A DNA stretch of 32,482 nt from Campylobacterales bacterium (lineage in GTDB: Bacteria > Campylobacterota > Campylobacteria > Campylobacterales > Sulfurimonadaceae): NCBI GenBank assembly GCA_024277445.1, contig JAJRVE010000225.1, positions 1 through 32,482 on the forward strand. Reading direction: 5' to 3'. The notes beneath the pieces were generated by a model. The model ran no database searches, had not been told where the DNA came from, and saw only the letters and a program-made list of their open reading frames with translations. Every line of letters starts with the position of its first letter. The first letter of the stretch is position 1. Of the stretch, positions 1 through 32,482 are shown piece after piece. A program made the translations under genes and the position numbers.

Positions 1-187
1 ATACGATTAGCATGCCGTAGCTCTCATGCTTCGTCGCACCAACAACACCAAACTGTGCCATCGCAATAAACAACCATCCCAAATAACGACGATAAGAATG
101 TCTAAACTGATACTTGTAAAACAGCGCACTCGATGTTAACGCCGTCTCACTATCATAGAGATAATGTGACACAATAGCCTTAGACAT
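1..187 (-). CDS. Membrane protein of unknown function, N-terminal part only
   Basis: An open frame starts at the ATG at 187-185 and runs off the left edge of the window. The visible 62 residues begin MSKAIVSHYLYDSE and contain a probable membrane segment around residues 36-50 (RRYLGWLFIAMAQFGVVG). The start overlaps the end of the upstream gene by eight bases (ATGTCTAA), so the two are very likely translationally coupled and work together. A YcxB-like protein is possible from the N-terminal style, but too little is visible to claim a family. Confidence 0.6.
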   Translation of the reverse strand, partial: MSKAIVSHYLYDSETALTSSALFYKYQFRHSYRRYLGWLFIAMAQFGVVGATKHESYGMLIV

Positions 188-785
188 GTTCTTCACACTC
201 TTTAATGATCAGACGCTCTTTGTCTAAAGCACCCTCTTCGACTAAAGCATCAATCATAGCTAGCGTCTCTTCATACTTTTTCTCAAAAATTGCACTGTTT
301 TTAGCATAGACTTTCTGCTGTTTTTTAGCATACCACCAGGCAATAAACACTGAAGATCCAAAGAGTGTATAAAGCTCCCACTGCCACTCTTTTAAGTTAA
401 GTAAAATAATAAAGTACTGCACTGAAAAGAGCACAATAAACTCGATGGAAAAGATGATAACCAAGGTTGAACTCTGCTCAAAATCTAGGGTGTATTTTTC
501 CAGAGCTCTTAATTGGGCAAGATTAGTGTTTATCTCTTCTGCACGTTTTTTTACCTCACCTTCTAGGTCTGCTGTCTCAATATCACGTAGATGAATGTTA
601 CTCACGTTGTACTCAACATTGATCTGTTTATACTCTTCTAAAATCTTGGGTTCTGTCTCTAAAAGCGTTCGGATTTCTGCTTCTGCCACACGTTTTTTGC
701 CAAGAAAATTTTGCACATCTTGTAAAACCAGGTCATACAGACCCACATTTTTAATCTCTAATGCGACACGATCAAGATAGACCAT
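180..785 (-). CDS. Hypothetical two-helix membrane protein with coiled coil
   Basis: I do not recognise a family. The protein has about 201 residues. Its N-terminal half (residues about 15-100) is charged and helical and likely a coiled coil. Two adjacent hydrophobic segments follow (around STLVIIFSIEFIVLFSVQYF and LYTLFGSSVFIAWWYA). The tail is charged and ends in EECEEHV-like acidic residues. The frame opens with GTG-ATG-ATG; the strong AAAAGGAG at 793-800 sits best for the ATG at 788 or 785, not for the GTG at 791. It overlaps the next membrane gene by eight bases. It lies about 100 bases downstream of the NOR-like operon on the same strand, but two inverted repeats separate them, so co-transcription is uncertain. 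Confidence 0.6.
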   Translation of the reverse strand: MVYLDRVALEIKNVGLYDLVLQDVQNFLGKKRVAEAEIRTLLETEPKILEEYKQINVEYNVSNIHLRDIETADLEGEVKKRAEEINTNLAQLRALEKYTLDFEQSSTLVIIFSIEFIVLFSVQYFIILLNLKEWQWELYTLFGSSVFIAWWYAKKQQKVYAKNSAIFEKKYEETLAMIDALVEEGALDKERLIIKECEEHV

Positions 786-811
786 CATCACTCTCCTTTT
801 AAAACTTTTTA

Positions 812-834
812 GAGAGCTTGGCTAATAAGCTCTC
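812..834 (-). terminator. Inverted repeat downstream of NOR-like operon
   Basis: GAGAGCTT (812-819) and AAGCTCTC (827-834) form a perfect 8-bp stem with a 7-base loop. It lies between the NOR-like operon and the next gene on the minus strand. No clean T-run follows, so it may be a weak terminator, a processing site, or a structure just upstream of the next Shine-Dalgarno. Confidence 0.35.
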
Positions 835-853
835 GGAAAATTTTATGTTGCTT

Positions 854-876
854 GCCTCATATTTTGGGAATGAGGC
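854..876 (-). terminator. Candidate terminator hairpin after NOR-like subunit I
   Basis: GCCTCAT (854-860) and ATGAGGC (870-876) form a perfect 7-bp stem with a 9-base loop, 17 bases beyond the stop codon of the oxidase subunit I gene. On the minus strand it is followed by AAGCAACATAAAATTTT, with only a weak late T-run. Placement suggests an operon-end or transcript-stability hairpin. Confidence 0.4.
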
Positions 877-892
877 CCAACCACAGCAGAAT

Positions 893-2572
893 CTATGCTT
901 TTGCAGGCACAGGTTCTAGTTCTTCCTCTTCTTCAAGACCATAACTTGCAATATCATTTTTCGCTGGTAAAAAAATCCCAATAAGCCCCTTGAGACCCAC
1001 CGACATAATGATGTTAAACAAGAAGATGACCCAAGCACTTAAAAGCATCGTTCCGAAGATAGCCGCTAAGGTCATATAGGTACTAAACTCACCATTTAAG
1101 TACATATGACGACGTAACATTCCATCAAGTCCTGCCATACCCATAAATGCACCCATACCGATACCACCGATAAGTTGTAACCAGAAGTGGATGTTTGCTA
1201 GTTTCTGACTCCATAACTTTGCATTGTTTGTGACAATTGGAAAGAGGACATACACCACACTATAAAGGGTCATCGTCAAACCAACCAAGATCGCGATATG
1301 TACGTGTGCACCAATAATCCACTGTGTGTTATGAAGGACACGGTTCATCGCCATATCGGCTTGAATGATACCAGCAGGCACTGCCAGACCAAAACCTACA
1401 AGACCACCTAGGAGGTACTTTAACTCATTGGTCATTTTAAGTGGACGTGCCTTCCAAAGTGTCATCAAGGTGATGAATAGCGCAAGTCCCTGTGTTAAAA
1501 GTTCAAACGCCGTAACCATCTCACCTGAAACCAGTTTCATCATCTCCGGCTGACCTTGGTCTGCTAAAAGGTGATGCGACCAGACCATCCAAGAAACAAG
1601 AAGTTCTAACATCAGCGCAGCACGTGCCACGTTTTCCATAAAGAGTTTTTGACCTGTAATAATGGTCGCAAGAAGGTACCATGAACCCGCTACATAAATG
1701 AGTACAAGTCCATCTGCCACAAGGTCAAGACCCCACCAAAACCAGTTTTTGTAAAGAAGGGCATCGACCGCATGAACATCCCAGTTTAACCCGCCAGCAT
1801 CTGCTAATAGATAGACTAAGACCAAGATACCCGCACTTAAGATGACCAGTGCATCTAAGAACGTATCCACCGTACCACGGAAGATGGCGACAACAGGAAG
1901 CGAGAGTGCCGGCTCTTTTGTGTAAGGCTGACGTCCTGTTAACTTGTGAAAGAGGTTAAAGAGACCATCAATACCAAAACCAGAGATTAAAAGCTCTTTT
2001 GTTGTCTTGTTTTTATGGATCCCTACACGTGCAAAAATGGTTGCATAGATGTTATAGATAAACCCAAGTGTTCCAATCATAATCATCGCAACACCTAACA
2101 CAAAAACGATCCCACCAATAATCTTAAACTGCTCTGTATCTGCAGGCAGTGGCCAATAAAGCGTATACAGCGGTGCATACTGCCAAACAAAGGCAGCAAT
2201 CCACGAGGTTGCCGTACCCACCGTAATCATAATCCAAACAAAGTTCGCCAACTTAATGCTAAAGAGTGGCTTCTTCGTCAAATAAGGGATTAAGAACATG
2301 AAGGCTGCAAATACCAACTGGTAGGTCGAACCAAAGATTCCAACAATCGGGTGTACCGTCATAATAGAAAAATAATGTTCAGGTTGTGCATGAACAGGCG
2401 GAATACTCGGTACCACCGTTGCCACACGCATGATCATCCCCTCTATGGCCGCAAGACCATAAAAGAGAAAGGACATCACCACTGCACGAAGAGTGACCTT
2501 CTGTAAGGCACTCAAACTATCAACATCAAACTTGCCATCGGCTCCGTGGATAAGATCGCTCATAAAACTCAT
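893..2572 (-). CDS. Heme-copper oxidase subunit I, nitric-oxide-reductase-like, with altered CuB site
   Basis: This is a 559-residue polytopic membrane protein of the heme-copper oxidoreductase superfamily, expected to bind two hemes and a non-heme metal. Five of the six canonical histidines are visible: H74 in TVHPIV, H333/H334 in WSHHLLAD, and H423/H425 in GAHVHIAI. The helix VI CuB motif GHPxVY is absent. At that place the sequence reads WFWWGLDLVADG (residues 277-288), so the His ligand is replaced, most simply by D283, and the cross-linked Tyr is missing. Loss of the Tyr is typical of NO reductases rather than O2 reductases, and an Asp ligand recalls the uncharacterised NOR-like groups described by Hemp and Gennis (gNOR, from memory). 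NO reduction is therefore inferred. It overlaps the subunit II gene by four bases (ATGA). Confidence 0.85.
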   Translation of the reverse strand: MSFMSDLIHGADGKFDVDSLSALQKVTLRAVVMSFLFYGLAAIEGMIMRVATVVPSIPPVHAQPEHYFSIMTVHPIVGIFGSTYQLVFAAFMFLIPYLTKKPLFSIKLANFVWIMITVGTATSWIAAFVWQYAPLYTLYWPLPADTEQFKIIGGIVFVLGVAMIMIGTLGFIYNIYATIFARVGIHKNKTTKELLISGFGIDGLFNLFHKLTGRQPYTKEPALSLPVVAIFRGTVDTFLDALVILSAGILVLVYLLADAGGLNWDVHAVDALLYKNWFWWGLDLVADGLVLIYVAGSWYLLATIITGQKLFMENVARAALMLELLVSWMVWSHHLLADQGQPEMMKLVSGEMVTAFELLTQGLALFITLMTLWKARPLKMTNELKYLLGGLVGFGLAVPAGIIQADMAMNRVLHNTQWIIGAHVHIAILVGLTMTLYSVVYVLFPIVTNNAKLWSQKLANIHFWLQLIGGIGMGAFMGMAGLDGMLRRHMYLNGEFSTYMTLAAIFGTMLLSAWVIFLFNIIMSVGLKGLIGIFLPAKNDIASYGLEEEEELEPVPAKA

Positions 2573-3162
2573 TTGGCACCCCCTTCTAACATTGCTACTT
2601 TACGTTGACAACCCCTTACTTCAACCGCATCAGGAACGAACATGGCGTTACCTGCTGGACCAGAATACTCTGTTGACATCAGATCAAACACACCATTATG
2701 GTTAAAGGTCCACAAAAGATCATTTTTAGAGCCAGGGTTCACCTGCATCTGTGTCACCATAGAGCCATCCTTTCTAAAAAGACCAAAACCATACGTCAAG
2801 TCACTACTCACCACATCAAACATCACCTTCTCACCACAAGCGATCAAAATCTTCTCTTTTGGCATGCTATAGTGGTGCTTTGCTATCGAGATATGGTAGG
2901 TTTTGTCTGGGGTAATCTCATGACGTGTTAGATCTTCAGAGACCCAAGGTACCGTGTTGTAGGTAAAAATGTGGTGTCCCACTCCTCCCGCTACTAAGAA
3001 CGCCATGTAGGTGTAAAAGGGTATTCGTACCACCGCCTTAGCCTTCTCCTTTTTTGTAAGGTTATACGCGAACCATGCTATGACCGAAATGATCATAAAC
3101 GAGTAAATGGTATAGGCCATCCAGTGAAACTGTAATAGCTCTATCGAATTTGAGAAACTCAT
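2569..3162 (-). CDS. Heme-copper oxidase subunit II-like, cupredoxin domain without CuA
   Basis: The protein has 197 residues, two N-terminal membrane helices (about 12-32 and 48-66) and a cupredoxin-like domain (about 88-185). It pairs with the downstream subunit I gene. The CuA ligands are lost: the canonical CSExCGxxHxxM stretch reads STEYSGPAGNAM (163-174), so both Cys are Ser and the His is gone, and the earlier His is Y124 in DLTYGFG. This resembles subunit II of quinol-oxidising enzymes, so a quinol donor, or a cytochrome c docking without CuA, is inferred. The longest frame starts at a GTG at 3168, but AAAGG at 3171-3175 is only 2 bases from it and 8 from the ATG at 3162, which I prefer. 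Confidence 0.8.
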   Translation of the reverse strand: MSFSNSIELLQFHWMAYTIYSFMIISVIAWFAYNLTKKEKAKAVVRIPFYTYMAFLVAGGVGHHIFTYNTVPWVSEDLTRHEITPDKTYHISIAKHHYSMPKEKILIACGEKVMFDVVSSDLTYGFGLFRKDGSMVTQMQVNPGSKNDLLWTFNHNGVFDLMSTEYSGPAGNAMFVPDAVEVRGCQRKVAMLEGGAK

Positions 3163-3198
3163 TATCACTACCTTTCTATAGTATAAATATGAATGAAC

Positions 3199-3204
3199 AT
3201 TTTA
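3199..3204 (-). promoter_or_regulatory. -10 box of NOR-like operon
   Basis: TAAAAT (minus strand, 3204 down to 3199) fits a sigma-70 -10 box with one mismatch. It would place the transcription start near 3192, giving a leader of about 30 bases before the ATG at 3162. The Crp/Fnr-type box then centres near -42, the class II activator position. A second possible -10, TATACT at 3185-3180, would leave almost no leader. Confidence 0.45.
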
Positions 3205-3227
3205 AAAGAAAAGCAGATGAAAAAAAA

Positions 3228-3241
3228 TTGACACAAATCAA
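3228..3241. promoter_or_regulatory. Crp/Fnr-family binding site upstream of NOR-like operon
   Basis: TTGACACAAATCAA matches the FNR consensus TTGATNNNNATCAA at nine of ten fixed positions. It lies 66 bases upstream of the subunit II ATG and about 42 bases upstream of the start set by the TAAAAT box. Control by an FNR/NNR/DNR-like regulator sensing oxygen or nitrogen oxides is inferred. A 9/10 match alone could occur by chance in 32 kb; the position makes it credible. Confidence 0.55.
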
Positions 3242-3433
3242 TAAAACATCAAGTAAGTGATTATTATTTAATCAATTTACAGTATTGTTTATATTCAAAG
3301 CTAGAAATATAGTAATAAATTACGATAAAAGCTCTATTTGAAGTATTAAACTCAATAAACAATAAGGTGAAATAATAGGCAGTTGATTGATAAAATTTAA
3401 GAGTACAAAGCTACATGTCAGCAGAATAGATCG

Positions 3434-3961
3434 CTAACTAAAACCAAACTCTTTTTCAGTTTTAATAGACTTTTTTAAAGCAAAGACACCAATGTACTCT
3501 ATCTTTTCGACTTCGTATTCGCCTCTACCATTGGGCAGATCAAGGCTAAACTCATCTCCAACCTCTTTACCAAGCATCTTTTTAGAAAGCGGTGCATGCA
3601 CCGTAATGAGACCATTTTCAGGCTCGCTCTCATACGTCCCACAGATCGTATAGACCTCTTCTTCATCGCTATTTAGGTTAAGCAAGGTGATCGTCGCACC
3701 AAAATGCATGCGGGTATGTTCAAGGGTAGAGGGGTCAATAATCTGCGTTTTGTGAAGTAGGTTTTGAAGGAAGAATAGACGTTTATCTATATGGCGTAGT
3801 TTCTCTTTAGCCGCATGGTAATCTGCGTTTTCACTACGATCACCCAAGGCAGCTGCGATCTCTTTTTCACGGCTTACTTTTGGTTTTTCAACCTCTTTAA
3901 GGTACTTAAACTCTTTGGTTAAAAGGTCAAACCCTTCTTGGGTGATGGGTTCTATGGACAA
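3434..3961 (-). CDS. greB: Transcription elongation factor GreB-like
   Basis: GreA/GreB factors enter the secondary channel of RNA polymerase and stimulate cleavage of backtracked RNA. The protein has 175 residues: an N-terminal coiled-coil domain (about 1-80) with the acidic tip LGDRSENADY (residues 39-48), then a C-terminal FKBP-like domain (about 85-165) with PLSKKMLGKEVGD. The LGDRSENADY...LRHIDKRL pattern is closer to E. coli GreB than to GreA. The start is TTG at 3961, directly after the TAG stop of the upstream gene; no other start codon fits before M85, so expression probably depends on translational coupling. The C-terminal extension of about 15 residues is slightly longer than usual. 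Confidence 0.88.
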   Translation of the reverse strand: MSIEPITQEGFDLLTKEFKYLKEVEKPKVSREKEIAAALGDRSENADYHAAKEKLRHIDKRLFFLQNLLHKTQIIDPSTLEHTRMHFGATITLLNLNSDEEEVYTICGTYESEPENGLITVHAPLSKKMLGKEVGDEFSLDLPNGRGEYEVEKIEYIGVFALKKSIKTEKEFGFS

Positions 3962-4288
3962 CTATTTGTCAAACCCAAGGATATAAAATGTATTTTTACC
4001 TTCGACTTGTTTCAGTGCGACCTTATATTTGTCAGCAAAACGATCCACTTTTTCGATCGCCTCTTGTGTACGTTCAGGACTCGGTGCTTCGATCTTGATC
4101 TTGAAGTAGTCTTCACTGTTAGACATCGCAACATGCGAATCATCGACTTTAAGGTGTTCGTGAAGATCTAAAATATGTTTTTGGATCTTCTCAAAAGAGT
4201 TGGTGTTAGTGACAATTCTGTCGAATTGACTTAATAGTGCTTCATTGGGTGCATATCCAAGCTGTTTTAGCATCGCTTCGTTGTTCAT
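3962..4288 (-). CDS. Small conserved-type protein of unknown function, coupled to greB
   Basis: A 108-residue soluble protein that I do not recognise. It is mostly charged and predicted helical in the first half (MLKQLGYAPNEALLSQFDRIV), with a beta-rich second half (YFKIKIEAPSP and FYILGFDK). It has no signal peptide and no cysteines. AGGTAGGACC precedes the ATG as a Shine-Dalgarno. Its stop codon abuts the TTG start of greB, so the two form one transcriptional and translational unit, which suggests a housekeeping role linked to transcription or RNA. That link is inference. Confidence 0.7.
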   Translation of the reverse strand: MNNEAMLKQLGYAPNEALLSQFDRIVTNTNSFEKIQKHILDLHEHLKVDDSHVAMSNSEDYFKIKIEAPSPERTQEAIEKVDRFADKYKVALKQVEGKNTFYILGFDK

Positions 4289-4352
4289 GGTCCTACCTAG
4301 TATTTTGTTGAAATTATTCTAGCATAGAAGTTATTTACTCTAAAGCCTATGA

Positions 4353-5336
4353 CTAAAAAGGTTCAAACAAGAGGTGATATTGACGCTTTGTAGAACCTTT
4401 AGCCAAACATGCTTTGTACGCGTTAGCATAGACCTCGCCCTCTTTACTTTTGCCATAATAGTTTGCCAAGACACGGTTCACATCACAGACCTTTGTCGCT
4501 TTTTTATACCATTGAAGTGCTTTTTGTGGATTGTGCTGAACACCTTGTCCGTTGGCATAGAGTTCACCTGCCATCTGTGCACCAATAGCACTTCCACCCT
4601 CTGCCGCTTTTAAGATCAACTGAACACCATAATCAATACGGCGCAAGTTACGTGGACCAATAATATGCAGTTTTCCTAACTTTGCTGTGGCATCTAAATT
4701 TCCTAGCGCAGAGGCATCTCGATAATACTCTAAGGCTACATTGAGCGCATTGCCTGTCTGAGGCGCTACCATCAGAGTGTCTACTGTGTAGTTACTACGC
4801 CAGTAAGCATCGCCCATCAGCTCTTTTGCTTTAGCGTCACCTTTACGCGCGGCTTGGTTCGTTAAGTAGAGTGCTATCTTGAGATCAGGATGAACGATAC
4901 GATCATAATAGTAAAGTTCTGCCAAGAGCAGATACTCTTTAGCGGATGATTCGTCACGATTATGAGAGAGATCACGACTAACATTCATCAATGCATCACG
5001 AAGGTCACTTTTAGGCGCGTTGATCAAGTTTTCCATCACCTTCTCATAGTCTTTACGGTTTTGTGCCTGAGCAAAAGCGATAATAGCAACACCCAAAGCG
5101 CCCTTACCATCGTTTTTAACAGAACGCTTCAACCATGTCTTAGCCTCTTTAGTCGACCCTTTGGCATAGTAAAGCAACCCAAGATCGTACATAGCCGGTA
5201 TCTCTCCTTGCATGGCATGGGTACGGGCATACGAGATGGCACGAGCAACATCACCCTTATCAAATGCTTTTTGCATCAAAGCATAGTCACTACCAAACAG
5301 AGAGATAGCACTTATTAAAATCAATAAAACTTTCAT
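4353..5336 (-). CDS. Secreted Sel1-like repeat protein
   Basis: A 327-residue protein with an N-terminal signal peptide (MKVLLILISAISLFGS, cleavage near residue 16), so periplasmic. The rest consists of tandem Sel1/TPR-like helical repeats of about 36 residues, with repeat hallmarks such as AMYDLGLLYYAKGSTKEA, AKELMGDAYW, and AQMAGELYANGQGVQ followed by KALQWYKKA. Such repeats scaffold protein-protein contacts; no partner is apparent. AGGAAAATAT gives a good ribosome site. It is divergent from rnr with 68 bases between starts. Two further Sel1 proteins lie at the right end of the window. Confidence 0.8.
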   Translation of the reverse strand: MKVLLILISAISLFGSDYALMQKAFDKGDVARAISYARTHAMQGEIPAMYDLGLLYYAKGSTKEAKTWLKRSVKNDGKGALGVAIIAFAQAQNRKDYEKVMENLINAPKSDLRDALMNVSRDLSHNRDESSAKEYLLLAELYYYDRIVHPDLKIALYLTNQAARKGDAKAKELMGDAYWRSNYTVDTLMVAPQTGNALNVALEYYRDASALGNLDATAKLGKLHIIGPRNLRRIDYGVQLILKAAEGGSAIGAQMAGELYANGQGVQHNPQKALQWYKKATKVCDVNRVLANYYGKSKEGEVYANAYKACLAKGSTKRQYHLLFEPF

Positions 5337-5364
5337 ATATTTTCCTCAGAATTCATTTCTTAGT

Positions 5365-5370
5365 TATAAT
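5365..5370 (+). promoter_or_regulatory. -10 box of rnr-holA
   Basis: TATAAT at 5365-5370, with a start expected near 5377, 28 bases before the rnr GTG. The -35 region is weak, as is common in Campylobacterota. The 68-base gap also carries the promoter for the divergent Sel1 gene. Confidence 0.55.
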
Positions 5371-5387
5371 ACATCAAATAAAGAAAT

Positions 5388-5408
5388 ATGGATAATAAAC
5401 TTACGTGA
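5388..5408 (+). other. Possible leader peptide overlapping rnr start
   Basis: ATG at 5388 opens a six-residue frame, MDNKLT, that ends with TGA at 5406-5408. That stop overlaps the GTG start of rnr (5405-5407) in GTGA fashion. Since rnr itself has no good Shine-Dalgarno, the short frame might feed ribosomes to the GTG. It may equally be chance. Confidence 0.25.
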
Positions 5409-7360
5409 AAAACCTACTTATACGACTTACACTAGGGCTTTATGAACAAGATATCTCCGATGAAGAGATGAAACAGGTACAGACATGGCTTACTCAGGGA
5501 TATCTTGTCAAAGAAGAGAAACGCTACCGACTTCCTTCAAAGTACCGCGCGGGTACCATCATGATGACACAAGGTGCTTCAGGTTATCTACAAGTAGTGG
5601 GCGCTAATGTACGCGACCTCTATATCGATGAGCACTCCTTAAACGGTGCTAAACACGGTGATCTTGTTATTGCCCAACGTCTTATGGGTAAACGTGGTAC
5701 ACCAAGTGCAAAAGTGGTTGAAGTCATTGGAAAAGCGGAGAGTTATAGCGTGGCCATTCTCACCACCAAAGAGGGTAAAAAGAGCTTTGTCGACATACGA
5801 AACAGTCATCCTGCTGGCATCGAACTCACAGAAGAAGCACTTCTAAGCTACAAGGAGGGTGACCTTGTTAAAGTCAACAACCAAGATGGCACCATCATGG
5901 AGACACTTGGCAACATTAGTGATCCGCTTGTGGATGAGAAGATCGTCTTAGCACAGTTCAACAAACATGATGAATTTGAAGATGATGTCATCGCCTTAGC
6001 AGAGAGTTTTGACAAAAATGTTGATGCTTCTTTGTATCCCGATCGTAAAGACTTAAGAGAACTTCCGTTTTGTACCATCGACCCCGTTACAGCAAAAGAT
6101 TTTGATGATGCTATCTGTTATCTTCCTGAGAAGAACATTCTTTATGTCGCTATAGCCGATGTAAGTGCCTATGTAGAGCCTTTTGGCGCCATCGATGCCG
6201 AAGCCATCTACCGTAGTTTTTCCATCTATCTACCGCATCGTTCTATCCCGATGTTGCCGCGCCAACTCTCTGAGACCCTCTGTTCGTTACAAGCCCATGT
6301 TGATCGGCTTGCTTTTGTCTTTGAACTGCATATGGACGGGACTAAAGTCAAACATACTGAACTTTATGAAGCTATTATTCATTCCAAAAGACGTTTTACT
6401 TATGAAGATATCGATGCCTTTTATGAGGGGCAATTAACAGCTAAAAATAGCGATGAAGAGCTTGTCTTAGCTAACCTTATCGAACTTCGTAAACTCACCG
6501 ATGCCCTACGTGAAGAGCGTCTTAAAGTTGGTTACGACTTTCACTCTGAAGAGCTTAGTATGCAACTCGATGAGAAGCAGAACCTCATCGCCACAACAAC
6601 CAGTGAAGAGACCCCTTCACATGGTCTCATTGAAGACTGTATGCTGTTAGCAAACAAAGCAGCAGCCGCGCGTTATACCCATGGTGTTTTTCGTATCCAC
6701 GAGCAGTCGAGTCCTACGAAGCTCCAAAGTCTCTACCAAGAACTCGCAGGTATTGGTCTTATCGTCGAACCAAAAGAGTCAATGAAAGAGACCATTGACT
6801 TTATCCAGGCTGAGGCAGCCAAACGAGACTTGGTCAGCGAAGTAGACACCCTCATCATCCGCGCGCAGATGCAAGCACGTTACGCGCCAGACAATGTCGG
6901 ACACTTTGGACTCGGTTTTGAAGCCTATACCCACTTCACCTCCCCTATCCGTCGTTACGCTGATCTTATTGTGCACCGTCATCTCAAAGCACTGCTTGCC
7001 CATGACACGGAAGAGAGTTCTTACGTCTTACGCAACATTGACGCCCTCTGTTTTAGCATCAGTGAAAAAGAGCGTGAAGCATCAGCAATCGAAGTACGTT
7101 TTATGCAGCGTAAGTTTGCTCGTTGGGCAGCTGAGCACATCAATGAAGAGTTTAAAGCACGGGTTAACAGTACCGATCCTAGCTTTACAGCACAGATACT
7201 AGAGCCTATCCAAGGAGCTGAAGTCAACTTAAGTGTTGCCACCTCTGTCATGCTCTTTGATGATATCATCTTACGCATCGACGCGGTAGACATCGCCTCA
7301 GCACGCATCCATGCTTCGCTCGTTAAAAAGCTAGACAATGACCCCATGGAGTTAGTGTAG
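5405..7360 (+). CDS. rnr: Ribonuclease R (RNB family 3'-5' exoribonuclease)
   Basis: RNase R degrades structured RNA processively from the 3' end, in rRNA and mRNA turnover and quality control. The protein has 651 residues, normal for Campylobacterota and shorter than the E. coli enzyme. An N-terminal winged-helix/cold-shock region (about 1-160) precedes the RNB domain (about 215-540), whose metal-binding aspartates are D226, D232, D234 and D235 in IDPVTAKDFDD. The HFTSPIRRYADLIVHR motif is intact. The C-terminal S1-like domain is short and divergent. The GTG start is chosen because no upstream in-frame start exists. It is followed directly by holA, whose ATG abuts the TAG stop. Confidence 0.93.
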   Translation: MKNLLIRLTLGLYEQDISDEEMKQVQTWLTQGYLVKEEKRYRLPSKYRAGTIMMTQGASGYLQVVGANVRDLYIDEHSLNGAKHGDLVIAQRLMGKRGTPSAKVVEVIGKAESYSVAILTTKEGKKSFVDIRNSHPAGIELTEEALLSYKEGDLVKVNNQDGTIMETLGNISDPLVDEKIVLAQFNKHDEFEDDVIALAESFDKNVDASLYPDRKDLRELPFCTIDPVTAKDFDDAICYLPEKNILYVAIADVSAYVEPFGAIDAEAIYRSFSIYLPHRSIPMLPRQLSETLCSLQAHVDRLAFVFELHMDGTKVKHTELYEAIIHSKRRFTYEDIDAFYEGQLTAKNSDEELVLANLIELRKLTDALREERLKVGYDFHSEELSMQLDEKQNLIATTTSEETPSHGLIEDCMLLANKAAAARYTHGVFRIHEQSSPTKLQSLYQELAGIGLIVEPKESMKETIDFIQAEAAKRDLVSEVDTLIIRAQMQARYAPDNVGHFGLGFEAYTHFTSPIRRYADLIVHRHLKALLAHDTEESSYVLRNIDALCFSISEKEREASAIEVRFMQRKFARWAAEHINEEFKARVNSTDPSFTAQILEPIQGAEVNLSVATSVMLFDDIILRIDAVDIASARIHASLVKKLDNDPMELV

Positions 7361-8329
7361 ATGTATCGTAAAGAGTTAGATAACCTCATGCGTGGTGGAC
7401 AAAACATCCCCGCCATCATGCTCTATGGTGAGAGCCATTTTCTCATTGATCATTACCTTAAGATCTTTAGCAACATAGAAGGGGCTAATGTCCTTAGTCT
7501 TTATCATGACGAGTATGACTTTGCCTCTGCCAAAGCACACCTTTCACAAGGATCACTTTTTGGCGACCAGAACCTACTCATCATCAAAAACGAGAAGAAA
7601 GTTCCTAAAAAAGAGCTCGACACCCTGCTCACCTTCATCAAGAAAAATCCTGACAACCGTTTTATCTACGCCTATTATGGTAGTGACATGAAAACGTCAG
7701 CGAAGGCTTTTAACAAGAAGTCAGGTGGCATTGAAGTGCGAATGTTTAACCCTTATGAGAGTGAAGCAAAGGCGATGTTACTGCAAGAGGCACAACGTCA
7801 AGGTCTCCAACTCGACAGCTACACCGCTTCACACCTCATCGACTCTCAAAATGGTGACTTGGCCCTTGCCTTTAATGAACTCTCTAAACTGGCCATCTTA
7901 AACCGCCCTATCTCTTCTAAAGATATCGATGCCTTAGTCTATGGTGTTGGTGAGGTCAAGATCGATCAGTTTATTAATCATCTTTTAGCCAAAAAAGATT
8001 TCCGGGAAGAGTTACAACATGTCTTAGAGAGTGGCGAAGATGAGATCCGCATCATCACTGCCATTAGCTCGTTTTTAACCCAACTTTACCTCTTTTATGC
8101 CCACATAAAGATCCACGGTATGGCTGATTCTCGTGCTATCTTAGGCTATAAGCTCCCTCGTAACATCGAACAAGAACGCGCACAACAGAGCATTCGTTTT
8201 AAACAGCACCAATACAATGAGATGATGAACCTGCTCTTAGAAAATGAGCTTAAGATGAAGTCAAGTGGAAAGATGGACAAGTCTGCTCTACTGCTTTCGA
8301 CATTGATCAAATTACAGAGCTATATTTAA
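7361..8329 (+). CDS. holA: DNA polymerase III subunit delta (clamp loader)
   Basis: The delta subunit opens the sliding clamp as part of the clamp-loader complex. The 322-residue protein shows the HolA layout: an N-terminal AAA+-like domain without a working Walker A (IMLYGESHFLIDHYL near residue 18), the segment YAYYGSDMKTSAKAFNKKSGG with the family's typical K/FNK pattern, a middle helical domain (about 140-210) with NGDLALAFNELSKLA, and a C-terminal collar domain ending in LLLSTLIKLQSYI. It abuts rnr with no gap and is translationally coupled. In Helicobacter the next genes would be rpsF-ssb-rpsR; here they lie 12 kb away. Confidence 0.92.
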   Translation: MYRKELDNLMRGGQNIPAIMLYGESHFLIDHYLKIFSNIEGANVLSLYHDEYDFASAKAHLSQGSLFGDQNLLIIKNEKKVPKKELDTLLTFIKKNPDNRFIYAYYGSDMKTSAKAFNKKSGGIEVRMFNPYESEAKAMLLQEAQRQGLQLDSYTASHLIDSQNGDLALAFNELSKLAILNRPISSKDIDALVYGVGEVKIDQFINHLLAKKDFREELQHVLESGEDEIRIITAISSFLTQLYLFYAHIKIHGMADSRAILGYKLPRNIEQERAQQSIRFKQHQYNEMMNLLLENELKMKSSGKMDKSALLLSTLIKLQSYI

Positions 8330-8335
8330 CACGCA

Positions 8336-9592
8336 TTAAATCCTAATCTCTTGAAAGCGTGGTCGTCTCTCAACGACCTCATCCATACAGGTTTGGGCTA
8401 AGGTCTCAAGATAACGGTACCCCTCATTTTGATCATCACTGCATAAGTTAAGCATATCTTCCAAAAGAGCCCCAAAAGCACGCACTTCGATCTTCTCATA
8501 TAAACTGTTCGCTTTGTCATAAAAACTCGCTGCACCAAAGTCTCCAAAATAGATGTGATGATCTTCTCTGTCTATTAAAATATTATGCGCATACAGATCG
8601 CCATGCATGAGACCTCGGTTATGAAGGTGCTCTGCTGCAGAGACCATAGCACGAGCAACACTGTAAATCGTCTCAAGGCTAAAACGTGTACATTTGGCAA
8701 AGGTATCACGGGTACAGGTCTCAAAGTTAGGGGCGAGTCCGAGGTTCTCATAATGTGAAGGAACCAGTTCTAAGACCAAGCCCAACTTTTCATCGCCTTC
8801 TATCCGAGCATGCACACTAATAAGATGCGGGTGTGCTCCTGTACTCATGTAAGCGTTCATCTCATCATGGGCATAACCATCACTCGTCACCGCGCCTTTA
8901 AAGAGCTTAACCGCCACCTCTTTTGCCGCTTCTTTGTCATGTGCCTTGTAGATCTCACCTGAAGCCCCCTCCCCTAACAGCTCACTCATCTCCAAACTCT
9001 CATACGCGACTTCAGGTAGTGCTGACTTAGGTGAAATGGAACATGGGTTTCCAGAAAAGGCGAGCCATGCCAACTTTGGCAAACGCAGTAACCACTCTGG
9101 TAGTACTTCAAACTGATTTGCTGAGAGACGAATCAATTCTAACTCTCGACAGTTAGCCATCTCTTCAGGCAAAGTAGTCAATTGATTACCCGCTAAGGGA
9201 AACTTACGCATCTTGGTTAGTTTGCCTATGGAATGCGGCAAGGCCTTAAGTCTGTTATCTGTCAGTATCAACCAGCTAATACCAAGAGGTAAAATATCTT
9301 CATCAAAGTGTTCTATCTGATTACCCTTCATGCCGAGCATATAAAGTTTTTCACACTGTTTAAAGGCATGAGGAAGATGATTAAAACGGTTAAAAGAGAA
9401 AAATGCGATCTTTAGGTTTTTAAGCACACTAAGGTCAGGTAGTTCAGTTAGTTTGTTATGACTAAGATCCAAGACTTCCAAGGTGTCTGCCAAGGTAAAA
9501 ATCTCTTGTGGAAAAGAGGTTAGACCTTCTGAGATCGTCAGTTGCGTGACTCCGAGTAGCTTTCCAGATCTGAGTTGTTCTAAAGTCTGCAT
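8336..9592 (-). CDS. Leucine-rich repeat and protein kinase fusion
   Basis: A 418-residue cytoplasmic protein without signal peptide or membrane segment. Residues about 15-185 are seven or so leucine-rich repeats of the LxxLPxxLxxLxxLxxLxLxxNxL type (LDLSHNKLTELP, LILTDNRLKALP, FPLAGNQLTTLP). Residues about 200-418 are a eukaryote-like kinase: Gly-loop LLGEGASGEIYKA (206-217), K229 in VAVK, a probable helix C glutamate at E244, catalytic HGDLYAHN (330-337) and D351 in GDFG. The activation segment is very short, with no APE motif before EVRAFG. Protein phosphorylation triggered by LRR binding is inferred. It converges on holA with six bases between stops. No partner gene is obvious. Confidence 0.85.
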   Translation of the reverse strand: MQTLEQLRSGKLLGVTQLTISEGLTSFPQEIFTLADTLEVLDLSHNKLTELPDLSVLKNLKIAFFSFNRFNHLPHAFKQCEKLYMLGMKGNQIEHFDEDILPLGISWLILTDNRLKALPHSIGKLTKMRKFPLAGNQLTTLPEEMANCRELELIRLSANQFEVLPEWLLRLPKLAWLAFSGNPCSISPKSALPEVAYESLEMSELLGEGASGEIYKAHDKEAAKEVAVKLFKGAVTSDGYAHDEMNAYMSTGAHPHLISVHARIEGDEKLGLVLELVPSHYENLGLAPNFETCTRDTFAKCTRFSLETIYSVARAMVSAAEHLHNRGLMHGDLYAHNILIDREDHHIYFGDFGAASFYDKANSLYEKIEVRAFGALLEDMLNLCSDDQNEGYRYLETLAQTCMDEVVERRPRFQEIRI

Positions 9593-9645
9593 GGTTCTCT
9601 TTTTTCTGAAATCTTAACCAAAACTCTCTTCAAGCCCTTACAAAG

Positions 9646-9651
9646 TATAAT
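9646..9651 (+). promoter_or_regulatory. -10 box of ABC-F gene
   Basis: TATAAT 19 bases before the ABC-F ATG, giving a leader of about 13 bases. The gap to the divergent LRR-kinase gene is only 78 bases, so both promoters share it. Confidence 0.5.
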
Positions 9652-9670
9652 ACGACAAAAAAAGATACCT

Positions 9671-11515
9671 ATGATCCAATTTTCCAACGTCTCCAAATCT
9701 TACGGCAGCCAAGAACTCTTCAACAACCTCACCTTTAAACTCAACCCCGGTAACAAAATGGGGCTAGTCGGTCGTAACGGTAGTGGTAAGTCCACCATGT
9801 TTAAACTCATTTTGGGGGAAGAAGAACCTAGTGATGGGCAAGTCATCATCCCTAAGAATTATAAAATAGGTGCATTACGCCAGCACCTGGTTTTTACTGA
9901 GAAAACACTCCGTGAAGAGGCAGCACTTGCCCTCGAAGATGATATGAAGTGGGACACCTACCGTGTTGAAAAGATCTTGTTTGGTCTTGGTTTCAACTTA
10001 GCCGACCTCGACAAGAGTCCACTTGACTTTTCGGGTGGATACCAGATCCGTATTAACCTTGCTAAGCTTTTGGTCACTGAGCCTAACCTACTCCTACTCG
10101 ATGAGCCTACCAACTACTTGGACATCCTCTCACTGCGTTGGTTAAAAAGTTTTTTACGTGCCTTCCAAGGTGAAGTGGTTCTCGTAACTCACGACCGTGA
10201 TTTTATGGATGGCATCTGTACGCATACTATGGGTATCATCAGACGTGACCTGTTTATGATCCCCGGTGACACCCACAAATTTTACAGCCAACTCAAAGAG
10301 AACGAAGAGCTTTATGCCAAGCAAAAAGTCTCTCAAGACAAAAAAGTCAAAGAGCTTGAAGAGTTCATCGCTAAAAACAAGGCACGTGCTTCTACTGCTG
10401 CCTTAGCACAGTCTAAAGTTAAGCAGTTAGAGAAGATGGACCGCATGGAAGACATTGGTTTTGATAACACCTTAAAGTTTGACTTCCAGTTTAAAGACAC
10501 CGTGGCTAAAGTGCTTCTTGATGTTAAAGACATTAGCTTTGGGTACACACCAGACAACATTCTCTTTAAAAACATCTCTTTTACCATTGAGAAAGGTCAC
10601 TGTCTTGCCATCATCGGTAAAAATGGTGTGGGTAAGTCTACCCTACTCAACAACCTTGCTAAAGAGTTAACACCTTTAAGTGGCGAGGTAAAGTACCACG
10701 GAACTACTGCCATCGGTCACTTTGGACAGACTAACATCTCACGTCTTGATCCTAAGAGCAACATCATGGACGAAATCTACGCAGCTAACCCTAAACTCTC
10801 TGCCGCAAGTGTAAGAAGTATCTGTGGTGCGATGATGTTTAGTGGAGACAGTGCTGAAAAGAAGGTCTCTCTTCTCTCGGGTGGTGAAAAAAGTCGTGTT
10901 ATGTTGGGACAGATCCTCTCTCGTCCTTCAAACCTTCTCTTCCTTGATGAGCCTACTCACCACCTTGACATCGACTCTATTGAGGCCTTAACGGTTGCGA
11001 TCAAAAACTTCCAAGGCTCTTCGATTATCGTTTCTCACTCTGAAGAGCTCCTACGACGTGTTGCTGACAGACTCATCATCTTCTCTAAAGATGGTGCTGA
11101 ACTCTTTGATGGCGGTTACGATATGTTCTTGGAGAAAAAAGGGTGGGATGAAGATGATGTTGAAGAGACAGCGCCTAAAAAGAAAAAGACCTCTAACCCG
11201 ATGAGTAAAGAGAACAAAAAACTTAAAAACGTCATCACAAAAGAGCGTTCACGTGCCACTTCACCGCTTCGTAAAGAGGTAGAAAAAGCAGAGAAGTTCA
11301 TTATGGAAGGTGAACGTCAGATCAAACTATACCATCAAGAGTTAGTAGAAGCTTCAAGCACTAATGACAATGCTAAGGTCATGGAAGTTTCCAAGCTAGT
11401 TAGTGACTTAGAAGCAGAAGTCGAAGCGAAGTTTGAGCGCATGGAAGTGGCGCAAGAAGAGCTAGATGCACTCATGGCTGAGTATGAAGTCAAGCTAAAG
11501 GCCTTAGAGGGATAA
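9671..11515 (+). CDS. ABC-F family ATPase, Uup/YheS-like
   Basis: ABC-F proteins are soluble twin-ATPase factors that act on the ribosome E site or in related quality control. The 614-residue protein has two ABC domains: Walker A GRNGSGKST (34-42) and GKNGVGKST (316-324), signatures FSGGYQIR (120-127) and LSGGEKSR (402-409), and Walker B DEPTNYLD (144-151) and DEPTHHLD. They are joined by a charged linker (about 205-275). A lysine-rich stretch and C-terminal coiled coil (about 500-614) resemble Uup and YheS. There are no membrane segments. It stands alone between divergent and convergent neighbours. The exact subgroup cannot be set by eye. Confidence 0.88.
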   Translation: MIQFSNVSKSYGSQELFNNLTFKLNPGNKMGLVGRNGSGKSTMFKLILGEEEPSDGQVIIPKNYKIGALRQHLVFTEKTLREEAALALEDDMKWDTYRVEKILFGLGFNLADLDKSPLDFSGGYQIRINLAKLLVTEPNLLLLDEPTNYLDILSLRWLKSFLRAFQGEVVLVTHDRDFMDGICTHTMGIIRRDLFMIPGDTHKFYSQLKENEELYAKQKVSQDKKVKELEEFIAKNKARASTAALAQSKVKQLEKMDRMEDIGFDNTLKFDFQFKDTVAKVLLDVKDISFGYTPDNILFKNISFTIEKGHCLAIIGKNGVGKSTLLNNLAKELTPLSGEVKYHGTTAIGHFGQTNISRLDPKSNIMDEIYAANPKLSAASVRSICGAMMFSGDSAEKKVSLLSGGEKSRVMLGQILSRPSNLLFLDEPTHHLDIDSIEALTVAIKNFQGSSIIVSHSEELLRRVADRLIIFSKDGAELFDGGYDMFLEKKGWDEDDVEETAPKKKKTSNPMSKENKKLKNVITKERSRATSPLRKEVEKAEKFIMEGERQIKLYHQELVEASSTNDNAKVMEVSKLVSDLEAEVEAKFERMEVAQEELDALMAEYEVKLKALEG

Positions 11516-11535
11516 CCTTCTACCTGACGCAACAC

Positions 11536-12165
11536 TTATGCGTCTATGATATTTCGCATCCAGTCCGAAATATATGCGAGCTCTTCTCTCGCGAGACTAT
11601 GATCTTTTTCATAGCTTTTAAACTCTATCTCAAACCCACCTTCTTGAAGTGTCTCAACTTGTTCTTTAGAGGTTTCAAAAGGTAAGACGTTGTCAAAGGT
11701 TCCATGGGTACAGAGCCAGTTGGATTCGCGTAAGTCTGGGTTCATCTCAGCAAGTAAGTGCTCAGCATCGTAAATATAACCACTGATAGCAATGTAGCCT
11801 GCCAGTTCTCTATGGTAGCGCGCACCAAACTCAAAGGTAAGCAGTGAACCCTGTGAAAAGCCAAACAAGAAGCTCTCCTCTGCGTTAAACTCCTCTTCAA
11901 AGAGCATATCAAGTGTCTCTGTTAAGAGCTGACTTGAGTGTTTGATACCAGGAAGTTGTTCGGGAGGGAGCTGATACCACGAGAGACCCGTAAAAAACTC
12001 AAAGGGTGCGTCAAGTAGCAGGTAGTTCATCTCATCAATATCGATAAAATCAGGCAACATCGTAAAGCCTTCAGACGAGTCACCACGACCATGCATAATG
12101 ATCATCACCTTTTTAGAAGGAACTTTAGCGGGTATAAATATATTATCTAGGGGTAAGTTTTGCAT
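11536..12165 (-). CDS. Phospholipase/carboxylesterase-family serine hydrolase
   Basis: A 209-residue alpha/beta hydrolase, likely cytoplasmic, probably cleaving ester bonds. The catalytic triad is visible: S104 in GFSQG, D158 in THGTFDNVLP and H189 in EKDHS, with the oxyanion-side motif HGRGDS at 25-30. Size and motifs match the carboxylesterase/YpfH group; the substrate is unknown. The only plausible start is the ATG at 12165, which sits five bases after a TATAAT box and has no Shine-Dalgarno, so the mRNA may be leaderless. It converges with the ABC-F gene. Confidence 0.85.
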   Translation of the reverse strand: MQNLPLDNIFIPAKVPSKKVMIIMHGRGDSSEGFTMLPDFIDIDEMNYLLLDAPFEFFTGLSWYQLPPEQLPGIKHSSQLLTETLDMLFEEEFNAEESFLFGFSQGSLLTFEFGARYHRELAGYIAISGYIYDAEHLLAEMNPDLRESNWLCTHGTFDNVLPFETSKEQVETLQEGGFEIEFKSYEKDHSLAREELAYISDWMRNIIDA

Positions 12166-12170
12166 GCGAC

Positions 12171-12199
12171 ATTATATAGAATTTGTATTTACCTTCAAA
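12171..12199 (-). promoter_or_regulatory. Promoter of the hydrolase gene, probably leaderless
   Basis: On the minus strand TTGAAG (near 12198-12193) is followed 16 bases later by TATAAT (12176-12171), then GTCGC and the ATG. Transcription starting 6-7 bases past the -10 would begin at or next to the A of the start codon. Confidence 0.5.
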
Positions 12200-12247
12200 C
12201 ATTTTTTGTACAACAAAGAAATCTCTTTTCGTTTCTAAACAATTCGC

Positions 12248-12276
12248 TATAATCTTTCTAATTATCCTGAAAGATT
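12248..12276 (+). promoter_or_regulatory. -10 box and overlapping operator of the zeta-like module
   Basis: TATAAT at 12248-12253 overlaps a perfect 8-bp inverted repeat, AATCTTTC (12251-12258) and GAAAGATT (12269-12276), with a 10-base spacer. The repeat covers the expected transcription start. This is a typical operator position for an autoregulated toxin-antitoxin unit, although it could also be a 5' mRNA hairpin. Confidence 0.45.
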
Positions 12277-12378
12277 AAACATGAGCATATGTGAAGTATG
12301 TTCTATCTCAAGATCTTAATATGCTCCATAAGCGGTATGGTTTGAGAGATGGTGAAATAACGGTTGTGAAGGAAAAAA

Positions 12379-12942
12379 ATGAAAAAGCTCTATATCATAG
12401 CCGGAGCAAATGGGAGTGGCAAAACAACCTTTGCCAAATCTTTTGCCAAAGTTCACAACTTACACTTTATCAATGCCGATGAAATTGCAAAAGAACTTGA
12501 TCCTCACAACATTACAAAGCATCAAGTAAAAGCAGGTCGTATTTTTTTTCAAGAGCTTAGTCAACGACTTAAACAAGAGCACTCCTTTGTCATTGAAACA
12601 ACCCTTTCAGGTAAGTACCTTGTAAAGTACATCACACTTGCGCATACCAATGGCTTTGAGGTAGAGATGATCTATCTTTTCTTAGAGAGACCGGAGACAA
12701 ACATTGGACGGGTTGCTATACGGGTCATCGGTGGTGGACACCATGTTCCTAAAGATGATATAATAAGGCGATTTTACCGAAGTAAAACGATGTTTTTCGA
12801 GGTCTATAAAGATCTTGTAGATCATTGGGAAGTCTATTATAACTCTAATGAGATTTTTGAAAAAGTTGCAGACACAGATGCTGTCTATGACCATGAAAAG
12901 ATGCAAGAGTTCAGGAGCATAGAAAATGACGAAATCAGATAA
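12379..12942 (+). CDS. Zeta-toxin-like P-loop kinase
   Basis: A 187-residue P-loop kinase of the zeta toxin/UDP-GlcNAc-kinase-like family. Motifs are Walker A GANGSGKT (9-16), NADEIAKELDP with D34, IETTLSG (72-78), and the family loop RVIGGGHHVPKDDIIRRFYRS (115-135) with R130/R131. Epsilon-zeta toxins phosphorylate UDP-GlcNAc; chromosomal relatives in Gram-negatives are often uncharacterised, so toxicity is inferred. The start is the ATG at 12379, after AAGGAAAAAA. It overlaps the following small gene by 17 bases, and no epsilon-type antitoxin precedes it. Confidence 0.85.
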   Translation: MKKLYIIAGANGSGKTTFAKSFAKVHNLHFINADEIAKELDPHNITKHQVKAGRIFFQELSQRLKQEHSFVIETTLSGKYLVKYITLAHTNGFEVEMIYLFLERPETNIGRVAIRVIGGGHHVPKDDIIRRFYRSKTMFFEVYKDLVDHWEVYYNSNEIFEKVADTDAVYDHEKMQEFRSIENDEIR

Positions 12943-13150
12943 TATCAACATATCAGACACCATCCAGCAGATAGGAAATGATGCCGTAAGACTTGCGCAG
13001 AAAAAGAACCTAGAGAATGGCATACCCAATGTCTATAGTAAAAATGGTGTCCTTTACTTTCAGCTCCCCGATGGAACCATAACCATGGAAAACCCTCTTG
13101 AAAAAGGCGTCTATAAGGCACAACTAGATGCTCTAACTCCCGCGTCTTAG
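12926..13150 (+). CDS. Small partner of the zeta-like kinase, candidate antitoxin
   Basis: A 74-residue protein whose gene overlaps the kinase gene by 17 bases. It has an N-terminal helix (NISDTIQQIGNDAVRLAQKK) and a C-terminal beta-hairpin section (VYSKNGVLYFQLPDGTITMENPL). Small proteins with the pattern KNxxLYxxxPDGTI commonly follow such kinases in Gram-negative genomes, as far as I recall. An antitoxin or accessory role is inferred from this arrangement; there is no DNA-binding motif to prove it. Confidence 0.7.
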   Translation: MTKSDNINISDTIQQIGNDAVRLAQKKNLENGIPNVYSKNGVLYFQLPDGTITMENPLEKGVYKAQLDALTPAS

Positions 13151-13172
13151 AATCTCTCTTAAATATTCTAAG
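13146..13172 (+). terminator. Inverted repeat at the end of the zeta-like module
   Basis: CTTAGAAT (13146-13153) and ATTCTAAG (13165-13172) pair perfectly with an 11-base loop and include the TAG stop of the small partner gene. The stem is AT-rich and no T-run follows, so terminator function is uncertain. Confidence 0.3.
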
Positions 13173-13218
13173 AACCCACACCCAACTACATTAACCACAC
13201 ACTTCAAGGAACACCAAT

Positions 13219-13899
13219 ATGTCAGAATCAACCGAACCGACAACAGAAAAAATCTACTACGACCCTATCAGTATTGCTCAACGCACTAAGCAAAAGCTAC
13301 ACGTTGTTGCTGAGTATGACAAAGCAGCTATGTTAGCGCATATCATCAAAAGTAGTGAGGAGGTACATGCTGTTGTCATTACTAAGACAAAACGTTTAGC
13401 TGACACCTTGAGTACCTACCTCAACAAACACGGCATCAATGCCACTTCCGTTCATGGCAACAAACGCACACATGAAAACGAAGCTGCTGCTAAAGCCTTT
13501 GATGATGGAGAGCTTAGTGTTCTCATCACAACAGACATGATTTTGCAGACACTTGGACTTGCCAACATTACACACCTCATCAGTCATGATCTGCCTACCC
13601 AACCAGAGCACTACCTTAACCGTGTTGCTTCTCTAAACGAACGTGGAGAAGCGATTGTTTTACTTGGTGAGGAACAAGAGGTAGCACTTTTAGACATCGA
13701 GCGCGTGATGCGTCATGAGATCCCTGAAGAGCCGGTAGAAGGGTTTACGCCAACACCTGAGGCTGAGATCAATACAACACCGCAACCCACTGAAGATAAA
13801 AAGAAAAAGCCTCGTCACCGCAAGCAGAAACGAAAGACTACTAACAAGCAGACAGAACAAGAGAGTGAACAGCCAGCAAGTGACACGGAAGATAAGTAG
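13219..13899 (+). CDS. RecA2-only DEAD-box helicase-like protein with degenerate motifs
   Basis: A 226-residue protein matching only the C-terminal (RecA2) half of DEAD-box RNA helicases. Visible are the motif IV-like VVITKTKRLADTL (52-64), VHGN (78-81), motif V as VLITTDMILQTLGL (101-114, instead of VLVATDxAARGxD) and motif VI as YLNRVASLNERGEA (132-145, instead of YxHRxGRxGRxG). There is no RecA1 domain, so no Walker A or DEAD box, and the arginine finger is mostly lost. The tail (190-226) is strongly basic, then acidic. RNA binding without ATPase activity is inferred. AAGGAACACCAAT precedes the ATG. The exonuclease gene follows after three bases. Confidence 0.75.
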   Translation: MSESTEPTTEKIYYDPISIAQRTKQKLHVVAEYDKAAMLAHIIKSSEEVHAVVITKTKRLADTLSTYLNKHGINATSVHGNKRTHENEAAAKAFDDGELSVLITTDMILQTLGLANITHLISHDLPTQPEHYLNRVASLNERGEAIVLLGEEQEVALLDIERVMRHEIPEEPVEGFTPTPEAEINTTPQPTEDKKKKPRHRKQKRKTTNKQTEQESEQPASDTEDK

Positions 13900-13902
13900 C
13901 CG

Positions 13903-14427
13903 ATGATTGTTTTAGACTTCGAGACCAACTCTTCACATGTTCATGATGTTATTGAAGTTGCAGCGTTTAGAGTGAAAAAAGAAAATGGGAGCTATGTCGT
14001 TACCGACACCTTTCATCGTTACTACCTATCAGACTACGAGGTTAACCCTCACGCTTTAGCCGTACACAAGTTATCTCCTGAGCGTATAGAAAGGCTTAGA
14101 GCAGGTGCTGATTATGCTGAGTACTTTGAAGAGGATGAAGCATTTGTGGCTTTTTGTCAGGGTGCCACTACCTTAGTAGCCCACAACATCTCGTTTGAAC
14201 TTCGTCATTTAGGAGAATTAGTCTCCTTTGAAAAGCATCTCTGCACCATGAAAGAGAACAAAAAACATGTTCAAGCCCGTAATGCAAAAGGGAACATCAA
14301 AAACCCGAAGCTCATCGAGACCTGTCTCTTTTACAATATAGAATTTGATGATGAGCAGTACCATAGTGCGCTCTATGATGTCACTAAGACCTTAGAAATC
14401 CTGAACCACATGCACATTAATAGTTAG
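13903..14427 (+). CDS. DEDDh-family 3'-5' exonuclease
   Basis: A 174-residue DnaQ-like exonuclease, single domain, likely acting on DNA or RNA 3' ends. Exo I is VLDFETNS with D5 and E7, Exo II is VAHNISFEL with N95 and the usual Asp replaced by E99, and Exo III is H154 and D159 in YHSALYD. The Asp-to-Glu change in Exo II is unusual but may keep metal binding. Its start lies three bases after the stop of the RecA2-only protein, so the two are one operon, suggesting that the basic-tailed protein guides the nuclease to its substrate. That link is inference. It converges with the DUF808 gene. Confidence 0.82.
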   Translation: MIVLDFETNSSHVHDVIEVAAFRVKKENGSYVVTDTFHRYYLSDYEVNPHALAVHKLSPERIERLRAGADYAEYFEEDEAFVAFCQGATTLVAHNISFELRHLGELVSFEKHLCTMKENKKHVQARNAKGNIKNPKLIETCLFYNIEFDDEQYHSALYDVTKTLEILNHMHINS

Positions 14428-14440
14428 CGCACTTTACAAG

Positions 14441-15310
14441 TTATTTTACTAAAAGTGATCTCATTTTCAGAGTACCTTTGACTGAAACAACAACCACTAC
14501 TCCTATCACAAAGCCTACTAACAGTTCCGTCACAATAACAGGAAGAAAATGTAATACATCATGGATCTGGTGGATGTTATGCACATAGATGCCACCTGCT
14601 ACCAACAACATCGCTAAGGTTCCCACAACCGTTAAGAGCCTGATGACCTTTGGTAGTGCCGCCACCAGAGCTTCACCCGCTTTTTGCAGTAGTGAGTTCT
14701 CACCGTCTGCCATCCGTATAAGCGCAAAACCCGCATCATCCATGCGCACCAAGAGTGCCACCACCCCATACACACCTACCGTCGCTAACAAGGCGATAGC
14801 CGAAACAACAATGATCTGTACACCAATGCCTTTATCTACCACCGTACCAAGTGCAATGATGATGATTTCTATGGACAAGATGAAGTCTGTTCGTATCGCT
14901 GAGAGTATCTTCTTCTCTTCTTTCTCTTGCAGGTCTCCTTCATCATGAGTATCATCATTTTTGTGTGTCTCATCATGAGGAACAAAGTACTCAAAAATCT
15001 TCTCTGCTCCCTCATAGGCCAAGTAGAGCCCACCTAACATCAAGATAGGTACGATGACCCAAGATGCATAAGCACTCAGTACAAAAGCTATGGGCAAGAT
15101 GATCAACTTGTTGAGCAGAGAGCCCTTGGTAATCGCCCATAAAACAGGTAACTCTCTTGAGGCTGCAAAGCCTGAAGCTTTTTCAGCACCTACCGCTAAG
15201 TCATCACCTAAGACACCTGCTGTCTTTTTCGCAGCAACCTTACTCATCATTGCGGCATCATCAAGAAGCATTGCAATGTCATCTAAGACCATAAATATAC
15301 CAGCTGCCAT
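14441..15310 (-). CDS. DUF808/YedI-family inner membrane protein
   Basis: A 289-residue polytopic inner membrane protein matching the YedI (DUF808) family. The N-terminal signature FMVLDDIAMLLDDAAMMSKVA and the KKTAGVLGDDLAV segment are characteristic, followed by hydrophobic segments around residues 65-95, 140-190 and 215-280. A histidine/aspartate-rich loop (HDETHKNDDTHDEGD, about 112-126) may bind metal. The biochemical function of the family is not established. AAGGAGTCGT sits well before the ATG. It stands alone, convergent with the exonuclease gene. Confidence 0.85.
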   Translation of the reverse strand: MAAGIFMVLDDIAMLLDDAAMMSKVAAKKTAGVLGDDLAVGAEKASGFAASRELPVLWAITKGSLLNKLIILPIAFVLSAYASWVIVPILMLGGLYLAYEGAEKIFEYFVPHDETHKNDDTHDEGDLQEKEEKKILSAIRTDFILSIEIIIIALGTVVDKGIGVQIIVVSAIALLATVGVYGVVALLVRMDDAGFALIRMADGENSLLQKAGEALVAALPKVIRLLTVVGTLAMLLVAGGIYVHNIHQIHDVLHFLPVIVTELLVGFVIGVVVVVSVKGTLKMRSLLVK

Positions 15311-15537
15311 ACGACTCCTTGGTGAGATTATTTCTTTAGCTATTTTATCGGTTTTTGGTAATAATCAAAACAGACGAAAAGAGTTTTATTTACAAAATAT
15401 TTACCAATATTTTTTACAATTTCAGCAGGGTAACACAAGGTGCAATGACCATTGAGTGATGCCATCATCTCCTCATTGGTTCTAAAGTACCACAGAGTGA
15501 TAAAAATGCTTTCGTATGATCGCATTTTTCTACCCTG

Positions 15538-15558
15538 TATATTAATATATCGAAGGAG
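15538..15558 (+). promoter_or_regulatory. -10 box and ribosome site of the alpha-crystallin-like gene
   Basis: TATATT (15538-15543) is followed by GAAGGAG (15552-15558), five bases before the ATG at 15564. The leader would be short. The rest of the 15311-15537 gap is AT-rich with no gene that I can support. Confidence 0.4.
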
Positions 15559-15563
15559 CTACT

Positions 15564-16034
15564 ATGTTTAAAACACTTTCTTTATTAACAACATTAACAG
15601 TAACATCACTACTTGCTTCAACAACTATCATCCCCAACCTCAACCAAGAGCTTGCCCACAACAAGGTCTTGATTAAAGAGTATAAGCAAGCCGTTACAGA
15701 GTTAGAAAAGCGTAATGACTTTCTGATTGCAGAGAAGAAGAAAAACCCAAAACTCTACGAGGTAAAGCCACTCTTTGAAGAGAGTAAAAAAGCCTATATC
15801 CATCGTGTTAAACTCAATGGAGCAGAAGCGAAAAACCTTAACTTTACCGTTAAAGATCATCGTGTAACACTTGAGATGCAGATGAAAACAGAACGAAAAG
15901 ATAAAAATGGATACTACTCAAGTTCTCAATACTTTTTTCAGGCCTATCCCATCCCTGAGGATGTCAATGAAGAGAAGATCAAACACAGTGTAGATGGTGA
16001 CTACTTTGTCATCACAATGCCGAAAAAGAAGTAA
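15564..16034 (+). CDS. Secreted alpha-crystallin-like (Hsp20-type) protein
   Basis: A 156-residue protein with a signal peptide (MFKTLSLLTTLTVTSLLAS) and a charged helical segment (about 25-70). A beta-rich domain (about 76-154) resembles the alpha-crystallin domain: YIHRVKLNG, NLNFTVKDHRVTLEM, a central loop, AYPIPEDVNEEKIKHSVDGDY and FVITMPKKK. The last part matches the Hsp20 pattern (VdxxkIkaxxxdGvLxIxxPK). Most Hsp20 proteins are cytoplasmic, so an exported form suggests a periplasmic chaperone or stress role. The match is by pattern only. It converges with the broken rlmF. Confidence 0.65.
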   Translation: MFKTLSLLTTLTVTSLLASTTIIPNLNQELAHNKVLIKEYKQAVTELEKRNDFLIAEKKKNPKLYEVKPLFEESKKAYIHRVKLNGAEAKNLNFTVKDHRVTLEMQMKTERKDKNGYYSSSQYFFQAYPIPEDVNEEKIKHSVDGDYFVITMPKKK

Positions 16035-16038
16035 GACC

Positions 16039-16986
16039 TTAAGAGAAACGTCTCTTTTTCCATGCGTGTTGTTGGTCGGCTGACAAAAAGGTCCAGACCA
16101 CGATGCGTGTCACCTTTTGACCTTGTTGCATCTCTATTGTCTCGATGCGTACAGGGTTGACTTCCTTTAACGCCTTATAGATAGCAGCTAAACTCTCTTT
16201 TTTAGAGACAAGTGTAGAGAACCAAAAGACTTTTTTTCCATGAACCGCACTCTCTTTTATCATCTTCTTCACAAAAGCGACTTCACCACCTGGACACCAC
16301 AACTCATTGGCTCTACCACCAAAGTTAAGTGCCCCTTTTTTGGACTTACCTTGATGTAAGTTACGGTTTTTACGTGCCGTTCCATATAGAGCCTCTTCAG
16401 CCGAGCGGTGAAAAGGTGGATTACTAAGTGTAAAGTCAAAACACTCATTTTTACCAATGATACCACTAAAGATATGTTCACTATTTGACTGCTCTCTTAT
16501 CTCTATCTTCGCTTTTAACTATGGGTTTTTAGAGACGATCGCATTAGCAGAGGTGATCGCTTTAGCATCGACTTCTGAGCCGACAAAAGACCAACCGTAC
16601 ACACTACACCCAACTATAGGATAGATGCTATTGGCGCCAACACCAACATCTAAGCCGCGTACTTTCTCCCCTTTAGGGATCTCGCCACCATTCGCTTCTG
16701 CTAAGAGGTCAGCCATATAATGTAAGTAATCTACCCGACCCGGTATGGGTGGACAGAGATAGCCTTTTGGGATCTGCCAAAAAGTGATGTCATAAAAATG
16801 TGTCAGAAGCGCTCTGTTAAGCATCAAAACTGCTTCAGGATCAGAAAAGGTAATAGAGAGGTCGCCATAGCTGTTCTCTTGAACAAAAGGAGCAAGCCGA
16901 GGTTCACTCTTAATCAAGGCTGGAAAATCGTATGATCCATTATGTAGGCTACGTTGGTGAAATCTTTTGGTCTGTTCTTTGGGCAT
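16039..16986 (-). pseudogene. rlmF: 23S rRNA m6A1618 methyltransferase RlmF, interrupted by an amber codon
   Basis: The reading frame encodes the full RlmF (YbiN) protein, which N6-methylates A1618 of 23S rRNA. The N-terminal part has [31 protein letters not shown] and the SAM motif [13 protein letters not shown]. After an in-frame TAG at 16521-16519 (codon 156, after ISKNP) the same frame continues with LKAKIEIREQ, the catalytic-type LSNPPFHRS, ALNFGGRANELWCPGGE and the normal C-terminus. There is no frameshift. The truncated product would lack the NPPF motif and be inactive, unless the codon is read through or is a consensus error. The start is the ATG at 16986 rather than TTG at 16992. Confidence 0.88.
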
Positions 16987-17117
16987 TGTCAATCTCTATA
17001 AAATTATGGTGTAAATATTTGAAACATATTATTAAAAAATATTATCTTTAAGTGCTAAAGTATGTAACTGACGGTTTATAAGTGTATTATTCCATAAATA
17101 TTTTAAAGAGGTACCTT

Positions 17118-17876
17118 TTGTTTAAATCTGTTTTCCTACTCTTATCACTTATAACCTATCTATTTGCACAAGATTGTAGCACACTCTACCCTGAAGGTTT
17201 CCCTACACAGAGAGTTGACAAAGTACTCTGTAAAAAAAGCTTTGTACTCGGGTACTCGTTTGAGACTAAAACACCCCTTTGGGCAGTAGAACATCTTACA
17301 AAAGAGAACACAGCGACCAAAGAGATTGCACTCGAAGGTTTTCGCTATCACAGAGACTACGCCCTAGCACGAAAATATCGTGCAACCTCAAGTGACTACA
17401 GCTACAGTACCCAAGACAGAAGCCCACTTGTTCCCTTTGAAGACATGAACAAAGATCATTTTGCTTCACATGAGACCTTTGTCATGTCAAACATCGCCCC
17501 TCAAGACTACGCCCTAAACCGTCACGGTTGGGTCTACTTAGAACGTGGTGTACGCGAGCTTGCCAATGCTTATGAAGAGGTTATTGTCGTCACTGGTGTC
17601 GCTTTTTTACATGAGACCAATACTAAAGTCGAGCGTATCGGTCGCCATAAAGTGGCAGTTCCAACACACTACTATAAAGCGGTTTACGCACCCAACACCA
17701 TAGATGGTCCTAAGATGTGGGCATGGATCGTACCAAACAGAGCGGTTGACTATAAAAAGATGAAAGAGTACAGAACTACCGTTGACACGCTTGAGGCGAA
17801 ACTCGGGATCGACCTCTTTCCAAACCTAAGCACTGCTCTGCAAGAACGCGTTGAAAGCAAAACGATACCGCTGTAA
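17118..17876 (+). CDS. Secreted DNA/RNA non-specific endonuclease-fold protein, catalytic motif altered
   Basis: A protein of about 252 residues with a signal peptide (FKSVFLLLSLITYLFA) and the NucA/endonuclease G fold. The recognisable core is DRSPLVPFEDM followed by SHETFVMSNIAPQDYALNRHGWVYLE (100-142), with metal-ligand N134. The family motif DRGH reads D100-R101-S102-P103 here, so the general-base His is missing. H114 or H118 could substitute, or the protein may be inactive. A longer frame begins with GTG at 17082, but AAAGAGG at 17105-17111 precedes the TTG at 17118, which I prefer. It diverges from rlmF. Confidence 0.8.
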   Translation: MFKSVFLLLSLITYLFAQDCSTLYPEGFPTQRVDKVLCKKSFVLGYSFETKTPLWAVEHLTKENTATKEIALEGFRYHRDYALARKYRATSSDYSYSTQDRSPLVPFEDMNKDHFASHETFVMSNIAPQDYALNRHGWVYLERGVRELANAYEEVIVVTGVAFLHETNTKVERIGRHKVAVPTHYYKAVYAPNTIDGPKMWAWIVPNRAVDYKKMKEYRTTVDTLEAKLGIDLFPNLSTALQERVESKTIPL

Positions 17877-17889
17877 AACGTTTTTGTAA

Positions 17890-17902
17890 GAAGCATCTGC
17901 TT
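17890..17902 (+). terminator. Short hairpin after the nuclease gene
   Basis: GAAGCATCTGCTT forms a small AAGCA/TGCTT stem with a two-base loop, 13 bases past the stop codon. T-rich tracts lie before and after it. The same 13 bases occur behind rpsR (22061-22073). Confidence 0.3.
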
Positions 17903-17955
17903 TCACATTATTTCCACACTTTTTTACTTTAAACTACCATCAAGGAAGAGAAGCA

Positions 17956-17991
17956 AGACCAAGATTCACTCCACTTGGTCTATAATACCCT
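17956..17991 (+). promoter_or_regulatory. hrpB promoter with embedded inverted repeat, probably leaderless
   Basis: TATAAT (17981-17986) ends five bases before the hrpB ATG, with no room for a Shine-Dalgarno, so the mRNA is probably leaderless. A perfect 8-bp inverted repeat, AGACCAAG (17956-17963) and CTTGGTCT (17974-17981) with a 10-base spacer, occupies the -35 to -10 interval and touches the -10 box. This position suits a repressor or a MerR-like activator. Confidence 0.5.
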
Positions 17992-20511
17992 ATGCAAAAC
18001 TTACCAATCCATGATGTTTTACCAAAGATCCTCTCGCAACTAGAGGTAGCAAACCGTCTTATCTTACAAGCACCACCAGGTGCAGGTAAGACAACGGCTG
18101 TTCCCACTGCCCTTTTAAATGAACCGTGGCTGGCTGAAAAGAAGATCATTATGTTGGAACCTCGTCGTCTGGCCACGCGCAGTGCCGCAGCGAGAATGGC
18201 AGAACTGTTAGGCGAACAAGTGGGTAAACGCATAGGCTACCAGATAAAGTCTGATCGCTGTGTGAGTAAGGAGAGTAAGATCATTGTAGTAACCGAGGGC
18301 ATCTTGACCCGGATGTTACAGAGTGACCCTGCTTTAGAAGATGTCGCCTTGATTATCTTCGATGAATTCCATGAACGTAACCTTCATGGTGATCTTGCCC
18401 TTGCACTCACGCTTCAGTCGCAAGAGCTTCTACGTGATGACCTAAAGATCATGGTGATGTCTGCTACCTTAAACACTTCAGCACTCTATGAACTGTTAGA
18501 ACAACCTCCACTTATCACCTCAGAAGGAAAAAGCTACACCGTTGAAAACATCTATCTTGATAACAAGATAGCAGCACCAAAGCTCCATGAAGTGACAAGT
18601 TTAGTAAGTAAAACCATTATACATGCCCTACGCGTAGACGATGGTAGTATTCTCGTCTTTTTACCAGGTGTCAAAGAGATCAAAAATGTGCAAGAGAGAC
18701 TACATAAAAGTCTTAACGATAAGAGTATCATCATCGCACCTCTGTATGGCATGATGAGTAAACAAGCACAAGATGAAGCCATTTTACCTACAAAAGATGG
18801 TACACGAAAGGTCGTTCTTGCCACCAATATAGCCGAAACAAGCCTTACCATTCAAGGTATCAAAGTCGTCGTCGATGCTGGACTACAACGCGTCTCAACC
18901 TTTAACAGTGGCTCTGGTATGAACACACTTAAGACCATCTTCATCTCCCAAGATGCGGCTACGCAACGAAGTGGTCGTGCAGGTAGACTTAGTCATGGAC
19001 GATGTTATCGACTCTGGCACCAACACAAACCCCTTATCAAGCATGCCCTACCTGAGATCTTAACAAGTGACCTGACACCCATATTTTTAGAGTTGGCTAA
19101 CTGGGGTGTAGAGAACATCCATGAGCTACAATGGCTAGACATACCAAACGAGTGTGCTATCAAACATGCACAAGAGCTTTTAGAACAGTTAGGTGCCTTA
19201 AAAATGAAGCAGATAACCCCACATGGTCAGCAGATGCTAAGTCTAGGAACGCACCCTCGACTTGCCCATATGATCATCACTTCCCTGTCCTGTGGTCTCA
19301 GTAAAGAGGCGAGCACCTTGGCTGCCTTACTCACCGAAAAAGAGCTTTTTAGAGGCGAAGCACGACGCAACATAGACCTAAACCAACGCCTTGTTGCTGT
19401 TCAAGAGAACCACAATGGTATTGATGTCGATACTGCAGCACTCCGGCAGATAAAAGAGAGTATAAAAAGTTTTGAAAAAAAACTTCCAAGCGTCTCTCTC
19501 TCACAGCAGATACAACATAACAGTGTTGGAGTGCTATTGGCCCTTGCTTATCCTGATCGTATCGCCAAAATACGTCACCGAAATAGTCATAACTACCTGC
19601 TCTCAGGTGGTAAAGGAGCTCAACTCTCTCAAGATGATACTCTTTTTGGTGAGCCATACCTTGTTGTGGCGGACCTGGACAGTGCACAAAGTAACGCACA
19701 TATCTATAAGGCTGTAGCACTTGACGAAGCTACCATTTATACCCATCTCTCAAAGCAGATCATAGAAGAAAAAGTCGTGAGTTGGAACACTGCCCTTGAG
19801 CGTGTAGAAGCAAGGCAGATCCATAGACTTGGTGCTATTGTCTTAGAAGAGAAATCGACTAAAGAGATCTCTCGAGAGGATATTGCGAAGGCCTTGATGC
19901 TTGCCCTAAAAGAGAGGGGTCTCTCAGCACTAACATGGTCAAAAGAGGCAAGAAGTCTACAAGAGCGTGTTAACTTTTTGAACTATTGGAAAGGTCAAGA
20001 GATCAACACAGCTCAGTTTAAAGCCTTACCTAACTTCAGCGAAGATGCCTTATTAGAGCACCTTGATCAATGGCTCTTACCCCATTTAGATGGTGTCTCG
20101 ACCTTTAAAGCACTTCAAAAACTAAACGTACAGACCCTTCTCTTATCGATGTTGACATGGGAACAACAAGAGATGATTAATTTGCTTGCTCCGGCACGGT
20201 TAAAGGTACCAAGTGGCTCCAACATCTATCTTAACTATGCCAACAAAGTTACGCCAACCTTAGCTGTCAGACTCCAAGAACTTTTTGGCATGACAGAGAC
20301 CCCAAAACTCATCAACAACCAAGTCACCCTCACCATCGAACTACTCTCACCTGCCAACCGTCCCATGCAGGTCACAAAAGATCTTAAAAGTTTTTGGGAC
20401 AACACCTATGACGAGGTCAAAAAAGAGCTACGAGGAAAGTATAAAAAGCACTATTGGCCCGATGATCCTTACCAAGCCATCGCCACAAGTAAAACAAAAA
20501 AGCGTATGTAA
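17992..20511 (+). CDS. hrpB: ATP-dependent helicase HrpB
   Basis: A DEAH/DEFH-type superfamily 2 helicase of 839 residues, close to the usual HrpB length. Motifs in order: Walker A APPGAGKT (27-34), Ia LEPRRLATRSAA, DEFHER (124-129), MSATL (156-160), the NIAETSLTIQGI motif V region and QRSGRAGR motif VI, then the HrpB-specific C-terminal half with LLSGGKGAQL, ending in a basic segment where the typical YxKHYWPDDP signature (KKHYWPDDP) is visible. Its RNA or DNA substrate is not well defined, but it is widespread in proteobacteria. The gene appears to stand alone under its own promoter. Confidence 0.93.
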   Translation: MQNLPIHDVLPKILSQLEVANRLILQAPPGAGKTTAVPTALLNEPWLAEKKIIMLEPRRLATRSAAARMAELLGEQVGKRIGYQIKSDRCVSKESKIIVVTEGILTRMLQSDPALEDVALIIFDEFHERNLHGDLALALTLQSQELLRDDLKIMVMSATLNTSALYELLEQPPLITSEGKSYTVENIYLDNKIAAPKLHEVTSLVSKTIIHALRVDDGSILVFLPGVKEIKNVQERLHKSLNDKSIIIAPLYGMMSKQAQDEAILPTKDGTRKVVLATNIAETSLTIQGIKVVVDAGLQRVSTFNSGSGMNTLKTIFISQDAATQRSGRAGRLSHGRCYRLWHQHKPLIKHALPEILTSDLTPIFLELANWGVENIHELQWLDIPNECAIKHAQELLEQLGALKMKQITPHGQQMLSLGTHPRLAHMIITSLSCGLSKEASTLAALLTEKELFRGEARRNIDLNQRLVAVQENHNGIDVDTAALRQIKESIKSFEKKLPSVSLSQQIQHNSVGVLLALAYPDRIAKIRHRNSHNYLLSGGKGAQLSQDDTLFGEPYLVVADLDSAQSNAHIYKAVALDEATIYTHLSKQIIEEKVVSWNTALERVEARQIHRLGAIVLEEKSTKEISREDIAKALMLALKERGLSALTWSKEARSLQERVNFLNYWKGQEINTAQFKALPNFSEDALLEHLDQWLLPHLDGVSTFKALQKLNVQTLLLSMLTWEQQEMINLLAPARLKVPSGSNIYLNYANKVTPTLAVRLQELFGMTETPKLINNQVTLTIELLSPANRPMQVTKDLKSFWDNTYDEVKKELRGKYKKHYWPDDPYQAIATSKTKKRM

Positions 20512-20587
20512 CGCCACAATTAGTAAGTACCCATGTCATTCATTTCGTTAGTACAATAATTTACACGATTTTTAAGTTACACTTGAG

Positions 20588-20593
20588 TATAAT
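20588..20593 (+). promoter_or_regulatory. -10 box of the rpsF-ssb-rpsR operon
   Basis: TATAAT lies in the 188-base gap after hrpB, 107 bases before the rpsF start, so the transcript carries a leader of about 100 bases. The upstream DNA is AT-rich and the -35 is weak. Confidence 0.55.
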
Positions 20594-20643
20594 CACGCGT
20601 TCCTTACTCTTTGTGCCAAAGCATAACGTTTAAGCATATGACT

Positions 20644-20659
20644 GTTTAGTTCGCTAAAC
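20644..20659 (+). promoter_or_regulatory. UUCG-type hairpin in the rpsF leader
   Basis: GTTTAG (20644-20649), TTCG loop and CTAAAC (20654-20659) form a perfect 6-bp stem with a stable tetraloop, 40 bases ahead of the rpsF ATG. Bacterial rpsF leaders often carry an S6:S18-binding autoregulatory structure. I do not see the CCG bulge typical of that motif, so the role is open. Confidence 0.35.
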
Positions 20660-20699
20660 TCGATCCATAAGGGACCAAAACCAAAAGGAGATATACTCT

Positions 20700-21149
20700 A
20701 TGAGACATTACGAAAATCTAGTAATTGTTAAACCAACACTAACTGAAGAAGAAGCAAAAGCTTCTGTTGCAGCTATCGAAGAAGTTCTTACTTCTAACGG
20801 TGCTGAGATCGTTGCTCGCGACGAAATGGGTACTAAGAAACTAGCTTACCCTATTCAAAAAAATGAGCGTGGTTATTTCCACGTTGTTTATTACACAATG
20901 GCACCATCGTCTATTGCTGAAGTTGAGCGTCGTTTCCGTATCAACGAAGATCTTCTTCGTTTCGTTACGATCAAGTACGATTCTAAGCGTGAAGTAACTG
21001 CATGGAAAGAGCTTGTTGCTAAGACTGAGAAAAAAGCAGCAGCTAAAACTGCAGCAGTAGAAGCAGCGGCGAAAGCAGCAGCAACTCCAGCAGCAGAAGA
21101 AGCTCCGGCAACTGAAGCACCAGCTACTGAAACTCCAGCAGCAGAATAA
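20700..21149 (+). CDS. rpsF: 30S ribosomal protein S6
   Basis: S6 binds the central domain of 16S rRNA with S18. The first 100 residues are a standard S6 (MRHYENLVIVKPTLTEEEA, KLAYPIQKNERGYFHVVYY, IAEVERRFRINEDLLRFVTIKYD). Residues 110-149 are a low-complexity Ala/Pro/Glu/Thr extension, as seen in several Campylobacterota. AAGGAG at 20685-20690 lies nine bases before the ATG. It is first in the rpsF-ssb-rpsR operon. Confidence 0.96.
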   Translation: MRHYENLVIVKPTLTEEEAKASVAAIEEVLTSNGAEIVARDEMGTKKLAYPIQKNERGYFHVVYYTMAPSSIAEVERRFRINEDLLRFVTIKYDSKREVTAWKELVAKTEKKAAAKTAAVEAAAKAAATPAAEEAPATEAPATETPAAE

Positions 21150-21165
21150 GTAAAGGAAAACCCAG

Positions 21166-21738
21166 ATGTACAATAAAGTCGTCCTAGTAGGAAACCTAAC
21201 ACGTGATATTGAGTTACGCTATAGCCAATCAGGCATGGCGATCGCTAAAACAGCCATCGCTACTAGTCGTAAGTTTACCTCTAATGGTGAAAAGAAAGAG
21301 GAAGTGATGTTTATTGACCTTACTTTCTTTGGACGTTCAGGTGAGGTAGCAAACCAGTATCTTCGTAAGGGTAGTAAAATCCTAGTAGAAGGTCGTCTTC
21401 AATTTGACCAGTGGGTTGACCAAAATGGTGGCAAACGTTCTAAGCACGGTATTGCTGTTGAAACAATGCAGATGTTAGACTCTAAGAGCGACAACCAGAA
21501 CTCTGGTGGCGCTCAAGGTGGTAACTACAATGCACCAACACAACAGCCATCACAAGGTGGTTATGGACAGCCGCAACAGCAGCAATCTCAATCTTACCAA
21601 GCTCCGCAACAGCAGCAGCAAGCGCAGTACCAGCAGCCCTCTTATGGACAGCCAGCACAGCAAAAGCCAGCGCCACAGCAGAGTATGCCGGCAGACCTTC
21701 CGTCTATCGACATTGATGAAGATGAGATTCCATTTTAG
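21166..21738 (+). CDS. ssb: Single-stranded DNA-binding protein
   Basis: A 190-residue SSB that coats single-stranded DNA in replication and repair. The N-terminal OB-fold (about 1-105) begins MYNKVVLVGNLTRDIELRYSQSG and includes FGRSGEVANQYLRKGSKILVEGRLQ. A long Gln/Gly/Pro-rich linker (about 115-175) follows, then the acidic protein-docking tip DIDEDEIPF. The 16-base spacing from rpsF contains AAAGGAAAACC, so the two are co-transcribed. Confidence 0.96.
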   Translation: MYNKVVLVGNLTRDIELRYSQSGMAIAKTAIATSRKFTSNGEKKEEVMFIDLTFFGRSGEVANQYLRKGSKILVEGRLQFDQWVDQNGGKRSKHGIAVETMQMLDSKSDNQNSGGAQGGNYNAPTQQPSQGGYGQPQQQQSQSYQAPQQQQQAQYQQPSYGQPAQQKPAPQQSMPADLPSIDIDEDEIPF

Positions 21739-21785
21739 AGAGCATTCTCTAAACAATTAAGTAATAAACAAATAAGGACATTACC

Positions 21786-22049
21786 ATGGCTGAAAGAAGA
21801 AAATACAAAAAACGTTATTGTAAATACTGTGAAGCAAAAGTTGACTTCATGGATTACAAAGATGCAGGTTCACTACGCTTTTCACTATCTGAGCGTTACA
21901 AAATTATGCCACGTCGTTTAACAGGTAACTGTAAACGTCACCAAGAAATGGTTACAATCGCTATCAAGCGTGCTCGTGCAGCAGCAATCATTCCTTACAC
22001 TGTTACTCGTAAAGCGGTTATTAACAACCCTTTTGAGAACATCAAGTAG
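21786..22049 (+). CDS. rpsR: 30S ribosomal protein S18
   Basis: An 87-residue S18, S6's partner on the 30S platform. It is the zinc-ligand (C+) type: CKYC at 12-15 and NCKRH at 48-52 supply the Cys/His ligands. The core [18 protein letters not shown] and the [12 protein letters not shown] helix are standard. AATAAGGACATTACC precedes the ATG. It closes the operon; a hairpin follows. Confidence 0.96.
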
Positions 22050-22058
22050 ATAACACTG

Positions 22059-22076
22059 GCGAAGCATCTGCTTCGC
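22059..22076 (+). terminator. Hairpin after rpsR
   Basis: GCGAAGCA (22059-22066) and TGCTTCGC (22069-22076) form a strong stem ten bases after the rpsR stop. T-rich DNA (CTCTTTTTACTCTTTTTTA) follows about 15-35 bases later. It is the likely operon terminator, although the T-run is not adjacent. Confidence 0.5.
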
Positions 22077-22869
22077 TACTTCCACCTCAACACCTCTTTT
22101 TACTCTTTTTTATACACTCAACTTATACTTTCTGTTATACCTCTAATCGTAATTTTATTTCTATTCAAATTTTTTCTATTACTTCATATCACTAGGATGC
22201 TACTTTTCTTCTTTGCTCGCACAAAGAAGAAACCTAGCGGAAAAGAAGAAAGTGCGAACGCGGTCACAGTTACACGGGGATGCATCATATACTCTGAGGT
22301 AGGCAAGGCAGTTGACTGTTTTAACTGTACCAAGAAGGTTGCGATAGCGAAGTCGAGTCCTAACTTATTTAAAGGTTGGTTTTTTCTTTCTCATGCTCTT
22401 ACGACTCTAGCATTGCCTATGTTTTGACACTCTGAATTGGGATGAAAGTGATGAGCTTTCACATTAATAGATGTGTTACCACTTGCTCTTCCTTCGCAAC
22501 ATCTGCAAAGCTGACTAGAAGAAGTGAAGTTCCGTTAAAAAAACAGTTCCGTTTGAACGAATAGTGAGTTAACTGTTTTTAGGAACGTAATGACTGGAAG
22601 GAAGGTACTCGATAGCTATCGAGCTTGAATCCGTTGCGAGCGGTTTTTCTACGATACGGAATTTAGTTCCGTCCTGTACGGCGCTTTAGCGCTGTGTGTT
22701 TCTCTTTTTTCCGAGAAAAAAAGAGAAAGGCGTAGTCTATAAAGTTAATTCCAATAAAAACCACTAAACAGAATTATGCAACACATTAATAACTAACAAA
22801 ACATTCCCTTGCAAATAGTACTTTACAAGCCCATATTTATATGCTACCATTGTTATACAAGGAGTTCAG
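22077..22869. other. Gene-free interval
   Basis: A stretch of 790 bases without a gene that I can support. The first 120 bases are AT-rich. The middle (22199-22736) is the structured element listed separately. The last 130 bases are AT-rich and end in TATATG and AAGGAG before the ankyrin gene. A 76-codon open frame at 22197-22427 has odd composition, no ribosome site and begins inside a hairpin, so I take it as spurious. Confidence 0.6.
22199..22736. repeat. Structured non-coding element bounded by inverted hairpins
   Basis: The element begins with CTAC and an 11-bp hairpin (22205-22215 with 22222-22232, loop CTCGCA) and ends with a 12-bp hairpin (22699-22710 with 22717-22728) and GTAG. The two ends are imperfect inverted copies. 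Inside lie a long stem AAAAACAGTT/AACTGTTTTT (22539-22548 with 22571-22580) extended by GTTCC/GGAAC, a 16-bp palindrome CTCGATAGCTATCGAG (22608-22623), ACGGAA/TTCCGT (22656-22661 with 22667-22672) and GCGCT/AGCGC (22681-22692). It has no coding signal. A miniature transposable element, a dispersed intergenic repeat or a structured RNA are all possible. Confidence 0.5.
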
Positions 22870-24255
22870 ATGCCATTTATGGAACGTCTACACAGTGCAT
22901 TGATACTAAAAACACCCATGTATCATCCCAATGAAGCACACATCATCGAACAGACTCACGAGATCTTTTTTGAGACCATCATCCATAACCAGGTAGCACA
23001 GATGGTACAGATGATCGTCGAAGGCTTTGACGTTGATTTTCATGAACTCGGCAAAACGCCACCTCTCATCTTCGCGATTAAGTACAACAAAAAAGAGGTC
23101 ATAGAGACACTGCTACTCTATGGTGCCAACGTGAACATCCAAGACAGAGAGGGTAACACTCCCCTGCACTTTGCTATTAAGTTTCGTCACTATGAGTTGA
23201 TGGCGACACTCTTGCATTATGGTGCAGACATCACGATAGAAAACAGTGAATCAATCTCAAGTTATGAACTCGCCACGCAAGCTGAAAAAGAGATGATAAG
23301 TAAGATTGAGACCCTAGTCGACACCAGTTCGCATAACATTTTTGAGACAGCACGACTGGGTGACTTAAACCGTTTAGTTCACAGTGTCACAAATGCTTCT
23401 CAGTTGCAACAGACGAACAATGAGGGACAGTCACTACTGCATCTAGCCATCTTAAGTAATAACATTAAGATCGTACTATATCTACTCAACAAAGGGGTTG
23501 ACATAGATGCTGAAGACAATGAAGGTCTAACACCTCTCATCATCGCACTCAGCCACCCTCGTTTTATGAATGTTGCCATCCTTCTGCTTAACCGCCATGC
23601 CACCCTCGAGCATGTCTCTAAAAGTGGTCACAGTGCACTCAGTGTCGCCATCAGAAACAACAATCCAGAGGGTGCCTTGATGCTGATCAAACGAGGTGCT
23701 AACATCAATATTGCAGACAATGCCCATACGCCATTGACCCTGACCCATGTCGCACTACTTCAGTACCATGAACAGGCACAGCAGTACCGTGAGTTAGAGA
23801 CACTCTTGCTTGCTAAAGGGGCTAAGGTTGATGTCGCGTTAAACTCACTGGGTTGGACGCCACTGTGTACGACAGTGACTAAGGCGGTAGACAAACCAAA
23901 CAACGACCACATACGTCTACTCTTACAACTTGGAGCAGACGTAAACCACCTTGACATTAATGGACGGACCCCACTCATGTTGGCAGCGTCCATGGGCCGC
24001 ATTAGTTCGGTTGAGATGTTGATGAAAAACTATGCCGACAACACACTTTTTGACAACTTTGGTTGGAGTGCACTTATGTTTGCTGTCTACTATAACCATA
24101 TAGATGTAGCTACCTTTATGTTAGACAATGGCGTAAATCCGAACAGTGTCTCGCCACAAGGTCTTACAGCACTCAAGATAGCGCAAGAGCATAAGCGTAT
24201 AAAGATGGTTGATCTCTTGTTAGAGTACGGTGCGATGGTGACGAAAGAGGAGTAG
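22870..24255 (+). CDS. Ankyrin-repeat protein
   Basis: A 461-residue soluble protein without signal peptide, made almost entirely of ankyrin repeats (roughly ten to twelve between residues 35 and 455). Clear repeats include GKTPPLIFAIKYNKKEVIETLLLYGANVN, cut here only as an example of the pattern, GNTPLHFAIK, GQSLLHLAILSNN, GLTPLIIAL, GRTPLMLAASMG and GWSALMFAVYYNH. Ankyrin arrays bind partner proteins; none is indicated. AAGGAG (22859-22864) lies five bases before the ATG. It converges with the large protease gene. In free-living bacteria such proteins are often regulators or periplasm-independent scaffolds, so no effector role should be assumed. Confidence 0.88.
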   Translation: MPFMERLHSALILKTPMYHPNEAHIIEQTHEIFFETIIHNQVAQMVQMIVEGFDVDFHELGKTPPLIFAIKYNKKEVIETLLLYGANVNIQDREGNTPLHFAIKFRHYELMATLLHYGADITIENSESISSYELATQAEKEMISKIETLVDTSSHNIFETARLGDLNRLVHSVTNASQLQQTNNEGQSLLHLAILSNNIKIVLYLLNKGVDIDAEDNEGLTPLIIALSHPRFMNVAILLLNRHATLEHVSKSGHSALSVAIRNNNPEGALMLIKRGANINIADNAHTPLTLTHVALLQYHEQAQQYRELETLLLAKGAKVDVALNSLGWTPLCTTVTKAVDKPNNDHIRLLLQLGADVNHLDINGRTPLMLAASMGRISSVEMLMKNYADNTLFDNFGWSALMFAVYYNHIDVATFMLDNGVNPNSVSPQGLTALKIAQEHKRIKMVDLLLEYGAMVTKEE

Positions 24256-24264
24256 CGTACTACT

Positions 24265-27048
24265 TTAAAACGAGAATGTACCAAGTGAGAACCTAAAGTT
24301 ATGTTCCTCGAATGTATTGTCATTATGGATATACTCAAAGTTCAGTGGTAAGGTCACACGGTTCATCACTAAGATGTCTAAGGTCATACCCAGTGTGGAT
24401 TCGTTGTAATGGGTATGCTCACCCCAACTACTGCTCTGTCCAAAATCTTCTATATCATAGTAGCGGTGTTTAGCGTAGAGCATCTCCCGTGTCAGAGAGA
24501 AGGGAAAGGTAAAAAAGAGCAGTGTTGCGTTGAACTGTTTTTTCAGTGCAAGTTCACCATAGGCCGCTTGTTTGACAAATCGCGTATGCTCCAAGGTGGG
24601 CATGACAACCATCGCTCGATCACGCAGAAGAGAACTACCAAAATTACTAAACTTAACCCCACGTGTATAGTTGTTATGGGTTAGCTGATGCGCTTGACGA
24701 TCAAACTCGCTTCGGACACCTTTTATCTTTGCTGAGAGATAAAAGCGGTGAGGAAGATCATGTGCTAGACGATAGTCCACGCCATATGCTAGATCACTAC
24801 GATCATAACTACCAAACAGTGAGAGTGCATTTAAGTAGTTGTAGTCTGCCGCCTGATAATAACGCTCTGCATGTGAGATGCTACCACTCAAAACAAGCGG
24901 TGAACGTACGTTGTTATCATAATCTTGATAGTAGCGAAGATCAAGATCAGCACGATCGTAGCCACGTTTCATGACCGGTAATGTCATAAAGGCAGAGAGC
25001 CCATAGTCACGACTCTCTTTTTGAATGCCCACAGCGGAACCATAGGTGTTGGTAGCAGGATCATAGAGATGATAAGCAGCACTGTCACCTTCATCATACA
25101 CCCCATAAACAGAAGCACCAAAACCTAACAAATGTGCATTATTATCATAACTAGCACCGACTATGCCAACCTCATCATAACCTCTACTTAAGAAGAGAGC
25201 ATAACGGTTGGTCAACAAGGGATCGATAAACGAAGCTTTAACGTTATAGGTAGCGATGACAGAATTGTTTTTACTGTTAAGACCTACAGCAAGTTCAGTA
25301 CCAGCATACTCTGTACGAAGTGGGCCATAGTAAGCCTCTTCAAGTGATAGCGGAGCCATTGACGCTACCGGCACAAGGTTTGCATCTACTTGAGCCATCT
25401 GAGCCTCCTCAAAAAAAAGTCGCTCTTCATAAGGTTCTTCATCTATTATTTCTAACTTCGTTGTTAAATAGTAGTAGTTCTCTTGGCCCACTGCTGCTAT
25501 TAATACCTCATCATCATCTAGAAGACGGGCATCTATGATGTTATCAGCAGGAGATAGACGCTCAACCCCATGAGCTGTATAACGATAAAGCGAACTTCCT
25601 CGCTTTGAGTTGGCAATAAAGTAGACATTTCCAAGGCTATCAACATCACTTACTATCCCATAATAACCATTGTAGGTGTAGAGTGCTTCTCGGTTTTTAT
25701 AGAGTGTACGTTTTTTATGCTCTTGTACAAAATAATAAAGGTTGTCATCCTTATCAATAAAGACAGAGGAGTTAACCTGTGCATAGAACTCATCACCGAC
25801 ATAGAGTTGAGGCTGATCAAACGAACTAGCAACATCAAAATAGACCGCTATCCCACCACGAAGATAACCTTGGATAACCTTGGACTCGCTCTCTGGCTTG
25901 AGGTGAGCATCTTCATCATAGAGCCCAATCAACCGTTTTGTAGGTCCATTAAAGCCACTCGCCTGCGTATAATACGCATCATCTACCTTAATCAACTTCC
26001 CCTGTAAAAAACTTTTTGAGACTTTACTCAGGTACTTGTCATCTTTAAACAGCGTCACTAGCTCAGGTGCACGGTAAGCATTGGAGGTTAGAAAAAAGAT
26101 CTTGTCACAGTTTGCATTGAGAGGAGAGAACCGCAGGGAGCTTGCGACACGCGTACCCTCCGCCTCAACAAAGTCTCTACCCTCAGCTAAAAGCCACTGC
26201 TCAAACCCTCTTAATGCCACTTCATAATCCACACCAAAGGTCATCTCAAAAGTATCGTTAATCATAAACGGCCACAACCAAGATTTAGAGTGGTTGTAAA
26301 AAAAGCTATTAGTTTTATCTAAGCCATAGTGCTCTGCTAGATAAAGCTGGAAAAAACCACCCACAATATAGTGACGATCATAATAGGGAAAGGTCCCTAT
26401 CTCTTGGTTGTAAAGAAAGGGTGCATTAATATTGCCTGCCTTTGCTTGGAGCAGTGTCTCTGCTTTAAACCGACCACTGTAAAGCCGACCACCATTACCC
26501 TGCCATGACTCATTTAAGACCGCGTTACCCTCCAAAAGAAAAGAACTTATGGTGACGTTAGGTATGGAAGTTAAGGGAAAGAACCATAAGAGTACATAAG
26601 AGGTACCAAAGACACTATCCAGACCTCGTGTTACCGCACTTGCTTTGGCATTGATCTGGTAATTGTGCGTGGTTTCATGATAGAGAAGGCTAATGAGCCA
26701 AGAGGTTGTCGTAGCATGATCCACACTCAAACCACCACCATTGTAGTTGATCTGCATGTTGACAGGGTACTGCGTTGAAAAGCCATTAGACACTTGGTTT
26801 TGCTGAGAGATGATCCCCACAAAAAGTCGACTATCCATCCTAAACCCAAAAAGCTTCTCATACGCCGCATTGATCTCAGGCTCCAAGCCCATTGCTTGCT
26901 GCGCCGCATAACGGTTCTGCTTCGTATATAAAAAAGTAACATTCTCATCACGATGACTATAGTACTGTTCATCCCCAGGAACAATAGCAATACCTGCATA
27001 AAGTTGCACGATAAAAAATGGAATAAGAGATATAAAATATTTAAACAT
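24265..27048 (-). CDS. HExxH metalloprotease-like protein with probable outer-membrane barrel
   Basis: A 927-residue exported protein (signal peptide MFKYFISLIPFFIVQLYAG). Residues about 30-300 form a gluzincin-like zinc protease domain with H124-E125-TT-H128 in LLYHETTHNYQ and a likely third ligand at E173 in LLEGNAVLNES. Residues about 310-570 look like beta-propeller blades (SLGNVYFIANSKRGSSLYRYT). Residues about 620-927 alternate aromatic beta strands and tight turns, ending in FRFSLGTFSF with the terminal Phe typical of outer-membrane barrels. A surface or outer-membrane anchored protease is inferred. No good Shine-Dalgarno precedes the ATG. A 101-base inverted-repeat element lies upstream. 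Confidence 0.7.
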   Translation of the reverse strand: MFKYFISLIPFFIVQLYAGIAIVPGDEQYYSHRDENVTFLYTKQNRYAAQQAMGLEPEINAAYEKLFGFRMDSRLFVGIISQQNQVSNGFSTQYPVNMQINYNGGGLSVDHATTTSWLISLLYHETTHNYQINAKASAVTRGLDSVFGTSYVLLWFFPLTSIPNVTISSFLLEGNAVLNESWQGNGGRLYSGRFKAETLLQAKAGNINAPFLYNQEIGTFPYYDRHYIVGGFFQLYLAEHYGLDKTNSFFYNHSKSWLWPFMINDTFEMTFGVDYEVALRGFEQWLLAEGRDFVEAEGTRVASSLRFSPLNANCDKIFFLTSNAYRAPELVTLFKDDKYLSKVSKSFLQGKLIKVDDAYYTQASGFNGPTKRLIGLYDEDAHLKPESESKVIQGYLRGGIAVYFDVASSFDQPQLYVGDEFYAQVNSSVFIDKDDNLYYFVQEHKKRTLYKNREALYTYNGYYGIVSDVDSLGNVYFIANSKRGSSLYRYTAHGVERLSPADNIIDARLLDDDEVLIAAVGQENYYYLTTKLEIIDEEPYEERLFFEEAQMAQVDANLVPVASMAPLSLEEAYYGPLRTEYAGTELAVGLNSKNNSVIATYNVKASFIDPLLTNRYALFLSRGYDEVGIVGASYDNNAHLLGFGASVYGVYDEGDSAAYHLYDPATNTYGSAVGIQKESRDYGLSAFMTLPVMKRGYDRADLDLRYYQDYDNNVRSPLVLSGSISHAERYYQAADYNYLNALSLFGSYDRSDLAYGVDYRLAHDLPHRFYLSAKIKGVRSEFDRQAHQLTHNNYTRGVKFSNFGSSLLRDRAMVVMPTLEHTRFVKQAAYGELALKKQFNATLLFFTFPFSLTREMLYAKHRYYDIEDFGQSSSWGEHTHYNESTLGMTLDILVMNRVTLPLNFEYIHNDNTFEEHNFRFSLGTFSF

Positions 27049-27120
27049 AGTAGACTTTAGAATTAAGTAAAGCTATTTTAGCAGATAATTACGAAGAAGT
27101 ATAAAGAAGTTGTAAACAGG

Positions 27121-27222
27121 AAAAAGTCTAGATTTGGTGTAGATTGTGTTGGAGGATTGTAAAGCGTACATAAAGTACGCTGTCAAGCATCAGACGCAAG
27201 ATGCGCCGAAGCTAGACTTTTT
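27121..27222 (-). repeat. Branched inverted-repeat element behind the cytochrome c gene
   Basis: AAAAAGTCTAG (27121-27131) and CTAGACTTTTT (27212-27222) are perfect 11-bp inverted repeats enclosing AGCGTAC/GTACGCT (27163-27169 with 27175-27181) and GCATC/GATGC (27187-27191 with 27200-27204). The element begins at the last base of the cytochrome stop codon. On the minus strand it ends in CTAGACTTTTT, so it may act as a large branched terminator; a small mobile or REP-like repeat is the alternative. Confidence 0.5.
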
Positions 27223-27554
27223 TAGCCACAAGAAGGAACGTTTCCTGAATCTGAACCATACTCATATAGGAAATCTTTCAAGTGTGGAGCATATTTTTTG
27301 AATTTTTTACCATTCGAATATTTTTCACCCTTAGTACCCTTATGCCATGCTTTGAAGCCAGCGTTGTCGTTAGAAAATGCAGATGCCCACTCGTCTTGAG
27401 TTTTCATTGCAGCACCCTTAGTACCGTTTCCGTGACACTTTTTACACTGCTTAAGGTAAGCTTTTTGACCTTTTTTAATGTCCGCGTTTGCAGTAGAAGC
27501 AAACATACCCATAGCAACAACTGATGCTAATAATAGTGAAGTAGATTTTTTCAT
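27222..27554 (-). CDS. Small periplasmic c-type cytochrome
   Basis: A 110-residue exported monoheme cytochrome c for periplasmic electron transfer. It has a signal peptide (MKKSTSLLLASVVAMGMFASTANA) and the heme motif CKKCH (37-41); M50 is one possible distal ligand. The lysine-rich body (KGTKGEKYSNGKKFKKYAPHL) suggests docking to an acidic redox partner. AAAGGAACATAGAT precedes the ATG. An FNR-type box lies about 80 bases upstream, matching the box upstream of the NOR-like operon. Electron supply to that reductase is possible but not shown. Confidence 0.85.
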   Translation of the reverse strand: MKKSTSLLLASVVAMGMFASTANADIKKGQKAYLKQCKKCHGNGTKGAAMKTQDEWASAFSNDNAGFKAWHKGTKGEKYSNGKKFKKYAPHLKDFLYEYGSDSGNVPSCG

Positions 27555-27602
27555 ATCTATGTTCCTTTGTGATTAAATTTCGATTAAATGATACATCAGT
27601 TA

Positions 27603-27608
27603 ACTATA
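27603..27608 (-). promoter_or_regulatory. Candidate -10 box of the cytochrome c gene
   Basis: TATAGT on the minus strand (27608 to 27603) gives a start near 27596, with the FNR box centred near -38. A later TTAACT (27603-27598) would place it near -42. The choice between them is open. Confidence 0.35.
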
Positions 27609-27626
27609 AAATATACTATAGAGTTC

Positions 27627-27640
27627 TTGATGTTTATCAA
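27627..27640. promoter_or_regulatory. Perfect FNR-type box upstream of cytochrome c
   Basis: TTGATGTTTATCAA matches TTGATNNNNATCAA at all ten fixed positions, and the palindrome extends one base each side (C and G). It lies in the 105-base gap between the upstream gene and the cytochrome gene, about 80 bases from the ATG. On the plus strand it also looks like a hairpin plus T-run, but no plus-strand gene ends here. Confidence 0.7.
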
Positions 27641-27659
27641 GTTTTTATCAACCCGTTAC

Positions 27660-28001
27660 TTATTCGCCCATCTCATCATGCTCGTCATCATCACTTTCTA
27701 GACTTTTAACGGCTTGACGGATCTTATCTTGACGCATTTTACGGTTACTCGTATGCTTGAGCTTTTCAATAACCTTCTCATCTTCAATCCCCATCTCCAT
27801 GGCGATCGCCGCGTCATCGAAGCCAGCAACTTGTAAGACATAAAGTTTTAACTCACGCTTTGTCATGTTCTTTTTAAGTACATTATAGAGTTCTACCTCA
27901 TTATTACTGATCAAACTTGTTGCACACTGATAAAATTCCGCCAATGTCGCACGGATAGACTTTTCGCCGTTGTATTTAAACCATATAGAGTTTTCTAACA
28001 T
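27660..28001 (-). CDS. Small protein of unknown function with HTH-like segment
   Basis: A 113-residue cytoplasmic protein that I do not recognise. The C-terminal half (about 58-90) reads like a sigma-factor or LuxR-type helix-turn-helix (VLQVAGFDDAAIAMEMGIEDEKVIEKL), followed by a basic patch and an acidic tail (ESDDDEHDEMGE). AAGGAAATTAG is a strong ribosome site nine bases after the serB stop, so it is co-transcribed with serB. A regulatory role is suggested by the helix pattern only. Confidence 0.7.
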   Translation of the reverse strand: MLENSIWFKYNGEKSIRATLAEFYQCATSLISNNEVELYNVLKKNMTKRELKLYVLQVAGFDDAAIAMEMGIEDEKVIEKLKHTSNRKMRQDKIRQAVKSLESDDDEHDEMGE

Positions 28002-28010
28002 CTAATTTCC

Positions 28011-28631
28011 TTATATTTTTTCTAAGATCAAAGTAAGATCTTTTTCATCAATGATGATGTTGGCCTCTTTTTTCAAGACCTCTCTTGCACAAAAGGCAAC
28101 ACGTGTTCCAGCATGTGCAAACATACTTAAGTCATTGGCACCATCGCCGCAAACCATCGTCTCTTCTTCACTAACACCTAAGATGTTTTGCAGACGAACT
28201 AACATGTCACCCTTGGAGAAGTTAAACATCATGTCACCTCCAACAAGTCCTGTCAATTTGCCATCTTTTACATGTAAAGCGTTGGAGAAGTCAGCGTCAT
28301 AGCCTAAGATATCCTTAGCATAAGAGGTTGCTGTTCTAAAACCACCACTAAAGCAGACTACCGTCATACCACGCTTTTTTAGTTCGGCTATGGTTTCGAT
28401 GGCACCTGGCATATAGGGTAGAGAGTGGCTGATCTCCTCGACTTTTTCGAAGTCCAGACCTTTCAATAGACCAACACGTTCTTGAAGTGACTCAAAAAAA
28501 TCTAACTCACCCGCCATCGCTCGCTCTGTTATCTCAGAGACCTGTTCACCAATACCTAAGGCTTCGGCAAAAAAGTCAATCGTCTCGCCATCCATCAAGG
28601 TAGAATCAAAATCAAACACACATAGTTTCAT
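28011..28631 (-). CDS. serB: Phosphoserine phosphatase
   Basis: SerB removes phosphate from L-3-phosphoserine in the last step of serine synthesis. This is a 206-residue HAD hydrolase without the ACT domains of E. coli SerB, as usual in Campylobacterota. Motif I is VFDFDST with nucleophile D7 and D9, motif II CFSGGF, motif III around FNFSKGDM, and motif IV CGDGANDLSM. The longest frame begins at GTG 28640, but GGAG lies eight bases before the ATG at 28631, which I prefer. It diverges from metF through a mirrored promoter. Confidence 0.92.
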   Translation of the reverse strand: MKLCVFDFDSTLMDGETIDFFAEALGIGEQVSEITERAMAGELDFFESLQERVGLLKGLDFEKVEEISHSLPYMPGAIETIAELKKRGMTVVCFSGGFRTATSYAKDILGYDADFSNALHVKDGKLTGLVGGDMMFNFSKGDMLVRLQNILGVSEEETMVCGDGANDLSMFAHAGTRVAFCAREVLKKEANIIIDEKDLTLILEKI

Positions 28632-28668
28632 CACTATCACTCCAAATTTCTAATAATTACGCTTCTTT

Positions 28669-28692
28669 CGCTATAATCACGCAATTATAGCG
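28669..28692. promoter_or_regulatory. Mirrored divergent promoter of serB and metF
   Basis: CGCTATAAT (28669-28677) and ATTATAGCG (28684-28692) are perfect 9-bp inverted repeats around CACGCA. Each arm contains a TATAAT: 28672-28677 on the plus strand for metF and 28689-28684 on the minus strand for serB. Starts would be near 28684 and 28677, so the two transcription bubbles overlap and the promoters should exclude each other. Confidence 0.6.
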
Positions 28693-28696
28693 TAGG

Positions 28697-29614
28697 ATGC
28701 CCTTTTTGTTTGAACAACTCATAGATAAATTGCAAAACTCAACATACATTACCCTTGAGACGACCCCACCGCACTCTGCGCGTTTCAAACCTGTTATCGA
28801 TGCTATCGAAGAGTTGGGTCTCGAAAAGATGGTTGATGGCTTCAGCACAACCGACAACCCTCTTGCCAAACTAAAATACAACGCACTTTTTGCTTCACAG
28901 CTTTTACAAAACCGCTTTAACAAACCGGTTCTTGCGACCATGAGTATGCGAGACCGTAACCGCATCGCTCTTCAGTCTGATCTTCTTGGCGCAAATGAAG
29001 CGAATGTCCGTGCCTTTTTAGCCCTCACCGGTGATCCTGCAAAGATCTCTGATCAAAAAGAGGCAAAAGGGGTTTTTGAGAGTGACTCTAGCCTCTTGCT
29101 AGACATCATCGGTGCACTTAATAGCGGTACTGACATGATGGGAAAAGCCTTTAAAGATGCCCCTGAACCCATCTACCCTTTCGCCGTGGTCAACTCACAC
29201 GCGCGAAACCCAAAGTCACTGCAAAAGAAAATGCTTAAAAAGATCAACCACGGTGCCGTTGGTATCATCACCCAACCGGTCTATGACATCGACAATGCTA
29301 AACTCCTCATCGACCTTATGGTTGAAGCCAATAAAAACAGTGACCAAGATCAAGACGCGACACTCATACTAGGACTTTTTCCCATTACGAAGCTTCGTAC
29401 CGCACAGTTTTTAGATGCACATGTTCCAGGTATACACGTGCCTAGTTATTGGATCGAAGCCTTAGAAGCGGCGTCCAAAGTCTCTACTGATGAGGAGTAC
29501 AAGGTAGGCTTTGAACTCAGTAAAAAACTTTTTGATGATATCAAAGCGATCCACCCCAAAATCCACCTCATGACCGCTAACCAATTCCAAATCGCCAAAG
29601 ATATACTCGCTTAA
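28697..29614 (+). CDS. metF: Methylenetetrahydrofolate reductase
   Basis: MetF is a flavoprotein that reduces 5,10-methylene- to 5-methyl-tetrahydrofolate for methionine synthesis. The 305-residue protein has the TIM-barrel family features: YITLETTPPHSARF near the N-terminus with the catalytic-type Glu of the LE(T/F)xPP pattern, LATMSMRDRNRIALQSDLLGA, FLALTGDP, GAVGIITQPVYD and LGLFPITKLRTAQF. The ATG follows GTAGG too closely for a good Shine-Dalgarno, so a start a few codons later is possible. It neighbours serB; both feed one-carbon/serine metabolism. Confidence 0.88.
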   Translation: MPFLFEQLIDKLQNSTYITLETTPPHSARFKPVIDAIEELGLEKMVDGFSTTDNPLAKLKYNALFASQLLQNRFNKPVLATMSMRDRNRIALQSDLLGANEANVRAFLALTGDPAKISDQKEAKGVFESDSSLLLDIIGALNSGTDMMGKAFKDAPEPIYPFAVVNSHARNPKSLQKKMLKKINHGAVGIITQPVYDIDNAKLLIDLMVEANKNSDQDQDATLILGLFPITKLRTAQFLDAHVPGIHVPSYWIEALEAASKVSTDEEYKVGFELSKKLFDDIKAIHPKIHLMTANQFQIAKDILA

Positions 29615-29685
29615 GGTGCGCCTTAATATAAGATTTTTCTATTTCTTGTTATAGTTACTGCTATTAACTATCATTAAGGGTCACA

Positions 29686-31290
29686 ATGACGCGTTTCTCG
29701 TTACTACTCATCTTTATTACTTCCCTCTTTTTTACCGCATGTAATTCTACGGCTGAAACACCCGAGTCACCCAAACTTGCCAGATATAGTCTTATTAAAG
29801 AGAACTGTGAACATATAAAACTCACCCCGGGTATCTTTGTGCATGACGATGTAGACAAAGAGTGTCGAAGCTTTCTTATACGATTAGACAAAGCGAACAA
29901 AGCAGAGTATAAACTAACCCGTTTCAAAGAGAAACATCCCGAGAGTGACCTTTCACGTGAATCAGAGTTTATCATGCTAAAAAAAGAGGCATACCGTCAG
30001 CATCGTAAGAGTGAAGTGGCGTATGAGAAACTCACCAAGGTTTTAAACCGTGTCTCACTTGACGCGATCGAGCATAATGAGCTTTCAGACGTTGACTTAA
30101 CGCTAACTTTTCCAGAAACCGTCTTCACAAAAAAACATTATGACTACTACAAACAACAAGAGCCTTCATATCATGAAAAGACATCCTACATTATGTTCGA
30201 GAAGCAGTACTCAAGTGCCTTGGTAGACAAAGGCTTACGCTACCTCAGTAAAGGGGATAAGCGAAGTGCACTCAAGGTCTTTAAGCGTGCGGCATCTATG
30301 CGTAATGCTCAAGCAGAATATTTGGTTGGTATTGTATATGAAGCAAAAAATGTTGACAAAGCCATCATCTGGCACACCAAAGCACTTGAACATGGGATCA
30401 AAGGCTCACGGATCAACCTAGCACGCCTACATCTGCGTAAACGTGAACCTAAGATTGCCCAACAGTTTTACCTTGATGCGGCAGAAGATGGTGATGCTTA
30501 TGCACAGTTTTTACTCTATCAAAAGTACCACAAAACCGATAACGCTAAAGCCAATGCGCAAGCACTTGAGTGGTTGATAAAGTCTGCCAACAACCATTTT
30601 GCACCCGCAACCAATGCTTATGGACTTTACCTCTACCGAAAGAAACAAGCAAGCGAAGCAAAACCTTGGCTTATCCACGCAAGTGAACATGGTATGCTAC
30701 CCGCGACAGAAGCCCTTGGTCTCATCTATTTTGATGAAAAAGCCTACACTAAAGCACTTCCTCTTCTTGAAAAATGCAACACTATAAAAGCTAAACAAAC
30801 CTTAGCGAAGATGTATGAACATGGACTTGGGGTTAATTTAGACTATTACAAAGCGACCATGTACTATAAAGATGCGGTTCGACTTGGTGCAAAAAAACTT
30901 GACAAAAATGTTGCACGTCTCTCACGCTTAAGTAGTGCCAAAGAGAAAGCCCATTTTGAAGCAGCCAAACGTAAAACGCGCGAACAGGCTAAAAAGTTGT
31001 TGCACACTTATGGCGAAAAGCCTATCTTACGTAACCTTAGAACAGCGGGTTTGAAGATACGTCTACATGGGATCGTCTCACTTCCACTTGGGACGTCACA
31101 AGGCTTTATTGTCTCTACACCTGATGGCAAACAGTTTTATGTTATCGATAGCAAACAAAAAGCAGGTGTAAAGCAGTTTGACTATGTCGACATTGCCACA
31201 AAAGCAACCGGTAATGCGGTTACTATTAGTAGTGACGACGGTCTAACGACTGCAATATATCAATTACAATACCTCAACAAATGTCACTAA
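29686..31290 (+). CDS. Sel1-repeat lipoprotein
   Basis: A 534-residue lipoprotein: signal peptide with lipobox FTAC (C19). A charged region (about 30-175) precedes Sel1-like repeats (about 180-420) with LSKGDKRSALKVFKRAA, EYLVGIVYEAKNVDKAIIWHTKA, LGLIYFDEKAY and LAKMYEHGLGVNLDYYKATMYYKDA. A small beta-rich C-terminal domain follows (about 445-530; LHGIVSLPLGTSQGFIVSTPDG). Such lipoproteins often scaffold envelope complexes; the partner is unknown. The next gene is a homologous paralogue 14 bases downstream, in one operon. Confidence 0.85.
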   Translation: MTRFSLLLIFITSLFFTACNSTAETPESPKLARYSLIKENCEHIKLTPGIFVHDDVDKECRSFLIRLDKANKAEYKLTRFKEKHPESDLSRESEFIMLKKEAYRQHRKSEVAYEKLTKVLNRVSLDAIEHNELSDVDLTLTFPETVFTKKHYDYYKQQEPSYHEKTSYIMFEKQYSSALVDKGLRYLSKGDKRSALKVFKRAASMRNAQAEYLVGIVYEAKNVDKAIIWHTKALEHGIKGSRINLARLHLRKREPKIAQQFYLDAAEDGDAYAQFLLYQKYHKTDNAKANAQALEWLIKSANNHFAPATNAYGLYLYRKKQASEAKPWLIHASEHGMLPATEALGLIYFDEKAYTKALPLLEKCNTIKAKQTLAKMYEHGLGVNLDYYKATMYYKDAVRLGAKKLDKNVARLSRLSSAKEKAHFEAAKRKTREQAKKLLHTYGEKPILRNLRTAGLKIRLHGIVSLPLGTSQGFIVSTPDGKQFYVIDSKQKAGVKQFDYVDIATKATGNAVTISSDDGLTTAIYQLQYLNKCH

Positions 31291-31304
31291 AAAAAAGGAA
31301 CACG

Positions 31305-32372
31305 ATGCCCTACTTATTACTCTTACCACTCTCTGCGCTACTACTCTTCACAGGGTGTATGGGTTCAGCCAAACCTGTCCCACACCAAAAACTAGCTACC
31401 TATAAGACCATAGAGATCGCTTGTCAACAGACACCGCCAGAAACCTTACGTGACTCATGTAGTGGGTTTTTAGAAGCCTTAGCTAGAGAGCGTACCCTCT
31501 TAGATGAGATGCGTGACATCAGAGAAGACGAAAAAGAAGAGGCAAGCTACATAGCACTTGCTGATGAAGAGTCCCTACTCGCCTTAAAGCTCCATGCAGA
31601 CAAGGCGGCACTCGCAAAAGAGTGTCAGGCGCAAATGCCCCTTATCGTCAAAAATGATGACATAAATAGTGCGGCATTTTGTCTGATCTTCGATGAAAAC
31701 CACATCACCTTAGATGAGTACAAATACCTTAAAAAGTATGCTCCTCGTTTTGATGACAACTCACAGTTTGTTGCTTTTGAAAACCAATACGCGCAAAGTG
31801 AACTTAAAAGAGGACTCGCTGCGCTCAACAAGGGCGATAAACGTACTGCCCTCAACGCCTTTAAGTCTGCTTCAAAGGCTAACAGTGCCGAAGCCGCTTA
31901 CCTTGTTGGTATTGTTTATGAAGAGAAACAGATCAAAAAAGCGATTAGTTGGCACAAAAAAGCAGTCCAAGAGGGCATCAGCCTTTCCAAAGTCAACCTA
32001 GCCCGTCTCTACCTTCGCATCAAACTACCGGCTAAAGCGAGAGAATACTACCTCAGTGCTGCTAAAGATGGTAATGCTTTAGCGATGTATCGACTCTTTA
32101 AGATGGATGCAAAATCTAAAAGCAAAAAAGCGCGTCATGAGGCGACAAAATGGCTAGAGCGTTCAGCAACCCTTAACTACCCCCAAGCACAGTATATCTA
32201 TGGTTTACAGCTTATGAAGCAAAACAGAGCAACAGAAGCACTAAACTGGCTTGAAAAAGCCAATGCAAACGGTATCAGGGACACAAACTTCTTCCTTGGT
32301 AAGCTCTACTACAACCAAGAGTCGTATACCCTAGCCTACAGCCACCTCTACAAAGCACAGGACAAAGGTTAA
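31305..32372 (+). CDS. Sel1-repeat lipoprotein, paralogue, ended by an in-frame ochre codon
   Basis: This product of about 355 residues is homologous along its length to the preceding lipoprotein. It has a lipobox FTGC (C18), an N-terminal charged region and Sel1 repeats (LNKGDKRTALNAFKSAS, AYLVGIVYEEKQIKKAISWHKKA, NLARLYLRIKLPAKAREYYLSAA). A longer frame begins at 31281, overlapping the previous gene, but AAAAGGAACACG precedes the ATG at 31305. The frame ends with TAA at 32370-32372 in the middle of a Sel1 repeat, and the same frame continues open to the window edge. Confidence 0.8.
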   Translation: MPYLLLLPLSALLLFTGCMGSAKPVPHQKLATYKTIEIACQQTPPETLRDSCSGFLEALARERTLLDEMRDIREDEKEEASYIALADEESLLALKLHADKAALAKECQAQMPLIVKNDDINSAAFCLIFDENHITLDEYKYLKKYAPRFDDNSQFVAFENQYAQSELKRGLAALNKGDKRTALNAFKSASKANSAEAAYLVGIVYEEKQIKKAISWHKKAVQEGISLSKVNLARLYLRIKLPAKAREYYLSAAKDGNALAMYRLFKMDAKSKSKKARHEATKWLERSATLNYPQAQYIYGLQLMKQNRATEALNWLEKANANGIRDTNFFLGKLYYNQESYTLAYSHLYKAQDKG

Positions 32373-32482
32373 GCGAATTACCTACTTGCCAAGATGTATG
32401 AGAAAGGTCTCGGCATTAAGAAGAACAGTGTTATGGCGTATCGTCACTACAAAAAGGCACATGAACAAGCCCACGACAACCA
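32373..32482 (+). pseudogene. Continuation of the Sel1 lipoprotein after the in-frame stop
   Basis: The frame continues without shift as ANYLLAKMYEKGLGIKKNSV and then MAYRHYKKAHEQAHDN. It aligns to LAKMYEHGLGVNLDYYKATMYYKDA of the upstream paralogue, so the stop sits inside a once-continuous gene. It is cut by the window edge. Confidence 0.75.

Follow-up and report, generated by a model that had tools for sequence, protein, structure and literature searches.

A putative RhlE-derived pseudohelicase family built on the RecA2 domain alone in Sulfurimonadaceae-type Campylobacterota

The window, by which we mean the whole stretch of 32,482 nucleotides analyzed here, comprises positions 1 to 32,482 of contig JAJRVE010000225.1 (assembly GCA_024277445.1) from a Campylobacterales bacterium of the Sulfurimonadaceae. 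It contains two consecutive genes on the forward strand, (i) gene A (13219–13899; 226 residues, ATG start), characterized through its open reading frame, Pfam and NCBIfam matches, orthologues, AlphaFold model, PDB matches and tree position, and (ii) gene B (13903–14427; 174 residues, ATG start), characterized through its Pfam match and orthologues. The two genes are separated by 3 bp, and the coordinates given in the initial annotation proved exact. Upstream of A lies a gene for a Zeta-toxin/AAA_33-type kinase (12379–12942; PF06414, 8.5e-9), overlapped by a 74-residue open reading frame (12926–13150) with no significant family match; the two are possibly a toxin-antitoxin-like or kinase pair. 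Further upstream, the translation of 8336–9592, as read by eye, appears to consist of leucine-rich repeats with a protein-kinase-like domain after them.

The only Pfam match of protein A above cut-off is Helicase_C (PF00271, 2.4e-13, residues 35–136), with Utp25_C as a weak match below it (E 0.0088). In NCBIfam, the highest-ranking matches correspond to the C-terminal half of RhlE models (1.5e-29 and 2.1e-29). The AlphaFold prediction, built on 26 sequences, displays a confident RecA2 fold across residues 11–180 (13249–13758; block means of ~87–97) followed by a disordered tail. In the PDB, this model best resembles second domains from DEAD-box helicases (entries 2hjv and 5gi4, Hera and SrmB; the proteins represented include YxiN, DeaD and SrmB), the Foldseek comparison with 2hjv_A giving an E value of 5.2e-12 and a TM score of 0.89 by target. 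Both the profile and the predicted fold identify A as a homologue of the DEAD-box RecA2 domain. The RecA1 domain, with its Q motif, Walker A and DEAD box, is missing, and a search of the window with a RecA1 query returned no remnant (best E 1.1), in agreement with the RecA2-only description given initially.

Within the RecA2 core, alignment counts reveal that the signature motifs have degenerated. The segment TTDMILQTLGL (residues 104–114; 13528–13560) replaces the ATDxxxRGxD of motif V, and YLNRVASLNERG (residues 132–143; 13612–13647) replaces the HRxGRxGR of motif VI, so that A has neither the domain composition nor the canonical motifs of a functional DEAD-box helicase. The ATPase activity of DEAD-box proteins needs RecA1, the motif IVa arginine and motifs V and VI; since A lacks all of these, ATP hydrolysis is very unlikely. 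The tail of the window's protein contains KKKKPRHRKQKRK and includes a conserved basic motif, DKKKKPRHRKQKRK (residues 193–206; 13795–13836), predicted to be disordered from its low pLDDT. The basic tail described at the outset is therefore real, though the protein as a whole is not basic (pI 5.7). The core is acidic, with 17 lysine and arginine against 25 aspartate and glutamate residues, and the predicted RNA binding thus depends on the tail alone.

A stand-alone orthologue of A occurs in 65 of the 228 genomes of the host family (Sulfurimonadaceae-type Campylobacterota), a count that includes one genome in which A is cut by a contig end (G003) and one in which it is broken (G013). Two genomes, G139 and G156, carry two copies each, which brings the total of complete proteins likewise to 65, encoded by 63 genomes; their lengths span 190–248 residues. 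In both of these Sulfurimonas genomes the two A-type genes lie within ~6 kb of each other, and the copies fall into different subclades. The named records with A are Sulfurimonas and metagenome-assembled genomes of the Sulfurimonadaceae/Helicobacteraceae. When 397 genomes of the class were searched with a profile, a clean gap separated A-type open reading frames (E <=1.4e-76) from full-length helicases (E >=2.3e-41), and two further A-positive genomes emerged, both in another family, f20.

Twelve residues (K11, D15, R22, Q25, D34, K35, K58, T105, Y132, K197, R199 and H200) are invariant in all 65 complete proteins, none of which displays a canonical motif V, motif VI or motif IVa QxxR; the degeneration of motifs V and VI noted at first sight in one protein thus extends to the whole set. 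By contrast, all 37 full-length helicases retrieved for this group keep motif VI, and most of them also match the motif V pattern. The tail K-x-R-H is present in 65/65 complete A proteins and the longer KKPRH in 56 of them. These features recur in the orthologues of 64 further genomes within the family and are not due to chance.

In a tree that combines the 65 domains of A with the RecA2 domains of 37 full-length helicases, A occupies one side of a single branch with a support of 100/100. Close full-length homologues, by which the initial annotation would have recognized a simple truncation, were not found: no full-length protein exceeds ~36% identity to A, and the full-length proteins belong to a separate clade. 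The dN/dS ratio of A, calculated for eight close pairs, is 0.11–0.22, indicating that the gene is maintained. The presence in 65 genomes, the single clade and the purifying selection together rule out a local truncation or pseudogene. On a broader scale, A might be regarded as a decaying gene fragment without function, given that a whole domain and the catalytic motifs have been lost, that the G013 copy is broken and that presence across the family is patchy; nevertheless, the low dN/dS, the invariant residues in 65 proteins of similar length with the same tail and the deep single clade leave this reading with a minimal probability, and for the family overall the selection data refute it. Most genomes of the family lack A, and the G013 copy is broken, so that the gene is dispensable.

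A thus keeps the fold, has lost the motifs and, as judged solely from dN/dS, is maintained, the combination expected of a pseudohelicase such as Utp25. On these sequence grounds, the A proteins appear to be bacterial pseudohelicases comprising RecA2 alone, in an ancient family with a single origin. Other readings were considered and rejected. PADLOC returned only generic matches (helicase, DEDDh), and a defence system was set aside on this basis. A phage source was likewise discarded, relatives of A being absent from viral contigs in a pattern scan and relatives of B from phage records.

Comparison with RhlE-type DEAD-box helicases (NF007882, NF053710) highlights a shared RecA2 fold, a 'GF' linker after the domain and a lysine-rich tail, whereas A lacks RecA1, the DEAD box, the motif IVa arginine and canonical motifs V and VI, and displays a fixed KKPRHRK-type motif. 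The profile ranking and the linker point to an RhlE parentage, although the tree assigns A no specific sister group among the 37 full-length helicases. By analogy, A comes closest to Utp25 of the eukaryotic SSU-processome, a DEAD-box protein that is catalytically dead yet required for ribosome assembly and has been called the first fully validated pseudohelicase (PMC9539457). Both Utp25 and A preserve the DEAD-box fold with vestigial helicase motifs, but Utp25 comprises both RecA-like domains and is essential, whereas A is bacterial, dispensable and reduced to RecA2. No stand-alone bacterial RecA2 protein was found in the open-access literature, and A represents a new bacterial variant among pseudohelicases.

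Protein B matches the RNase_T/DEDDh family (PF00929, 4.4e-11) and solved RNase T structures (8.4e-6). Its DEDDh residues in the window are D5, E7, E99, H154 and D159; D5, E7, H154 and D159, shared with RNase T and DnaQ-type exonucleases, are present in all 61 distinct orthologues, while the Exo II aspartate of those enzymes is replaced by glutamate, again in 61/61. The unusual E99 that had been recognized from the sequence of one single-domain exonuclease is therefore real. Distant homologues at 30–34% identity, from Cetobacterium and Campylobacter plasmids, display aspartate at this position, and E99 is a fixed, derived Asp-to-Glu change of the B family, independent of the presence of A. No characterized relative of B closer than the RNase T and DnaQ-type DEDDh exonucleases was found. 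B occurs in 53/228 genomes of the host family (one weak match left out) and in a second large family, f9, where the class search returned no A-type match; by its sequence, B is a putative DEDDh 3'-5' exonuclease family in its own right.

The initial annotation had proposed that A and B form a dedicated degradation unit, in which A would clamp RNA without catalysis and thereby recruit B or stimulate its exonuclease activity. The tight arrangement of the two genes is in keeping with this proposal: A and B are adjacent in five genomes of the window's genus (G000, G002, G003, G004 and G007), with a spacing of 3–6 bp, and in one Sulfurimonas genome (G225), where A is an intact open reading frame of 202 residues that overlaps B by 4 bp and both proteins group with the Sulfurimonas copies. 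A known pair offers a parallel as well, since MrfA/MrfB from Bacillus subtilis likewise combines a helicase-derived protein with a DEDDh exonuclease (PMC11194089), but MrfA is an active helicase, MrfB contains a TPR domain and an aspartate in Exo II, and the A/B linkage is not conserved. Among the 27 genomes with both genes, A and B are adjacent in six and unlinked in 21, well short of the conserved linkage of a two-gene helicase–nuclease unit. Elsewhere, A lies at a contig end in G005, and in G014 an esterase gene stands directly 3' of A in place of B.

Each gene also occurs on its own, A without B in 38 of the 65 A-positive genomes, and B without A in many genomes of genus g14 (which includes Sulfuricurvum), where A was seen in none, and in much of family f9. 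Moreover, the upstream neighbour of B varies by lineage, often with the same 4-bp overlap, as with an ABC-F ATPase, so that close spacing is characteristic of B and no indication of A. The check on genome co-occurrence gave a divided answer. In Sulfurimonas, A is found in 15/19 B-positive genomes against 32/116 others, a Fisher test that ignores kinship and genome completeness giving p=3e-5, and this excess may reflect a looser A–B link in that genus, whereas conservation of the linkage failed at 6/27. The adjacency is a local arrangement in a few of these bacteria and there is no fixed operon, although A and B are probably co-transcribed in the window's genus. A functional unit of A and B is accordingly very unlikely, and the dedicated unit as first proposed is not supported by genome context. 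It is likewise highly doubtful that A would act as an ATP-independent RNA clamp delivering B to structured or ribosomal RNA, in trans where the genes are unlinked. In several genera, genes for an ABC-F ATPase, a carboxylesterase, A, B, a DUF808 protein and HrpB are repeatedly found close together (9671–20511 in the window), a pattern that points to an ancestral locus since dispersed.

For the A family itself, we lean with moderate confidence towards an ancient RhlE-derived pseudohelicase that serves RNA metabolism, perhaps at the ribosome, as a small adaptor binding RNA or protein without ATP. A gene for a DEAD-box helicase of the RhlE type would have been duplicated, and one copy would have lost (i) the entire RecA1 domain, with the ATP site and the DEAD box, and (ii) the residues in RecA2 motifs IVa, V and VI through which ATP and RNA are contacted. 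That copy would have kept the 'GF' linker typical of RhlE along with its RecA2 fold, and its tail now carries the fixed KKPRHRK-type motif. The remaining fold lends itself to protein contacts, and the conserved basic tail to RNA. The tail would bind RNA, most plausibly rRNA or ribosomal particles, and the RecA2 face would engage a partner, either an active RhlE-family helicase or another protein of RNA metabolism. We infer, then, a protein devoid of ATPase activity that binds RNA in a ribosomal or RNA-metabolism setting.

The genomic surroundings are suggestive only. The immediate same-strand neighbours of A include an RlmI-like rRNA methyltransferase, Uup, EF-P, a Tex-like S1-domain protein, YcaO (an S12-methylthiotransferase accessory factor), HrpB, ThiI and a full-length helicase; RNA and translation families account for ~9 of the ~37 families adjacent to A, B included, by our own count made without a control, and the neighbourhoods vary widely. 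In Helicobacter pylori, an Epsilonproteobacterium, RNase J and a DEAD-box protein form a degradosome (PMC5874925), and by analogy a complex of this kind is a possible setting for A.

Alternatively, A could damp the activity of full-length RhlE-type helicases in a dominant-negative-like manner, by occupying their partner-binding surfaces or substrates. In bacterial DEAD-box proteins, both the surface of RecA2 and the C-terminal tail do bind regulators, RraA contacting the RecA2 domain of SrmB and the tail of RhlB (PMC3814787); A members occur in genomes with full-length helicases, and in G017 A sits 30 bp 3' of a full-length helicase gene. This helicase, the sole tandem case, is nevertheless just 26% identical to A, and we regard such a regulatory role as unlikely. 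The same identity, together with the placement of this helicase in another clade, rules out a recent tandem origin of A from the adjacent gene.

Catalytically dead helicases are seldom documented. If A is the pseudohelicase adaptor that we favour, a compact family comprising RecA2 alone, with a fixed tail and under selection, would offer a simple system in which to study the roles that a helicase lobe may perform without ATP.
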